A stretch of DNA of 64,000 nt from Methylocella silvestris. GTDB lineage: Bacteria; Pseudomonadota; Alphaproteobacteria; Rhizobiales; Beijerinckiaceae. The stretch lies in NCBI RefSeq assembly GCF_002891535.1, contig NZ_PDZR01000001.1, positions 310,001 through 374,000 on the forward strand, written 5' to 3'. Position 1 is the stretch's first letter. Each line of letters opens with the position of its first letter. The notes under the pieces are model-generated. The model did no database searches, had not been told where the DNA came from, and saw only the letters and a program-made list of their open reading frames with translations. The translations under genes and the position numbers were made by a program. Positions 1 through 64,000 of this stretch are shown piece after piece.

Positions 1-853
1 TGAGCTCGAGATCGAAAATCTGGGTTTTTACCGCGCCCGGCGTCGCGTCAAGCACGGCGATCCGTGCGGCGCCGTCGTCGGAAAGGAAAACGCCGAGCTT
101 CAGGCCGCCGGAGCCGGCCTCCGCAAGATCACAATCAAGCCAGGAGGCCAGCGTCGCATTGAGATAGTCGATCGTCCCGTCGCTGCGGCAGGAGAAAAAA
201 CCGGCAGGCGCGTTGTCGAGACAATCGATTGCGCGCCGAAGCTCCTGGAAGGTCGTCTCCTGCTGCTCGCGTTCGCGCGTGATGTCTGCGACGGTCCAGA
301 GGGTCGCGCGCTGCGCGCCGGACAGCTCTAGCGGGCGCGCCTCGATCCGGCGCCACCCCGCGCCGGGGGAGAGGCAAAGGCGGGTCTCCTCCACGTGGGC
401 GCGGCCTTCGCGCGCGGCCTGCGCGAGCCTGTAGACAGCCTCGGACGCCTCCGGCGATCCGCCTCCGGCGAGCCGCTCGACCGGACGCAGTTCTTCGAGG
501 CTGGAGGCGGCGCAAAATGCCCTGTAGGCGCGGTTGGCGTAAAGGATCGCGCCATTCGCGTCGGTCGCGATCAGCCCGTCCGGATTGGCGTCGCAGACGA
601 ACCTTGTCAGATCGCCGCCGCGGGAGCCCCGCTCCGCGACCCTGAGCAGACCGGCTGACAGGGCGAATGTGGCGAAGACGCCGATCCCCGCGAAGAGCGC
701 AAGGGCGGCGGTCGCGATCATGACGGCGGTCTGCGGCGGCGCGAGCAGGACCAGCGCGGCCGCGCCGGCGATGAGGATCATCGGGGCAAAGATCAGCGCC
801 AGGCTTCCGGCGCGGCTCGTCTTGCCGAAGGCGCCTCGCTGATCGATCATCAT
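1..853 (-). CDS. cckA: CckA-type hybrid sensor histidine kinase, N-terminal part
   Basis: The reading frame is open from an ATG-ATG pair at 853 to the window edge (284 codons, 3' end missing). Two hydrophobic segments near residues 18-38 and 43-66 are followed by a PAS-like domain (around residues 85-195, with 'DANPDGLIATDANGAILYAN') and the start of a second PAS domain ('IDCLDNAPAGFFSCRSDGTI'). Two membrane segments followed by tandem PAS domains is the layout of CckA, the kinase that feeds phosphate through ChpT to CtrA in alphaproteobacteria. The divergent FliO-like gene and nearby dksA fit the neighbourhood I remember for rhizobial cckA. The kinase and receiver domains are outside the window, so another PAS histidine kinase cannot be excluded. 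Confidence 0.75.
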   Translation of the reverse strand, partial: MMIDQRGAFGKTSRAGSLALIFAPMILIAGAAALVLLAPPQTAVMIATAALALFAGIGVFATFALSAGLLRVAERGSRGGDLTRFVCDANPDGLIATDANGAILYANRAYRAFCAASSLEELRPVERLAGGGSPEASEAVYRLAQAAREGRAHVEETRLCLSPGAGWRRIEARPLELSGAQRATLWTVADITREREQQETTFQELRRAIDCLDNAPAGFFSCRSDGTIDYLNATLASWLDCDLAEAGSGGLKLGVFLSDDGAARIAVLDATPGAVKTQIFDLEL

Positions 854-1199
854 GCTTAATCCTCGCGCGGCGCGCCGCGCGCGTGCGACCTTGACGTTCG
901 GGCCGACTCGCTCCGGCGCTTGCGATTGCGCGCCGATTTTCTCAATAAACGGATCGCGCGCAATTGTCATTCAACGGCGCCGGGCGCGAAATCGCCGTCC
1001 AGCGCGCCCGCATTGCGCGCAAACTTCGGGGCCGGTAAACAAAATAGTTGAATATGCTGCTTTTCTGACGCGCGGCGACACTCCGCCTTGATCGCCGAGA
1101 GCGCATTTTCTATTGTGCGCGCCATCTTTTGTTGCTCGCCCGCGATCGAACGAATCACGATCCGCATTGGCGCAGATCCCTCCCAAGCGAGCCGAGCCG
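854..1199. other. Divergent intergenic region, cckA / fliO-like
   Basis: This 346-base gap separates two divergently transcribed genes and must hold the promoters of both. I see no convincing -35/-10 pair, no CtrA-type TTAA-N7-TTAA site and no RNA structure. Reading frames in it have poor coding character. Confidence 0.5.
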
Positions 1200-2552
1200 A
1201 TGCAGGGCCTCATCGACAAGATCTTCGAAAACAAGCCGCTCACCTTCATAGCGGCAGTGGTCGCCCTGCTTTTGGCCGGCGCGCTGGTTCTGTTCGCGGT
1301 TCGGCTCGCCTTCGGCCGGAGGGTCAAGGCGCCGGGCGGCGGGCGGACGCGATTGCCGCGACTGGGCGTCGTCGACGCCTTTGACATCGACCGTCAGCGC
1401 CAGCTCGTCATCATCAGACGCGACAATGTCGAGCATCTCTTGATGATCGGCGGCCCGAATGACCTTGTCATCGAATCGGAGATCATCCGCGCCGAGGCGC
1501 GCGAGCGGCATCGCGAGAAGGAGCCCCGCGAAAAGGACTTGCGCGAAAAAGAACCTGCGCTGACGTCGGTCGCGGCTCCATTCGGACCGGGCGCCGCGGC
1601 GGCTCCGGCCTTGCCGCCGGAGAGCGAAGCCGTCGCGACCCGGGCGCCAAATCCGCCGCCGGCGTGGAAGGCTCCGATTCCGCCAATCGCCGCGCTCGCC
1701 GCCGCGACAGTCGGCGGCGAGCTTCCGGCCGCAGCAGCGAATGAAGCCGGCGTGCCGGAGGGCAATCCGGGCTTCACGCCCACAGGCCCGGCGCGGGGGG
1801 CGGCTTTTTCGCCGACGCGCCGCCCGGCGCCGGCCGCAGCCATTGCGCCGAGACCGCCGCGCGAACCGCTGCTTCGCGCCGATCCGGCCCTGCGCCCAGA
1901 GAGCGCGTCGGCAGGCGCCTTCCAGCGCGCCTCGCTGGCGACGCCATTCCTGCGCCCGCCGCCGCCGCGCCAGCTCGCCGAGACGCTTGCGCGGCAGATC
2001 AATCCGCCCGCTGGCCCGCCGGCGCAGACGCCGCCAGCCGAGCCGCCGGTTTCCGAGCAAACGACCCCTGTCGGCGCAATCGAGGGCGCGCAGCCCGCCA
2101 CGCTGCCCCGGTCGGCCGACGCGGATACGTCGCAAACTGCGCCGGGCGCCGACCAACCGCCTGAAGCGGCCGCGCCTTCGCAGGGGGCCGAGCGGGAGCT
2201 GGCGCCGGACGTCGTCGAAGCGGGCGCCAAACAGCCGGCGCCACTCACGCCGGCGGCGCCTTTGCGGGCGAGCGAGCCGTTCGACTTCGTCGCGGCTGTC
2301 GCCGCAGCCCTGGAGCAGCCGGAGGAGGCGCCGCTGCTTGCGCCGCCCCGACATGAGGATCTGGCGGAAACGCCTCTTGCCGAAGCCAGGGATTCAACGC
2401 GGCGGCCAGAGACCGATGCTCCGCTGGACATCGAGGCGCCGCCCACCGAAAAGCACGCCAATGTTGGGAAAAGCTTCGCTTCGGCCCCGGCGCATGATTC
2501 GCTGGAGGAAGAACTGGCCAAGCTGCTGGGGCGTGGGCCGGGCGGCGTCTGA
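1200..2552 (+). CDS. FliO-like membrane protein with long Pro/Ala-rich tail
   Basis: The chosen start gives 450 residues beginning MQGLIDKIFENKPLTF; a longer frame begins at 1113 but its first 29 residues look like untranslated leader. One membrane segment (about residues 13-38) is followed by a conserved block ('RTRLPRLGVVDAFDIDRQRQ', 'DNVEHLLMIGGPNDLVIES') typical of proteins annotated FliO in Hyphomicrobiales. FliO is an assembly factor of the flagellar type III export gate. After about residue 105 the protein becomes a charged stretch and then roughly 330 residues of low-complexity Pro/Ala/Glu sequence, far longer than the usual FliO. No other flagellar gene is nearby, so a role outside flagella is possible. 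Confidence 0.65.
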   Translation: MQGLIDKIFENKPLTFIAAVVALLLAGALVLFAVRLAFGRRVKAPGGGRTRLPRLGVVDAFDIDRQRQLVIIRRDNVEHLLMIGGPNDLVIESEIIRAEARERHREKEPREKDLREKEPALTSVAAPFGPGAAAAPALPPESEAVATRAPNPPPAWKAPIPPIAALAAATVGGELPAAAANEAGVPEGNPGFTPTGPARGAAFSPTRRPAPAAAIAPRPPREPLLRADPALRPESASAGAFQRASLATPFLRPPPPRQLAETLARQINPPAGPPAQTPPAEPPVSEQTTPVGAIEGAQPATLPRSADADTSQTAPGADQPPEAAAPSQGAERELAPDVVEAGAKQPAPLTPAAPLRASEPFDFVAAVAAALEQPEEAPLLAPPRHEDLAETPLAEARDSTRRPETDAPLDIEAPPTEKHANVGKSFASAPAHDSLEEELAKLLGRGPGGV

Positions 2553-2647
2553 AGCGTCGCAGGCGCCGATATTCCCGCATAGATTTTCTGATTTTGCAGC
2601 TTTTGCAGGCCCGCTTGAGGGGGCAACGCTAAGGCGTCGGAGATCCC

Positions 2648-3106
2648 TTACCCGTCGCGATAGACGCGCTCGCGCTTCTCGTGACGCTCCTGCGCCTCGA
2701 CCGAGAGGGTCGCGATCGGCCTGGCATCGAGACGCTTCAGGCTGATCGGCTCGCCGGTTTCCTCGCAATAGCCATAAGTGCCGTCATCCAGCCGTCCCAA
2801 CGCCGATTCGATCTTGGCGATGAGCTTGCGCTGGCGGTCGCGCGCGCGAAGCTCGATCGCGCGATCCGTCTCCGAAGACGCGCGGTCGGCGACGTCGGGG
2901 TGATTCTCGTTTTCAGTTTGCAGCGCGACCAGGGTTTCGCGGCTCTCGCGCAGAATGTCTTCTTTCCAGGCGAGCAATTTGCGGCGGAAATAATCGCGTT
3001 GACGTTCATTCATGAACGTCTCTGATTCGGAAGGCGTATAGCCGTCATCGATCATATCGGCAGCCACCGGAAAGCCTCCGTCGTGATGAATGGCTGCCTT
3101 ATACAT
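2648..3106 (-). CDS. dksA: DksA/TraR-family RNA polymerase secondary-channel regulator
   Basis: A 152-residue protein with the DksA layout: an N-terminal extension ('YTPSESETFMNERQRDYFRR'), a long coiled coil (about residues 35-105), and a C-terminal globular end ('YGYCEETGEPISLKRL', then 'LDARPIATLSVEAQERHEKR'). DksA binds the secondary channel of RNA polymerase and works with ppGpp in the stringent response. Classical DksA carries four zinc-binding cysteines; only one (in YGYCEETGEP) remains here, which is common in alphaproteobacterial members. An ATG 51 bases downstream of the chosen start (MIDDGY) is an alternative. The gene converges on the FliO-like gene with a 95-base gap. Confidence 0.9.
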   Translation of the reverse strand: MYKAAIHHDGGFPVAADMIDDGYTPSESETFMNERQRDYFRRKLLAWKEDILRESRETLVALQTENENHPDVADRASSETDRAIELRARDRQRKLIAKIESALGRLDDGTYGYCEETGEPISLKRLDARPIATLSVEAQERHEKRERVYRDG

Positions 3107-3316
3107 ATCGCAGTGCGCTTGTTCAATCTAAGTCGCGCCGCCGCCTTGAGTTATTCCCCTGTCGCGCCCGTCTCGGCCGCCGGCGAACGGCCGGCGATCA
3201 AGGACGAAATTCTGAAGCGCGCGGCTTTCACGCCCGAGATCGCGACGATATTGGACGAATCACTCCAAAATCACGAAACGCGATCGACTCCATATATTTA
3301 CATCATGATGCCGTCC

Positions 3317-3340
3317 GAAAACGCCGCAACTTCTCGGCGT
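3317..3340 (-). terminator. Probable intrinsic terminator of icd
   Basis: On the minus strand, a perfect 6-bp stem (ACGCCG/CGGCGT, plus-strand arms 3321-3326 and 3335-3340, 8-base loop) overlaps the icd stop codon and is followed by TTTC. The stem is short and the U-tract weak, so this is a moderate call. Confidence 0.45.
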
Positions 3341-4563
3341 CATGCTTTTGGCGCGGTCATCGCCTTGCGCAAGTTCTCGTCGACCTTGTCGAGGAAGCCG
3401 GTGGTCGAAAGCCATCTTTGGTCGGCGCCGACGAGCAGGGCGAGATCCTTGGTCATGAAACCCGATTCGACGGTCCTGACGCAGACCTTCTCGAGCGTCT
3501 GCGCGAAAGTCGCGAGTTCCGGATTGTCGTCAAGCTTGGCGCGATGCGACAGGGCGCGCGTCCAGGCGAAGATCGAGGCGATTGAATTGGTCGAGGTCTC
3601 TTTTCCCTTTTGATGCTCGCGGTAGTGACGCGTCACCGTCCCGTGAGCGGCCTCGGCCTCGACCGTCCGGCCGTCGGGGCTGAGCAGCACGGAGGTCATG
3701 AGGCCGAGCGAGCCAAAGCCCTGCGCCACCGTATCGGACTGGACGTCGCCGTCGTAGTTTTTGCAGGCCCAGACATAGCCGCCGGACCATTTCAGCGCGG
3801 AGGCGACCATGTCGTCGATCAGACGATGCTGGTAGATGATGCCCGCGGCGTCGAATTTTTCCTTGAATTCCGTCTCGAACACCTCCTGGAACAGGTCCTT
3901 GAAGCGCCCGTCATAGGCTTTGAGGATGGTGTTCTTGGTCGACAGAAAGACCGGATATTTGGCGTCGAGGCCATAGTTTAGCGAGGCGCGCGCGAAATCG
4001 CGGATGGAATCGTCAAGATTATACATCGACAGCGAGACGCCCGCGCCGGGATAATTGTAGACTTCCTTTTCGATGACCGTTCCGTCGTCGCCTTCGAATT
4101 TGATCGTCAGCCTGCCTTTGCCGGGCACCCTGAAATCGGTCGCGGCATATTGATCGCCGAAGGCGTGGCGGCCGATGACGATCGGCTGCGTCCAGCCCGG
4201 CACCAGGCGCGGAACGTTTTTGCAGATGATCGGCGCGCGGAAAATGACGCCGCCGAGAATATTGCGGATCGTGCCGTTCGGCGACTTCCACATCTGCTTT
4301 AAGTTGAATTCCTTCACGCGCGCTTCGTCGGGCGTGATCGTCGCGCATTTGACGCCGACGCCGTGCTTCTTGATGGCGTTCGCCGCGTCCACGGTCACAC
4401 GATCGCCGGTGGCGTCTCTATTTTCGACAGAAAGGTCGTAATATTCGAGGTCGAGGTCGAGATAGGCGAGAACGAGTTTTTCGCGAATATATTGCCAGAT
4501 GATCCGGGTCATCTCATCGCCATCAAGTTCGACGACGGGATTTGTGACCTTGATCTTGCTCAT
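3340..4563 (-). CDS. icd: Isocitrate dehydrogenase (NADP+)
   Basis: A 407-residue protein of the eukaryote-like (type II) NADP-isocitrate dehydrogenase family, converting isocitrate to 2-oxoglutarate and CO2 in the TCA cycle. Diagnostic stretches include '[20 protein letters not shown]' at the N terminus, '[20 protein letters not shown]' (the substrate-binding SPNGTIRN loop and an arginine after it), the metal-binding '[20 protein letters not shown]' and '[20 protein letters not shown]' (NADP binding). Length is normal for the family. The gene appears monocistronic with a short hairpin at its stop codon. Annotation is secure from sequence alone. Confidence 0.97.
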
Positions 4564-4664
4564 TAGTTCGACCTTTTCATCTGGAGTTTATGAAAAAATG
4601 CGCTCGCCTGCCGGCGTCGAAGATCGACGGAGCGGAGCTCGCGAGGGGAGGGGGGAAAGCCTGT

Positions 4665-5414
4665 TCATTTCGGCGGTTCGCCGCGAAGGGACCGCGCGAA
4701 ATCGCGATCGACGTCGGCTGAGAGGGACTCGAGAACGGCCTGATTCTGTGGCGAGGCGGCTTTATAGGCGGCCATGATCGCCGCCTTGCCCTGCGGACCG
4801 TCTGCAAGAATCTGACGCAGATCGCTCTTCATGAATTGCTGCAAGTCCTTGTCGAGCCCTGCGCGAGTCGCGAGCGCCCGGTCGAGGCGCACCCGCGCCA
4901 GCGTCGGATCGTTCGGGGCGGTGAAGTAGGACATGAAAAGAGGCGTCGCCGGATTTGCGTCGCCGCTTTTTCCGGCGGCGGCCGGCAACTCGGCTAGCAA
5001 AAGCCACGCCGCGCCATTGACGGGCGAAAGCGAGGTCGCCGAGAGCGCGTTTGAGCGGGCCCGGGCGATGCGCGCCGCATTGGCCGGATCTTCCGCGCCC
5101 GCCTTGTCGAGGTAGGCAAGATCGGCGTCGGCGAAAGCGGCCTGCGCATAGAGATCGCCTCTGACGAGCCCGAGCCACGCGGCCCATTGCGCGCTGGTCC
5201 GGTGCGCCGCGGCCGCGCCCGCGCTTTGCCGGTCGGAGGGCAGGGCGATCGCCGGCGGAGCGATGAGCGCGGCAAGCAGCATCCAGACGGCGCCGAGGGC
5301 GAGGAGGCCGGCGAAGGCGATAAGACCGATGCGCAGCGTCAAAGGTTCTTCAAGGGCGGCGGGGCGGGGTTCTCGCTCGAACATGAAGTTCGGTCGAGGC
5401 GGTTCGAGGCTCAT
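4665..5414 (-). CDS. Membrane-anchored protein of unknown function
   Basis: A 249-residue protein with a strong ribosome-binding site (GGGGGAG, 6 bases before the ATG). A short cytoplasmic N terminus rich in Pro/Arg precedes one hydrophobic segment (about residues 28-56); the remainder is predicted outside the cytoplasm and is Ala-rich and helical, with a pattern that may be TPR-like ('AQAAFADADLAYLDKAGAED', 'NGAAWLLLAELPAAAGKSGD'). I recognise no catalytic motif. It stands alone between icd and a phosphatase gene. Confidence 0.7.
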   Translation of the reverse strand: MSLEPPRPNFMFEREPRPAALEEPLTLRIGLIAFAGLLALGAVWMLLAALIAPPAIALPSDRQSAGAAAAHRTSAQWAAWLGLVRGDLYAQAAFADADLAYLDKAGAEDPANAARIARARSNALSATSLSPVNGAAWLLLAELPAAAGKSGDANPATPLFMSYFTAPNDPTLARVRLDRALATRAGLDKDLQQFMKSDLRQILADGPQGKAAIMAAYKAASPQNQAVLESLSADVDRDFARSLRGEPPK

Positions 5415-5484
5415 CGCTCACTCCCCCATGATCTTGCGCCGTAAAGCTTCACCTTGGATTGAATAGACTGTGGCGCAAAAAAAT

Positions 5485-6225
5485 CTAGATGAAACTGATC
5501 TGATCGCCTTCCAGCCTGACGCAGGAGAGCCGGCCCGTGGCATAGGCTCCCGTATCGACATTGATTCGGTTGCGGCGAACCTCCGGCTCCATCACCGGCG
5601 TGTGGCCGTGGACGATGACTTTTTCGAAGGACTCTTCGCAGGAGAGGAATTCTTCCCGGATCCAGAGCAGGTCCTCCTCGCTCTGGCGCGCGAGCGGCGC
5701 GCCCGGACGGATTCCCGCATGGGCGAAAAAATAGTCGCCGCAGGCGAAAGAAGCGGGCAAAGAGCTGAAAAAATGCGAATGGCTTTTTGGCAGAACTCTC
5801 GCGAACTCCCGCGCAAGCTCCTCCTCCTCTTCGGCGGTCGGAGAAAAGCTCGGCGCAAGGCCATAGGACAAAAGCGTCGAGAGGCCGCCATATTGTCCCC
5901 AGGATCTGAGGATCGGCGGATTGCGCAGAAACTCGAGAACATAGATCTCGTGATTGCCCTTGAGGCAGACGACGCTCTGGTGTCTCGCGCGCTCGATAAG
6001 TTTGGTCACGACCTCAGCCGAATTCGATCCGCGATCAATATAATCGCCAAGGAAAATCTGCAGGGGATGGGCGATCGGATGACGCGCCAGATCCGCGTCG
6101 ATTCGCAAAAAAACCTGATCGAGCAGGTCGGCGCGGCCATGAATATCGCCAATCGCGTATATTCGGACGCCGGCGGGAAGAGTCGGCGTCGCCGGGGCGG
6201 CTCCGAATAGACGCGGTTTCCACAT
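5485..6225 (-). CDS. PPP-family metallophosphoesterase (serine/threonine phosphatase type)
   Basis: A 246-residue protein containing the full set of PPP signatures: GDIHGR (about residue 27), GDYIDRG (about 64), GNHE (about 91), then 'FAHAGIRPG' and 'VHGHTP', which supply the metal ligands and phosphate-binding residues. Bacterial members such as PrpA/PrpB remove phosphate from proteins or act on small phosphoesters; the substrate here is unknown. The ATG at 6225 has no clear Shine-Dalgarno sequence. Neighbours give no functional hint. Confidence 0.88.
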   Translation of the reverse strand: MWKPRLFGAAPATPTLPAGVRIYAIGDIHGRADLLDQVFLRIDADLARHPIAHPLQIFLGDYIDRGSNSAEVVTKLIERARHQSVVCLKGNHEIYVLEFLRNPPILRSWGQYGGLSTLLSYGLAPSFSPTAEEEEELAREFARVLPKSHSHFFSSLPASFACGDYFFAHAGIRPGAPLARQSEEDLLWIREEFLSCEESFEKVIVHGHTPVMEPEVRRNRINVDTGAYATGRLSCVRLEGDQISFI

Positions 6226-6344
6226 TCGTGTGAGTTTTGCCTGCGCTCGATAAATCCTGGCCGGTTTCCGCCGTCAAGGCGCCGCAGCGCCGCGCAACCC
6301 GGCCGCGTGCCTCAGTGTTAGAGCATTTTCAACCCGAGAGATAG

Positions 6345-7904
6345 TCAGAACGGGTCGTCCTTCGCGAGTTTGGCGAACGCCCGCACCGCCTCGCCAAGCC
6401 ATTTTTGACTATCCTCCACCGACACTTCAAGGACGTCGGCGTCACCGTGGGAAAGCTCGCCGGCATCAGCACGCCCGGTTTCCGCGCGCCAAAGGCGAAG
6501 ATCCGCCTCGGCCGCATCCAGCGTCGTTTCGGCGTCATGCATTGCGCCAAGCGACGACTGGATCGTCTCAAGGCGCTTCAACAGCGCGCCGACGCTCTTC
6601 TTGTCAGCGACCTCCGGGCAGTCGACGAAGAACTCCGTCATATAGCGCAGCTTCTTGGCGTCGATCCGGACCTTGTGGCGGGCCTCGGGGTCGAGGCTTT
6701 CGAGGATTTCTCCCTGTTTCAGGAGCATCTTGCGCCGCTTGGCGAGCCGCTTGCGAATGAATTTTGCCGTTTCGGCGCGCTCGGCTTTATGCGCCCGCCA
6801 GCCGCCGCTTCCCAGCCATTCGCAGAAATCGATCAAAAAGATCCGCCAGGGTCTTGCTTCGATCGCCGCGATCAGGGCAGCGCGCAGGGCCATGCGTTTG
6901 GACTGGCGCCAGGCGGCGAATTCGCGCGCCTCGGCTGTCAGCTCGTCGCCGGCGGCCCCGGCTTCCTGCATGACATCGCGATCGCGCGCATCGCCGAACA
7001 ATCGCGCCATTCGCTTCAATTCGTTGTCCGCCGCAGCGAAATACTCGTCGTCCGCGATGGGCCGGAACAGAGCGAGCGCCGCCCTGAGGCGCCGCAGCGC
7101 CACGCGACCTTGATGGATCGCCTCGACCGGACTGGCGGGCTCCGGCCGCACCGTAAGGAGACGCGCATTCAACATGAAGTCGTGAAGGCAGACATTGCAG
7201 ATGGCTTCGAATGCAGCCCCAGCCGTCATCGCGTCGCCCAGGCGCGGCTGCGATCCCTTGGCCGGACGCATCGACGCTCCGGCCGCCAGACGATAGCCGC
7301 GTTCTGCCTTGCTGATCAGGCTGATCGACAAGGGCGCCTGCGCCGCCAGCCGGCGCGCCAGGGTGTAGAGGGCGCTCTTGTCGCCGCTTTTCAGTTCGAG
7401 CTCGACCTCGAAAATGGGCTCGGCGGCGGTCGGTCCGGGGACCATGATCTCACCGGCGTCGAGGACGGCCTCGATCTGCGCGTTCGCTTCGCCCAGCGAT
7501 AGAAAGGCGCGTTTGACCGAGATGTGAAACGCCTGGCGCAGATCGGGCCGCACCGCCTCGGCCAGATCTGCAAGGGGCGTCTCACGGATCATCGCAAAGT
7601 CGATGCAGGCGGCGCTGTCGCGCTGTCGGCGCGTCGGCGCCTGACCGTCGATGGGGCGCTCCCACTCGCCGCGCTGGGATACCGATCCGGTCTCCTGCTT
7701 GACCGTTTGCAGCAGCTGCTTGCCGGCCCGCCGGACCCGCAGAGTGAATCCGCCCTCGCGCAGCGCTTCATCGGCGGTGTCGAAATACCAGGAGTCGAGC
7801 TTTTGCGCGCGGGCGCGGGTCATCGCCGCCTTGAGGGCTGCCAGCGCTTGGGCGCGGGCGACAGGATCGGCCGACACGGCGAGCTTCAGTTCGATCTCGG
7901 TCAT
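6345..7904 (-). CDS. CYTH-CHAD protein, probable inorganic triphosphatase
   Basis: A 519-residue two-domain protein. The N-terminal CYTH domain (about residues 1-200) begins with the EIELKL motif (ExExK), which binds metal and triphosphate; acidic and basic strand residues such as 'PIFEVELELKSGDKSALYTL' follow. The C-terminal CHAD domain (about residues 225-515) shows conserved basic helices ('IHQGRVALRRLRAALALF', 'HKVRIDAKKLRYMTEFF') that in this family bind polyphosphate. The arrangement matches YgiF-like triphosphatases. Substrate specificity (inorganic triphosphate, or polyphosphate targeting) is inferred from the family. Confidence 0.88.
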   Translation of the reverse strand: MTEIELKLAVSADPVARAQALAALKAAMTRARAQKLDSWYFDTADEALREGGFTLRVRRAGKQLLQTVKQETGSVSQRGEWERPIDGQAPTRRQRDSAACIDFAMIRETPLADLAEAVRPDLRQAFHISVKRAFLSLGEANAQIEAVLDAGEIMVPGPTAAEPIFEVELELKSGDKSALYTLARRLAAQAPLSISLISKAERGYRLAAGASMRPAKGSQPRLGDAMTAGAAFEAICNVCLHDFMLNARLLTVRPEPASPVEAIHQGRVALRRLRAALALFRPIADDEYFAAADNELKRMARLFGDARDRDVMQEAGAAGDELTAEAREFAAWRQSKRMALRAALIAAIEARPWRIFLIDFCEWLGSGGWRAHKAERAETAKFIRKRLAKRRKMLLKQGEILESLDPEARHKVRIDAKKLRYMTEFFVDCPEVADKKSVGALLKRLETIQSSLGAMHDAETTLDAAEADLRLWRAETGRADAGELSHGDADVLEVSVEDSQKWLGEAVRAFAKLAKDDPF

Positions 7905-8305
7905 GGCGAGACCTTAACATGGGGGGCGGCGAGGGGTCGACCGCCCGGGGGTGCGGCGCTTGCGCGCCACGCCAGCGCGGACAAAAAAAACGGTCACAAA
8001 ATCAATGTTTTCGCCGGCCGATCAGGTGTATCCAAAGAATAAGCGGCTGAGCCGCCGGATATCGCTGCTTGTGCGGAGGATAGGGCTCGTTTAGGTTCAC
8101 GAATATTCGCGAAATTTTGCTATGATGAGTGATGAATTTCGTAACTCAATAAAGAGCAGCCTCGTCAACTGGAACGGCCTCCCTATTCGATCTGCGAACT
8201 GTGAATCTGATAATATAAATAGCGAAAAAACATGAACCCCGCTCACTAAAGGCTTGGATCATCATATTATCTGGAAGTAGCCGCTGTGATTCTCGAGAGT
8301 GACGC
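7905..8305. other. Non-coding stretch, AT-rich in its second half
   Basis: About 400 bases with no convincing gene. The first part is GC-rich like the neighbours; from about 8090 the composition turns clearly AT-rich and includes the palindrome CGAATATTCG (8099-8108). It probably contains the promoter of the small gene at 8306. No repeat, transposase remnant or RNA gene was recognised. Confidence 0.4.
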
Positions 8306-8719
8306 GTGGAAAAGAAAATTATAGTCGAAATCCTTCTTGAGGCGAGATCGTTGCTCCAGCGTAGCGGCTGGAATCAGTTTTGTATCGCTCGCGACGAAAC
8401 AGGCAATGTGGTGGACGCAAATAGCGGTTCTGCGTGCCGCTATTGTTTGTCCGGGGCGCTCTGCAAGGCGTGGCGCATGCTCGACGCCGCCCGTGAGGAA
8501 TATTATTTTCAATATTTTGAAAGAAGATTTTCGGCTGTCCTGCGCAAGCAGTATGGCTATGACCGCACTTTGACGCAGTGGAACGACCATGTCGCCACCT
8601 CCTGCGAAGAGGTGCTGACCCTGATCGATCTCGTCATAATAGACGTCGCCGGCGAGGATGCAGCGGCGATCCCGAGTTTCCTTCAGCGTCGGCCAAAATC
8701 GAAAGAAATCTCGGCCTGA
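8306..8719 (+). CDS. DUF6197-like small protein
   Basis: A 137-residue protein starting with GTG (GAGAG lies 7 bases upstream). The pattern 'GWNQFCIARDETGNVVD', then 'CRYCLSGALCKAW', then 'TLTQWNDHVATSCEEVLTLID' matches what I recall of DUF6197: a tryptophan-rich start, an ARD-x-G turn, a Cys-bearing GAL helix and a WND...EVL end. Function is unknown. The gene and its upstream region are more AT-rich than the surroundings, suggesting recent acquisition. It stands alone, facing the convergent chaC-like gene 11 bases away. Confidence 0.6.
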   Translation: MEKKIIVEILLEARSLLQRSGWNQFCIARDETGNVVDANSGSACRYCLSGALCKAWRMLDAAREEYYFQYFERRFSAVLRKQYGYDRTLTQWNDHVATSCEEVLTLIDLVIIDVAGEDAAAIPSFLQRRPKSKEISA

Positions 8720-8730
8720 AACCGGCGCGT

Positions 8731-9255
8731 TCAGTCAAATCGCCTTACGAGCCAATCCAGCGTGTCGTCGGAAATCATCAATTCGGCGAGATGGGCGTGC
8801 GTGTTGCGCACATAGTCGGCGTTTGCGCCCGACAGGCCGACCCCCTGCTGCGTGAGCCGCAGGAGTTCGTCCCTTTGCAGCCGCCCCGCATATTGGAGGT
8901 GGCCACGATCCGCGACATAGCAGATCACGGAAACCGCGCGGCCGTCGGAAAGGCGCGCGGAAAGAGAAACCTCAAGATAGACGGCGGTCACCTGCTCGCG
9001 CGCGCGGAGATAGGCGAGCGTTTGCGCAGCGTCAGCCGCGCCGACGCGGAAGGCGACGCCCTTGCATGAGCCGCCGCGATCGAGGCCGAGCACCAGCCCC
9101 GGAACCGCGGCGGTGCCGCGATGAACATGAGAATAGACGCAAAGCGAGCGATGGTAGCCGCGTACGACGGCGGCCTGCCTTTCGAGGAAGGCGAAGCCGG
9201 GCCGCCACATTAGCGATCCGTAGCCGAAGACCCACAGATCCTGTGCGGCGCTCAT
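8731..9255 (-). CDS. Gamma-glutamylcyclotransferase, ChaC type
   Basis: A 174-residue protein beginning with the ChaC/GGCT substrate-loop signature 'VFGYGSLMWRPGF', followed by 'GYHRSLCVYSHVHRGT', 'PGLVLGLDRGGSC', 'LAYLRAREQVTAVYLE' and the C-terminal 'GANADYVRNTHAHL'. ChaC enzymes cleave glutathione to 5-oxoproline and Cys-Gly in the cytoplasm. The glutamates in 'RAREQVTAVYLE' are candidates for the catalytic acid. Length is close to the family norm. It converges on the DUF6197-like gene. Confidence 0.9.
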   Translation of the reverse strand: MSAAQDLWVFGYGSLMWRPGFAFLERQAAVVRGYHRSLCVYSHVHRGTAAVPGLVLGLDRGGSCKGVAFRVGAADAAQTLAYLRAREQVTAVYLEVSLSARLSDGRAVSVICYVADRGHLQYAGRLQRDELLRLTQQGVGLSGANADYVRNTHAHLAELMISDDTLDWLVRRFD

Positions 9256-9325
9256 CGTCGATTTGCTCCTGGCGAACCCGCGCTATAAACGATGAGGCCC
9301 GGCGCGGAAAGATGGGAAGCGAATA

Positions 9326-10378
9326 ATGCTGATGACAGGATCGCCGCTCCGGCGCTCCGGCGCCTCGCGGATCTTCGGCGTCGCTCTGGCGCTTGCCGTG
9401 GCCGCGGTTGGAGCCGCCTGGTTCTACTTCTGGAGCCTCGCCGCCAGCCAGACGGAGGCGGTGCTGACGTCATGGATCGCGCAGGAGGCGCAGGTCGGAC
9501 GCCAATGGAGCTGTCCCCAGCGCCGCATCGGCGGCTTTCCATTTTCCGTGGAAGTGAGCTGCCCGGCGCTCGGCTTTGAGGGAGCGATCCTTGACCGCAG
9601 CTTTTCGGGATCGGTCGGGAGTTTTCGCGCCGCCTCCGGCGTGTTCGACCCGCAGCGGGTTGAAATTCGAATTGAGCCGCCGTTCACTGCGCGCACGCAT
9701 GAGGGCGATCATTTTTCTCTGCAATGGCGACATCTGCAGCTTCAGATCGAGGGCGGCTCCGAGCAGGCGCCGCGGCTGACGCTCGATGGCGCTGGACTGG
9801 CGCTGACGGGGTCGACCGCGGCCGGAGCCCCCATCGAGGCGGCGGCGGAAACCGCGCAGGCGACGCTGGCGCCGACGCCGGGCGCGGAGGCGGCGCAGGA
9901 GGTCTCCATCACCCTCAAAGGGGTGACCGCGCCGCCGTTGAGCAATGCGTTCGCCTTGCGGGCGCCGCTTGACGCGACCGTCTCGGCGGTGGTCGTCGGG
10001 GCCGGTCTTGCCGGGTCGGGGGACCTTTTCGATCGCGTCGAGCGCTGGCGCGTCGAGGGCGGCAGGATCGACGTCAAATCGGCCCGCCTCGTCAGCGGGA
10101 CGGCGGAGCTCAAGGCGACAGGTAGCCTTTACATCGACGAAGGGCGGCGCCCGCGCGGGGAACTCGACGCGTCCTTGCGCGGGCTCGACCCGGTGCTGCG
10201 CCGGTTTGGCGTCAACCCCGGGCTGATCGCCGCCGGCTCGCTGCTGACGAGCCTCCTGAAAGGGCCGCCCGCCAAGGAGGAGGCGCCGCAGGCGATCCAT
10301 TTGCCCCTGCGCGTCGCTGATGGCTATGTGTCGATCGGGCCGATCCGTACGTCGTTGCGTCTGCCCGCGCTTTATTGA
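9326..10378 (+). CDS. DUF2125 domain protein
   Basis: A 350-residue protein with an N-terminal membrane anchor or signal (about residues 15-40, 'GVALALAVAAVGAAWFYFW') and a periplasmic domain with the typical DUF2125 opening 'GGFPFSVEVSCPALGFEG' and repeated beta-strand segments. These proteins are widespread in alphaproteobacteria; their function is unknown. The gene is divergent from chaC and ends before a strong convergent terminator. Confidence 0.82.
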   Translation: MLMTGSPLRRSGASRIFGVALALAVAAVGAAWFYFWSLAASQTEAVLTSWIAQEAQVGRQWSCPQRRIGGFPFSVEVSCPALGFEGAILDRSFSGSVGSFRAASGVFDPQRVEIRIEPPFTARTHEGDHFSLQWRHLQLQIEGGSEQAPRLTLDGAGLALTGSTAAGAPIEAAAETAQATLAPTPGAEAAQEVSITLKGVTAPPLSNAFALRAPLDATVSAVVVGAGLAGSGDLFDRVERWRVEGGRIDVKSARLVSGTAELKATGSLYIDEGRRPRGELDASLRGLDPVLRRFGVNPGLIAAGSLLTSLLKGPPAKEEAPQAIHLPLRVADGYVSIGPIRTSLRLPALY

Positions 10379-10480
10379 CTGCGCGACAACAGCCGCATGG
10401 GGTCTCCGGCGGACCCACAAAGGCGGCTCCGTCGAAGATCTAAATCCCTCGCTCTGCGGAGGTCAGGTTCACGAAAGCAA

Positions 10481-10512
10481 AAAAGATGATCCTTTTCATC
10501 GGATCATCTTTT
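10481..10512. terminator. Bidirectional intrinsic terminator between convergent genes
   Basis: A perfect 12-bp inverted repeat (AAAAGATGATCC at 10481-10492, GGATCATCTTTT at 10501-10512, 8-base loop) sits between the convergent DUF2125 and sugar-transferase genes. Arms starting with AAAA and ending in TTTT allow termination in both directions. Confidence 0.8.
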
Positions 10513-10564
10513 GCAAATCATTGGCTTCTTTGTGCCAAGAGGATCGTGGCGGCTGCGGACCCGT

Positions 10565-12031
10565 TCAATAGGCTCGGTTGCGCAGCACTTCAAAGCAGGT
10601 GCGCAACAAGATGTTGATGTCGAGCGCGATCGACCAATGGTTGACGTACCAGAGGTCGAGCTTGACGCGTTCGATCATCTGTTCCAGCTGGCCGGTTTCG
10701 CCGCGCAAGCCATTGCATTGCGCCCAGCCGGTGATCCCCGGCTTGACGTGATGGCGGAACGCATATTTTGCGATCAGCACCTTATATTCGTTGTCATGCG
10801 CAAGGGCGTGCGGGCGCGGGCCCACGAGCGACATATCGCCCTTCAGCACATTGAACAGCTGCGGCAGCTCATCCATGCTTGACTGCCGAAGAAACTGACC
10901 GACTCGCGTGACGCGGCGGTCGTTGCGCCTCGCCTGCACGATCTTGTCGCCGTCTTCCTGCACTGTCATCGAGCGGAATTTATAGATCTGAAACTGTCTG
11001 GCGTTGAAGCCGTTGCGGCGTTGCTTGAAAATGACGGGCCCTTTGCTGTCGAGCTTGATCAGAATGGCGATCATGACGAACAGCGGCGACAAGAGGACGA
11101 TGCCGATCGAGGAGCAGACGATGTCGAGCGTGCGCTTGATCCCCTGCTCGACGCGGGTCAACGGCGCCCGCTGGATCTCGAGGGTCAGGCCGGGCCCGCT
11201 GGTCGACAGCAGGCGGCGTCCGAGAACCGAACGGATCGTATAGTCGGGCAGAAGCTCCACGGGCAGCGGGGACGCGCGCAATCTTTCACGCACTGTTTCG
11301 AGCAGCGCGGCGTTGTTCCAGCGCAGGGCCACCACGAATTGATCGGCGTGACATTCGCGGGCTTCGTGCAAGGCGCGGTCGAGATCGACCAGAACGTCTT
11401 CCGCCGATGCGCCGCTTCCGCTCGCCAATGAGACGCGGGCGACTTCATTGAGGCCGAAATAGCGGAACAGGACAGCCGTGGAAAGCCGCAGCAGTTCGGA
11501 AGGCTCGCCAAGGGTGACGACCCGGCGGCCAGCAAGCCCGCCCCTCGCCATCAGCGACCGCGACGTTTTCTCGGCGAGCCAGCGCGCGACGAGAAGCAGC
11601 GAAATCTGCATAACGGCGGCTGCCGTTATGGCTCCGCGCGGCAGCACGGTCTCGCCGCGCAAGAAGACAAGAAAGATCGCCACAAACAACACCACGACCG
11701 CCCAGGTCATGAAGATGCGGCCCAAATATCGCGATGGCGCAAGAAGCACGGGCAGGCGGTAAAGGCCACGCGAACTCGCGACATAGGTGTAGAGCAATGC
11801 CTGAGACAGTCCGACGCCAAGACTTATTTCAATACGGGCGCTCTCCCCCGCCCAAATATACTCATAGAAAAGGACGCCTAATACGCTGGAAACGGTAATC
11901 AAGAATATATCAACGCAACCCGCAATCACCTCAATGTTCTTATAAGATACATAAAGTCTTGCCGGCGACGTGGCTACCACGTCCCCGTCAATCTCGGATT
12001 CAGCAATCTGGCTCAAGCGATTAAAGTACAT
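10565..12031 (-). CDS. Polyprenyl-phosphate sugar-1-phosphate transferase (exopolysaccharide initiation)
   Basis: A 488-residue membrane protein of the WbaP/WcaJ type. Four N-terminal hydrophobic segments (about residues 35-160) and a central soluble domain precede a fifth hydrophobic segment ('VCSSIGIVLLSPLFVMIAIL') and the catalytic bacterial sugar-transferase domain with 'KLDSKGPVIFKQRR', 'YKFRSM', 'SMDELPQLFNVLKGDMSLVG', 'GPRP' and 'KPGITGWAQ'. Such enzymes transfer a sugar phosphate, usually glucose- or galactose-1-phosphate, onto undecaprenyl phosphate to start exopolysaccharide synthesis. No other polysaccharide genes are adjacent, so the sugar cannot be inferred. Confidence 0.92.
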   Translation of the reverse strand: MYFNRLSQIAESEIDGDVVATSPARLYVSYKNIEVIAGCVDIFLITVSSVLGVLFYEYIWAGESARIEISLGVGLSQALLYTYVASSRGLYRLPVLLAPSRYLGRIFMTWAVVVLFVAIFLVFLRGETVLPRGAITAAAVMQISLLLVARWLAEKTSRSLMARGGLAGRRVVTLGEPSELLRLSTAVLFRYFGLNEVARVSLASGSGASAEDVLVDLDRALHEARECHADQFVVALRWNNAALLETVRERLRASPLPVELLPDYTIRSVLGRRLLSTSGPGLTLEIQRAPLTRVEQGIKRTLDIVCSSIGIVLLSPLFVMIAILIKLDSKGPVIFKQRRNGFNARQFQIYKFRSMTVQEDGDKIVQARRNDRRVTRVGQFLRQSSMDELPQLFNVLKGDMSLVGPRPHALAHDNEYKVLIAKYAFRHHVKPGITGWAQCNGLRGETGQLEQMIERVKLDLWYVNHWSIALDINILLRTCFEVLRNRAY

Positions 12032-12334
12032 TCCCAGACTCGCAATGTTCCGCTGGATTCTGTTAGCATTAGGCTACGGTAACCCCGAAAAATCAACCTA
12101 AAAGCCAGCCTTGGAGTGGTCATTCTGCCCGCTATGTGCGCGACAGCACGTCGTATTCACGAAAATATCACTCCATCAAGCGCGTTTGAACTATTTACGA
12201 ATGCGAGTATTCATCGTTCCTTCATTGAAGAACGTTAGCGGCCGCTGCAGTCCTTTCATTGTACATCTTAGGGTAGCAAGCGCGCCATCTTGGCAACGGC
12301 GCAGTTGCAGGATTCGTCCGCCGCGAAGCAATAT
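12032..12334. other. Intergenic region upstream of the sugar transferase
   Basis: A 303-base gap between thrS and the sugar-transferase gene, both on the minus strand. It is more AT-rich than its neighbours and presumably holds the sugar-transferase promoter. The only structure I see is a 10-bp palindrome AGCGGCCGCT (12236-12245). Confidence 0.4.
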
Positions 12335-14281
12335 TCATGCTGCGCTGCGAAGACGCCTGAGATCAGGCGGCGTTGCTTCGTCAGCGAGTCGCTCCAGCGC
12401 CGTCTCGAGACTCAAACTCGTCGTGTCTGAGGCGCCGAGCCGCCGGATCGATACAGTGCGCTCGAGCCCTTCCCGTTTTCCGACGACGATCAGCACCGGC
12501 GTTTTGGCGAGGGAATGCTCTCTGATCTTGTAGGAGATCTTCTCGTTGCGGAGATCCGCCTCGACGCGCAGGCCGCATTTGCGCGCCGCCGCCGCCACTT
12601 CCAGGGCGTAGTCGTCGGCGTCCTGAGTGATCGTCGCGACGATTGCCTGCACAGGCGCCAGCCACAAAGGCAGATTGCCGGAAAAATGCTCGATCAGAAT
12701 GCCGGTAAAGCGTTCGAGCGATCCGAAGATCGCGCGATGGACCATGACGGGCGTCTTCTTGTCGCTGTCGGCGTCGATGTAGAAGGCTCCGAAGCGGCCG
12801 GGCATATTGAAATCGACCTGCGTCGTGCCGCATTGCCATTCGCGGCCGATCGCGTCGCGCAGCGTATATTCCAGTTTTGGACCGTAAAACGCGCCCTCGC
12901 CGGGATTGACCCCGGTCTTCGCCCCGCCCGCAGCGAGCATGTCGACGACGCGGCCGAGTGCGGCCTCGGCCTTATCCCAGGCCTCTTCCGAGCCGACGCG
13001 TTTTTCGGGCCGGGTCGAAAGTTTGATGATGACGTCGTCGAAGCCGAAATCCTGATAAATGGACAAGATCAGCTCATTGACCTTGAGGCTCTCCGCCATG
13101 ATCTGATCTTCGGTGCAGAAGATATGCGCGTCGTCCTGCGTGAAGGCGCGCACCCGCATCACCCCATGCAGGGCTCCCGATGGCTCGTACCGATGCACGA
13201 CGCCGAACTCGCCGATCTTCAGCGGCAGGTCGCGATAGGATTTGAGGCCATTCTTGAAGATCTGCACATGGCCCGGACAGTTCATCGGCTTCAGCGCGAA
13301 GATCCGCTCGTCCTCGGTCTTGGTCAGGAACATGTGTTCGCGAAAGGTCTGCCAGTGGCCGGAAGTTTCCCACAGGGCGCGATCGAGCACCTGCGGGGTA
13401 TTCACCTCGACATAGCCGTCAGCCTCCATTCGCCGCCGCATATAGGCGATCAGCGTCTGGAACAGGGTCCAGCCCTTGGGGTGCCAGAAGATCGCGCCGG
13501 GTCCTTCTTCCTGAAAATGGAACAGATCCATTTCCCGCCCGAGCCGCCGGTGGTCGCGTTTTTCAGCTTCCTCGATCTGCCTTAGATAGGCGGCGAGCTC
13601 CTCGCGCGTAGCGAAGGCGGTCGCGTAGATGCGTTGCAGCATGGGACGGTTCGAATCGCCGCGCCAATAGGCGCCGGCGACCTTCATCAACTTAAATGCG
13701 TCGCCGATCTTGCCGGTCGAGGTCATGTGCGGGCCGCGGCAGAGGTCAAGCCAATCGCCTTGCCGGTAGATCTTCAGGTCCTCGTCGCCTGGAATGGAGT
13801 CGACGAGTTCAACCTTGAACGCCTCGCCGCGCGTCTCGAAGAAGGACCGCGCCTGATCGCGACTCCAAACCTCTTTTGTGAAGGGCCTGTCGCGAGCAAC
13901 GATTTCCGCCATTTTTTTCTCGATGGCGGCAAAATCGTCCGGCGTGAAGGGCTCATCGCGAAAGAAATCGTAGTAAAACCCGTTCTCGATGACGGGACCG
14001 ATCGTCACCTGCGTTCCCGGATAGAGCGTCTGCACGGCTTCGGCGAGAACATGCGCGGCGTCGTGGCGGATGAGTTCAAGCGCGCGCTTGTCCTCGCGGC
14101 CGATGAACTCCAGGCGTGCGCCCTGGGGGACCGGATCGGCGAGGTCGGCAAGGGCGCCGTCGACGATCATGGCGATGGAGCGTTTGGCGAGCGAGGGGGA
14201 AATGGTTTTGGCGATGTCAAACCCGCTTGCGCCGGCGGGAAATTGACGCGTGGCGCCATCGGGAAAAGTGACGTCGATCAT
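12335..14281 (-). CDS. thrS: Threonine--tRNA ligase
   Basis: A 648-residue protein with all ThrRS domains: an N-terminal TGS domain (residues 1-62), the editing domain with HDAAH (His73, His77) and '[10 protein letters not shown]' (Cys-x3-His), the class II catalytic core ('[17 protein letters not shown]' carrying the zinc cysteine, '[20 protein letters not shown]', '[10 protein letters not shown]') and a C-terminal anticodon-binding domain ('[20 protein letters not shown]'). A Shine-Dalgarno GAGGAG lies 8 bases before the ATG. It charges tRNA-Thr and hydrolyses Ser-tRNA-Thr. Nothing abnormal was seen. Confidence 0.98.
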
Positions 14282-14968
14282 ATCGTGAACTCCTCGGCTC
14301 AGTCGCCGAAACCAATCGGCGTAAGCGAATGCGCAGTTTTAAAAAGGCGGGCGTCGGCGCGTGTCCTTCGCCGTTCGCCTTTTGGTCGAGTGGGAGCGAC
14401 CGCAGAGCGAACCCTTCCGGGCGGGCGCCCTCGTCCGGCGCTGGACATAGTCTGTTTGCCGGCGCGGCTCAAGCCCTGCGCGGGGCGGCGTCCAGCTGCT
14501 GTCGCTTTTTCACCACAGCTTCGCCATAATCAGCAGAGCGTCGCCTGGAAACGTCGCGACGTGATGACAAGCGGGCAGGATTATGCCACATTTTCGCCCT
14601 GAGTTAGCGGGAGGCGGCGGAGCGTTTTGCTTGACGCCTATGGCGAAGTATATTTGCTTACAGCCCGGCTAAACTAAACTTAATATACGTTAAGCGCCGG
14701 CAATATTATGGCTAGAATGTTAAATTCCCGTAATAACAATGCATGTGTGCGCTGCCGCACACCGCAATCCGCAGTCGGGTATTAAACCATTCTACAGAAA
14801 CAGAGAGTTAAAGACCGAACAGCTGCGCTTTGATTTTTAGCCACGGAGCTTTTTTTGGCTGAGTCGTTCGGCTTTTAGCTAAATCCTTTGGGCGCGCGAA
14901 GCGTCGATGGTCCAACGATCAATTCGTTTCCGCGCGTTCGCGCTTCCTTGCCAGCGTAGAATTAAATC
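14282..14968. other. Long divergent intergenic region (thrS / luxR-type gene)
   Basis: A 687-base gap between two divergent genes. The half next to thrS is GC-rich; from about 14620 it is AT-rich with low coding character and likely carries the promoter of the LuxR-type gene. I found no T-box-like leader, no long hairpin followed by a T-tract and no tRNA. A small unrecognised RNA cannot be excluded. Confidence 0.45.
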
Positions 14969-15658
14969 ATGACTCCCTTTGCAATGTACTTAGATGAAAT
15001 CAATCTGGAATGCGAGGAAAAGCGCGCCCACGCCGGCCTGACGCGGCGCGTCGCCGAGATTGGCCTCCTCTCGCATGCGCCGGTTGGGGATCTCAACACA
15101 ACCGATCCCTTGAATATTCTGTCGCTGCCGGCGCTTTTGCTTGATCTCGATGGCTGCGTCGTCGAGAGCAACGCTGCGGCAGGGGCGCTGTTCGACAATG
15201 ACATCAGGGTGCGCCAGCGCCGCCTTTTCATCCGAGATCCGGACGCCCGCAACAAGCTGCGCATCTATGTCGATCAATTCGAATATGCGACGCCGCGCTT
15301 TGCCCCGTCGATCGAGCCGATCATTGTGCCGCGGCAGGAGAAGCTGCCAGTCCTGGTCCGGATCTGGCCGATTGACAGCGGCGCGCGCTGGCCGTCGTCC
15401 GACGTACGGGCGCTTTTGACCTTGAATTCCCTTGGGCCTCGTCCCGGACCGCCAGCCGCCCTGCTCGCCAAGATCTTCTCGCTGACTCCGTCCGAAGCCA
15501 AGCTCGCGGCGATCATCGCGCGAGGCGTCGGCCCGGACACGGCGGCGATCGAGCTCAATATTTCGCGCGAAACCGCCCGCAACCAGTTGAAGTCGATCTT
15601 CGCCAAGACGGGAACCCACCGGCAAGGGGAACTGGTCGCGCTTCTGCTGCAAGTCTGA
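14969..15658 (+). CDS. LuxR-type HTH transcriptional regulator
   Basis: A 229-residue protein. The C-terminal 65 residues form a LuxR/FixJ helix-turn-helix ('FSLTPSEAKLAAIIARGVGP', 'AAIELNISRETARNQLKSIF', 'AKTGTHRQGELVALLLQV'). The N-terminal part contains a PAS-like segment ('PALLLDLDGCVVESNAAAGA') without a recognisable ligand motif. No autoinducer synthase or kinase gene is adjacent, so the signal is unknown. Confidence 0.8.
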   Translation: MTPFAMYLDEINLECEEKRAHAGLTRRVAEIGLLSHAPVGDLNTTDPLNILSLPALLLDLDGCVVESNAAAGALFDNDIRVRQRRLFIRDPDARNKLRIYVDQFEYATPRFAPSIEPIIVPRQEKLPVLVRIWPIDSGARWPSSDVRALLTLNSLGPRPGPPAALLAKIFSLTPSEAKLAAIIARGVGPDTAAIELNISRETARNQLKSIFAKTGTHRQGELVALLLQV

Positions 15659-15754
15659 CGCGGCCGCCGGCTTCGGGCCGAGCGTCGGAACGGGCGCGCC
15701 GACGCGGTTGACGCCGAGGATCGGCGCCATCGCGGCAAATCCCGCCCACGGGCG

Positions 15755-15786
15755 ATGCTCCAACTTGTTGATGTGGAGCGATTTCT
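15755..15786 (+). repeat. Dispersed intergenic repeat, copy A (core)
   Basis: This 32-base core differs at a single position from 33076-33107. It includes ATGCTCC...GTGGAGC-type half-palindromes and is followed here by a second inverted repeat (ATTCC at about 15799 and GGAAT at about 15812). Both copies are intergenic. They resemble the palindromic interspersed elements common in Hyphomicrobiales genomes. Confidence 0.6.
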
Positions 15787-15821
15787 GATCGACCAATGAT
15801 TCCATTCGGTCGGAATGCGTT

Positions 15822-16310
15822 CTAATCCGTCAAATCGGCGAGAATCGCCCGCCGCGCATTGGCCCCCTTCGCCAGCAGATGGACATGCCACTCGCGGGCG
15901 CCGAGACGCAACAGCGCCGCGACCGTCGCGCTTGCCCCGGCGAAGGCCCTGCTGCCAGGACAGCAGAGTTCGAAGGCGCCGAGTCTGCGGCGCTCGCCCG
16001 CAGCATTAAAGCCCATGGCGAGAACGACGGCGCTTTCGAACGGCGGAAGACCACCAAGATCGCCGCCGCCGAGGTCATCGGCGGCAGAAACGGGAAAGAC
16101 GGAGAAAATATAAGAGCGGCCGGAAGTGGCGCGCCATTTATGAAAGCGACCGGCGAGATCGCCCCCTGCAAGGCAATGCAGCGGCGTGTTTCGCAATGGC
16201 TGACGGCAATCGGAGCCGCCATTCTCGCCCCAATAGAGCGCAGGCGTTTCCGCGTGGGTCTGGCCTTTTTGCGAAAGACGAAGGACGACGCCCATCTGTT
16301 CCAACTCCAT
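15822..16310 (-). CDS. Conserved-looking protein of unknown function
   Basis: About 162 residues from the ATG at 16310; an ATG at 16295 has the better ribosome-binding site (GGAG, 9 bases upstream) and may be the true start, while a frame extending to 16409 is unlikely. Recognisable features are 'FHKWRATSGRSYIFSVFPVS' in the middle and 'LRLGAREWHVHLLAKGANAR' near the C terminus. I cannot assign a family. Its promoter side faces the region upstream of plsC's stop. Confidence 0.55.
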   Translation of the reverse strand: MELEQMGVVLRLSQKGQTHAETPALYWGENGGSDCRQPLRNTPLHCLAGGDLAGRFHKWRATSGRSYIFSVFPVSAADDLGGGDLGGLPPFESAVVLAMGFNAAGERRRLGAFELCCPGSRAFAGASATVAALLRLGAREWHVHLLAKGANARRAILADLTD

Positions 16311-16413
16311 CAAAAACGCCTGGAACAGACATAGAACAAACGGAGATTTTGTCAACCTTATGTGCAGATTTGTTCTTGATTTTGGCGTGAGACGCTTGAC
16401 GCCGCGCAAAAAT

Positions 16414-17166
16414 TCAAACGGTCGCCAGCTCCGAAGACAGGGACGGATTTGCGACGATCGCCTCGGCGATCAGTTCCTCCGTCGCCGCCTCGATACGGCT
16501 TTGCAGAAGGCGCATGAATTTATGCTTGTCGACGTCGGCGGCGATCGGCGGCAAGAACTGGATAACCACGCGCCCGCGACGCCGCAAGAAACCCTGACGT
16601 GGCCAGAACAGGCCGGAGTTGAGCGCGACCGGCACGCAGACCGCCCCCGTCGCGGCGCAAAGATGCGCGACGCCTGCCTTATAGTCCGGCGCGGCGCCGG
16701 GGAGCGTCCGCGTTCCTTCCGGAAAGATGAACACCTGGCGGCGCTCGTCGATCGCCACGCTCACCTGCCGCGTCAGCTCCGCCAGCGCCTGGCCGCGTCT
16801 CGCCCGTTCGATCCCGATCTGGCCGGCGCCTTTCAGGTACCAGCCGAAAAACGGAATCGCCATCAGTTCGCGCTTGAGGACGAAAGTAAAATCATCCATC
16901 TGCGTCGTTAGCGCGAAGGTCTCCAGCGCCGACTGATGCTTCGCCGCGATGATGCAGGCGCCGCGGGGTAAATTCTCCCGGCCGCGAAACTCCACTTTCA
17001 GACCGCAGATCTTGTCGAGCAGCCAGAGTGAATTGCGCGCCCACAGACGGGCAAGATCCTGCACGGCCCCGCGCTTCATCAAGAGAGTCGGCAATCCAGC
17101 GAAGGCCAGCACGGTGATGTTGACGTAAAACGCAACATTGAAAAGGATCGAGCGGATGACGGTCAT
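16414..17166 (-). CDS. plsC: 1-acyl-sn-glycerol-3-phosphate acyltransferase
   Basis: About 250 residues from the ATG at 17166 (a longer frame starts at 17238). After an N-terminal membrane segment the acyltransferase motifs are in order: 'AAKHQSALET' (motif I; glutamate in place of the usual aspartate of HX4D), 'GAGQIGIERARRG' (motif II), 'FIFPEGTRTLPG' (motif III) and 'CVPVALNSG' (motif IV). PlsC makes phosphatidic acid in membrane lipid synthesis. HX4E variants occur in related acyltransferases, so activity is expected. Confidence 0.9.
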   Translation of the reverse strand: MTVIRSILFNVAFYVNITVLAFAGLPTLLMKRGAVQDLARLWARNSLWLLDKICGLKVEFRGRENLPRGACIIAAKHQSALETFALTTQMDDFTFVLKRELMAIPFFGWYLKGAGQIGIERARRGQALAELTRQVSVAIDERRQVFIFPEGTRTLPGAAPDYKAGVAHLCAATGAVCVPVALNSGLFWPRQGFLRRRGRVVIQFLPPIAADVDKHKFMRLLQSRIEAATEELIAEAIVANPSLSSELATV

Positions 17167-17339
17167 GGCTTTTGTTGGGACGCGCTGTAAACGAGCCGCG
17201 CGCGATGCGATCCGCGGGAGGCGACGGTTTTGGGTCATATATAGGCGCGGGGCGCTATTCGAAAGCTGCGCCGCGCCAGATGGCTGTCATCGATGAAGTG
17301 GAGCCGGATCTCGCCCGCCAGGCTAAAAACCGCCTCGGT

Positions 17340-17603
17340 TCAGCTTTGTTTGCATTTCTGCCGGAACGCCTTGCGCTCCTTGCCGTGCAGCCCCTTGGCG
17401 TCGGCCTGAGTCGAACATTCCTTGGCTTTCGCTTTTTTGGCCTCGTCGGAGAGGCCGCTCGCCTTGCCCGTCGCGCCGGCAGCTGCGGCAGGCGCGGCGG
17501 CGGGACTTGCGGGCGCCGCCGTGGGCGTTTGCTGGGCGAAGCCAGCTGCGACGGACGACAGGATGAGCGAGCCGGCGAGCAGAGAAGAAAGCATGAGCTT
17601 CAT
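17340..17603 (-). CDS. PsiF-repeat small secreted protein
   Basis: An 87-residue protein with a signal peptide (cleavage near residue 23, after AGFA), a Pro/Ala linker and one PsiF repeat ('KAKECSTQADAKGLHGKERK', then 'AFRQKCKQS'). PsiF was named from a phosphate-starvation-inducible gene of E. coli; its molecular role is unknown. The two cysteines of the repeat may form a disulfide. Confidence 0.8.
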   Translation of the reverse strand: MKLMLSSLLAGSLILSSVAAGFAQQTPTAAPASPAAAPAAAAGATGKASGLSDEAKKAKAKECSTQADAKGLHGKERKAFRQKCKQS

Positions 17604-17727
17604 GGAAGCGCCTTTTCAGTTGAAACGATTCGCCCGCAGTCGAACAGGCGGGCCGCGACCTTAAGGTCGAACTGGCGGCAAATCAAAGGCCGGCGCGCTC
17701 CGCGCCGCGGCAGAGATTTTTGTCTTT

Positions 17728-17751
17728 ACATATAAAGATATCTGCATATAT
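17728..17751. promoter_or_regulatory. Palindromic operator candidate of the methionine-cycle operon
   Basis: A 24-bp imperfect palindrome centred between 17739 and 17740: left arm ACATATAAAGAT, right arm ATCTGCATATAT, with 9 of 12 positions matching as an inverted repeat. It lies directly before the first possible ATG of the ArsR-methyltransferase gene in an otherwise GC-rich region. AT-rich palindromes of this size are typical ArsR-family operators, so autoregulation is the likely role. Confidence 0.6.
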
Positions 17752-17769
17752 ATGTTGCTGCCCCTGAAG

Positions 17770-18786
17770 ATGGACGCCATGACCCAATCTCACGCTCCAT
17801 TCGACGTCGTTCTCAACGCTCTCGCCGCTGCAGGTGAAGCGACCCGCCTTCGCCTGCTCGCGCTCCTCGCCGAAGCCGAACTGACCGTCACCGAAATCGT
17901 CACCATTCTTGGCCAGTCGCAGCCGCGCGTCTCGCGCCATCTGCGCCTGCTCGCAGAAGCTGGCCTCGTCGAGCGCCATCGCGAGGGCTCCTGGGTCTTC
18001 TTTCTGATGAGCCAGCATGGGCCCGCTGCGGGCTTTGCGCGCGACATCGTCGCAAGGCTCAACGCGGAGGAGCCGCTCCTTGGCGCCGACAGGGCCCGCC
18101 TTGCCGAAGTGCGGCAGGCGCGCGCCGAGCAGGCGGCGCGCTATTTTGCCGCCCATGCGGCGAACTGGGACGAGCTTCGCGCGATGCATCTTCCCGAGGA
18201 GCGCGTCGAGGCGGCGATCGTCGACATCGTCGGCAAATCGCCGATCCATGCGCTGCTCGACCTTGGCGCCGGCACGGGGCGGATGCTTGAACTTCTCGCG
18301 CCGCTCGCCGCGCGCGCCGTCGGCGTCGATCAGTCGCCGCAGATGCTGGCTGTCGCACGCGCGCGCCTTGAGCGCGCAGGCCTGCGCAACACGCAATTGC
18401 GGCAGGGCGACATTTACGCGCTTCCGGTCGAACCCGACCATTACGATCTCGTCGTCATGCATCAGGTGCTGCATTATCTTGACGATCCGCTGCGCGCGAT
18501 CCGCGAGGCGACGCGGGCGCTGCGGCCGGGCGGACGGCTCCTCATCGTCGACTTCGCGCCGCATCAGGAGGAGCATCTGCGCGCCGCCCATGCGCATCGC
18601 CGTCTCGGTTTCGCCGGCGAGGAGGTCGCGGGCTTCATGCAGGCGTCCGGTCTCGACGTCGCGCTGCGCCGCGATCTCGCCCCAAATCGCAGCGAAGGCC
18701 GCAAGCTCACGGTGTCGATCTGGCTCGGACAAGACCGACGAATTATCTCCGATCAACTTCCTTTGACCGCGCGAGAAGTCGCATGA
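17770..18786 (+). CDS. ArsR-family regulator fused to a SAM-dependent methyltransferase
   Basis: About 338 residues from the ATG at 17770; ATGs at 17752 and 17779 are alternatives, the former abutting the operator palindrome. Residues 8-85 form an ArsR winged helix ('VTEIVTILGQSQPRVSRHLR', 'LVERHREGSWVFF'). Residues about 150-270 are a class I methyltransferase with motif I 'LLDLGAGTGRMLELL' and 'VGVDQSPQMLAVARARL'. Fusions of this kind often precede metF/metH in alphaproteobacteria. The domain could sense SAM or SAH and so couple repression of methionine synthesis to methylation status; this is inference. The stop overlaps metF by 4 bases (ATGA). Confidence 0.85.
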   Translation: MDAMTQSHAPFDVVLNALAAAGEATRLRLLALLAEAELTVTEIVTILGQSQPRVSRHLRLLAEAGLVERHREGSWVFFLMSQHGPAAGFARDIVARLNAEEPLLGADRARLAEVRQARAEQAARYFAAHAANWDELRAMHLPEERVEAAIVDIVGKSPIHALLDLGAGTGRMLELLAPLAARAVGVDQSPQMLAVARARLERAGLRNTQLRQGDIYALPVEPDHYDLVVMHQVLHYLDDPLRAIREATRALRPGGRLLIVDFAPHQEEHLRAAHAHRRLGFAGEEVAGFMQASGLDVALRRDLAPNRSEGRKLTVSIWLGQDRRIISDQLPLTAREVA

Positions 18787-19703
18787 GCGAACATCCAACC
18801 TGTGAATTGCCGCGCGCGAGCCGCACGCATTGCCCCGATATCCGCGTCTCGTTTGAGTTTTTCCCGCCGAAGACGGTCGCCATGGAGGCGCTGCTGTGGG
18901 AATCGATCAATCGGCTTGCCCCGCTCGGGCCAAGCTTCATGTCGGTGACCTATGGCGCCGGCGGATCGACCAGAGAGCGCACCCATCAGACTGTTGCGCG
19001 TCTCGCCAGGGAGGCCGTTGTGCGGCCCGCCGCGCATCTGACCTGCGTCGGCGCCTCGATGAAGGAGATCGACGGCATCGTGCAAGGCTATTGGGACGCC
19101 GGCGTTCGCCATATCGTCGCCTTGCGCGGCGATCCGCCGGACGGGCTTGGCGCGACATTCGAGCCGCATCCGCAGGGCTATAAGAATTCCTGCGCGCTCG
19201 TTGCCGGCATCAAGCGCATCGGCGATTTCGAGATTTCCATCTCGGCCTACCCGGAACGCCATCCGGAAAGCCTGTCGCTTGACGCCGACATCGACTTTCT
19301 GCGCGCCAAGGTCGACGCCGGCGCGAGCCGGGCGATCACCCAGTTCTTCTTCGAGAACGAAATCTATCTGCGCTATCTCGACCGGCTGCGCGCGGCGGGC
19401 ATTGATATTCCGATCGTGCCGGGCATCATGCCGATGCAGAATTTCAAGCAGACTGCGGGCTTCGCCAAAAAGACCGGCGCCAGCGTGCCGCAATGGCTCG
19501 CCGACCGCTTCGAGGGATTGGATGACGATCCTCAGACAAGGCGGCTCGTCGCAGCGACCGTCGCGGCGGAGCAGGTGCTCGACCTTGTCGATCACGGCGT
19601 GCGCGACTTTCATTTCTACACCAACAATCGCGCCGATCTCGTCTACGCCATTTGCCATCTCCTCGGGCTGCGGCCGAAACCTGAACAAAAAGAGGCCGCC
19701 TGA
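18783..19703 (+). CDS. metF: 5,10-methylenetetrahydrofolate reductase
   Basis: A 306-residue MTHFR with the family signatures 'VSFEFFPPKT' (catalytic glutamate), 'MSVTYGAGGSTRERT', 'AHLTCVGAS', 'GVRHIVALRGDPPDG' and 'ITQFFFENEIYLRYLDR', and the C-terminal 'VPGIMPMQNFKQTAGFAKKT'. It supplies 5-methyl-THF to MetH using FAD and NADH. The gene overlaps the regulator upstream by 4 bases and its TGA directly abuts the metH ATG, so the three genes are translationally coupled. Confidence 0.97.
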   Translation: MSEHPTCELPRASRTHCPDIRVSFEFFPPKTVAMEALLWESINRLAPLGPSFMSVTYGAGGSTRERTHQTVARLAREAVVRPAAHLTCVGASMKEIDGIVQGYWDAGVRHIVALRGDPPDGLGATFEPHPQGYKNSCALVAGIKRIGDFEISISAYPERHPESLSLDADIDFLRAKVDAGASRAITQFFFENEIYLRYLDRLRAAGIDIPIVPGIMPMQNFKQTAGFAKKTGASVPQWLADRFEGLDDDPQTRRLVAATVAAEQVLDLVDHGVRDFHFYTNNRADLVYAICHLLGLRPKPEQKEAA

Positions 19704-22700
19704 ATGACCCATCGCTTTGACGGAGCAGAAACCCGAGCCGCTTTCCTCGACGCTGCGCGGAAAAGAATCCTGGTGCTCGACGGCGCCATGGGCACGATGA
19801 TCCAGCAGCATAGATTCACGGAGGAGCAGTTCCGCGGCGAGCGCTTCGCCGATTGGCCGAGCGATCTGCGCGGCAACAATGATCTTTTGAGCCTGACCCA
19901 GCCGAAGGCGATCGAGCAGATTCATCGCGCCTATATCGACGCCGGCGCCGACATCATCGCGACCAACACTTTCAATTCGACAAGCATTTCGCAGGCCGAC
20001 TATGGCATGCAGGAGCTTGTCTTCGAGCTGAATTACGAGTCGGCGCGGCTTTGCCGCGCGGCCGCCGACGCCGCTGAAAAAAAAGACGGGCGGCGCCGGT
20101 TTGTCGCCGGCGCGCTTGGTCCGACGAGCCGCACGGCCTCGATCTCGCCGGACGTCAATAATCCGGGCTTTCGCGCCGTCAGTTTCGATGAATTGCGCGC
20201 GGCCTATGACGAAGCCGCGCGGGCGCTGATCGAGGGCGGCGCCGACCTTCTGATCATCGAGACGATCTTCGACACGCTGAACGCCAAGGCCGCGCTTGCC
20301 GGCGTGCGCGACGCTTTCACCACGCTTGGCGTCGAGGCGCCGGTCATGATTTCCGGCACGATCACCGATCTTTCCGGGCGCACTTTGTCCGGTCAGACGC
20401 CGACCGCCTTCTGGCATTCCCTGAGCCACGCCGATCCTTTGACGATCGGGCTCAACTGCGCGCTCGGCGCGCGGGAAATGCGCGCCCATCTCGCCGAACT
20501 CTCGCGCGTCGCCGATACGCTCGTTTGCGCCTATCCGAACGCCGGTCTTCCGAACGAATTCGGCCTTTACGACGAAAGCCCTGAATATATGGCGAGCCTT
20601 GTCGGCGAATTTGCCGACGCAGGCCTTGTCAATGTCGTCGGCGGCTGCTGCGGCACGACGCCCGCGCACATCCATGCGATCGCCAAACGCATCGAGGGGA
20701 TTGCGCCGCGCGAGATCCCGCAGATCGCGCCCTTGCTGCGCCTGTCGGGCCTCGAGCCCTTCGTGCTCACGCCTGAAATTCCCTTCGTCAATGTCGGCGA
20801 GCGCACCAATGTCACCGGCTCGGCCAAATTCAGAAAGCTGGTCAAGCAGGGCGATTTCGCCGCCGCGCTCGATGTCGCGCGAGATCAGGTCGCGGCCGGC
20901 GCTCAGATCATCGACATCAATATGGACGAGGGCCTGCTCGACTCCGAAAAGGCGATGGTCGAATTCCTGAATCTCATCGCCGCCGAGCCGGATATCGCGC
21001 GCGTGCCGGTCATGATCGATTCCTCCAAATTCTCGGTGATCGAGGCCGGGCTGAAATGCGTGCAGGGCAAATCGGTCGTCAATTCGATCTCGATGAAGGA
21101 GGGGGTTGAAAAATTCATCGCCGACGCCCGCACGGTGCGCGCCTATGGCGCCGCCGTCGTCGTCATGGCTTTCGACGAGAAGGGCCAGGCCGACACCTTT
21201 GAACGCAAGGTCGAGATCTGCGCCAAAGCCTATCAAATCCTGACGCAGGAAGCGGGCTTTCCACCCGAAGACATCATCTTCGATCCGAATATTTTCGCGA
21301 TCGCGACGGGCATCGAGGAGCACAATAATTACGGCGTCGACTTCATCGAGGCGGCGCGGGAGATTCGCAAACGCTTCCCGCTCGTGCACATCTCCGGCGG
21401 CGTCTCCAATCTGTCCTTCTCGTTTCGCGGCAATGAACCGGTGCGCGAAGCGATGCACGCCGTGTTTCTCTACCACGCCATCCAGGCCGGCATGGATATG
21501 GGCATCGTCAACGCGGGCCAGCTCGCGGTCTATGCCGAAATCGAGCCGGGACTGCGCGAGGCCTGTGAGGACGTGGTGCTCAACCGGCGTCCCGACGCGA
21601 CCGAGCGGCTGCTTGCGATCGCTGAAGGGTTTCGCGGCCATGGCGTCGAAAAAACCGAAAGAGACCTCGTCTGGCGCGAGCAGCCGGTCATCAAGCGGCT
21701 CGAACATGCGCTGGTCAACGGCATCACCGAATTTGTCGAGCGCGACGTCGAAGAGGCGCGCGCCGTGTCCAGTCGCCCGCTCGATGTGATCGAAGGTCCG
21801 CTGATGGCCGGAATGAACGTCGTCGGCGATCTCTTCGGCGCCGGCAAGATGTTCCTGCCGCAGGTCGTCAAATCGGCTCGCGTGATGAAGCAGGCGGTCG
21901 CCTATCTTCTTCCCTATATGGACGAGGAGAAGCGCAGGAACGGCGGCTCGGAGCGCTCCACCGCCGGCAAGATCTTGATGGCGACAGTCAAGGGCGACGT
22001 GCACGATATCGGCAAGAATATCGTCGGCGTCGTGCTCGCCTGCAACAATTACGAGATCATCGATCTCGGCGTTATGGTGCCCGCCGCGAAGATTCTCAGC
22101 GTCGCGCGGGCTGAAAAAGTCGACGCCATCGGCCTGTCCGGCCTTATCACGCCGTCGCTTGACGAGATGTGCTATGTGGCCGCCGAAATGGAGCGCGAGG
22201 GTTTTGACCTGCCCCTGTTGATCGGCGGGGCCACAACAAGCCGCGTGCACACGGCGGTCAAGATCCACCCGAACTACACGCGCGGACAGACCGTCTATGT
22301 CAATGACGCCAGCCGCGCGGTCGGCGTCGTGCAGTCGCTGCTTGGCGAGAACGCGCGCGATGCGGCCGAGACCTTTCGCGCCGAATATGAAAAGGTGGCG
22401 GCGGCGCACCGCCGCGGCGAAGCGGAAAAGCTCCGCCTGCCGATCGGCAAGGCGCGCGCCAATGCGCTAAAAATCGATTGGGCCGGTTACGCTCCGCCGC
22501 GTCCGATATTTACCGGCTCGCGGGTGTTCCGCAGCTACGACGTCGCGGAATTGATTCCCTACATCGACTGGACGCCTTTCTTTCAGACCTGGGAGCTGCG
22601 CGGCCGCTATCCGGCGATCCTCGACGATCCCAAACAGGGCGAGGCGGCGCGCAGCCTCTTTGACGATGCGCAGGCCATGCTGAAGCGCATGGTCGAGGAG

Positions 22701-23444
22701 CATTGGCTCGATCCGAAGGCGGTGATCGGCTTCTGGCCGGCCAATTCCGTCGGCGACGACATCGCGCTCTACACCGGCGAGTCGCGCACGGAAAAACTTG
22801 CGGCCTTCCACACGCTGCGCCAACAGCTGATGCGCCGCGATGGAAAACCCAACATCGCCTTGTCGGATTTTATCGCCCCCGAGGGCGGCAAACCCGACTA
22901 CATCGGCGCTTTCGTGGTCACGGCGGGGGCGCAGGAAGGCAAGATCGCCGACCGCTTCGCCAAAGCCAATGACGACTACGGCTCGATCCTCGTCAAGGCG
23001 CTTGCCGACCGCATCGCCGAGGCTTTGGCCGAGCGCATGCATGAACGCGTGCGGCGCGAATTCTGGGCCTATGCGCCTGACGAGGCGATCTCCGAAGACG
23101 ATCGCTTGCGCGAAGAATATCGTGGCATTCGTCCCGCGCCCGGCTATCCGGCCCAGCCCGACCACACCGAAAAGGCGACGCTGTTCGACCTGCTGGCGGC
23201 TGAAAAGCGGATTGGCGTTTCGTTGACGGAAAGCTTTGCGATGTGGCCCGGCGCCTCGGTGTCGGGGCTCTATTTCGCCCATCCTCAGGCGCATTACTTC
23301 GGCGTCGCCAAGATCGAGCGCGATCAGGTCGAGGATTATGCGTTGCGCAAGGGGATGAGCGTCGCCGAGATGGAGCGCTGGCTGGCGCCGATCCTCAACT
23401 ATGATCCGGCGAGCGTCGCGGAGGCCGCGGCGGCGGCGGAATAG
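19704..23444 (+). CDS. metH: Cobalamin-dependent methionine synthase
   Basis: A full-length 1246-residue MetH with four modules in order: homocysteine-binding (residues 1-330; zinc cysteines in 'NCALGAREM' and 'GGCCGTTP'), methyl-THF binding (about 350-620, '[17 protein letters not shown]'), cobalamin binding (about 660-890, with '[14 protein letters not shown]', whose histidine is the lower cobalt ligand) and the SAM-dependent reactivation domain (about 930-1240, '[20 protein letters not shown]'). It transfers a methyl group from 5-methyl-THF to homocysteine. Presence of MetH implies that the cell makes or imports cobalamin. Confidence 0.98.
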
Positions 23445-23476
23445 ACGCGACGCTCCAAATTTTCGGCGATCGCCTC

Positions 23477-24211
23477 TTAAGCGCGGGGGCGCATCGCCAG
23501 CAGCTTTCTCAAAGTGGCGACGGTTGAGAAATCAGCGATCCCGTCGACCAGCGCCGGCCGGAAATGGCGCTGGAAGGCGCGGATGACGCATTGGGTGCGC
23601 GCGTCATAGGCGCCGCTGACCGGCGCGCCATAGCCATAGGCGCCAAGCATCGCCTGCAATTCCTCGACCTCGGCGCCGCGTGAGTCATGGTCGATCCGCG
23701 GTCCCTCAGCGATCGGGCAGGGGGCGACATAATGGCCGATCCCCGAATGCGCGAGCCAGTCCCAAGGGAAAAACTCGCCCGGGTCGATTTTGCGGTCGGG
23801 CGCGATGTCCGAATGGGCGAGCACGCGGTCGGGGGCGATTCGCCAGCGTTCGATGATATCGCGGCAAAGCGCCGTCACGGAGGCGATCTGCGCCTCTGGA
23901 TAGGGATGCGCAGCGTGACCGTCCTTGTGGCCGGGATGGGCGATTTCAATGCCGATCGAGACGTCGTTCATATCGGTCTCGCCCGCCCAGATGCCGCGTC
24001 CGGCGTGCCAGGCGCGGCGCGCCTCCGGCACCAGCAGCATGATCTCGCCATCCGGCATCACGACGTAATGGGCCGAGACCTCGCTCGCCGGGTCGCACAA
24101 CAGCGCCACCGCGGCCTGGCCCGTCGGCACGCCGGTATAATGCAGGATGAGCGAGTTTGGCGTCTTGCCGCCCTTGCGCTCGCCGTGGTTCGGCGAGGCG
24201 CATAGAGTCAT
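23477..24211 (-). CDS. N-acetylmuramoyl-L-alanine amidase, AmiD type
   Basis: 244 residues from the ATG at 24211; the same frame stays open to 24520 but that extension overlaps a lipoprotein gene and is Arg/Pro-rich shadow sequence. The amidase_2 domain shows the zinc ligands in 'SLILHYTGVP', 'DVSIGIEIAHPGH' and 'VLAHSDIAPDRKIDPG'. A C-terminal peptidoglycan-binding domain follows ('EVEELQAMLGAYGYGAPVSG'). It cleaves the bond between MurNAc and the stem peptide in wall recycling. No signal peptide is visible at the chosen start, so its location is uncertain. Confidence 0.88.
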   Translation of the reverse strand: MTLCASPNHGERKGGKTPNSLILHYTGVPTGQAAVALLCDPASEVSAHYVVMPDGEIMLLVPEARRAWHAGRGIWAGETDMNDVSIGIEIAHPGHKDGHAAHPYPEAQIASVTALCRDIIERWRIAPDRVLAHSDIAPDRKIDPGEFFPWDWLAHSGIGHYVAPCPIAEGPRIDHDSRGAEVEELQAMLGAYGYGAPVSGAYDARTQCVIRAFQRHFRPALVDGIADFSTVATLRKLLAMRPRA

Positions 24212-24230
24212 CGGCAGCGCGGAATGCGTC

Positions 24231-24569
24231 TTAGTAACCAGCATAGCCCTGGCAGAATGGATTGCCATAAGCGTCCCAGACCACGCGTGCGCAACGCGGC
24301 GGCGGCGGCGGCGGCGGATAATAGCCGGGCGGCGGCGGCGGCGGATTGGGCGGACGCGTATTGGCGCCGACGATCGCGCCGGTCGCGGCTCCAAGCACGC
24401 CGCCAAGCACCGCGGAACCGACATTGCCGCCAGCAAGGCCGCCGATCGCGGCGCCGGTCGCGCCGCCAAGGCCGGCGCCGCTGAGCGCCCGCTGTTCCGG
24501 CGTGTAGCCGCAGCCGGCAAGCGCCAGAGAAGCTGCGACGGCGACCACGAAGGGAAGGTTTTTCTTCAT
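24231..24569 (-). CDS. Glycine-zipper lipoprotein with Pro-rich C terminus
   Basis: 112 residues from the ATG at 24569, chosen because AGGA sits 7 bases upstream. A lipoprotein signal ends in the lipobox LAGC. A glycine-zipper segment follows ('GAGLGGATGAAIGGLAGG', 'VGSAVLGGVLGAATGAIVGA'), then runs of prolines and a short C terminus with two cysteines. Such small outer-membrane-associated lipoproteins are common in Hyphomicrobiales; function unknown. It lies 19 bases upstream of the amidase start on the same strand, so the two may be co-transcribed. Confidence 0.82.
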   Translation of the reverse strand: MKKNLPFVVAVAASLALAGCGYTPEQRALSGAGLGGATGAAIGGLAGGNVGSAVLGGVLGAATGAIVGANTRPPNPPPPPPGYYPPPPPPPRCARVVWDAYGNPFCQGYAGY

Positions 24570-24751
24570 GCCTGTTCCTAGCATTGCGTCTATCGTCGCG
24601 CCAATCTCGCGACGAAAGCGGGAGGGTCAAGTCAGAACCCGGTTTTATTAAGGATTTGCTACGTTCCTGCGCCTTTTTCGACACATCAGCGTCGGCCGTC
24701 GCAGAAAAGCAAAGCGCATTGACGCGGCGCGGCTTCAGGCCTATCCCGCAA

Positions 24752-25137
<386 letters not shown>

Positions 25138-25150
25138 CCCTCACGGCGAA

Positions 25151-25181
25151 ATTGGAGCCGCGCGTCGGGCGCGGCTCCAAT
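25151..25181. terminator. Strong hairpin terminator after rnpB
   Basis: A perfect 13-bp inverted repeat (ATTGGAGCCGCGC at 25151-25163, GCGCGGCTCCAAT at 25169-25181, 5-base loop) lies between rnpB and the end of the convergent giant gene. Only a short TTTTT follows after 8 bases on the plus strand, so it could also act as an RNA 3'-end stabiliser. Confidence 0.7.
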
Positions 25182-25193
25182 GCTTCGCCATTT

Positions 25194-28100
25194 TTAAGCC
25201 TGACCGAACCGGCCCGAGGCATGCGCCAGCATGGTGTAGACCATGCCGGTCTCCGAGGCGAGATAGCTCTGCGTCATGGCGGCGTCGGCGCCGTCGTGAT
25301 CGAGGTCGTTGAGCAGGCGTTCGAATTCCTGCACATAGCGGTCGATCGTCGCGCGGAACTCCGGATTGAGCCGGTAGCGCCGGCGCACTTCATCAAAGGT
25401 CTGGCGGCCGCGGCCGATATAGATCCGCTCGAAGAAGGGCCGCGGTTCGCCACGGCGATAGCGATCCCAGGCCGCGGTGAAGGCTTCGGAGTCGATCATG
25501 CCGGCGATGTCGAGCGAGATGCCTTCGAGCGGCCTGGCGTTTTGCGCCGCGGTCGCGGGCGGAGCGCTGAGCGGCGCAGGCGCGAGGGCCTTCGGCCGCA
25601 GATCGCGCTGCGGGCGGGCGGGCGCCGTCTCTTCGGTCGAGGCGCGCGCGAGGAGGTCCGACAGCCATCCGCTGCGCTCCGCAGGCCCCGCCGGACTTTG
25701 CGGCTGGCGCGGCGCGATCGGAGCCGGCGGTTCGGGGGCGCGCGCAGGCTCTTGCGGACGAACCGGCGGCGACGGGCGGAGGGTGGGGGCGCCGGCGCCG
25801 GACCGTTCGGCCGGCGCCGAGACGTCGAGCGAACGACCGGAGCGGGTGACGATGTCGCTCAATTCCTTCAGCGCCCGGATCTCGTCGGCGACGATCTTGC
25901 GCATCGAGGCGGCCTGCAGCGCCGTCTCCTGCGGCAGTTCCGCGACGCTCGTCTTCAAAAGCTCCCGCGTCGCGGCCAGTTCGTCCTGAATGTTCCGCGC
26001 CATGTCGCGAAGGTCGGCGACGGACGACTGGAAGCGCTCCGAACTCTGGCTGTAGAAGCCGTCGATTTCGGCGGTGGCCTCCTCGCAGGCGAGCCGCATC
26101 GCCGCGGCGGCCCGTTCGCGTCCCTCAACGACAGTGGCGCGGATGCCCGCCAATTGCTGGCCGGCCTCGCCGGCGGCGGCTCCGACGCTCTCCGTCATGA
26201 AGGCGCTGATTTCACGGGCCCGACCTTCGACCGTCTCGAACGCCTGCTCCATATTTTCCGAGAAGGCGCCCATCATCGCCTCAAAATCACGACGGCGCAG
26301 CTCCAGCGCGCCGATTAGCGTCTCAAGGGAAGCGCGCCGCGTCTCAAGGGATTGATCGAGTTCGTCCTGCGAGCGGACAAGGTCGCCGGCCGACGAGGCG
26401 ATCGCATCGCGATGCGCGGCGATCATTTCCGCAAGGCCGCCCGCCTCGCGCACGGTTGCTCCGGCCGCCTCGTTCAGCCGCGCGACTTCGCCCGAAACGG
26501 CGGCGAGCACGGTCCGGAATTCGTCCATGCGGCGGCCGAGCGTCGTCTCGACGCCGGCGAAATCGACGTTGGCGTTCGAGATTTGCTCCTGCAGCGCGAC
26601 GCTGCCGGCGACAAGACGATCGATCACTTCTTTCATTTCCGCGCCGAGTTTGCCATTGGCGTCGATCAGGGCGCCGAGCGATTGTGCCGCGCCGGCCTCG
26701 AAGGCGTCACGCAGATGCGCCGCCGAGCGGTCGATGGCCTCGGCGAGCTCGATCTGCTTGGCACCAAGATGCTGCACGATGGCTGAGCCGCGGCCTTCGA
26801 TCGTCTGCGTCACGAGATCGCCGACACTCGTCATCTCGTCGGCGATTTCGCCGCCGCGCGCGGAGAGGGCCGCGACGAGATCAAAGCCGCGCCGGTCGAA
26901 CAGGTCGCGCAGGCTCTCGGCGCTTTCGAGCAAGCCCTGATGCAGCGCTTCGCCGCGTCCGCCGAGCGCGCCCTCGATATCGGCGAGCCGGTCGGCCAGA
27001 ACGAGACTGATCTCATTGACGCGCACGCCGAGCGCATCGCCGATCTCGCCTGCGCGGCCGGCGAGGGTCGCGTCGAGATCTTCTGTCGCCTGCGTGAGCA
27101 GATCGCGGATTTCGGCGGCCCGTCCAGACAGCGAGGCGGCGACATGCCCTTGCTCGCGGTCGAGCGCGGCATTGATGTCGCTCGCGTGCTGACCGAGCGT
27201 ATCGCCGATTTCGCTGGTGCGGGCCGCGATGGCCTCGGCCACAGCGCGGCCGCGCGATTCGAGCTCGTTCGCGGTGAGGTCGAGCCGGCCTGCGATCTGC
27301 GTTTCGAATTCGGCCACGCGCGTGTCGAGCGTCGTTGCGATCGAGCGCGCCTGCGCCGCGAAGGTCGCGTCGATCTCCGCCGCCCGATCCGACAGGCTTT
27401 GCGCCAGATCGGCTGCGCCCGAGGCGAGCGCGGCCTGGATCTCCCTCGCCTTGTCGTCGAGCGCGTGGATCACATTGTCGCTGCCTTCGCCCAGCATCCG
27501 CGCGAGTTCGCCGGCGCGCGCGTTGAGGGCGGCGTCGAGCGCCATGGCGCGCGATGCAAAGCCGGCGTCGAAGCGTTCGGTCAGCGCCTGCAGCGTTTGT
27601 CCGATTTCCTGCGCTCGCGCTGTCGTCCGGTTTTCGAAGTCGCCGATCTGTCCTTCGAGCGCCCGCGCCGTTTCGCCGGCGCGCTGGGCGAGCCGTTCGT
27701 TGAGATCGCCGCCGCGCACGGTCAGCGTGTTCTCGATCGCGCCAAGACGGTCGGACAGCGTCGCCGTGAATCGCTCGGTCTGGTCGCTAAGATTCGAGGC
27801 GACTGCGCCGCCGTGATCGAGGAATGTCTCCTCGAACATCGCGAGGCGCGAGGACAGCGCCTCATTGATGCGCTCGCTATGGACGGCGATCGCGTCGATC
27901 GCCTGTGAGGCCGTTTCGACGAAGCGGTCGTTGAGGTCGCTTGCATGGTAGCCGATGGCGGCGGCGGCCTGCTGCGCCGTGGCGTCGAAGCTTTCCTGCA
28001 GCGCCTGGGTTTCGCCGGCGAAAGCCAGCACCGCTTCCTGGCTGCGCGCGGACAGGTGGTCGGTGAGCTCGCGCGCCTGGCTTGTCAGCGTGGCGAAGGC

Positions 28101-31100
28101 TTCGCCAAGCATCAGGGTCAGGCGCTCCTCGAGGCCCGCCGTATGGTCGGCGAAGGCGCCGAGCGACTGGCGGCCGATCCCTTGCAGGCGATCCTGCATC
28201 TCGTCCGAATAGCCGGAAAGCGCGCCGAGCGTTTCGCCGAGGGTCGAGGCCAGTCTGGTCTGCAAGGACTCGGTATGGCTGGCGAGCGCGCCGACCGAAC
28301 GTTGCGTCGTCGCCTCAAGGCGTTCGTTGACGCGGTCGGTCTGCGCCCCGAGGGTCAGCAGCGTTTCGCCGACAGCGGCGTTCAGGCGCTGATTCACATC
28401 GTCGGCGTGTTTTGTCAGGGAGCCAAGCGTCTCGCCGACGGCGAGGGCGAGCCTCTCGCTGAGCGCCTCGGTGCGCGCGCCAAGAGCATTCGCCGATGAA
28501 TCGGCGCTCGAGGCCAGCCGCGCGCCCATTTCGGAGGCGTGCGCGTCGAGCGCCGCCAGCGATTCGCTGAGCGTCGCGCGCAGGCGTTCGCGCAGGGAGT
28601 CGGTCTGGCTTGTCAGCGCCCCGGCGGAATTGGCGGCGGTTGCTGCGAGCTGTTCGCTGATTTCGGCGGCGTGGTCGCTCAGCGCGCCGAGCGTCGTCGC
28701 GACGGTTCCCGCGAGCCGCTCGCGCAACGCTTCGACCGGAGAGGTCAGCGCGTCGGCCGACTGGCGGGCGGTTTCGGACAGGCGCGTGCTGACGTCATCG
28801 GTATGCGCGGTGAGGCTCGCAAGCGCCTCGGACAGCGTCGCTTCGAGCCGCTCATGCACGCTTTGGGCATGGCCGCTGAAGGCGTCGACCGTGAATTGCG
28901 CCGTCGAATCGAGGCGGCCGCTCATCGACTCAGTGTGCTGCGTCAGGGCGCTGAGAGTCTCGGCGAGCGTGTTGTTGAGGCGCTGATGCAGCGCTTCGCT
29001 GTGTTCGGCGAAGGCGCCGATCGAATAATGCGCGGTCGCCTCGAGACGCTCGCTCATCTCGATGGAATGCTCGTCGAGCGCGCCGACCACGGCGCCGAGC
29101 CTTTCATGCAGCGCTTCGGTCCGTTCGGCGAGCGCGCCGGCCGACAGATCCGCGGTGGCCGCGAGGCGCCCGGCGATGGCGTCGGAATGCTCGTCGATTG
29201 CGGCGACGACGGCGCCAAGGCGCTCCTGCAGCGAATCCGCCTGGCCGGCAAGAGCGCCCGCCGATTGCTGCGCAGCCGCCTCGACGCGGCGGGCGATCTC
29301 TTCATTATGCGCCGTCAAAGCGGCGATAGCGGCGCCGAGCCGCTCGCGCAGCGCCTCGGATTGGCCGGCTACGGCGTCGGCCGACTGTTCCGCGGTTGAG
29401 GCGAGCCGTTCGCCGATGGCGTCCGATTTTTCGTTGAGAAGGCTCAGCGCGGCCTCGATGCGCTGCTCCAGAGCCTGTGTGCGCTCGGCCAGGGTTCCGA
29501 CCGAGTCGCGCGCGCTCGAAGCAAGCCGGCGGCTGATTTCGCTGGCGTGTTCATTGACCGTCCTTGCGACCGCGCTGAGCCGGTCCTGCAAAGCCGCTGT
29601 CTGTTCGGCGAGCGCGCCGACAGAGCTTTCCGAAACGACGGCGAGGCGGCGGCCGATCTCCTCGAGATGCGTGTCGACCGCGTCGATGGTCGCGCCGAGC
29701 TGCGCCTGCAGCTCATCGGTCCGGGCAGCGAGAGTTTCGCTCTGGTCGCGCGCGCCGTCGGCGATGCGCCGGGCAATCTCGTCCGACCGTTCGTTGGCCG
29801 TGTCGACGGCGGCGGCGAGGCGCTCCTGCAACGTCTGCGTTTGCGCGGCGAGGGCGCCGGCCGAGTCCTGCGCGCTCGCGGCGAGGCGGCGGCTGATCGA
29901 ATTCGAATGTTCGTCGAGGGCGTTGACGGTGGCGTTGAGACGTTCGTGCAAGGATTCCGTCTGGCTGATAAAGGCGCCGAGCGAGTGCTCGCTCAGGGCG
30001 CCGAGGCGCCCGCCGAGATCCTGCGCATGGCGGTCGAGCGCTTCGAGCGTCGCGCTGATTTGATGCTGCAGGCTCTCCGCATGGTCGCCGAGCAGGGTGG
30101 CGGAGCGGCGCGAGGACGCGTCGAGCTCTTCGGCGACCTGCCCGGAGCGGTCCGCGAGCGCCCCGAGGGTTTCCTCGACCGTCGCCGCCAGCCGCGCATG
30201 AAGCGTCTCCAGCGTTCCCGAAAGCCGCTGCTGCACTCCCTCGGTCTGATCGCCGAGCAAGGCAGCCGAGCGGCGCGAGGAAGCGTCCAATTCGGCGGCG
30301 ACCTGTTCGGAGCGTTCGGCAAGGGCGCCGAGCGTGTCGTCGATCGTCGCGGTCAGCCTTTCATGCAGCGCTTCGGAACGGCCGGCGAAATCCGTGGCCG
30401 CCTGTTCGGCGGCGGAATCCAGCCGTTCGCTCATGAACGCCGAATGATCGTTGAGCGCGCCAAGCGTGCCTTCGAGCGTTGCGGCGAGCTGCTCGCTCAG
30501 CTGCTCGCTGCGGCCGGCGAAGGCGGCGATGGCGTCATCGGTCGTCAGCGAAAGATGCGTATGGACGCGATTTGCGTGATCGTCGAGCCGCGTAACTGTT
30601 TCCTCGACCGAATGGGCGAGGGTTCCGCGCAGGCTCTCGGCATGGGCGGACAGGGTCGCGGCGGTCGATTCAGCGGCGGCCAAGAGATTTCGCTGCAAGT
30701 CGCCGCCGGTGCGGTCGAATTCCGACTGCAGGCGGTCGCTGCCCGCTCCGAACAACGCGACCAGGGATTGGCCCGACTGGTCGAGCGTATCGCGGGCGGA
30801 GCTGACGCGCTCCGTGATCATCTGGCTGAAGCGGTCGCCGGCTTCCGCGAGGCTCTCGCCGAGCGCGCCGCCCTGAACGGCCACCACCTCATGCAGGCGT
30901 CCGCTTGTTGCTTCGAGCCGAGTCGCGAGGCTGTCGCCGCGCGACGTCACGGTGTCAGCGATGTCCGCGCCGACGACCGAGAGCCGCTGGGCGAGGGAGT
31001 CCCCGCGCGCGCCAAGATCGGCGGCGAGCGCTTCCTGCGCATCCCTCAGACGGGCGTTGATCTCCGCGAGGCGCTCGTCCAGGGTCTGCGCGACGCCGGC

Positions 31101-32192
31101 GCTCGCCTGCGCGAGATCGGCGGTCGCCGCCTCGCCGCGCTGGGTCAGCCGGCCGACGAGGTCGTTGCCGTGGTTCGAGAGGCTCTCGATCAGATCGTTG
31201 CGGCCGCGGTTGAGCGCATTCGTGATCTCCTCCCCCTTGGCGTTGAGCGCGGCGCCGACCTCGGCCGCGGCCGCGCCGACCCGCTCGGAAAACCGTGTCG
31301 AGACTGTCTCGATATCGCGCGAGACGGCCTCATGGGTCTGGGAAATCGCGCCGCGGACGCGGTCGGCGTTGGCGAGGACGGAGTCCCGCTCCGTGGCGAG
31401 TTCGTCGATCAGGGCGCGAACGCGCCGCTCATTGTCGAAATAGGAGCGCTCCAGATTGGAAACTTCGGACCGCACCAGCGTCTCGAGTTCGCCGGCGCGC
31501 GCCAGCGCCCGTTCGATGCCGTCGCCCATCGAGGCGACCTCGCGCCGGATTGCCTGCGACAGTGTCACCATCTGTTCGGTCGCCGCCGTCTCCGGCGATG
31601 CGAGGCGCAGCGCCACTTCGGTCATGGAGCGGGCGGTGACCCGCATCTCCTGGGCGCGTCGGATCATCATCGCTGTGATGAAGAAGAACACGACCGGTCC
31701 GGCGATCGTCAGGAAATAGAGGGCTCCGACGGGAAGGGTCGAACCCTCCGGACCGGCAAAAAGCGCCTCGCGGTGGGCCAGCAGATAGCCGAGCGTCAGC
31801 GCGACCCAGGCGAGCGAGGCGATCGCGGCGACGATGGTCGGCGTCCGGCTCGGCCGCGCCTGAAGCTTGCGCAGCATCTCGCCGGCCGAATGGCGGTCGT
31901 CATTGGCGGGAGATGCGCTGCGCCGGATCTGGCCCGAGGAGGCTTCGGCGACGGCCGCAGCGAAGCTCGATCCCGGCGAGGGCAGCAGCGGGTCCTCGCT
32001 GGTTGAAGGCATGCGTGGCCCATTGCCGGCGCCGCGAAGGGGTTGCTTTTCGCTGTGGCTTGCCTCTGGGGGCGCCTCGACCAAGGGCTCCTGCGACGCT
32101 CCAAAGGGATCGCCGCCGCGCAGGTTCAGCGCTTCTTCGATGGCAAGAAGCGCCTCCGCAGCCGGATCGTGGATTTTGGGGGAGCGCGCCAT
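25194..32192 (-). CDS. Giant membrane-anchored coiled-coil repeat protein, growth-pole-ring (GPR/RgsE)-like
   Basis: A 2332-residue protein. A charged N terminus (1-110) leads to two hydrophobic segments (about residues 112-130 and 147-170). The next 1800 residues are almost pure amphipathic helix, with about twenty degenerate units of 40 or 44 residues built around 'ALxERLxATVxETLxALxxH', a pattern that scores as apolipoprotein-like. A Pro-rich linker and a compact C-terminal domain ('IAGMIDSEAFTAAWDRYRRG', 'QTFDEVRRRYRLNPEFRATI') close the protein. Architecture, size and order match the growth pole ring protein of Agrobacterium (about 2100 residues) and Sinorhizobium RgsE, needed for polar growth. 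Orthology is inferred from architecture, not from alignment. Confidence 0.75.
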   Translation of the reverse strand: MARSPKIHDPAAEALLAIEEALNLRGGDPFGASQEPLVEAPPEASHSEKQPLRGAGNGPRMPSTSEDPLLPSPGSSFAAAVAEASSGQIRRSASPANDDRHSAGEMLRKLQARPSRTPTIVAAIASLAWVALTLGYLLAHREALFAGPEGSTLPVGALYFLTIAGPVVFFFITAMMIRRAQEMRVTARSMTEVALRLASPETAATEQMVTLSQAIRREVASMGDGIERALARAGELETLVRSEVSNLERSYFDNERRVRALIDELATERDSVLANADRVRGAISQTHEAVSRDIETVSTRFSERVGAAAAEVGAALNAKGEEITNALNRGRNDLIESLSNHGNDLVGRLTQRGEAATADLAQASAGVAQTLDERLAEINARLRDAQEALAADLGARGDSLAQRLSVVGADIADTVTSRGDSLATRLEATSGRLHEVVAVQGGALGESLAEAGDRFSQMITERVSSARDTLDQSGQSLVALFGAGSDRLQSEFDRTGGDLQRNLLAAAESTAATLSAHAESLRGTLAHSVEETVTRLDDHANRVHTHLSLTTDDAIAAFAGRSEQLSEQLAATLEGTLGALNDHSAFMSERLDSAAEQAATDFAGRSEALHERLTATIDDTLGALAERSEQVAAELDASSRRSAALLGDQTEGVQQRLSGTLETLHARLAATVEETLGALADRSGQVAEELDASSRRSATLLGDHAESLQHQISATLEALDRHAQDLGGRLGALSEHSLGAFISQTESLHERLNATVNALDEHSNSISRRLAASAQDSAGALAAQTQTLQERLAAAVDTANERSDEIARRIADGARDQSETLAARTDELQAQLGATIDAVDTHLEEIGRRLAVVSESSVGALAEQTAALQDRLSAVARTVNEHASEISRRLASSARDSVGTLAERTQALEQRIEAALSLLNEKSDAIGERLASTAEQSADAVAGQSEALRERLGAAIAALTAHNEEIARRVEAAAQQSAGALAGQADSLQERLGAVVAAIDEHSDAIAGRLAATADLSAGALAERTEALHERLGAVVGALDEHSIEMSERLEATAHYSIGAFAEHSEALHQRLNNTLAETLSALTQHTESMSGRLDSTAQFTVDAFSGHAQSVHERLEATLSEALASLTAHTDDVSTRLSETARQSADALTSPVEALRERLAGTVATTLGALSDHAAEISEQLAATAANSAGALTSQTDSLRERLRATLSESLAALDAHASEMGARLASSADSSANALGARTEALSERLALAVGETLGSLTKHADDVNQRLNAAVGETLLTLGAQTDRVNERLEATTQRSVGALASHTESLQTRLASTLGETLGALSGYSDEMQDRLQGIGRQSLGAFADHTAGLEERLTLMLGEAFATLTSQARELTDHLSARSQEAVLAFAGETQALQESFDATAQQAAAAIGYHASDLNDRFVETASQAIDAIAVHSERINEALSSRLAMFEETFLDHGGAVASNLSDQTERFTATLSDRLGAIENTLTVRGGDLNERLAQRAGETARALEGQIGDFENRTTARAQEIGQTLQALTERFDAGFASRAMALDAALNARAGELARMLGEGSDNVIHALDDKAREIQAALASGAADLAQSLSDRAAEIDATFAAQARSIATTLDTRVAEFETQIAGRLDLTANELESRGRAVAEAIAARTSEIGDTLGQHASDINAALDREQGHVAASLSGRAAEIRDLLTQATEDLDATLAGRAGEIGDALGVRVNEISLVLADRLADIEGALGGRGEALHQGLLESAESLRDLFDRRGFDLVAALSARGGEIADEMTSVGDLVTQTIEGRGSAIVQHLGAKQIELAEAIDRSAAHLRDAFEAGAAQSLGALIDANGKLGAEMKEVIDRLVAGSVALQEQISNANVDFAGVETTLGRRMDEFRTVLAAVSGEVARLNEAAGATVREAGGLAEMIAAHRDAIASSAGDLVRSQDELDQSLETRRASLETLIGALELRRRDFEAMMGAFSENMEQAFETVEGRAREISAFMTESVGAAAGEAGQQLAGIRATVVEGRERAAAAMRLACEEATAEIDGFYSQSSERFQSSVADLRDMARNIQDELAATRELLKTSVAELPQETALQAASMRKIVADEIRALKELSDIVTRSGRSLDVSAPAERSGAGAPTLRPSPPVRPQEPARAPEPPAPIAPRQPQSPAGPAERSGWLSDLLARASTEETAPARPQRDLRPKALAPAPLSAPPATAAQNARPLEGISLDIAGMIDSEAFTAAWDRYRRGEPRPFFERIYIGRGRQTFDEVRRRYRLNPEFRATIDRYVQEFERLLNDLDHDGADAAMTQSYLASETGMVYTMLAHASGRFGQA
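28040..30560 (-). repeat. Internal coding repeats of the giant coiled-coil protein
   Basis: About twenty tandem degenerate units of 120 or 132 bp encode 40- or 44-residue helical repeats, each with an 'A/G-x-x-S/T-x-x-L-x-E-R-L' core followed by a spacer ending in 'H/N-x-x-E/D-I/M-x-x-R-L'. Both lengths are close to multiples of the 11-residue apolipoprotein period. Unit-to-unit identity is moderate, so the array looks old. Confidence 0.75.
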
Positions 32193-32657
32193 CTGGTTCC
32201 TCTTTAAAGATATTCACGAGGGCGTTTAAGGTCTAGCGGCAGTCGAGCAGCGCAGCGCAAGCGTAAAGTTAATCAAATGTTACTTTACATCCCCATCCCA
32301 TGGATTCAAACCGCAGCCGGAAAGCGACTGGAAACATCGTTAACGCGGCGGTCGCCGCTCTCGGGCGAGGACATGAAAAACTGCGCGCCGGCGCGGCCAT
32401 GGGTCGGCCTGATTGTGGCGTTGTTGCGACGATCCGGTTGGGCGATCGCCGGGCGCCCGAGCCCTTATCTCCGGGCGAGGCGCGTCCTTTATTTCGCTGT
32501 TTCGGGATCAGCCATTCCGCTCTTGCAGGATCGGCGAACTTCGGCCATGAACTGCGGCTGAAAGATTAGACCTTAGTCCTTGTCCGAGGCTGGAACATTC
32601 GCGGGACGCCGCCGGCGTCCGCAATTTCTTCGCCGTAACAGAGCTTAAGCGACATTC
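32193..32657. other. Divergent intergenic region, giant gene / ferredoxin
   Basis: A 465-base gap between divergent genes with no supported gene. Near the giant gene it is AT-rich and contains a candidate CtrA-type site and a 7-bp inverted repeat (GTAAAGT at 32263-32269, ACTTTAC at 32282-32288). The half next to the ferredoxin gene shows no recognisable element. Confidence 0.45.
32269..32283. promoter_or_regulatory. Candidate CtrA-type site upstream of the giant gene
   Basis: TTAA-N7-TTAC (TTAATCAAATGTTAC) lies 77 bases before the start codon of the growth-pole-ring-like gene. It differs by one base from the CtrA half-site pair TTAA-N7-TTAA. Cell-cycle control of a polar growth protein would be sensible, and a CckA-type kinase gene is in this window, but one short match can arise by chance. 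Confidence 0.3.
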
Positions 32658-32978
32658 ATGCCGAAAATAACTTTCGTCGACTCCCTCGGCGAAGCCCGAA
32701 CCGTCGACGCGGAAGTGGGCTCGACCGTGATGGAGGCCGCGATCCGCAACGCGATTCCCGAGATCGCCGCCGAATGCGGCGGCGGCTGCGCCTGCGCGAC
32801 CTGCCATATCTATGTCGACGACCCTTGGGGGACGCTGACCGGCAAGGCCTCCGAGCAGGAGGAAGACATGCTGGACTTCGCCTATGCGGTGCAGCCGAAT
32901 TCGCGGCTCTCCTGCCAGATCACGGTGACGGAAGAGCTCGACGGGTTGCATGTGACGACCCCCGACCGTCAAGGCTAG
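32658..32978 (+). CDS. 2Fe-2S ferredoxin, adrenodoxin type
   Basis: A 106-residue ferredoxin. Cysteines 40, 46, 49 (in 'AECGGGCACATCHIYVD') and 86 ('SRLSCQITV') match the C-X5-C-X2-C...C pattern of adrenodoxin-type [2Fe-2S] proteins; Cys44 is extra. These carry electrons in cytochrome P450, Fe-S assembly or ring-hydroxylase systems. A ferredoxin-NADP reductase gene lies 282 bases downstream on the same strand, with a dispersed repeat between them, so the two may form a redox pair. Confidence 0.93.
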   Translation: MPKITFVDSLGEARTVDAEVGSTVMEAAIRNAIPEIAAECGGGCACATCHIYVDDPWGTLTGKASEQEEDMLDFAYAVQPNSRLSCQITVTEELDGLHVTTPDRQG

Positions 32979-33033
32979 CCCCTTTTTGCAAATTGGCGGC
33001 GCTGCGATTTGCAACGCGGCCAAGCTGCGGCTA

Positions 33034-33107
33034 GAGCATGTCGCGTTCAGATGGAATCGTCTGGATGATGACGACATGCTCCAACTTATTGATGTGGAGC
33101 GATTTCT
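33034..33107 (+). repeat. Dispersed intergenic repeat, copy B
   Basis: A perfect 10-bp inverted repeat (GAGCATGTCG at 33034-33043, CGACATGCTC at 33072-33081) runs into a 32-base core (33076-33107) that matches 15755-15786 at 31 of 32 positions. The element lies between the ferredoxin and ferredoxin reductase genes. TCTAGAGCATG recurs at about 33136, suggesting a further partial unit. Confidence 0.65.
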
Positions 33108-33182
33108 TGTCGATCACATGTGGTCGATAGGCGCTCTAGAGCATGGCCTTAGAGGATCGCGCGCCGAATTCCCGGTGTTTAA

Positions 33183-34298
<1,116 letters not shown>

Positions 34299-34325
34299 CG
34301 CCGGCGTCACGCCGAAGGAGCCGCC

Positions 34326-34829
34326 ATGAACCGGATCGCGCTTTATACCGGCTCCTTCGATCCTCTGACGAATGGCCATCTCGACGTCATCGCCAGCGCG
34401 GCCTCTATCTGCGACGAACTCGTCGTCGGCATTGGCGCACACCCGTCCAAGTCGCCGTTGTTCAGCGTCGCCGAACGCGCCGCGCTGATCGAGCAATCGT
34501 GCCGGGATTTTCTCAAAGAGCGCTCCTGCCGCCTGTCCGTGCGGCCGTTTTCGGGCCTTGCTGTCGAGGCGGCGCGGGAAGCAGGGGCGCAAATGCTGAT
34601 CCGCGGGCTGCGCAATGGCTCCGATTTCGACTATGAGGCGCAGATGGCCGGCATGAATGCGGCGATGGCGCCGCAGATCCGCACCGTGTTTTTCGCGGGC
34701 TCGCCGGGGGTTGGCCATATTACCGCGACATTGGTGCGCCAGATCGCCGCGATGGGGGGAGACGTCTCGCGTTTCGTGCCGCAGCCCGTGCTGCGCGCGC
34801 TCGAGGCAAAAAGCAAAACGAGCGGCTGA
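34326..34829 (+). CDS. coaD: Pantetheine-phosphate adenylyltransferase
   Basis: A 167-residue CoaD with a Shine-Dalgarno AAGGAG 5 bases upstream. The nucleotidyltransferase signature '[16 protein letters not shown]' (TNGH variant of HxGH) and '[20 protein letters not shown]', plus '[17 protein letters not shown]', identify it. It converts 4'-phosphopantetheine and ATP to dephospho-CoA, the fourth step of CoA synthesis. It begins a run of same-strand genes ending with the glutathione transferase. Confidence 0.97.
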
Positions 34830-34856
34830 CGTTCGTCAAACAGGGACCAAAATCCG

Positions 34857-35417
34857 ATGATGCTGAACCGATTGATCGCTGGCCTTGGCCTCGCGTTGAC
34901 GCTTCTGGCGGCGGGCGCTCCCGCGCGCGCGCAAGACCTTAAAGACACCGTCTATCTCGACACCAAGGACGGGCGGATTACGATCCAGCTGCGCCCCGAT
35001 CTCGCGCCAAAGCACGTCGCCCAGATCGAGGCGCTGACCAAGCAGGGATTTTACGACGGCATTGTGTTCCATCGCGTGATCGACGGCTTCATGGCGCAGA
35101 CCGGCGATCCGACCGGCACCGGCATGGGCGGCTCCAAGCTGCCGAACATCAAGGCCGAATTCTCCAACGAGCCCTTCGTGCGCGGCACTGTCGGCATGGC
35201 GCGCTCGCAGGACCCTGATTCGGCCAATTCGCAATTCTTCATCACCTTCGCCGACGCCTCCTTCCTGAACAAGAATTACACCGTCGTCGGCAAGGTCGTC
35301 TCCGGCATGGACGTCGTCGACAAGATCAAGAAGGGCTCGAAAGCCGACAATGGCGCCGTCAGCGCGCCCGACAAGATCGTCAAGATGCAGATGGCAAGCG
35401 AGCCCGCCAAGAAATAA
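34857..35417 (+). CDS. ppiA: Periplasmic cyclophilin-type peptidyl-prolyl isomerase
   Basis: 186 residues (ATG-ATG start at 34857/34860) with a signal peptide cleaved after 'GAPARA' (about residue 25) and one cyclophilin domain: 'GFYDGIVFHRVIDGFMAQTG', 'RGTVGMARSQDPDSANSQFF', 'VVGKVVSGMDVV'. It accelerates proline isomerisation of exported proteins. A cytoplasmic paralogue follows 185 bases downstream; the pair probably arose by duplication. Confidence 0.93.
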   Translation: MMLNRLIAGLGLALTLLAAGAPARAQDLKDTVYLDTKDGRITIQLRPDLAPKHVAQIEALTKQGFYDGIVFHRVIDGFMAQTGDPTGTGMGGSKLPNIKAEFSNEPFVRGTVGMARSQDPDSANSQFFITFADASFLNKNYTVVGKVVSGMDVVDKIKKGSKADNGAVSAPDKIVKMQMASEPAKK

Positions 35418-35602
35418 GCCGTCCGCCGGCGCGCCGGTTCATCTTTGGCGCCGGTTTACCTTGGCGAGCGCATCGGCTATGTGATCGCCAAAGGCGGCCG
35501 CCGCCCAACCTTCGCGCGGCCGTCGCTCTCTTCACCCGCCGCGCCACCATCAGGCGATTTCCTGTCGCTGTCGCGCCTCTCATTTCTCATGCAGGAGTTC
35601 CC

Positions 35603-36058
35603 ATGACGGAAGCCGGCAACACCCTTACCCTCGAGACCACCAAAGGTCCGGTCGTCATCGAGATGCGGCCGGATCTCGCGCCGGGCCATGTCGCTCATAT
35701 CAAGAAGCTGGTCGAAGAAAAATTTTACGACGGCGTCGTGTTTCACCGGGTGATCGACGGCTTCATGGCGCAGACGGGCTGCCCGCATGGCACCGGCACG
35801 GGCGGATCGACATATCCAAACCTCAAGGCCGAGTTCAATGCTGAGCCGCATGTGCGCGGCGTCGTCTCCATGGCGCGGGCGCAGGATCCGAATTCCGCCA
35901 ATTCGCAATTCTTCATCGTTTTCAACGAAGCCCGCTTCCTCGACAAGCAATATACCGTCTGGGGCAAGGTCGTCAGCGGCATGGAGAATGTCGACAAGAT
36001 CAAGCGCGGCGAACCCGTGCGCGATCCGGATAAGATCATCAGCGCCACGCTGAGCTGA
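35603..36058 (+). CDS. ppiB: Cytoplasmic cyclophilin-type peptidyl-prolyl isomerase
   Basis: 151 residues, no signal peptide, GGAG 5 bases before the ATG. The cyclophilin core matches the upstream gene closely ('KFYDGVVFHRVIDGFMAQTG', 'RGVVSMARAQDPNSANSQFF', 'WGKVVSGMENVDKIKRG'), including the FHRVI and FMAQTG active-site residues. It assists folding of cytoplasmic proteins. Confidence 0.94.
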   Translation: MTEAGNTLTLETTKGPVVIEMRPDLAPGHVAHIKKLVEEKFYDGVVFHRVIDGFMAQTGCPHGTGTGGSTYPNLKAEFNAEPHVRGVVSMARAQDPNSANSQFFIVFNEARFLDKQYTVWGKVVSGMENVDKIKRGEPVRDPDKIISATLS

Positions 36059-36100
36059 GTTTTGGGCGGCCGGCGCAGCGCGGCCTGACGGCCATCGTCC

Positions 36101-37186
36101 ATGCGCGTCGATCAATTTGATTTCGATCTGCCGGACGCGTCCATCGCGTTGCGTCCCGCGCTTCCGCGTGATTCCGCCCGCCTCCTAGTCGTGCGCCCCG
36201 GCGGTTCGTCTCCAGCCACGCCCGATGACCGTCTCATTCGCGATTTGCCGGAATTGTTGGCGAGGGGCGATGTGCTCGTCGTCAATGATACGCGCGTTAT
36301 TCCCGCGCGGCTCGACGGGTTTCGCGCCAGGGGCGAGGCTTTGGCGCGGATCGAGGCGACCTTGCACAAGCGCGAGAGCGGCGATCTCTGGCGCGCCTTC
36401 CTGCGTCCGGCGAAAAAGCTGAGAGCCGGCGAGACGATCGTTTTCGCATTAGGTGACGAAAAGCTCGCCGCGCGCGTCATCGAAAAGGGCGAGGGCGGCG
36501 AAGTCCTGCTTGGCTTCGAGGTCGCGGGCGCCGAGCTCGACCGCGCGCTCGACCGCGTCGGGCATATGCCGCTTCCGCCCTATATTTCATCGAAGCGCGT
36601 CACGGACGAGAGCGACGCCGCAGACTATCAGACGCTGTTCGCAGATCGTCCAGGCGCTGTCGCGGCGCCGACCGCGAGCCTTCATTTCACGCCCGCGCTG
36701 CTGGCTGCGCTCGTGGCAAAGGGCGTCCAGATCGCGCGCGTCACCCTGCATGTCGGCGCGGGCACCTTCCTGCCGGTCAAGGCGGAGGATACCGACGATC
36801 ACAGAATGCATGCCGAATGGGGCGAGGTCAGCGCCGAGACGGCTGGCGTCCTCAACGCCGCGCGCCGCGCCGGACGGCGCATTGTCGCCGCCGGCACGAC
36901 AAGCCTGCGCATTCTTGAATCGGCGGCCAGCCCGGATGGCGCCCTTATGGCTTTTTCCGGCGACACTTCGATTTTCATCACGCCAGGCTACAGCTTTCGG
37001 GCCGTCGATCTGCTGTTGACCAATTTTCATTTGCCGCGCTCGACCCTGTTCATGCTGGTCTGCGCCTTCAGCGGACTGCAAACCATGCGCGACGCCTATC
37101 AACACGCCATCGAGGCCGGCTATCGATTCTACAGCTATGGCGACGCCTGCCTGCTCCATCCCGCGGCTCCCCGAGGCGCCGCATGA
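36101..37186 (+). CDS. queA: tRNA preQ1(34) S-adenosylmethionine ribosyltransferase-isomerase
   Basis: A 361-residue QueA: '[20 protein letters not shown]', '[20 protein letters not shown]', '[20 protein letters not shown]', '[16 protein letters not shown]' and '[20 protein letters not shown]' are family signatures. It adds the epoxycyclopentandiol ring from SAM to preQ1 in tRNA, the penultimate step of queuosine synthesis. It overlaps the tgt start by 4 bases, coupling the two enzymes. Confidence 0.97.
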
Positions 37187-38319
37187 GCGGGGAGTTCGCC
37201 TTCAGGATCTTCAGCGTCGATGGCGCGGCGCGCACGGGCGCGATCTCCACATCGCGCGGAACAATCCGGACGCCAGCCTTTATGCCGGTCGGCACGGCGG
37301 CCACCGTCAAGGCGATGCATCCAGAAGCGGTCCGCGCGCTCGGCGCCGACATCGTGCTCGCCAACACCTATCATCTGATGTTGCGTCCCGGCGCCGAGCG
37401 GATCGCCGAGCTTGGCGGCCTACACCGCTTCATGAACTGGTCGGGGCCGATCCTTACCGATTCCGGCGGCTTTCAGGTGATGTCGCTCGCCAAGCTGCGC
37501 AAGCTCGACGAGAACGGCGTCACTTTTCAGTCGCATATCGACGGTTCGCGCCATGTGCTGACGCCCGAGCGCTCGATGCAGATCCAGGATTTGCTCGGCG
37601 CCGACATCCAGATGCAATTCGACGAATGCGTGAAGCTGCCTTGCACGGATGCCGAGGCGCGCCGCGCCATGGAGCTGTCGCTGCGCTGGGCCGAGCGGTC
37701 GAGGAAAGCCTTTGCGCATCAGCCGGGGCGGGCGCTGTTTGGCATCGTGCAAGGCGGCGCCTCGCAGGCGCTGCGGCTGGAAAGCGCCCGCGCCCTGGTC
37801 GGGATGGAGTTTGACGGCTATGCGCTGGGCGGCCTCGCCGTCGGCGAGCCGCAAGACATCATGCTGGCGATGATCGAGTGCACGGCGCCGCAGCTGCCGT
37901 TGTCAAAGCCGCGCTATCTTATGGGCGTCGGTTCGCCCGACGATCTGATCGAGAGCGTCGCACGGGGCGTCGACATGTTCGATTGCGTGATGCCGACGCG
38001 GGCAGGGCGGCACGGGTTGGCTTACACGCGCGCGGGAAAACTCAATCTGCGCAATGCGCGCCACGCTAACGATCCGGCGCCTGTCGATCCCGGCTCGACG
38101 AATGAGGCGACGCGAACCTATTCGCGCGCGTACCTTCATCATCTCGTGAAGTCGGGCGAAATTCTTGGCATGATGCTGCTGACCGAGATCAACCTCGCCT
38201 ATTATCAGGAGCTGATGGCGGGCATGCGGGCGGCAATTGCGGCCGGCAGCTTCGATGCGTTTCGCGCTGAGACGAAAGAAAGCTGGCGCGGCGGCATGAT
38301 CGCGGGGGAGGAGTTCTGA
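37183..38319 (+). CDS. tgt: tRNA-guanine transglycosylase with degenerate zinc site
   Basis: A 378-residue TGT that exchanges guanine-34 for preQ1 in GUN-anticodon tRNAs. The catalytic aspartates lie in '[13 protein letters not shown]' and '[20 protein letters not shown]', and '[16 protein letters not shown]' matches the family. The C-terminal zinc site is absent: where E. coli has DPECDCYTCRNYSRAYL, this protein has '[17 protein letters not shown]', and the later zinc histidine (E. coli TIHNLRYYQ) is isoleucine in 'TEINLAYYQ'. The fold may be stabilised otherwise. Coupling to queA supports normal queuosine function. Confidence 0.95.
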
Positions 38320-38966
38320 TGCTTGTAGTCTGGGGACGGCGCAATTCGGTCAATGTTCAAAAAGTCCTGTGGTTGATCGGCGAGCTGGGTCTCGCCTATG
38401 AGCACATCCCGGCGGGGGGGCCGTTCGGGCGCATGCACGACCCGCGCCTTCTTGCGCTGACTCCGCACGGCCGTGTGCCGGTGCTCGAGGACGGCGAGCT
38501 CGGGATCTGGGAGTCGCAGGCGATCCTCAGATATTTGGCCGCGCAATATGGGCAAGGCCGCTTCTGGGACGAAAAACCAGCAGTTCGATCGAGGATCGAC
38601 GGCTGGATGGATTGGTCGCAGAGCGCGCTGCAGCCCGAATTTCTCAACGGCGTTTTTTATGGATTCTATCGCACGCCGGAAGCGCAGCGCGACTGGTCGG
38701 CGATCGAAAAAAGCCTCGCCCGATGCGGCAGCTATTGGAAGATTCTTGATGATGTCCTTGCGAGGCGCCCGTATCTTGCCGGCGATAGTCTGTCGCTTGC
38801 CGATATCCCGGCTGGCGCCTTGTTGTACCGCTATTTTGAACTTGAGATCGAACGCCCGAGCCTTCCGAACGTCGAGGCTTGGTATCAGCGCCTGCAGCAG
38901 CGCGCGGCCTATCGCGAGCATGTGATGGTGCCGTTTGTCGAGATGCGAGGGCGCCTCGATTATTAG
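38319..38966 (+). CDS. Glutathione S-transferase family protein
   Basis: A 215-residue two-domain GST. The thioredoxin-fold half shows 'RRNSVNVQKVLWLIGELGLA' (Ser/Asn near the usual catalytic position), the cis-proline motif 'HGRVPVLEDGELGIWESQAI' and 'ILRYLAAQYG'; the helical half has 'YLAGDSLSLADIPAGALLYR'. The start overlaps the tgt stop by one base (TGATG), so it is translated as the last gene of the operon. The substrate is unknown. Confidence 0.9.
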   Translation: MLVVWGRRNSVNVQKVLWLIGELGLAYEHIPAGGPFGRMHDPRLLALTPHGRVPVLEDGELGIWESQAILRYLAAQYGQGRFWDEKPAVRSRIDGWMDWSQSALQPEFLNGVFYGFYRTPEAQRDWSAIEKSLARCGSYWKILDDVLARRPYLAGDSLSLADIPAGALLYRYFELEIERPSLPNVEAWYQRLQQRAAYREHVMVPFVEMRGRLDY

Positions 38967-38988
38967 ATGACGATCATTTTGCCTTGGC

Positions 38989-39023
38989 GGCCTGACAGCG
39001 CCGCCAACCTTCGGCGTCAGGCC
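38989..39023. terminator. Possible bidirectional terminator
   Basis: An 8-bp inverted repeat (GGCCTGAC at 38989-38996, GTCAGGCC at 39016-39023) lies between the convergent glutathione transferase and Ntn hydrolase genes. No T-tract is present, so the call is weak. Confidence 0.35.
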
Positions 39024-39061
39024 CGAGATGGGCCTCGGAAATTGACCCTCTCAAATTGCGC

Positions 39062-40165
39062 TCAGGGGTTCAGCGATTTGATGATCTCCTCGCCCTTCAT
39101 CGAGAAGGTCGCGATGTCCTTTGCGTCGGGATTCATCTTTGCAAGATCCAGCATGCGAATCTGGCTGTTGTCATAAGTGCGGAAATAATAGCGCAACGTC
39201 TTGAGGTTGCTGGCCGCTGTCCAAATCGTGTAGTCGGCCTCGATGTTGCCGTGGGCGTCTTTCTCCTGTCCGCGGGCTGAGCCTTTTGGAATGTCGAACT
39301 GGTTCAGAATATGGAAGGCGTCAAGCACGGCGTCGTCGCCGGTCTTTGATGGCAATACAGACTGGCTGAAGGCGACGGCGCGGACGAAGCGCGAGGGCGG
39401 CGTGAAATCGCCCGGCATGCCGAGCATCCCGGTACCCTGTCCGAACGGTTCCAGCGTCACCGGCCCGAGTTGGACCGGCGGATGGTTGGTCATCGAGAAA
39501 TTCACATAATTGCGCAGATTGGTCATATGCCAGTCGAACGATGGCGAATTCGTAATAACGCCGAGCGGCGCCTCGAAAACTCTAAGCTTGCCATCGAGAT
39601 ACTCGACCACGATGCTGCCGCCCGAGGCGTCCTGCACGCGGAAATGCACTTCCGGCGCAAAGCCCCATTGTGCGAAGACGACGGCGGGGACGACGATATC
39701 GCCGATATGAGCCTTGACTTCCTCGACGCTGGCGAAGTTCTCGAGCATCCATGAGCCAAGCTCCCATGGCGCGATAGTCTTGCCCGCGTCGGCCGGCGCA
39801 TAGGGCATGTAACCGGCCGAGGTCGGGAAGTAGAACAACCCGGCATAAAGTCCCTTCTCGTTGAGGCCGTCGAACAGCACCGGCATGCCGACGCCATTTG
39901 CGCCGACGCTGGCGTATTTGGCAGTCCATTTCAGGCCCTCCTTGCCGTCCGGCGTCGTTCCCGTCCGCGCATAGCCGCGCGGAATAACGAGCACATCGGA
40001 GTGCAGGTCGATAGCGAATTCCAGCGTTCGCGCGGCGACGACCGAGCCGTCCTGCGCCTTGAGGCGGATGCCGGTGCAGGCAACAGATGACGCAACGTTG
40101 CTGAGCATCAAGGCGCAGGCCGCGACGGTTGAAAGAATGGTTCGGTATACCCGATTCCCGATCAT
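39062..40165 (-). CDS. Choloylglycine-hydrolase-family linear amide C-N hydrolase, exported
   Basis: 367 residues from the ATG at 40165, chosen for its AGGGG ribosome-binding site. The signal peptide ends in 'NVASSVA' and the next residue is the cysteine of 'CTGIRLKAQDGSVVAARTLE', the expected N-terminal nucleophile of this Ntn family. Further conserved stretches are 'DGLNEKGLYAGLFYFP', 'VITNSPSFDWHMTNLRNYVN' (the NSP...N substrate loop) and 'YTIWTAASNLKTLRYYFRTY'. Relatives cleave bile salts, penicillin V or acyl-homoserine lactones. The natural substrate here is unknown; a periplasmic place of action is inferred. Confidence 0.88.
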   Translation of the reverse strand: MIGNRVYRTILSTVAACALMLSNVASSVACTGIRLKAQDGSVVAARTLEFAIDLHSDVLVIPRGYARTGTTPDGKEGLKWTAKYASVGANGVGMPVLFDGLNEKGLYAGLFYFPTSAGYMPYAPADAGKTIAPWELGSWMLENFASVEEVKAHIGDIVVPAVVFAQWGFAPEVHFRVQDASGGSIVVEYLDGKLRVFEAPLGVITNSPSFDWHMTNLRNYVNFSMTNHPPVQLGPVTLEPFGQGTGMLGMPGDFTPPSRFVRAVAFSQSVLPSKTGDDAVLDAFHILNQFDIPKGSARGQEKDAHGNIEADYTIWTAASNLKTLRYYFRTYDNSQIRMLDLAKMNPDAKDIATFSMKGEEIIKSLNP

Positions 40166-40225
40166 GGTTTCCCCTTTTGGTTGTCTTGGCGTTTCTTGAA
40201 ACATTGGCGGGAGATGAGCCGAGAT

Positions 40226-41434
40226 CTATTGTCGGACCAGTCGCCGCAACACGTCCAGCGTTCCTACACCATCCGCCGGAGTAATCTTTTCGGCAAGTTG
40301 AAACGCATGGATGGCGTCGCGCGAGGCCTGCCCGAAACGTCCGTCGATGGTTCCCTTGTAGAAGCCGCGCTTTTGCAATTCGCGCTGGATCGTCGATTTG
40401 TCGGCGCGGCTGAGAAACACTTCGCCCTCCGGCCAGCGCCCGCGCAATTGATCGGCGCCGCCGATACGATCGGCGAGCAGACTGAGGGACAGCGCATAGG
40501 AATCGGAATTGTTATAGGCCTTCAACACCCAATAATTGTCGGACAGCAGAAAGGCGGGGCCCGTCGCGCCGGAGGGCAGAAACAGTGTGGCCTCGCCCTG
40601 CGCTCGCAGCGCGCTGCCGTCGGCGTTGGCGACGCCCTGCGCCGCGAAGGCGCCAAAGCCGCCATGCAGCGATGAAAAGCCAAAGTTTTGCGGCAGCCTG
40701 ACCTCCATGCCCCACGGCAGACCGGGTTTCCATCCCGACTGGCGCAGAAAATTGGCGATCGAGGCGAGGCTGTCCTGCGGTCTGTCCCAGATGTCGGCGA
40801 AGGACGCGCCGTCGTAGCTCACCGCATATTTGAGATAGGCGGAGGGGATGAATTGCGGATCGCCCATCGCCCCGGCCCAGGAGCCTTTGAGTTTTTCGCG
40901 CGGGACCGATGCCTTTTGCAAAATGACCAGCGCCGCGATCCATTCGTCGCGAAACAGCTCGCGGTCCTGTCGCTGATAAGCGAGCGTCGCCAGCGTGCGG
41001 ACAATGTCCTTGCCGCCGCGCGCCGCGCCGAAATCCGTCTCCATGCCCCATGCGGCGAGGATGATTTCAGGCGGAACGCCGCTGCGCTGGGAAATGCGCG
41101 TCAGTTCGCCGCCCCATTTCTGAAGCGCAGCGCGCCCGCGCGCGATCCGCGTCTTGGAGACAGCGGAGGCGAGATAGTCTTTGAGCGGCTTGTCGAACTC
41201 TGCCTGTTTTGCCGCGGCGGAGGGCGCGGATGGGTCTGGCGTCAGCCCCGAAATCGCGGCATCGAAGGTCGTCCGGCTGACGCCGGCCGCCTCGGCGCGT
41301 GGCCAGAGCGCCAGCAGGAATTGCTGGAACGCAGGATCGCTCTGCGCGCGGACGCCGGCGACGTCGACGAGCAGCGCCGCGCCCGCCAGAGCTGAGACTC
41401 CAAATCCGCGTCGTGTGAAAAACCGTGTCGTCAT
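40226..41434 (-). CDS. Lytic murein transglycosylase, MltB type
   Basis: 402 residues with a twin-arginine-like N terminus ('[20 protein letters not shown]') ending near 'GVRAQ'. The MltB/SLT_2 domain (about residues 35-325) has the catalytic glutamate in '[18 protein letters not shown]' and '[20 protein letters not shown]'; a C-terminal peptidoglycan-binding domain follows ('[20 protein letters not shown]'). It cuts glycan strands with formation of 1,6-anhydro-MurNAc. Its ATG overlaps the RND transporter stop by 4 bases, so it is the third gene of the efflux operon. Confidence 0.92.
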
Positions 41435-44400
41435 TCGGCGCCGCCGGCTTCAGGCTGCGGCTTCGCCTTGCCCTTCCATTTCCATTCCCGCGCCGTCTCA
41501 AACACCACATACAGCATGGGAATGAGGAAGATGCCGAGAGCGCTCGCCGCGATCATGCCGGAAAACACCGGCGTGCCGACGCCGCGGCGGCTGACCTGCG
41601 CCGCCCCATGCGCGAGAACCAGCGGAACGAGGCCGAGCACGAAAGCGATCGAGGTCATCATCACGGCGCGAAACCGCATCCGCGCGCCAAGAATTGCGGC
41701 TTCGCGAATGTCCATGCCCTGTTCGCGCTGCTCCTTGGCGAATTCGACGATCAGAATGCCGTTCTTCGCGGCAAGCGCAATCAGCACGACGAGGCCGATC
41801 TGCGCGTAAAGATCGAGCGACAGCCCCGCGATCAACACGCCGGCGAAGGCGCCGAGCACCGCGACGGAGACGGACATCAAGACCGGAACGGGAATGACCC
41901 AGCTTTCATAGAGCGCGACGAGAAAGAGGAACGCGAACAAAAGCGCAAGGGTGAGGATTGTTCCGGTCTGTCCCGACGCCTGCGCCTCCTGGTAGGCGGT
42001 GCCGGTCCATTCGAAGGAATAGCCAGGCGGCAGCGTCTTCGCCGAAAGCGCCGTCATCGCCGCGAGCGCTGCGCCCGAAGACACGCCCGGCGCCGGGGTT
42101 CCGTTGATCGTCACCGCGCGGTAGTTATTGTAGCGCGTGATGACCTGCGGCCCAACAATGGTGCGCATCGCCGCGAGCGAGGCCATCGGCACCATCGTGT
42201 TCGATTTGTTGCGGATATAGATCTGCCAGATCGACGAATAATCGCGCCGGTTCTGTTCGTCGGCCTGGAGATTGACCTGCCAGGTGCGGCCGTAGAGATT
42301 GAAATCGTTGATATAAGTGCCGCCGAGAGTCGCCTGTAGCGCGGTGAAAATCTGGGCGATGTCTACTCCGAGCGCCTGCGCCTTTTCGCGGTCGATATCG
42401 AGGTAGATCGAGGGGTTCGTCGCGGTGAAGGTGGAGAACACCCGGGTCAGCGCCGGGTCAGCGTTGGCGGCCGAGACCATGCCCCGCATCACGCTCGCAA
42501 GCGACGCAGGATCTTGACCCTCAAGACCCTCGAGCTGATATTCGAAGCCGCCGGTCGTCGACAGGCCGATGATCGGCGGCAAATTGAAGGCGATCACCGA
42601 GGCGGTGCGGATCGCCGCGGCCTCGACGGTGATTTTTCGGATCAGGGCCTGAGCCGAATCGGCCTCGGTTGGCCGCGCGGCGAAGGGTTTCAGCTTCACC
42701 ACGATGAAGCCGGCGTTCGACTGGCTGACGCCGTCGAGGAAGGAATAGCCGATGATGGAGAAGGTGGCGTCGACCTGCGGCATGTCGAGCGCGATCTTCT
42801 CGACTTTCTTCATCGCCTCGCTGGTGCGATCGACCGAGGCGCCGTCCGGCAGCTGGACCACGGTGAAGAAGACGCCCTGATCCTCCTCGGGCAGGAATCC
42901 CACCGGCGTCTTGAGCGAGAGGACGTAGATCGCCGCTCCCACGACGAGCACGAGGACGATCGAGACGAAGGCGCGGCGCACGATATGCGTGACGATATGG
43001 GCGTAGCCGTCGCGCGTCTTGTCGATCGCCCCGAGCACGCGGGACATGATCCAGCCCTTGTGGCCGCCGGGCCGCAGCACGAGCGCGCACAGCGCCGGCG
43101 ACAGCGTCAGGGCGTTCACGGCCGAGATCAGCATCGCCACGCTGATCGTCACCGCGAACTGCCGGAATAGCTGGCCGGAAACGCTGGGGATGAACGCCAC
43201 CGGCACGAACACCGAAAGCAGCACCAAAGTGATTGCGATGATCGGGGCGGTGATCTGCGCCATCGCTTTCTTGGTGGCGTCAGCCGGCGAGAGCTCCGGC
43301 TCCTCCTCCATCACGCGCTCGACGTTCTCGACGACGACGATGGCGTCGTCGACAACGATGCCGATCGCCAGAACCAGCGCGAGCAGCGACACCGTATTGG
43401 CGGAAAAGCCGACCGCCAGCAGCACCGCAAATGTGCCGATGAGACTGACAGGGACCGCGATGGCCGGAATGATCGTCGCCCGCATCGAGCCGAGGAAGAT
43501 GAACACGACGAAGACCACGAGGACGAAGGCCTCGACCAGGGTCTTCAGGACCTCGTGAATCGTGTCGGAGACGAAGGTCGTCGAATCATAGACGACCTTC
43601 GTTTTCAGCCCTTCCGGGAACCGCGCCTGAAGCTTTTCGAGCTTTGCCTGCACCGCGGCGGCTGTTTGCACCGCATTGGCGCCCGGCGACAGATAGATGC
43701 CGATCGCCACCGCCGGCTTGCCGGACAGGCGGCTTTCATTGTCCATATTCTGCGCGCCGAGATCGACCGACGCGACGTCCTTGACGCGGACGAGCGAGCC
43801 GTCCGGATTGGCGCGAACGACGATATTGCCGAATTGCGCCGGCGTCGTCAGGCGTCCCTGGGTCTGCAGATTGATTTGAAATTGCTGGTCGGATTCGATC
43901 GGGCGCGCGCCGATGCGGCCGATCGCAGCCTGGGTGTTCTGCGACTGCACCGCTGCGATGACGTCGGACGGCGCGAGATTGAGGCTGATCAGCCGCTCGA
44001 CGTCGAACCAGATCCGCATCGAATATTTGAGCTTGCCGAACAGCATCGCCTGGCCGACGCCGGGCGTCCGGGCGATTTCGTCGAGCACGTTGATCGTCGC
44101 GAAATTGGTGATGAACAGCGGGTCCTGCGCGCCATTCTCGCTATAGAGCATCATGAACTGCAAAATCGCCGAGGAGCGTTTTTGCACCGTGAGGCCTTGA
44201 TGCGTCACGGTCTCCGGCAATTGCGCCTGGGCGGTCTGAACCCTGTTGTTGACGTTGACGGTCGCGATGTCGGGGTTCGTGCCAAGCTCGAAGCTGACGG
44301 TCAGATTATAGCTGCCGTCGTTGCCGCTCGCCGACTTCATATAAATCGCCTTGTCGACTCCGACCATCTGCGCTTCGAGCGGCTGCGCCACGGAGGCTTC

Positions 44401-44574
44401 GACCACTTCGGCCGAGGCGCCGGGATAGGAGGCGGTCACCTGCACCTGCGGCGGCACGATGTCGGGGAATTGCGACAAGGGGATTCGCAGCAGCGACAGC
44501 GCGCCGGCGATCGTGATGACGATCGCGATCACGATGGCGAGCCGGGGCCGATCGACGAAAACCGAAGAAATCAT
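41431..44574 (-). CDS. RND-family (HAE-1) multidrug efflux permease
   Basis: A 1047-residue AcrB-like inner-membrane pump. The N terminus '[20 protein letters not shown]' starts the first of twelve membrane helices; helix 4 carries the proton-relay aspartates in '[20 protein letters not shown]'. Porter-domain signatures include '[20 protein letters not shown]' and '[20 protein letters not shown]'. Length is typical for HAE-1. It follows its membrane-fusion partner by 26 bases. Substrates cannot be told from sequence; no outer-membrane factor gene is nearby. Confidence 0.96.
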
Positions 44575-44600
44575 GCGCCAGCCTCAGGTTTGCGCGCCGC

Positions 44601-45782
44601 CTATTTTTGCGGCTCGGGAGCCGGCGGTCCAGGCGTCGCCGGCGAGGCTTGAACCGCGATGCCCGGCCTCACGCGCTGCAAGCCTTCGACGATGACGAGA
44701 TCGCCGGCCTTGAGGCCTGATTCGATCGCGGCCGTCGTCGGCGTCGACTGGCCAAGCTTGACGTTCTGCCGCTGCGCCTTGCCATCGGCGTCGACGACAT
44801 AGACATAGTCGCTTTGCTGGTCCGACAGGAGCGCGGCGCGGGGCACGGCGAGAAACTCGACGGGCTTTACCCCTTCGAGAAAGACGCTGACGAATTCCGT
44901 GTCCGTCAATTCGCGCAGCGTGTCTCCGGACGATGATTTGATCGGCAGCGGCGGGTTGGGAATGACCGCGCGGACCATGATGGTGTCGGTCGAAGTCTGC
45001 ACCGTATTATCGACGAAATCCAATTTCCCGGGCTGATTATAGATGCGCCCATCCGGCAGCCCCAGCCTGACCACGATCGCGTTGAAGCCGCCGATGGGAA
45101 CATAGCGCTCGCGCAGCGTCAGCAGGGTGCGCACGGAGACGGGAAACAGCACATACATCGGATCCTGGCTGACGACGGTAACGAGGACGCCGCTGGTCGG
45201 CGTCACGACATTGCCCAGCGTCATCGCCGTGCGCCCGCTCTTGCCGTCGATCGGCGAGGCGATCGTCGTGTAGTCGAGATTGATCTGCGATAGCTTGACG
45301 CTGGCCTGCGCGCCAAGAAGCTGCGCCGTGATGCTGCGCTGCGTCGCAATCGCCGTGTCGACGGTGGCCTGCGCGCCCGATTGCGTTTGCAGCAGCGTTT
45401 GCGCGCGTTGGAGTTGAATATTGGCGTTTTCGAGTTGCGCCTGATATTGCTGAGCGACCGCCGTCTTTGCCGCAAGGTCCGCTTCGAACGGGCCTCGCTC
45501 GAGCCGGTAAAGCACGTCGCCTCTCTTGACCTCGGCGCCGTCCCGAAACTCCACCTTGTCGAGGAAGGCCGTGACGCGGGCGACGATGTCGACGCGGTTG
45601 ACGGCGTGCACGCGGCCAATGAACTGGCTCGTCTGTGTGATCGGCTTCAATTCGGCTCTGACCACGCCGACGCTCGGCGGAGCGCCGCCCGGCGCCTGCG
45701 CTAGCGCGGCGAGCGAAGAAATCACGACGAAACATGCCGCGATCCCGCCTGCCGCAAGACGGGCGGCGTTGCGTTGCGGCAT
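44601..45782 (-). CDS. RND efflux periplasmic adaptor (membrane fusion protein)
   Basis: 393 residues from the ATG at 45782; a TTG-initiated longer frame reaches 45866. A signal peptide (cleavage near 'SLAALAQA') precedes the HlyD/AcrA pattern: half-motif 'GRVHAVNRVDIVARVTAFLD', a lipoyl-like 'GAEVKRGDVLYRLERGPFEA', a coiled coil (about residues 105-170) and 'INLDYTTIASPIDGKSGRTA'. It lacks a lipobox. It bridges the pump and an outer-membrane channel. First gene of the three-gene efflux operon. Confidence 0.94.
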   Translation of the reverse strand: MPQRNAARLAAGGIAACFVVISSLAALAQAPGGAPPSVGVVRAELKPITQTSQFIGRVHAVNRVDIVARVTAFLDKVEFRDGAEVKRGDVLYRLERGPFEADLAAKTAVAQQYQAQLENANIQLQRAQTLLQTQSGAQATVDTAIATQRSITAQLLGAQASVKLSQINLDYTTIASPIDGKSGRTAMTLGNVVTPTSGVLVTVVSQDPMYVLFPVSVRTLLTLRERYVPIGGFNAIVVRLGLPDGRIYNQPGKLDFVDNTVQTSTDTIMVRAVIPNPPLPIKSSSGDTLRELTDTEFVSVFLEGVKPVEFLAVPRAALLSDQQSDYVYVVDADGKAQRQNVKLGQSTPTTAAIESGLKAGDLVIVEGLQRVRPGIAVQASPATPGPPAPEPQK

Positions 45783-45974
45783 GGGCAAATCATCCCCGGA
45801 TTTCGGGAGGCTATCCGCTATCTCTGTTTGATGCGGAGTCGTCGGGCGTTGCGTCGATCGGTACAAGGCGCCTTCCCATCAAGGCCAGGGGCGATGGGAA
45901 GTTAGAGGATTCTGTGTCCGGCGCAACGCGAAACATAGCTTGAGGCCAAACGCGCGGCGCGCGAGCGGACTTCG

Positions 45975-47231
45975 CTATTTCGCTCCGGCGTCTTCGTGCG
46001 TCTCGGCCGGAGCGCGCGGATCGACGGCGGCGACCGCGACATGCGAGGCCACAGCCGAGGCCTTGGATCTCGCGTGGATTGCGCGATGGGGAGCCGCGGG
46101 CTTTTGCGCCGCCGGCTGGGCGTCCGTTGGCTCTGTGACGGCGACGTCGATCGCGGGTGCTGCGGCTTTGGACGGGCTGAGGGGGGCTGTTTTGACGCCG
46201 GCGTGCTTCGTCGGCGATTTACGCTCCGCCGCGGGTCTTGTCGGGGGAAGCGGGGCGCTTTCTTCCGTGCTTGCGCCGGGCAACGCCGTTGCGATTGTGT
46301 CGGACGGCGTCGCAGGGGACAGCGCGCCATAGGGGCGCGCGCTGGCGAGCGCGATTTCCCGCGTGGCGTCGGAGGCCGTTTCGGCGGTCTTCGCGGCGTC
46401 GAGCTGCTTTACAGGCTTTGCCGCCAATTTGGTCGCCGTCTTTGCCAAGGTCCGCGCGCCGCGCTTATGCGTCTTCGTGGGCGCGAGGTCTTCGGCCGGG
46501 GCGGCGGTTGTCGAGGAGATTTGCGCTACTTGCGCTTGGGCGTCTTGCGCCGGCGCCGTTGGAGCCGCCGCCGTGGCGGCGGGCGGGCCAGACGCCACAG
46601 CAGAAGCGGCCTGGGAGTCCGCGGTCGGCGGCGCGGCGGCGGGCGAGGCCGCGGCGATCGCAGCAACCGCGCCGCCCTGTGGATAATCCGCCCTTGGCGC
46701 GGGCTGCGCCGGAGCGCCGCCCAAAAATGCCAGAAGGCCGGAGACGGAGCTTTTCGGCGGCTCGGGCGCCGGGGCGGCGGCGGGTTCGGGCGTCAGGGGC
46801 GGCGATTCGGCGGTGCGCAATTCGGATAGCATCTGTTTGCTTTTCGCCGTGAAATAATAGCCGGCGGCGAACAGCTGCACGGCGCGATCTTCGTCGCCGC
46901 CAGCAATGCGATAGGCGTTGGCGAGATAAGGAATGGCGTATGTCATATTGACATGCGGGTCGAGCAGACCGCGCGCGTCGCCCTTGTATCCCATCGACCG
47001 CGCGGTGCCGATTTTGATCTGCATCAGCCCGAAGCAGGCGTTGTGCGTCACGCGCGGGTTGTAGCGGCTTTCGCGCTGGACGATGCGATGAACCAGCCGC
47101 TCCGGCACGCCATGTTTTTGCGCCTGATGCGCAATGAAATCATCATAGAGCGTGGGGTGATTCTCGTTGTAGGCGAGCGCCGACGCCGAAGCGAAGGTTG
47201 CAAAAGACAGGCTGAGAAAGAGACGCCGCAT
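45975..47231 (-). CDS. SLT-domain lytic transglycosylase with long low-complexity tail
   Basis: 418 residues. A signal peptide (cleavage near 'SASALA') leads into a short SLT domain (about residues 25-140) with the catalytic glutamate in 'RIVQRESRYNPRVTHNACFG', then 'GLMQIKIGTARSMGYKGDAR' and 'NMTYAIPYLANAYRIAGGDE'. About 270 residues of Ala/Pro/Lys-rich sequence follow with no recognisable domain; the basic, repetitive character suggests a flexible wall- or envelope-spanning segment. It stands between the efflux and sdh operons. Confidence 0.88.
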   Translation of the reverse strand: MRRLFLSLSFATFASASALAYNENHPTLYDDFIAHQAQKHGVPERLVHRIVQRESRYNPRVTHNACFGLMQIKIGTARSMGYKGDARGLLDPHVNMTYAIPYLANAYRIAGGDEDRAVQLFAAGYYFTAKSKQMLSELRTAESPPLTPEPAAAPAPEPPKSSVSGLLAFLGGAPAQPAPRADYPQGGAVAAIAAASPAAAPPTADSQAASAVASGPPAATAAAPTAPAQDAQAQVAQISSTTAAPAEDLAPTKTHKRGARTLAKTATKLAAKPVKQLDAAKTAETASDATREIALASARPYGALSPATPSDTIATALPGASTEESAPLPPTRPAAERKSPTKHAGVKTAPLSPSKAAAPAIDVAVTEPTDAQPAAQKPAAPHRAIHARSKASAVASHVAVAAVDPRAPAETHEDAGAK

Positions 47232-47437
47232 GGTTAAGATTCCCCCAACGCGCGGACGTTGCTGCCCGAGTATGGCGGGAAAGTGGCGCCTTGAGCACAG
47301 GATTCGCGAAGCCCGAATCCTGTTGCAAATAGGTCGCGGTCGCTGTCATTCCAGCGCGCGGACGGCGAGACGAAAGACTTGCGCAAGAAATTTGTGCGGA
47401 GCGGCCTTGCGCAAAGAGGTTTCGGCGAAAATACGGA

Positions 47438-48217
47438 TCAGAGCTGTCGCTCGATCATCATATTCTTGATTTTCGCGATGGCTTTCGCCGGATTGAGCCC
47501 CTTCGGGCAGGTTTTCGCGCAATTCATGATGGTGTGGCAGCGGTAGAGGCGGAACGGATCTTCGACATTGTCGAGCCGTTCGCCGGTCGCTTCATCGCGC
47601 GAATCGATCAGCCAGCGATAGGCTTGCAACAAAACGGCCGGGCCGAGATAGCGATCGCCGTTCCACCAATAGCTGGGGCAGGAGGTCGAGCAGCAGGCGC
47701 AGAGGATGCACTCATAAAGGCCGTCGAGCTTTGCGCGATCCTCGGGCGCCTGGCGCCATTCCTTTTCGGGCGTCGGCGATTTGGTCTGGAGCCATGGCTC
47801 GATCGAGGCGTGCTGCGCATAAAAATTGGTGAGGTCCGGCACCAGATCCTTGACCACCGACATATGCGGCAAGGGATAGATTTTCACCGCGCCCTTGATG
47901 TCGTCGATCGCCTTGGTGCAGGCGAGGGTGTTGGCGCCGTCGATGTTCATCGCGCAGGAGCCGCAAATGCCCTCGCGGCAGGAGCGGCGGAAGGTCAACG
48001 TCGGGTCGATCTTCGATTTGATCCAGATGATGGCGTCGAGCACCATCGGCCCGCAATCGTCGCGATCGACGTAATAGGTGTCGATGCGTGGGTTGGCGCC
48101 GTCGTCCGGGCTCCAGCGATAGATGTTGAACTCGGTCGTGCGCGTCGCCGCGCCGGGTCTTGGCCAGCTCTTGCCCGCAACGGGACGCGAGTTCTTGGGG
48201 AGAGCGAATTCAACCAT
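47438..48217 (-). CDS. sdhB: Succinate dehydrogenase iron-sulfur subunit
   Basis: A 259-residue SdhB with three iron-sulfur cluster motifs: [2Fe-2S] ('[20 protein letters not shown]'), [4Fe-4S] ('[16 protein letters not shown]') and [3Fe-4S] ('[20 protein letters not shown]'). It passes electrons from the flavin of SdhA to ubiquinone at the membrane. Last gene of the sdhCDAB operon, 59 bases after sdhA. Confidence 0.98.
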
Positions 48218-48276
48218 GTGGCGTTCCCGGTGTCAGACGAGCGGGGTTTGAAATGGACGGGGAGACGCGGCCCGCA

Positions 48277-50115
48277 TCAATACACCCGCGCCTTCGGCTC
48301 GATGTACTGCATCTCGTTGGTCATGGTGTAGCTGTGCACCGGGCGGTAATCGATCGAGACGGTGTGCGCGTCGGGGTCGATCGTCGCCAGCGTGTGCTTC
48401 ATCCAGTTGACGTCGTCGCGCTGCGTATAATCCTCGCGCGCGTGGGCCCCGCGCGATTCGGTGCGGTTGACGGCGCCGTCCATGGTGACGACGGCCTGGA
48501 TGATGAGATTGTCGAATTCAAGCGTCTCGACGAGATCGGAATTCCAGATCAGCGAGCGGTCTGTGACGCCGACCTGATCCTTCGCTCCCCACACTTCATG
48601 AATCAGTTTCGAGCCTTCTTCCAGGACCTCGCCGGTGCGGTAGACGGCGCAATGGTTCTGCATCACCTTCTGCATGCGCAGCCGCAAATCCGCGGTGGGG
48701 ATCGATCCCTTGGCGTAGCGCAAGCCATCAAGCCGGGCGAGCGCCTGCTCGGCCGAATCGGCCGGCAGTTCGGCCTGCTTCGCGCCGGCGGTGACGAGTT
48801 CGGCGGCGCGCATGCCGGCGGCGCGGCCGAACACGACGAGATCGATCAGCGAATTTGAGCCGAGCCGGTTTGCGCCATGCACGGAAACGCAGGCGGCCTC
48901 GCCAAGCGCCATCAGGCCGGGTACGATCACATCCGGATCGCCATCCTTCTTGATGACGACTTCGCCGTGATAATTGGTCGGGATGCCGCCCATATTATAA
49001 TGCACGGTCGGCAGCACCGGGATCGGCGCCTTGGTGAGGTCGACCCCGGCGAAAATCTTGGCGCTTTCCGAAATGCCGGGCAGACGCTCATGCAGGATTT
49101 TCGGATCGAGATGATCGAGATGAAGGTGGATGTGATCCTTGTTCTTGCCGACGCCGCGGCCTTCGCGAATCTCCATCGTCATCGCGCGCGAAACCATGTC
49201 GCGCGGCGCGAGATCTTTGACGGAGGGGGCGTAGCGCTCCATGAAGCGCTCGCCGGCGCCATTGGTCAGATAGCCGCCTTCGCCGCGCGCGCCCTCGGTG
49301 ATGAGGCAGCCGGCGCCATAAATGCCGGTCGGATGGAATTGCACGAATTCCATGTCCTGCAACGGCAGTCCGGCGCGTAAAACCATGGCGTTGCCGTCGC
49401 CGGTGCAGGTATGCGCCGAAGTCGCCGAGAAATAGGCGCGGCCATAGCCGCCGGTGGCGAGAATGACGAGTTGCGCGCGGAAGCGGTGGATCGTGCCGTC
49501 ATCGAGTTTCAGGCAGACGACGCCGCGGCAGCGGCCATCCTCCATGATGAGGTCGATGGCGAAATATTCGATGAAAAATTCGGTGTTGTAGCGCAGCGCC
49601 TGGCCATACAGCGTGTGCAGCATGGCGTGGCCGGTGCGGTCGGCGGCGGCGCAGGTGCGCTGGGCAGGGGGGCCCTTGCCGAAATCGGTGGTCATGCCGC
49701 CGAAGGGACGCTGGTAGATGCGGCCGTCTTCCGTGCGGGAGAACGGCACGCCCCAATGTTCGAGCTCATAGACAGCGGCCGGGGCGTTGCGGCAGAGATA
49801 TTCGATGGAATCCTGATCGCCCAGCCAGTCCGACCCCTTGACGGTGTCGTACATGTGCCATTTCCAATTGTCCGGCCCCATATTGGCGAGCGAGGCGGCG
49901 ACGCCGCCCTGCGCCGCGACCGTATGCGAGCGGGTCGGAAACACCTTGCTGATGCAGGCGGTGCGCAAACCGGCCTGGGAACAGCCGACCGTGGCGCGCA
50001 GGCCCGCCCCGCCAGCGCCGACGACGATGACGTCGAAGCTGTGATCGGTGATCGGATAAGCGGCTCCAAGCCGCGCCGGTCCGGCGGCGCCGTTCGACGT
50101 GCTGCCTAACGCCAT
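48277..50115 (-). CDS. sdhA: Succinate dehydrogenase flavoprotein subunit
   Basis: A 612-residue SdhA. FAD binding is shown by '[20 protein letters not shown]'; the histidine that binds FAD covalently lies in '[20 protein letters not shown]'; substrate-binding residues lie in '[20 protein letters not shown]' and '[20 protein letters not shown]'. It oxidises succinate to fumarate in the TCA cycle and respiratory chain. Length is normal. Confidence 0.99.
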
Positions 50116-50181
50116 TCTATCGCCTTTCCACTTCTTTTTTTGCTACCGGCTGGAAGATTGTTCGGCGCTGCGCCAGCGGGC

Positions 50182-50571
50182 TCAACTCAGCCCGAGCTTG
50201 ACGACCGCGAAAACGGAGGCGAGGGCGACAGCCGCGCTGAAACAGAAATTGCCGACGAGCGCCCATTCCTTGGCGTGCGGGGCGTGAATGTAATCGTCGA
50301 TGATCGACTGCATGCCGAGCTTCATATGCCAGCATCCGGCGAGAATGAAGAGAAGCAGCACAATCGCCGGCAGCGGATGGCCGAGCTCGGCTTTCACGCC
50401 GGCATAGTCCTTATGCATCAGCGAAAGCATGACCCAGACGAAGCCTATCGCCAGCGGCAGCAGCGCGACAGAGGTGACATGCATGCTCCAGGCGTCGCCC
50501 GCGCCGGATTTGGCCGAACCGAGAAAGCCCTTTCGCGCGGGGCTGCGGGAGGATGAATTGTCATGCGCCAT
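50182..50571 (-). CDS. sdhD: Succinate dehydrogenase hydrophobic membrane anchor
   Basis: 129 residues, with three hydrophobic helices (about residues 34-52, 62-83 and 104-125) and the family stretch 'GCWHMKLGMQSIIDDYIHAP' whose histidines are candidates for heme b ligation. Its place between sdhC and sdhA supports the call. Confidence 0.93.
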   Translation of the reverse strand: MAHDNSSSRSPARKGFLGSAKSGAGDAWSMHVTSVALLPLAIGFVWVMLSLMHKDYAGVKAELGHPLPAIVLLLFILAGCWHMKLGMQSIIDDYIHAPHAKEWALVGNFCFSAAVALASVFAVVKLGLS

Positions 50572-50628
50572 GAGAGTGCGGCTCCTGAAGCGTCGATCGA
50601 GCGGGGACGGCGCGCTGCGGCGCGCCGG

Positions 50629-51039
50629 TCAGGCGCGCAATGCCACGCATACCCACACAAGCAGAGTCAACGCAATTCCGCCAATGAGCGTAGCCCAGGC
50701 CAGCCATTCGCGTTCCGGGTCGTCGAGGCCATAGCCGAGATCCCAGATCAGGTGGCGGACGCCGCCGAGCAAATGATGGAAAAGGGCCCAGGTGAAGCCG
50801 AACAGAACGAGCTTGCCGAAAAACGAGCTGACGACATGCGAGGCCGCAGCGAAGGCTCCGGGGCCGGAGGCGGCGGAGATCAGAAACCAGGCTAGCAGCA
50901 AGGTCCCGCCGTAGAGCGCCGCCCCGGTGATGCGATGGACGATCGACATCGTCATCGTGAGGGTCGGCCGATAGATCTGCAGATGGGGCGATAACGGCCG
51001 GCTCGCAGGCCCGCCGGATTTCAACTCGACCTCGGTCAT
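50629..51039 (-). CDS. sdhC: Succinate dehydrogenase cytochrome b556 subunit
   Basis: 136 residues with the SdhC signatures 'RPLSPHLQIYRPTLTMTMSI' and 'VHRITGAALYGGTLLLAWFL', three membrane helices and 'FHHLLGGVRHLIWDLG', which includes the heme-ligand histidine. First gene of sdhCDAB; its promoter lies in the 303-base gap to the divergent LpqC-like gene. Confidence 0.96.
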   Translation of the reverse strand: MTEVELKSGGPASRPLSPHLQIYRPTLTMTMSIVHRITGAALYGGTLLLAWFLISAASGPGAFAAASHVVSSFFGKLVLFGFTWALFHHLLGGVRHLIWDLGYGLDDPEREWLAWATLIGGIALTLLVWVCVALRA

Positions 51040-51342
51040 TTACGCTGCACCCGATTGCATGAGCCAAGCTTCGCCTTTCCTTATCGCAATCGAGGATGGC
51101 GGGCAAACCTAATCGCGGCGCAAAAGCGGCGCCCGTCCAGCGCATGTTCAGGCCCCGCTGCAGCGGCTTTGCTTGTTGCCAAAGCGCGCGCCGCAGTAGA
51201 AGAATATGCCGCCGCCAGAAGCGTTTCGGCTGCGGTCTTGCCGCGATCGGGAGCCGCCTCCCTGTCGGCCCGCCGCGCCGTTCGCGCGCCGCGCGTGGTG
51301 GAGATTGCGGGTGAGAGATTGTCCCCTTTAAGAGATCGGGCG
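51040..51342. other. Divergent promoter region, sdhC / LpqC-like gene
   Basis: A 303-base region that must contain the sdh operon promoter on the minus strand and that of the LpqC-like gene on the plus strand. The plus-strand frame of the LpqC-like gene stays open here back to a TTG at 51055, but the encoded sequence is Arg/Ala-rich and lacks a signal peptide. No clear operator was seen. Confidence 0.4.
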
Positions 51343-52335
51343 ATGGCCGAAGAGACGAGCAACGCGCCCGAGCGAGGCATTCTTCGCCCGCCCTTCGGCT
51401 CGCCCGGTCTTGCGCCGGTTTTTCGCGCGAAGATCGTTCGCGAGCGCCGGGGCGCGCTCGCCATCGGGCTCGCATTTGTCCTGTCGCTGTTCGCCGTCGG
51501 CGCGCCGCCGGCCGCGGCCGCCTCCGGGCGAATCACGGTCCAGTCGGGCGGGGTCACGCGCACGGCGCTGCTGGTGCAGCAGCGCAGGCTCAAACAGGCC
51601 CGCCGCCCGCTGGTCGTCATCCTGCGGCAGGCGCGCGAGAAAGGGCCGCACCAGCGGCGGCTGTTCGGTCTCGACGAAATGTCGGGGTCAGGCGGCCCGA
51701 TTCTCGTCTATCCGGACCCGCTCGGCGGCCGTTGGAGCGCCGGTCCGGGCGCTGACGCCGCCTTCATTCGGGATCTGATCGCGCGGCTTGTTTCCGACGG
51801 GCTTGTCGATCGGCGCAAGGTGTTCCTGGTCGGAATTGGCGACGGCGGCTTCCCCGCCCTCCAGCTCGCCTGTGATAACGCGCCGCTTCTGGCCGGTGCT
51901 GCGGTCGCGATCAGCGCCATGCCGGTCGATCTTGCCACAGCCTGCAAGCCGGCGCGGCCGGTTCCTTTCATGATGATCGCCGGGACGGCGGATCCCGTGG
52001 TTCCGTTCGCAGGCGGCAAGGCCGCTCTTGCCGATCAAAAAAGCGACGTCGCTTCCGTTGACGCGATCCTGGCGATCTTCGGAAAGGCCGCGGGGTGCGG
52101 CGAGGGCCGCACGACCACCGCGATCCCCGACCGCGACCCGCGCGACGGCACGCGGGCCTATGTCGACCGGCTGAACGGCTGCAAGGTTCCGGTCGAATTG
52201 CTGCGCGTCGAAGGCGGCGGTCATTCCCTTCCGGGGCGTCCGCTCACGGGCGATGGGCCGCGCCTCGGGCCGCACAATAACGACCTCGAAGCCGCGCGGC
52301 TGATCTGGGACTTTTTGCGCAAGGCTGGGAGCTGA
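51343..52335 (+). CDS. LpqC/PHB-depolymerase-like protein lacking the catalytic serine
   Basis: 330 residues from the ATG at 51343, with a hydrophobic export signal (about residues 38-60, ending 'AAAAS'). The alpha/beta-hydrolase order of the LpqC family is present: 'GGPILVYPDPLGGRW', 'DAAFIRDLIARLVSDGLVDR', the nucleophile-elbow position, 'MMIAGTADPVVPFAGG' (acid region) and 'VEGGGHSLPG' (histidine). At the elbow, however, the usual G-x-S-x-G is replaced by 'VGIGDGGFPALQLACD', with glycine where serine should be. It may be a pseudoenzyme or a binding protein of the envelope. Confidence 0.75.
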   Translation: MAEETSNAPERGILRPPFGSPGLAPVFRAKIVRERRGALAIGLAFVLSLFAVGAPPAAAASGRITVQSGGVTRTALLVQQRRLKQARRPLVVILRQAREKGPHQRRLFGLDEMSGSGGPILVYPDPLGGRWSAGPGADAAFIRDLIARLVSDGLVDRRKVFLVGIGDGGFPALQLACDNAPLLAGAAVAISAMPVDLATACKPARPVPFMMIAGTADPVVPFAGGKAALADQKSDVASVDAILAIFGKAAGCGEGRTTTAIPDRDPRDGTRAYVDRLNGCKVPVELLRVEGGGHSLPGRPLTGDGPRLGPHNNDLEAARLIWDFLRKAGS

Positions 52336-52353
52336 GCGTTTTTGCGCGCAGGC

Positions 52354-52710
52354 CTAAGCCCCGGCCGATCGCGCCGCCAGCTCCGCAAGGCCCTGCTGGA
52401 GCGTTTCAGGATCGCCGGTGAGACACAGGGTTTTGAGGCGGCCCGTCGCGCCAGCCTCAACGCGCACCGCCGAGGGCGCGAGTCGCAATGATTTGGCGAC
52501 AAGCTTGATCAGCGCGGCATTGGCCTCGCCATCGCGCGGCGCCGCGCGGACCCGAGCCTTGAGCACGGCGCGCCCATCGGACAATTGGCTCGCGCCCTCA
52601 ATCTCGTCGCGCGCGCTTTTGGGAGTGAGCCGCACCGTCAGAACGACGTCGGAGCCGCGCAGCATCCAGGGGTTTGGCGCGGCGTCGCCGGGTTTGGCGC
52701 CTGCGCTCAA
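52354..52710 (-). CDS. DUF167/YggU family protein
   Basis: 118 residues, apparently starting at a TTG whose last two bases overlap the yggT stop (TTGA), which implies coupling; the ATG at 52665 would cut into the conserved 'NPWMLRGSDVVLTVRLTPKS' segment. The family pattern continues with 'LKARVRAAPRDGEANAALIK' and 'GATGRLKTLCLTGD'. Small alpha/beta protein of unknown function, very often next to yggT. Confidence 0.85.
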   Translation of the reverse strand: MSAGAKPGDAAPNPWMLRGSDVVLTVRLTPKSARDEIEGASQLSDGRAVLKARVRAAPRDGEANAALIKLVAKSLRLAPSAVRVEAGATGRLKTLCLTGDPETLQQGLAELAARSAGA

Positions 52711-52997
52711 AAGACGTTCGGATAGATATATTGTATGATGATTCGCTGGATCAAAAAGATAATCAGAAACAGAACGATGGGCGAAATGTCGAGGCCGCCG
52801 AAGCTTGGCAGCATTTGCCGGATCGGACGCAGCACCGGCTCCGTCAATGCATTGACGGCGTTGACGATGGCGCGGACGACGTCATTATAAGTATTGATGA
52901 CGTTGAAGGCGACGAGCCAAGACAGAATGACGGCGGCGATCACGACGTAAGTATAAAGGTCGAGAACGAGCAGAATAACATCTAGAAGAGCGCGCAT
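52707..52997 (-). CDS. YggT family membrane protein
   Basis: 96 residues from the ATG at 52997 (GGAG 5 bases upstream); a longer frame to 53123 is not supported. Two hydrophobic segments flank the conserved 'PVLRPIRQMLPSFGGLDISP' loop. YggT proteins are integral membrane proteins linked to osmotic tolerance and, in some bacteria, to division factors. Coupled to the downstream DUF167 gene. Confidence 0.92.
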   Translation of the reverse strand: MRALLDVILLVLDLYTYVVIAAVILSWLVAFNVINTYNDVVRAIVNAVNALTEPVLRPIRQMLPSFGGLDISPIVLFLIIFLIQRIIIQYIYPNVF

Positions 52998-53151
52998 TGG
53001 ATCTCCGAAGCCTTGAGCCCGCATTCCCCGTTTACGCGGCTTGAGCCGAACTGGCAAGGCGGCCGCTGCAATAGCGCTGCGAGCAAGGCCAAAACGAGCG
53101 CGCCACAGACCCTTGCGCCTCACCGCGCAGTCGCGTAAACAGCGGCTGGCC

Positions 53152-53227
53152 GGGGCTGTAGCTCAGATGGGAGAGCGCTGCAATCGCACTGCAGAGGTCA
53201 GGGGTTCGATTCCCCTCAGCTCCACCA
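53152..53227 (+). tRNA. tRNA-Ala (anticodon CGC)
   Basis: A 76-nt cloverleaf with encoded CCA. The acceptor stem GGGGCTG pairs with CAGCTCC (one G-U), the anticodon stem CTGCA/TGCAG encloses loop ATCGCAC (anticodon CGC, reading GCG), and the T arm is AGGGGTTCGATTCCCCT. The prophage-like island begins just after its 3' end, a common integration target. Confidence 0.97.
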
Positions 53228-53363
53228 GAAAATCACATTATCATATTGAAATGTAATGGATATTCGCGTTAGAGCGTGAGCTTACCCCAACTATTACCCC
53301 TACGTTGGTTTGGACGATCGCGGGCCGGCGCTCTCACTTTTTTGAGGAAGGCTACCTCAGCGG

Positions 53364-54131
53364 ATGCCACTTATGATCGATCCCGATCCGTATGAAGATG
53401 TCATCCTCCGCTATGAGCTGACCGCCTTGTTCCTTCTCGGCGACTTGCGACTTGCGAACGGGGATCTTGCCTTAACCAAAGATGGTGATCTTCAAATAGG
53501 CAGTCCCTCATACAACGCGATGTTCCGGCTTGTGCAAGCTTGGCGCCTCAATGCCCCCGCAATGCGGTTGATGTTCGATACCGTGCATGAGCTTCGCCGT
53601 ACGAAGCCTGAGCGCGAGAAGGAGTTAGATGCAATTTTTGGCAGGGGTCCGGCGAACGGCCGATTCCTTGAATCGGACGATGTTTCACTGTACCACATGG
53701 TAAATGATGCCATTGGCGCGTTGGAAGTCAGCCGAGAGGCTCTTGCCGGTAGCTTGATGATCGTGATCAGCTCCCTTTTAGACCGATTCAGGAATGATCT
53801 CGATGCGAGCTTAAAGAGATGGAACTTGGGCAATCCTAGTTTCGGTGGCTATTCGGCAGGACAGGTCGTTACCGCTGCGGCAAATAGCTTTCGCCATGCG
53901 GACGAGTGGAAAAAAGCGCAATTCTCCAAAAAAGATGCCACTAAAGAGCAACGGCGATCGATGGATGTCATTCGATCGGCTCGCGGCTTGGCGGACGGCC
54001 CTCAAGCCTATTATGCCTCCGACATCTCGGAAGCTGTTCTGGATCTTCTTAGCGAGGGAGATTTCGAGCGATTGGCGAAAGTCATTCTGAGCTTTGCGAA
54101 TGGCATTGCTGAAGAAGTCAAATTGACTTGA
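53364..54131 (+). CDS. Island protein of unknown function
   Basis: 255 residues (ATG at 53364; an ATG at 53373 is possible). The sequence is helical and soluble. The most distinctive stretch is 'VVTAAANSFRHADEWKKAQF'; an RH-x-x-EW motif recurs in uncharacterised accessory proteins, and I cannot assign it to a named domain. It is the first gene after the tRNA and is transcribed away from it, towards the convergent phage genes. Position suggests cargo rather than virion function. Confidence 0.6.
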   Translation: MPLMIDPDPYEDVILRYELTALFLLGDLRLANGDLALTKDGDLQIGSPSYNAMFRLVQAWRLNAPAMRLMFDTVHELRRTKPEREKELDAIFGRGPANGRFLESDDVSLYHMVNDAIGALEVSREALAGSLMIVISSLLDRFRNDLDASLKRWNLGNPSFGGYSAGQVVTAAANSFRHADEWKKAQFSKKDATKEQRRSMDVIRSARGLADGPQAYYASDISEAVLDLLSEGDFERLAKVILSFANGIAEEVKLT

Positions 54132-54167
54132 CCGCGTCGGAGCTTTTTGAGGGAGCGGATAATCCGC

Positions 54168-54497
54168 TCAAACGGCCGCGCCCGTAAGGTCGCGCCACGT
54201 CCATCCATCCCAGATGATCAGCTTTCCGATCGTCTGGTCAAAGACGCTCTCTCCAAATTCCTCGGGTCGCGGTGCTCCGTTCGGCTGGGCGGCCTGCCGC
54301 GCCGGGCGCGTGGCAGAGGTCACCACTTGCGCACCGATGAGCCATCCCGCCGCGCTGAGGGCCTGAGCGACGCTGCGCGGCACGGTCAGGGTGCTTCCCG
54401 GCTGGCAGCTAAATACGACGCCGCCAACGCTCTGCGAATTCCGCAGGCCGTTGCCCGGCGGCAAGACGATAAAAATATCGGAGTTTTCCGGTGTCAT
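54168..54497 (-). CDS. Small phage protein, unknown
   Basis: 109 residues with a Shine-Dalgarno AGAGGA 8 bases before the ATG. The C terminus 'IGKLIIWDGWTWRDLTGAAV' resembles the 'fG-x-I-x-W-dG-x-W-x-D' ends of some phage structural or fibre-associated proteins. Located 25 bases after terL on the same strand, it probably belongs to the same transcript. Confidence 0.55.
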   Translation of the reverse strand: MTPENSDIFIVLPPGNGLRNSQSVGGVVFSCQPGSTLTVPRSVAQALSAAGWLIGAQVVTSATRPARQAAQPNGAPRPEEFGESVFDQTIGKLIIWDGWTWRDLTGAAV

Positions 54498-54522
54498 ATT
54501 CTTTGTCCTCTTGAATAACTGA

Positions 54523-55791
54523 TTAAAAAAGTTCGCCTCTGCGGGCGAGTTCGTAGAGTCCCCAGTTCGGCATTTGCGGCTGGATCATGAGATCGGTGAT
54601 TGCCCAGACCATCGCATCAAGGCGATCTGGCGAGCCGGCGACGCCCGGAGCGAATGAGGACATCTGGTCTTCGAGCGCGGGAAATGCGCCGACCAAATGC
54701 ACGCGATTTTGCTCGAATAGCGCCGATACAGGCTCCGCGCGCGTGATTTTTCCACGCGAGGCGTGAACCGGGCGGTAACTTACGTTAGGGTCGACGGCGC
54801 GGACTGTCGTCTCGACCATCGCCCCGCCTTGATTGACTTCCGCGACGATGCGATCAGCCCGATGCTCGTGATAGAGCGCCACGGCGATCCGCGCCCATTC
54901 GACTGGCGCGTATCTTCCGGAAGCGTCGCGAAGAATGTAGCCTTTTCCGTCAACGCCAAGGCCGGCGACAACGATTCCCGTCTCATCTGAATCCTCGTTG
55001 TTCGAAATGGCTGGATCGATCGCGACGACAACACGGGTCATTTCCGGTACGGCGTCGACGGAGATCCGCGCGCGCTCTATCAGGTCGCGATTCCACAGCG
55101 CTCCGGGCGTATCTTCCAAAAGCTCGGCGTCGAGTTCCTGTCGGCCGAGTCGCGTCCCTTCGTATTTTTTGATGATCGAATTGACGAACGATGGCGCGAG
55201 GTTGTCCCGGTTTTCATGAGTCGATCCGCGACTCACAGCAACGTCTTGACCTTCTCGGGAAAGTATATCCTTCAAAATCTTGAGCGGGCGAGGCGTGGTC
55301 GAAATAACAAGTCTGGGCCTCTTTCCGAGACGTAGCCCCATCATCATCATGTCGTAGGTTTCCTGAAGATTCGACCACGCGCAAATCTCATCCGCCCATA
55401 TTAAATCGTGAGCCGGTCCCCTGAGCCGATTGGGTTCTTCGGCGCTGAATGTCATTGCAATCGCGCCATTCGTATAGGTCAAAAGGCGTTTGCTGGGCTC
55501 GTATTGAGGCCTTGACCATTCCGGGCCGATCGATAACAGGCCGGACTCTCCAGCGACCATGACATCTCGGGTGTCACTCGCGGTGCTACCAACAAGCCCA
55601 ACACGCCGAGCCCTGCCGCTCTCGATCTCGGCGCTGACGAATTCAGCGGCAGCGCGGGTCTTACCAAACCCGCGCCCGGCGATAATCGCCCAAATGCTCC
55701 AATCACCATCCGGCGGAAGTTGGTTGGGTCGCGCCTGCGTCAACCACGAATTTTCTAGCGCATCCGCGATCTTATTAAACATTTCCGACAT
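54523..55791 (-). CDS. Phage terminase large subunit
   Basis: 422 residues from the ATG at 55791, which overlaps the small-subunit stop by one base (TGATG). The ATPase part has Walker A 'IIAGRGFGKTRAAAEF' and Walker B 'HDLIWADEICAW' followed by the coupling motif 'LVISTTPRP'. The nuclease part (about residues 255-400) has acidic residues in 'VVVAIDPAISNNEDSDETGI' and 'SPDRLDAMVWAITDLM'. It drives DNA into proheads and cuts concatemers. It belongs to the compact terminase type also found in gene transfer agents. Confidence 0.92.
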   Translation of the reverse strand: MSEMFNKIADALENSWLTQARPNQLPPDGDWSIWAIIAGRGFGKTRAAAEFVSAEIESGRARRVGLVGSTASDTRDVMVAGESGLLSIGPEWSRPQYEPSKRLLTYTNGAIAMTFSAEEPNRLRGPAHDLIWADEICAWSNLQETYDMMMMGLRLGKRPRLVISTTPRPLKILKDILSREGQDVAVSRGSTHENRDNLAPSFVNSIIKKYEGTRLGRQELDAELLEDTPGALWNRDLIERARISVDAVPEMTRVVVAIDPAISNNEDSDETGIVVAGLGVDGKGYILRDASGRYAPVEWARIAVALYHEHRADRIVAEVNQGGAMVETTVRAVDPNVSYRPVHASRGKITRAEPVSALFEQNRVHLVGAFPALEDQMSSFAPGVAGSPDRLDAMVWAITDLMIQPQMPNWGLYELARRGELF

Positions 55792-56375
55792 CACGATTCC
55801 TCCGGCGGAATATGCTCGATTGTTTTCATTGCCGGATCGATAGGTTTGGCGGACTCAAAATCGCGAAGCATGCGAATTACGTCCGCGCGCGCCGCCGGAT
55901 GCGGAGCCAAGGCTTTGATTAAAGCGCCCTGTAATCTCGCGAAGTCTGGCGAAGTGAATAGATTGAAGTTGTTGATTGTGGTTGAATTTGAAAATTCCCG
56001 GATCTCCCCGGTTATCTTTCCGATCTGGCGGAGTGTTTCAAGCAAACGTCCAGCGATAACGCCAACGGCATTTGCGTTGTTGGTTTCAGACGCCCTGACG
56101 AATTGATCTGTCAATACCGTTCGAACGAGTCCAAAGTAGTCAATTAAGCTATGTTCTTCTTCTCTTGCCTTGTCCAAGAGCTGTTGCATTTTTAATGGGC
56201 CAGCGAGATACTTTGCCTTCGTCTCGTCATCGATGTGTAGAGTCCAATGCCGATGAATCGCGTCGCGAGAGACATTGAATCGTTTCGCCAGCTCGTCCAA
56301 CGACGCGCCGCCAGCGCGCAGAACTTCGATCCTACGCCGCTCGGGATGTATGCAAATTGAACATGACTTGGCCAC
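55791..56375 (-). CDS. Phage terminase small subunit-like protein
   Basis: 194 residues from a GTG at 56375 (VAKSCSICIHPERRRIE). The frame can be read back to a GTG at 56459, but that part overlaps hairpin structures and looks non-coding. A CSIC-x-HP motif and a helix-turn-helix ('LDELAKRFNVSRDAIHRHWT') near the N terminus are typical of DNA-binding small terminase or HTH phage proteins. It is one base-overlapped with terL. Recognition of the packaging site is its likely role. Confidence 0.72.
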   Translation of the reverse strand: MAKSCSICIHPERRRIEVLRAGGASLDELAKRFNVSRDAIHRHWTLHIDDETKAKYLAGPLKMQQLLDKAREEEHSLIDYFGLVRTVLTDQFVRASETNNANAVGVIAGRLLETLRQIGKITGEIREFSNSTTINNFNLFTSPDFARLQGALIKALAPHPAARADVIRMLRDFESAKPIDPAMKTIEHIPPEES

Positions 56376-56436
56376 AGTAATTTCTTTCAAAATGAAAGCG
56401 CGGCGACGCCAATCGTAAAACGCCGCCGCGCCTATC

Positions 56437-56659
56437 GCCCCTCTGCCTCCGCGTTCCACACTTTCCAGAGGGGCAAACTGTCCGGCTCGCGACGAACAGG
56501 GAATTTCGCGAGCCGGATTGATCGAGTCGAAATGCCGGGATCGACTCGACCTTTTGAGCGGCCCTTAAAATGACGGAAAACCGGGCCGCTCAATTCTCGC
56601 CTGTGTGCCGCAGACGAATGCTCGCGGCGGGAAATGCTTTCCATTCATTTCCCGCCGCG
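56437..56659. other. Array of five consecutive perfect inverted repeats
   Basis: Five perfect stem-loops follow one another: arms 56437-56445/56466-56474 (9 bp, loop 20), 56481-56492/56506-56517 (12 bp, loop 13), 56522-56530/56541-56549 (9 bp, loop 10), 56554-56564/56583-56593 (11 bp, loop 18) and 56623-56636/56646-56659 (14 bp, loop 9). An imperfect sixth (56398-56431) and a small 6-bp one (56384-56398) continue towards the terS start. The arms differ in sequence and no T-tracts follow, so these are not ordinary terminators. The stretch fills the gap between the head-fusion gene and terS. Confidence 0.85.
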
Positions 56660-56704
56660 TCGCCATCCGCGCATAGGCACGCAGACGGCGGAACTTTAAT
56701 GTCT

Positions 56705-58330
56705 TTAATGTCGTGTCAGAGGATTGAGCTGCGCCGCACGCATGAGACACATAACTCTTTCGCTTTCCGGCATTGCGTTGAGCGCGCGCACAAGATCATC
56801 GTCGCTCAATTTTGGAATGGAAGCCTCAATAGTTGATCCGGCGGCGTCGGTCGTATTGTCAACCGCGCGTCTTGCAAAACTATTTAACGCGCACTTTGCA
56901 GGCATCGGTTCGGATAACCATTCAACCATTCGGCGTTCAACAGCATCGTCGACTTTTTGAGGTTTCGACATTCTCTCCAATATCGCCAGAACGCTTCGCC
57001 GCATTTCTTCCGTTTCCGAAATCACCGCTGCAATTTTCCGATCAAATTCGCTGTCAGAACGCCGGGCGATCCGTCCGACATTGGACGCAGGAACCGTAAG
57101 AACGCTACATCGGCAGTTTGTGTGCGCGCCGGGCGCCATGTCCCCGCTGGAAAACGGCTGATCAGCCGGGATTGGTCCCTGCGCTGCGTTGTCAGCACAT
57201 GCCGCGCAACACCCGCTGTCGGCCGTCATCCACGCTTTCATAAAATGGCCGGCGCCCGACTCGTTCACAACCTGAATTGTTTGAACGATCGCGGAACCCT
57301 TGGCTCGATTGGACTCGGTGACGCCGATACCTTTTGCCCGCGAAGGCGAGAAGGCGAATGCGGACCTTATCAGTTCTTCCAATGTGGCGGCGGCGACGCC
57401 TGTCGCGACGCCGGCCAATCCAGATTGAATCGTTTCCCCGATCATTGACCGCGTCGACGACGTGATCGCGTTTTCAGCCGAGGGATCGGGCGCAAGCTCG
57501 CCGCCAACGGTGAATTTTTGCCCTGTCAGTTGCGCAGCGCGTTCCCGTGCGGCGTCGCTCACGGCTTCGGCGAGCGCGGCGTTATCGGCAGCCGGCAAGA
57601 TGACATTAAGGCGGCCCAGCGCTTCCTTTGCGGCGCGAACGGCGTTTTGCGCAAGCAGGTCGCCGATCTGCGGCGCGAGGCCGCGTAGTGGTGCGAGATC
57701 AAGACCGTTCGCAACCGCTGCGGCGAGGCTGGCGGCGTCTTCCACCGTCACCACGTCGCCGCCGGCCAAGAGCAGTCGTGCAGACGATTCAATCGCGCCG
57801 GCGGCAATGATGGCCAGCGCTCCCGCGATCAAATCGGCGAGCGGATTGTCTTCCGCATCGGGTGTGGTTTCGGCCTCGGCAGTCGAGTCACTATCGGCAC
57901 TGCGCCAGAGGTCAAAAGTCGCGCCGGGATCTGCCGGCCGATCGACAAGAGAGATTTCTGTAATGATCATCCCGCGAACAATCGCCCTGTCGGCGTCATC
58001 CCGCTTCGTCACCTTAGCGCCAATGGAAAAGCCTTTGTAAACGCCCTCCTTGACCTTCGACCAAGCATCGTCGTCTTGCACATAGGCGCCAAGGTAGGCG
58101 CCCTTTTCGTCCAGCTCGATGCTCCGTGCGACGCCGACAGCGCTGGGCTGATGCATCTCGCGAATGTTGCCCCATTTTTTGTATTCCGCGAAAGCATCAT
58201 CGAGAGCTTCCCGCGCGATGACATTCCCGTCGAGGGCGGGTTCATCCGTCGAGGCATAGCCATAGACCATGCGGGCATCAGTATCGATGCGGCGTAGTTC
58301 GCCATAGAACTTCGTGCTGGCGGCACTCAT
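56705..58330 (-). CDS. Prohead protease / head morphogenesis (MuF-like) fusion
   Basis: 541 residues from the ATG at 58330, overlapping the upstream stop by 4 bases. Residues 1-165 resemble XkdF/HK97-type phage serine proteases ('VYGYASTDEPALDGNVIARE', 'KGFSIGAKVTKRDD', 'ITEISLVDRPADPGATFDLW'). After an Ala-rich helical middle, residues about 370-420 carry the C-x2-C...H-x-NCRC metal-like motif of SPP1 gp7/Mu F head proteins ('SGCCAACADNAAQGPIPADQ', 'GDMAPGAHTNCRCSVLTVPA'). Normally these are separate genes. The last 120 residues are unassigned. Confidence 0.75.
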   Translation of the reverse strand: MSAASTKFYGELRRIDTDARMVYGYASTDEPALDGNVIAREALDDAFAEYKKWGNIREMHQPSAVGVARSIELDEKGAYLGAYVQDDDAWSKVKEGVYKGFSIGAKVTKRDDADRAIVRGMIITEISLVDRPADPGATFDLWRSADSDSTAEAETTPDAEDNPLADLIAGALAIIAAGAIESSARLLLAGGDVVTVEDAASLAAAVANGLDLAPLRGLAPQIGDLLAQNAVRAAKEALGRLNVILPAADNAALAEAVSDAARERAAQLTGQKFTVGGELAPDPSAENAITSSTRSMIGETIQSGLAGVATGVAAATLEELIRSAFAFSPSRAKGIGVTESNRAKGSAIVQTIQVVNESGAGHFMKAWMTADSGCCAACADNAAQGPIPADQPFSSGDMAPGAHTNCRCSVLTVPASNVGRIARRSDSEFDRKIAAVISETEEMRRSVLAILERMSKPQKVDDAVERRMVEWLSEPMPAKCALNSFARRAVDNTTDAAGSTIEASIPKLSDDDLVRALNAMPESERVMCLMRAAQLNPLTRH

Positions 58331-59019
58331 CGGGCGGCCCCACGCGTCACGGCTTCGATCATGTCTCGCCACGTTGAAACATCCCCAACCGGCTCAGGAG
58401 TGGCGACCGATTTAATGCGTTTGATCAGCACTTCCCCGAGCTGGAAAAATGGAACAGCACTTTCGTGGTCTGACGCGCCAATCTCTTTTCCCTGTTCAAA
58501 ACAATAACTAATCGCTCCTTTGGCGCGCGAGATCGCGGCGTCAAAGGCTGCGACCTTCGCAACAAGATCAGCACAGGCGGCCTCAAAATTTGACGCGATG
58601 ACAGGCCAGATGGCGGCGTGGACATCGCGATTAGCTTCTGCGTAGGGCGTCATCAATGCCGTTTGCTGCGCTTGAAATGACCGCTGAGCTACATCCGCAG
58701 CAGCAGCGATGTCACGGGCCTCCTTCAGCTCCACGGCAAGACGCGCCCGCTCTACGCCCCGGTGAGGCGGTTCGGACGCACTCTTCGACTCCGCCCAGCC
58801 TTGCAGGGCTGTGGCCTCTTCGGCGGCCAGCGCATCCAGCTTTGCTTCGATGCTAGCTGGCATGTGGATGCGCGGCTCAAGCCTCGCGCGGCATTCTTCC
58901 AACCTGCACATCTCGGCATGAATCGCGTCTCTCGCGGCAACTTTGTCGCGGAGCACCGCAGTAAGCTCAGTGGAATTAAATTCAAGTATGTTGGAATTAT
59001 ATTCGAATGGTGCGGTCAT
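58327..59019 (-). CDS. Coiled-coil phage protein of unknown function
   Basis: 230 residues, mostly helical with heptad-like stretches (about residues 15-170), rich in Ala and Glu, no membrane segment. It is the first gene of the minus-strand phage operon and overlaps the protease/head fusion by 4 bases (ATGA). Position suggests a scaffold or head-associated role, but nothing in the sequence proves it. Confidence 0.6.
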   Translation of the reverse strand: MTAPFEYNSNILEFNSTELTAVLRDKVAARDAIHAEMCRLEECRARLEPRIHMPASIEAKLDALAAEEATALQGWAESKSASEPPHRGVERARLAVELKEARDIAAAADVAQRSFQAQQTALMTPYAEANRDVHAAIWPVIASNFEAACADLVAKVAAFDAAISRAKGAISYCFEQGKEIGASDHESAVPFFQLGEVLIKRIKSVATPEPVGDVSTWRDMIEAVTRGAAR

Positions 59020-59321
59020 TTTGATCTTAGCTCGTAAGTTATAGTGCCGGCATTAGCTCTATATAATACCAATAATTCGGTGCGTCATGAGCAGTTCCAT
59101 CGCGATTGCTGCAACGGCCGTCGCGATATGGCGTAACCGCGCTCTCGCCTAACTAGTTTTTTGGTGCCGGTGCAGAGCCTATCGCCCAAGGCGTCTCAAA
59201 TGGGTAAACCCCTACGACACACCGGCGCGAGACACATTTGGCGTCTTAATAGGGTTGACTTTCACATTTTGAGACGGCATAAAGAGAGGGTCTAGAGGCT
59301 ATTGAGACGTTTGAGGGCGAC
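59020..59321 (+). promoter_or_regulatory. Resolvase promoter with repeated motif, candidate recombination/operator sites
   Basis: No gene. A -35 TTGACT (59255-59260) and -10 CATAAA (59278-59283) with 17-base spacing precede the resolvase. Four copies of a motif near CGTCTCAAATG surround it: 59192-59202 (+), 59242-59252 (+, CGTCTTAATAG), 59265-59276 (-) and 59299-59309 (-). Copies two and three form an inverted pair 35 bp across that covers the promoter. This layout suits resolvase binding for autoregulation or a res site. Confidence 0.6.
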
Positions 59322-59873
59322 ATGGCGACTTACGGATACGCGCGGGTTTCGACGACAGACCAAGACCTCGCCTTGCAAAAGAGCGCGCTCAAGGCCGCCG
59401 GATGCACGGTCATCCGGGCAGAGAAGGTGACAGGAACGAAGCTCGCCGGCCGCACAGAGCTGCGCACGCTTCTCGACTTCATCCGCGCTGGCGACGTTCT
59501 CATAGTCACAAGGATCGACCGTCTGGCGCGCTCTATCGGCGATCTGGCGGGCATCGTGCGCGAGCTGGAGAGCAAGGGCGCCGCGCTCAAGGCGACGGAA
59601 CAGCCGATCGACACAAGCACTGCTGCCGGCAAGGCGTTCCTCGGCATGCTTGGCGTGTTCGCCGAGTTCGAAACTAATATCCGTAAGGAGCGCCAGCTTG
59701 AAGGAATCGCCAAAGCGAAGGCTGAGGGCGTCTATAAGGGCCGCAAGCCGTCGATCGACGTGGCGGCTGTCCGACGGCTGCGCGACGTCGATCGGCTCGG
59801 CCCGACAGAGATTGCCGAGCGCCTTGGCATCGGTCGCGCCAGCGTCTATCGGGTATTGGCGACAAATCCTTGA
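59322..59873 (+). CDS. Serine recombinase (resolvase/invertase family)
   Basis: 183 residues with the catalytic serine in 'YGYARVSTTDQDLALQKSAL', arginines in 'VTRIDRLARSIGDLAGIV', the helix E region 'GMLGVFAEFETNIRKERQLE' and a C-terminal HTH ('LGPTEIAERLGIGRASVYRV'). Small serine recombinases resolve cointegrates or invert segments at short paired sites. The motif cluster directly upstream is a candidate site. A clear terminator follows the gene. Confidence 0.94.
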   Translation: MATYGYARVSTTDQDLALQKSALKAAGCTVIRAEKVTGTKLAGRTELRTLLDFIRAGDVLIVTRIDRLARSIGDLAGIVRELESKGAALKATEQPIDTSTAAGKAFLGMLGVFAEFETNIRKERQLEGIAKAKAEGVYKGRKPSIDVAAVRRLRDVDRLGPTEIAERLGIGRASVYRVLATNP

Positions 59874-59891
59874 CGGCGCGAGGCCGCAAAC

Positions 59892-59915
59892 GCCGCCCTC
59901 GCCGGGCGGCTTTTT
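59892..59915 (+). terminator. Intrinsic terminator of the resolvase gene
   Basis: A 7-bp GC stem (GCCGCCC at 59892-59898, GGGCGGC at 59904-59910, loop TCGCC) followed at once by TTTTT, 18 bases after the stop codon. Confidence 0.92.
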
Positions 59916-60017
59916 CAATTCCACAATCTGTAATATAAATACAGATATCCGAATAATATGGAAAAAATATCAAGTTGACGGCGAGTTATTTGCTTATATT
60001 ATTGACTCAATCGAGCA

Positions 60018-60320
60018 ATGGAGACTGACATGGCGGTACATGAGAGCATTGATGACAAAATTAAACGCTTGAGTTTTGACTTCGTGAACGCAAATGCTTG
60101 GTCTGGTGACTGCAATCCCGGTGCACTCGTTAATTTTGCGAACGGGGCGGCAGTTATACTGCATCTTGCGCTCTCAAACGAAGAGCGCGGCCAGCTCATA
60201 AAGAAACACGGCAGCGTTGAAGCGCTCGCCGAATGGGCGTTTTGCGCCGACACTCCAGAAGCCGACGCGCTACAACGGGCCGTATTCATCGGTACGTTTG
60301 AGGCCAATTCGAAGTATTGA
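60018..60320 (+). CDS. Small island protein, unknown
   Basis: 100 residues (ATG at 60018; ATG at 60030 possible). 'SFDFVNANAWSGDCNPGALV' and 'AEWAFCADTPEADALQRAVF' are distinctive but match no family I know. AT-rich upstream region and a strong terminator downstream indicate a monocistronic gene. Confidence 0.5.
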   Translation: METDMAVHESIDDKIKRLSFDFVNANAWSGDCNPGALVNFANGAAVILHLALSNEERGQLIKKHGSVEALAEWAFCADTPEADALQRAVFIGTFEANSKY

Positions 60321-60369
60321 GCTGCACTCGGCAGCATGTTAAGAAAAAAGACTGAAATTGAATTAAATC

Positions 60370-60398
60370 AAGAGGATAGATTTTTCTATCCTCTTTTT
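60370..60398 (+). terminator. Intrinsic terminator
   Basis: An 11-bp stem (AAGAGGATAGA at 60370-60380, TCTATCCTCTT at 60385-60395) with a TTTT loop and a trailing T-run to 60398, 50 bases after the small gene ending at 60320. Confidence 0.92.
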
Positions 60399-60520
60399 GT
60401 CGTTTTCGAGCAATGCCGCAATGCGGGTCGGACGATGTCGCGCGTGTGGAAGCTGCGGAACGGCATTTTGGACAATACTAAGTTTAAATTCAGTTCAGAC
60501 GGCTTCAGCGCTGGGATTCT

Positions 60521-60778
60521 TTAGTCCCCGTGCTTCCCAATTCTATAGCTATCCGGGTGCATTTCGCTGACTATATAGACCGCGCGGGAAGCGTAGGTCG
60601 GATACGTCGCAGTAATCAGCGGGAGGCCGATTGCTTCGAAAACTCTCGGCTTGAAAAGCTTTTTCTGTTCGAATGCCTCGTACAAATCGTAACCGAACGT
60701 GATTCCAACTTCGACTGGATGAGAAAGGAGTTCCTCATCCAATTTTCGTTTTACGACCTCGAACTCTTCCTCAGTCAT
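60521..60778 (-). CDS. Small acidic island protein, unknown
   Basis: 85 residues beginning MTEEEFEVVKRKLDEELL. 'ITFGYDLYEAFEQKKLFKPR' and 'YASRAVYIVSEMHPDSYRIG' give it a plausible folded core. No family is recognised. It is isolated, convergent with the preceding gene. Confidence 0.5.
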   Translation of the reverse strand: MTEEEFEVVKRKLDEELLSHPVEVGITFGYDLYEAFEQKKLFKPRVFEAIGLPLITATYPTYASRAVYIVSEMHPDSYRIGKHGD

Positions 60779-61078
60779 CTAAGCTCCTTGCTTTGCGCCA
60801 AGTATAGGGTGGGAGGCCTGCGCGCGGTGCAGGCCAACCCCCTCAAATTATTAACTGAAATATTACCTCTTTTCGCGCTCTTTTCCTCCTTCGCTGTCAT
60901 TTTAATTCGGTCGTGATTAATCGGCCGAAAAAGAGGGGATCAGGGCGGAAATGGAAGATAGGCGCTGCCCCCGGTGAGGGGCCACGCCGCCGGCCGCCGC
61001 GATTAAAAAGGAATTCCCAAGATTCCGATCTTGTCGATGGTCCTCTATTGGGTTGAAGAATAGTCGGAAAATCTCCGC
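60779..61078. other. Gap without supported gene
   Basis: Three hundred bases between two minus-strand genes. No frame has convincing coding character; there are no repeats or RNA-like structures that I recognise. It should hold the promoter of the small gene ending at 60521. Confidence 0.4.
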
Positions 61079-61483
61079 CTATTTATTGAAAGCTATATCG
61101 AGGCATTTCTCGCCCGAGAACTCGCCAGAAGCCAGCCGCCCGATTAGCGTTAACGTTGCGACCTCTTCGCAAAAGGCCTTTTGCTCGGCCAGATTCAGAT
61201 TTTCAATGTTGATGGATTTGAGAATGCCAAGGCGATGCTCAGCAATCGCGCCTATCGTGTGAAGTCCGGTTTCTTCCGCATAAATTAACTCGGATGGGGA
61301 AACTTTTCGGCGCACCTTGCTCAAGGCTTTTACCGCCTCCTTCACATATTTCTCATGTTGGCTTTTCAACATCGAAGCATTCATTTCAGCAGCGCTTTCA
61401 AGCGTTCGCCTTGATCGGTTTTGAACAGGAGCGGCTTTCACTTTGCCGTTTGTCGTTAGGCCTAAAGGCTTCGGCTCATCCAT
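61079..61483 (-). CDS. Island protein of unknown function
   Basis: 134 residues, basic N terminus ('LTTNGKVKAAPVQNRSRRTL') followed by helices ('HEKYVKEAVKALSKVRRKVS', 'NLNLAEQKAFCEEVATLTLI'). No family is recognised. Its promoter side faces 250 AT-rich bases containing small palindromes (for example CATACCGTATG near 61660), shared with the divergent gene at 61736. Confidence 0.5.
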   Translation of the reverse strand: MDEPKPLGLTTNGKVKAAPVQNRSRRTLESAAEMNASMLKSQHEKYVKEAVKALSKVRRKVSPSELIYAEETGLHTIGAIAEHRLGILKSINIENLNLAEQKAFCEEVATLTLIGRLASGEFSGEKCLDIAFNK

Positions 61484-61735
61484 CGTTTTTCCTCAGCAAT
61501 TAATTTCGGCTTTTCCCCGAATGATTGACCTCGCAGACACGCCTTCCAGCCTGAAGCGCTGCCGTTCTGAATGATCTCGCGTCTGGCGATTGAAGTCAAC
61601 TTCATAAATCCTAAAAACCTTGTAATATCAAACATATGATATGCATATGGCATACCGTATGTCTCAAATGACCATGGGAAAGGCTGGACAAAACCCTAAT
61701 GCCATTATAGAACAAACAAGGAACATTGGGGGCGA

Positions 61736-62023
61736 ATGGCGAGGCGAATGCGACCGGAAATTCCAAGTGATCCGGCCGCATGCGTTCGCGTACTCTGGGA
61801 ATGTCGTGACGCTACGATTCGGTTGTCGATGCAGATCCCAATCGGGAGCAACGTCGACAAGCTCGCTCACGGGGTCTTGACGGCGATTGATGCACTCGCC
61901 GCCGAACTGACTGGCGATAGGGAATATTTCTGGAGTGTTGGCGCTGTCGCAACGGAAGGCCAGCAGCGAGTGATTGAAGAAAAGGCGGCGCGGGAGCGGG
62001 GAGAATTGCGATGGAAAAAGTAA
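61736..62023 (+). CDS. Small island protein, unknown
   Basis: 95 residues (ATG at 61736, with an ATG at 61748 also possible). 'IPIGSNVDKLAHGVLTAIDA' and 'ELTGDREYFWSVGAVATEGQ' look like real protein, but I know no family. It overlaps the frame that starts at 61974. Confidence 0.45.
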   Translation: MARRMRPEIPSDPAACVRVLWECRDATIRLSMQIPIGSNVDKLAHGVLTAIDALAAELTGDREYFWSVGAVATEGQQRVIEEKAARERGELRWKK

Positions 62024-62432
62024 CGAGCGCCGGCGAGCAGAAGATTGTTCCGTCTATCGAGTCAAGTTCATCCGCCATATCGTCGGTCGCGCCGATCCGG
62101 AAGTACTTCACGTCACACATGGCATTTTCCCTGATCTCTACGGTGCGATCGACGAGGGAAATCTTCTATTCGGCACGTCCAATGAGGTGCGCGGCGCGGG
62201 GGGATTTTGCGTTGTGAAGGGCGGTGCCGGGATTGTCGCTCATCGCTTTCGCACATATGAGGTCGAGCGCCATGGCGAAGGCCAAATATTACGTCGCGCC
62301 CCATTCGTCACGACGGATGATGGCGACTTAGTCGCCGGAGAAGCGAAAGAGCTTCCGACGGTTGGCGCGCTGTGCGTAGGACGCGACGCTTGGCGATGCC
62401 AGCGGCCGGTGCCGCCGCATTTTCCCGCATAA
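61974..62432 (+). CDS. Possible island protein, start uncertain
   Basis: The frame from a TTG at 61974 encodes 152 residues. From about residue 26 it reads like a folded protein ('YRVKFIRHIVGRADPEVLHV', 'GIFPDLYGAIDEGNLLFGTS', 'EAKELPTVGALCVGRDAW'), but no good start codon lies just before that point. An ATG at 62011 with an in-frame 'MEKVTSAGEQK' is in the +1 frame, so the gene may use a weak start or carry a frameshift. Confidence 0.35.
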   Translation: MKKRRRGSGENCDGKSNERRRAEDCSVYRVKFIRHIVGRADPEVLHVTHGIFPDLYGAIDEGNLLFGTSNEVRGAGGFCVVKGGAGIVAHRFRTYEVERHGEGQILRRAPFVTTDDGDLVAGEAKELPTVGALCVGRDAWRCQRPVPPHFPA

Positions 62433-62625
62433 GTGACCCAGTATTAGGCGAGTTTGAGGGCGCGGTTGAGACGCTTCGCTTGGGGGCGTGCCGGACGTGG
62501 ACACCTTCCTAAGAGGGCCGTGAGATAGAACCAATTCATTTACAGACTCATTCCGCGGTAGTGAGCGAACGTTTTGCACTCTATCCACCACATTTTTTGT
62601 TCTGTACTTGTTTGCAGGGAACGAA

Positions 62626-62642
62626 TCTGACAATCTGTCAGA
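62626..62642. promoter_or_regulatory. Palindrome ahead of the HTH-methyltransferase gene, candidate operator
   Basis: A perfect 7-bp inverted repeat with 3-base spacer (TCTGACAATCTGTCAGA) ends 12 bases before the Shine-Dalgarno GGAGG of the methyltransferase. Methyltransferases with N-terminal HTH domains, such as M.SsoII, are known to repress their own genes through a palindrome in the promoter. Confidence 0.5.
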
Positions 62643-62661
62643 AAGACTCCCCGGAGGTTTT

Positions 62662-63924
62662 GTGACAGAATTTTCATCTCTCCGGCAAAAGAGCGGACTT
62701 TCCGTCCCGGAGGCAGCAGCCAAGCTAGGATACACTGAACGCGAGGCTTATCGCTGGGAGCGTGGCGAGGTTAAACCGCGTCGCGCAATCCTCGATCTTC
62801 TACGCGCACTGAAACCTCATTGTGAGGACCGTAGCACGCCACCCGCCTTCAGCTTCATTGACCTTTTCGCGGGTATCGGTGGGTTGCGGCGCGGATTCGA
62901 GGCCATCGGCGGCGAATGTGTCTTTACGTGTGAGTGGGACCGTTATTCGCGAGAAACCTATAGCGCAAATTTTCCTAACGACGGGCATTCGATAGCCGGC
63001 GACATTCGTGAGGTGAAGGAAGCGGATGTGCCAGAGCATGATGTTTTGCTTGCTGGCTTCCCGTGCCAGCCCTTCTCTATTGCCGGCGTATCGAAAAAGA
63101 ATGCTCTCAACCGACCACACGGCTTCGCATGCGAGGCACAGGGCACTCTGTTTTTTGAGGCCGCACGCATTATTCGCCATCATAGACCGAAGGCGTTTGT
63201 GCTGGAGAACGTTAAGAATCTTGTAAATCACGATCGCGGACGCACGTTCAGAGTGATTCACGATGTTTTGACCGAGGAACTAGGATATCACGTTGACTAT
63301 CGCGTCATCGACGCAAAAGCTTTCTTGCCACAGCATCGAGAACGTATTTTTATCGTTGGCTTCGCTGATGAACCGGATTTCAGCTTCGAAACGCTCACGC
63401 TCCCAGACCCCTTAAAGGGGCCGAGGTTGCAGACGATTCTTCACCCCGGCGACGGCACCGAAAAGCCGGACAAACACTACACAACCGGCAAAGACTGCAA
63501 GGTATCCGACAAATACACGCTGTCAGTTCATCTCTGGACCTATCTTCAAAATTACGCGGAGAAACACCGTCTTGCTGGCAATGGATTCGGCTTTGGCCTC
63601 TTCGGTCCTGACGACGTAGCCCGAACGCTTTCAGCGCGTTATTACAAGGACGGATCGGAAATCCTCATTCGGCAGGCCCACAAGCCACCGCGCCGGCTTA
63701 CGCCGCGCGAATGCGCTCGCCTCATGGGATTTGATGCGCCGGGTCAAAACGACTTTCTTATCCCCGTTTCGGATACACAAGCCTACAAGCAGTTCGGCAA
63801 CTCTGTGGCCGTTCCGGCCGTTACTGCAGTAGCGCGTCACATGGAGCCTTATATCCGCAAGGCCGTTGAGCAACACGTTCAGAGAAACGAGCAAGCGCCG
63901 AAAAGGCAGAGAGCCCGTGGTTGA
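62662..63924 (+). CDS. DNA (cytosine-5-)-methyltransferase with N-terminal HTH
   Basis: 420 residues from the GTG at 62662, fixed by GGAGG 4 bases upstream. Residues 1-55 form an XRE-like HTH ('[20 protein letters not shown]', '[15 protein letters not shown]'). The m5C methyltransferase motifs follow in order: I '[20 protein letters not shown]', IV '[14 protein letters not shown]' (catalytic Cys), VI '[10 protein letters not shown]', VIII '[11 protein letters not shown]', IX '[14 protein letters not shown]' and X '[13 protein letters not shown]'. The target-recognition region lies about residues 245-350. The downstream vsr overlaps it, as in restriction-modification or Dcm-type units. Confidence 0.93.
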
Positions 63925-64000
63925 CACCGTCGACAGCATCACCCGAAGCAGGATGATGGCGGGTATCCGTAGCACTAATACCCGGCCGGAACTTGCGATC
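63917..64000 (+). CDS. Very short patch repair endonuclease Vsr, N-terminal fragment
   Basis: 28 codons to the window edge from a GTG at 63917 that overlaps the methyltransferase stop by 8 bases. '[17 protein letters not shown]' matches the Vsr N-terminal signature (RxxxMxxIRxxxTxPE). Vsr nicks at T:G mismatches created by deamination of 5-methylcytosine, so it protects the sites methylated by its neighbour. A cognate restriction enzyme, if present, is outside the window. Confidence 0.85.

Follow-up and report, generated by a model that had tools for sequence, protein, structure and literature searches.

Why should the gap between a phage head gene and terS, the gene for a small terminase subunit, be packed with inverted repeats, no two of which are alike? 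The question arises in a 64,000-nt stretch of the Methylocella silvestris genome (the window), in which the first-pass annotation had placed a dense array of stems at 56384-56659. The five perfect stems that it described were all recovered, at 56437/56474 (9 bp), 56481/56517 (12 bp), 56522/56549 (9 bp), 56554/56593 (11 bp) and 56623/56659 (14 bp). Dense stems do occupy that interval, but the array proved larger, running from 56396 to 56690, through the addition of minus-strand stems with G-U pairs at 56661-56690 (12 bp), 56597-56617 (7 bp) and 56396-56433 (15 bp). In the RNA fold of the minus strand, the array consists of eight consecutive stem-loops, hairpins a to h, with stems of 7-15 bp. 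The linkers from a to h measure 1, 5, 3, 2, 2, 4 and 1 nt, and 277 of the 295 nt lie inside hairpins.

Hairpin a (56661-56690), seen in the fold, has 12 bp, three of them G-U, a 6-nt loop and a mean outer-pair probability of 0.71. Both the stem search and the fold gave hairpin b (56623-56659), a perfect 14-bp stem with a 9-nt loop and a probability of 0.98. The weakest of the eight is hairpin c (56597-56617), a 7-bp stem with one G-U pair that was found by folding and has an outer-pair probability of 0.49. The next four hairpins were again found by stem search and fold alike: d (56554-56593) is a perfect 11-bp stem with an 18-nt loop and f (56481-56517) a perfect 12-bp stem with a 13-nt loop, while e (56520-56551) and g (56435-56476) each comprise 11 bp, being nine perfect pairs plus an extension with one G-U pair, around loops of 10 and 20 nt. 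Last comes hairpin h (56396-56433), given by the fold and by a terminator scan, with 15 bp (four G-U), an 8-nt loop and a U-rich stretch directly behind it. A weak, A-U-rich outer stem of 7 bp (56693-56699 with 56387-56393) may close the eight hairpins into a multiloop spanning 56387-56699; it appears in the minimum-energy structure only and is of low confidence. The array fold contains no other long-range helix, pseudoknots being outside the reach of the method. The first-pass annotation had suggested that TGTGTGCC/GGCACGCA could close a branched structure, and this stem is indeed present in the plus-strand minimum-energy fold, but its probability on the minus strand is about 0.01 and its bases lie there in two separate hairpins. 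Its statement that the arms all differ was borne out: the best local score between hairpins was 10 and they share no common sequence. A resolvase res site or an iteron array was rejected, as no site sequence is repeated between hairpins, and the short ORFs that cross the array were judged by eye to be spurious.

We investigated the possibility that the stems had arisen by chance. The minimum free energy of 56380-56705 was -179.7 kcal/mol on the minus strand, compared to -124.4 ± 5.3 kcal/mol for shuffled sequences (z -10.5), and -147.1 kcal/mol on the plus strand (z -7.1). None of 100 shuffles was as good on either strand, so that the comparison proposed in the first-pass annotation came out in its favour. 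The gap holds five perfect stems of at least 9 bp, whereas 2,000 dinucleotide shuffles gave 0.06 on average and never more than 2. The background in the same genome was obtained from 93 stretches (1,903,000 of 4,284,692 bases, about 24 kb of them counted twice, through L062, which is part of the window, and the overlap of L063 with L198, leaving about 1.88 Mb distinct), which contained 594 perfect hairpins of at least 9 bp, or 0.094 per 300 nt. Nowhere else in these 1.88 Mb did four perfect stems of at least 8 bp fall within 300 nt. They yielded one cluster of three perfect 9-bp stems, formed by hairpins beside genes (L084:16890-17029), and, under looser rules, two places where four G-U-permissive stems of at least 10 bp share 230 nt (L067:13251-13417 and L207:2935-3162). 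When 326-nt segments of the genome were folded on both strands, at 5,883 of 6,563 planned positions, the segment centred on the array ranked first of 11,766 stranded segments, at -6.9 SD after GC correction. The grid segment over the array came second at -5.7 SD, and the next one elsewhere reached -5.4 SD (L097) in what looks by eye like a repeat region. Host repeats with paired hairpins (GATCACATG...CATGTGATC), at L097:4000-4600 and L203:9100-9480, are among the next most structured segments of the genome.

A wider comparison covered 357 array-free records (4.28 Mb, copies and overlaps counted in). Per 300 nt, the array has five perfect stems of 9 bp, six of 8 bp and seven G-U-permissive stems of 9 bp on the minus strand (five on the plus strand), counts that no 300-nt interval of these records equalled. 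Perfect 9-bp stems reached a maximum of four (L212), with three in at least seven other records. The maximum was four for perfect 8-bp stems, with L103, L211, L212, L220, L265, L283, L293 and L297 among the loci listed, and five for G-U-permissive 9-bp stems on one strand, with L103, L108, L211, L212, L227, L288, L293 and L334 among those listed. In a set of 213 loci totalling 2.34 Mb, among them stretches of the same genome and two array copies, three perfect 8-bp stems fell within 160 nt in L211, L253, L254, L265, L283, L293, L297 and L323, and four G-U-permissive 9-bp stems fell within 200 nt in 12 loci besides the two array copies. The array is thus extreme, though other places dense in hairpins exist. 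The shuffles, the genome fold ranking and the hairpin counts in genome and records led us to reject chance; as an RNA structure the array is both real and extreme, with no homolog found in the collections searched.

Both strands can fold, and we asked which of them the pairing favours. The minus-strand fold contains ten G-U pairs across the eight stems. Hairpins a, e, g and h are 3.7-9.8 kcal/mol more stable on the minus than on the plus strand, a and h each losing about 10 kcal/mol when read on the plus strand. Part of this bias is a product of the method, because folding a chosen strand selects for G-U pairs; a strand-neutral walk gave three G-U pairs against no A-C mismatch, a weak difference (one-sided 0.125). 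The G-U pairs and the difference in energy favour an RNA of the coding strand rather than a DNA cruciform.

The array fills the gap in which it lies, beginning 14 nt after the stop codon of a protease/MuF-like gene and ending 20 nt before the proposed start of terS, and the two codons that flank it belong to genes of the same (minus) strand. The upstream gene (56705-58372, 555 aa), defined by its ORF and profile matches, begins as a prohead protease at its N-terminus (PHROG 21715, E 4.6e-37; E 1e-4 with the HK97 protease model, short of the cut-off) and contains a MuF-like region (E 3e-4 with Pfam, short of the gathering score); portions of it have further matches to PHROGs annotated as portal and as major head protein. 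Downstream, terS (55791-56375, 194 aa, proposed start GTG at 56375) was assigned by its place and by relatives that adjoin terL, and terL itself (54523-55794, 423 aa) is clear from profile matches; both frames are open. The order protease - terS - terL is unusual among the phages and prophages examined, which showed terL - portal - head gene(s) - capsid where annotated and portal - protease - capsid where named from sequence. Since the fold is stronger on the coding strand and is confined to the gap ahead of terS, the structured phage RNA or folded terminase leader proposed in the first-pass annotation is the best fit of its suggestions, but the structure is not kept in relatives (see below).

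These genes belong to an island of about 15.5 kb at tRNA-Ala(CGC), which covers 53214-64000 of the window and continues into L063 (1-4722). Its boundaries are marked by 15-nt copies of the tRNA-Ala 3' end, at 53214-53228 and at 68707-68721 (window numbering continued into L063), and it carries a tyrosine integrase at its right end, a cytosine methylase with an EcoRII-type endonuclease (restriction-modification) and a serine recombinase gene (59322-59873). Few phage genes were recognised in it; among the island ORFs scanned (PHROGs on ten window proteins, small ORFs in part), none was identified as a separate gene for a portal, capsid or tail protein. This content suggests a satellite-like or remnant prophage.

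The hairpin next to terS had been described as weak. Folded alone it is instead the most stable of the eight, at -27.8 kcal/mol on the minus strand and -18.0 kcal/mol on the plus strand. The first-pass annotation had also noted that no T-tracts follow the stems, which is wrong for hairpin h in the minus direction: after its ...CGCTT comes TCATTTTGAA, a U-rich tail in which the tract is interrupted. The terminator scan listed this hairpin for its 15 pairs, its GC-rich stem and the U-tract at once after it. The scan is weak evidence, having reported eight sites in 3.7 kb, two of them hairpin h, against 4.5 ± 2.1 in shuffles; it listed none of the other seven hairpins with such a U-rich tail. The view that the array is not a row of terminators consequently stands for seven hairpins and not clearly for the eighth, which by its letters resembles an intrinsic terminator and is a candidate for one. 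No sigma70-like site was found by scan on the minus strand between 55700 and 59400 (other promoter types lie outside that scan), which is in keeping with expression from upstream; scans for promoters and for terminators are both weak tools. In the predicted ensemble, the ribosome region of terS is partly open and the start codon is paired (unpaired probability about 0.1).

Had the array been a conserved part of this terminase family, homologous terS upstream regions should keep the pairing. In none of 11 distinct terS relatives, 37-51% identical, is the gap ahead of terS occupied by a hairpin array (L003, L004, L005/L077, L006/L078, L009/L076, L073, L074, L075, L079, L080 and L103; partial matches of about 50 residues in L007, L008, L010 and L104-L106 were left out of the count, as was L081). 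This absence counts against the array as a pac/cos site or a leader conserved in the family, both of which the first-pass annotation had considered, and means either a recent origin or sparse sampling. The gene before terS in several relatives is a recombinase or another directly joined ORF; serine recombinase-like ORFs stand just before terS at L073:5366-5917 and L074:4794-5786. A terL at L006:2081-3532 has a long insertion that is intein-like by eye, with an HNH-like ORF in another frame. Inverted repeats at L211:11927-12094 (L103:3103-3270), beside ATPase-like and recombinase ORFs and upstream of a terS relative, were rejected as a second array: their arms share the motif GTTCGCA, and they lie about 1 kb upstream of terS, behind the recombinase ORF.

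The other flank was approached through 80 viral loci with relatives of the protease. An in-frame stop was located in 75 (the exceptions being L135, L268, L271, L272 and L312); it fell inside the match in 14 of these, so that the gap was safely placed in 61. Three perfect stems of at least 8 bp occurred in the next 330 nt in 5 of the 75 (L253, L254, L283, L293 and L318), and none had more. The folds of six gaps, selected by their length or energy, were also inspected by eye, and two of these (L299 and L264) contain long nested palindromes. One relative in 75 had a comparable hairpin run: at L293:6860-7215, about seven hairpins with different arms lie directly behind a prohead-protease gene, beside two opposite-strand ORFs. 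Its z-scores were -7.6 on the minus and -5.2 on the plus strand, this being the sole one of the five loci that was compared with shuffles, and it is a possible analogue of the array. The nested palindromes at L299:6793-7250 and L264:7441-7740, behind the prohead-protease genes of other viral contigs, look like mobile repeats.

Searches for the array itself were carried out at several levels. Within its own genome, a DNA search matched the locus alone at E <= 0.001. Neither 56300-56800 against 50,697 phage records (blastn) nor 54000-62500 against 72,556 plasmid records (megablast) gave a match. Among 298 genomes of the family, 128 (own genome counted) had a match at E <= 0.1, in short GC-rich pieces; the best foreign one, to hairpin h, had E 1.3e-5 with 80% identity over 51 nt. 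Seven of the matches were aligned, and those to hairpin f in G661 and G345 share nearly the same flanks, which were read as a host gene. All of these short, GC-rich matches were taken, by judgement, as chance. A covariance model of four hairpins with one sequence given twice (R1), run with strict filters and low sensitivity on 159 genomes, returned its own locus and a single weak match, at E 0.009, within what was read as an SppA-like ORF; in 51 loci the same low-sensitivity model found nothing below E 0.06. Rfam recognised RNase P and tRNA alone in the whole window and, up to E 5 over the array, a single match to SAM_alpha (13.6 bits against a gathering score of 36, E 1.8). A known RNA family was rejected, since no Rfam score reached the gathering threshold. 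Literature searches for a published array of this form gave nothing useful, which is not proof of absence.

The above findings lead us to propose as the most likely reading, tentatively and with somewhat less than even confidence, that the array is an intercistronic element of the mRNA: by partial termination or by processing of the head-gene transcript, it would set the level of terminase expression. Its place between same-strand genes and its stronger fold on the coding strand count for this proposal, as do the terminator-like hairpin h and the open frames of terS and terL: a stable stem-loop structure stands between same-strand genes of what we infer to be one operon. In our model, the head-protease/MuF gene, terS and terL would be carried on one transcript, and the eight local hairpins would form in turn as polymerase leaves the protease gene. 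Hairpin h, whose U-rich tail comes right ahead of the ribosome site of terS, would release some polymerases, mark a processing point, or both, while the close packing of the hairpins would shield the upstream message, since RNases and Rho would find hardly any unpaired RNA. The outcome would be less terminase than head protein from a single transcript. There is precedent in a cellulosome operon, where stem-loops between the genes adjust subunit ratios through selective processing and stabilization of the RNA (as described in the cited part of PMC4423207), and in E. coli operons reshaped by protective structures (PMC5927463, in the portion cited). Against the proposal, eight hairpins far exceed the need; none of the 11 terS relatives has the array and no homolog was found; the terS start codon is paired in the modelled ensemble; and the strand bias is in part methodological. 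If the array does control terminase dose, here would be a compact island whose stoichiometry is written in RNA structure alone, eight hairpins in a single gap.

The nearest alternative is a separate stable noncoding RNA of the element, of the phage or satellite type, processed from the operon or transcribed apart and with a role like that of other abundant phage and satellite RNAs. A compact, nearly fully paired fold of 295 nt that ends in a terminator-like hairpin would suit such a molecule, and abundant noncoding RNAs, most without a known role in the sections cited, exist in satellites and phages (PMC7567579, PMC12286853). We nevertheless consider it rather unlikely, given that the minus strand shows no promoter-like site, Rfam no match, the fold no long-range helix beyond the weak outer stem, and the searches no homolog. 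It is likewise doubtful that the array has no present function. On that view the gap would be a junction left by rearrangement of a remnant prophage, and the hairpins and a terminator would have built up there, or been created by template switching, and survived by chance. The unusual gene order, the few recognisable phage genes and the absence from terS relatives are all compatible with such a history, but unless selection keeps them, the perfect 9-14 bp arms of five hairpins should erode, the frames on either side are open, and the genome stretches scanned hold no equal cluster.

A DNA-level site, with cruciforms or single-strand hairpins bound by terminase, a recombinase or a replication protein (pac, res or origin), would account for the many palindromes directly before terS in an island that has a serine recombinase gene. 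It is improbable in view of arms that offer no repeated protein site, of hairpins a and h, which rely on the G-U pairs of one strand, and of relatives of the same TerS family that do without the array. Rho needs room on unpaired RNA to load. With linkers of at most 5 nt there is little such room, and the sole role of the array could be that of a Rho- and ribosome-proof spacer that lets polymerase cross about 330 untranslated bases without polarity; this we regard as very improbable, as a shorter gap would serve equally and the last hairpin is terminator-like. A bolder thought, and a long shot, is that the array is the first member seen of a packaging-associated class of multi-hairpin RNAs, carried by small islands of phage origin. 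Made from the terminase operon, such a dedicated RNA would act in packaging or capsid assembly by binding terminase or the prohead, and not only in cis on expression. Were the array to function as an independent RNA, it would be of a rare kind, a structured RNA connected with the packaging of DNA. Whether it controls dose or works as an RNA in its own right, it stands out as an extreme: no other sampled segment of its genome is as structured, and Rfam has no match for it.

Several known systems bear comparison with the array. The intergenic region of filamentous phages has five different hairpins and acts as single-stranded DNA; it resembles the array in its several adjacent hairpins with different arms, but differs in that the pairing of the array favours RNA and that no such replication gene was recognised among the proteins scanned. 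The put RNAs of phage HK022, two hairpins in the early leaders that act on transcription, are likewise neighbouring hairpins in a phage mRNA, two in number where the array has eight. Hairpin h shares with intrinsic terminators and attenuators a GC-rich stem and a U-rich tail, here before terS, unlike the other seven hairpins, which the scan did not list with such a tail. The GOLLD and ROOL RNAs, as far as the cited sections of PMC12286853 describe them, are also large, highly structured RNAs of phage-derived regions, often near tRNA islands, and the present island lies at a tRNA gene. Unlike the array, they form covariation-defined families, ROOL with several pseudoknots and GOLLD often longer than 800 nt, and the Rfam search, in which their profiles are included according to the same sections, gave no match of either to the array. 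In the cellulosome-type system of selective RNA processing and stabilization, again following the cited part of PMC4423207, several genes are each followed by one stem-loop, whereas here a single gap holds eight and processing is putative. The array is like that system in placing stable stem-loops between same-strand genes of one complex, and there the number of stem-loops per cluster varies by species, from two to eight.
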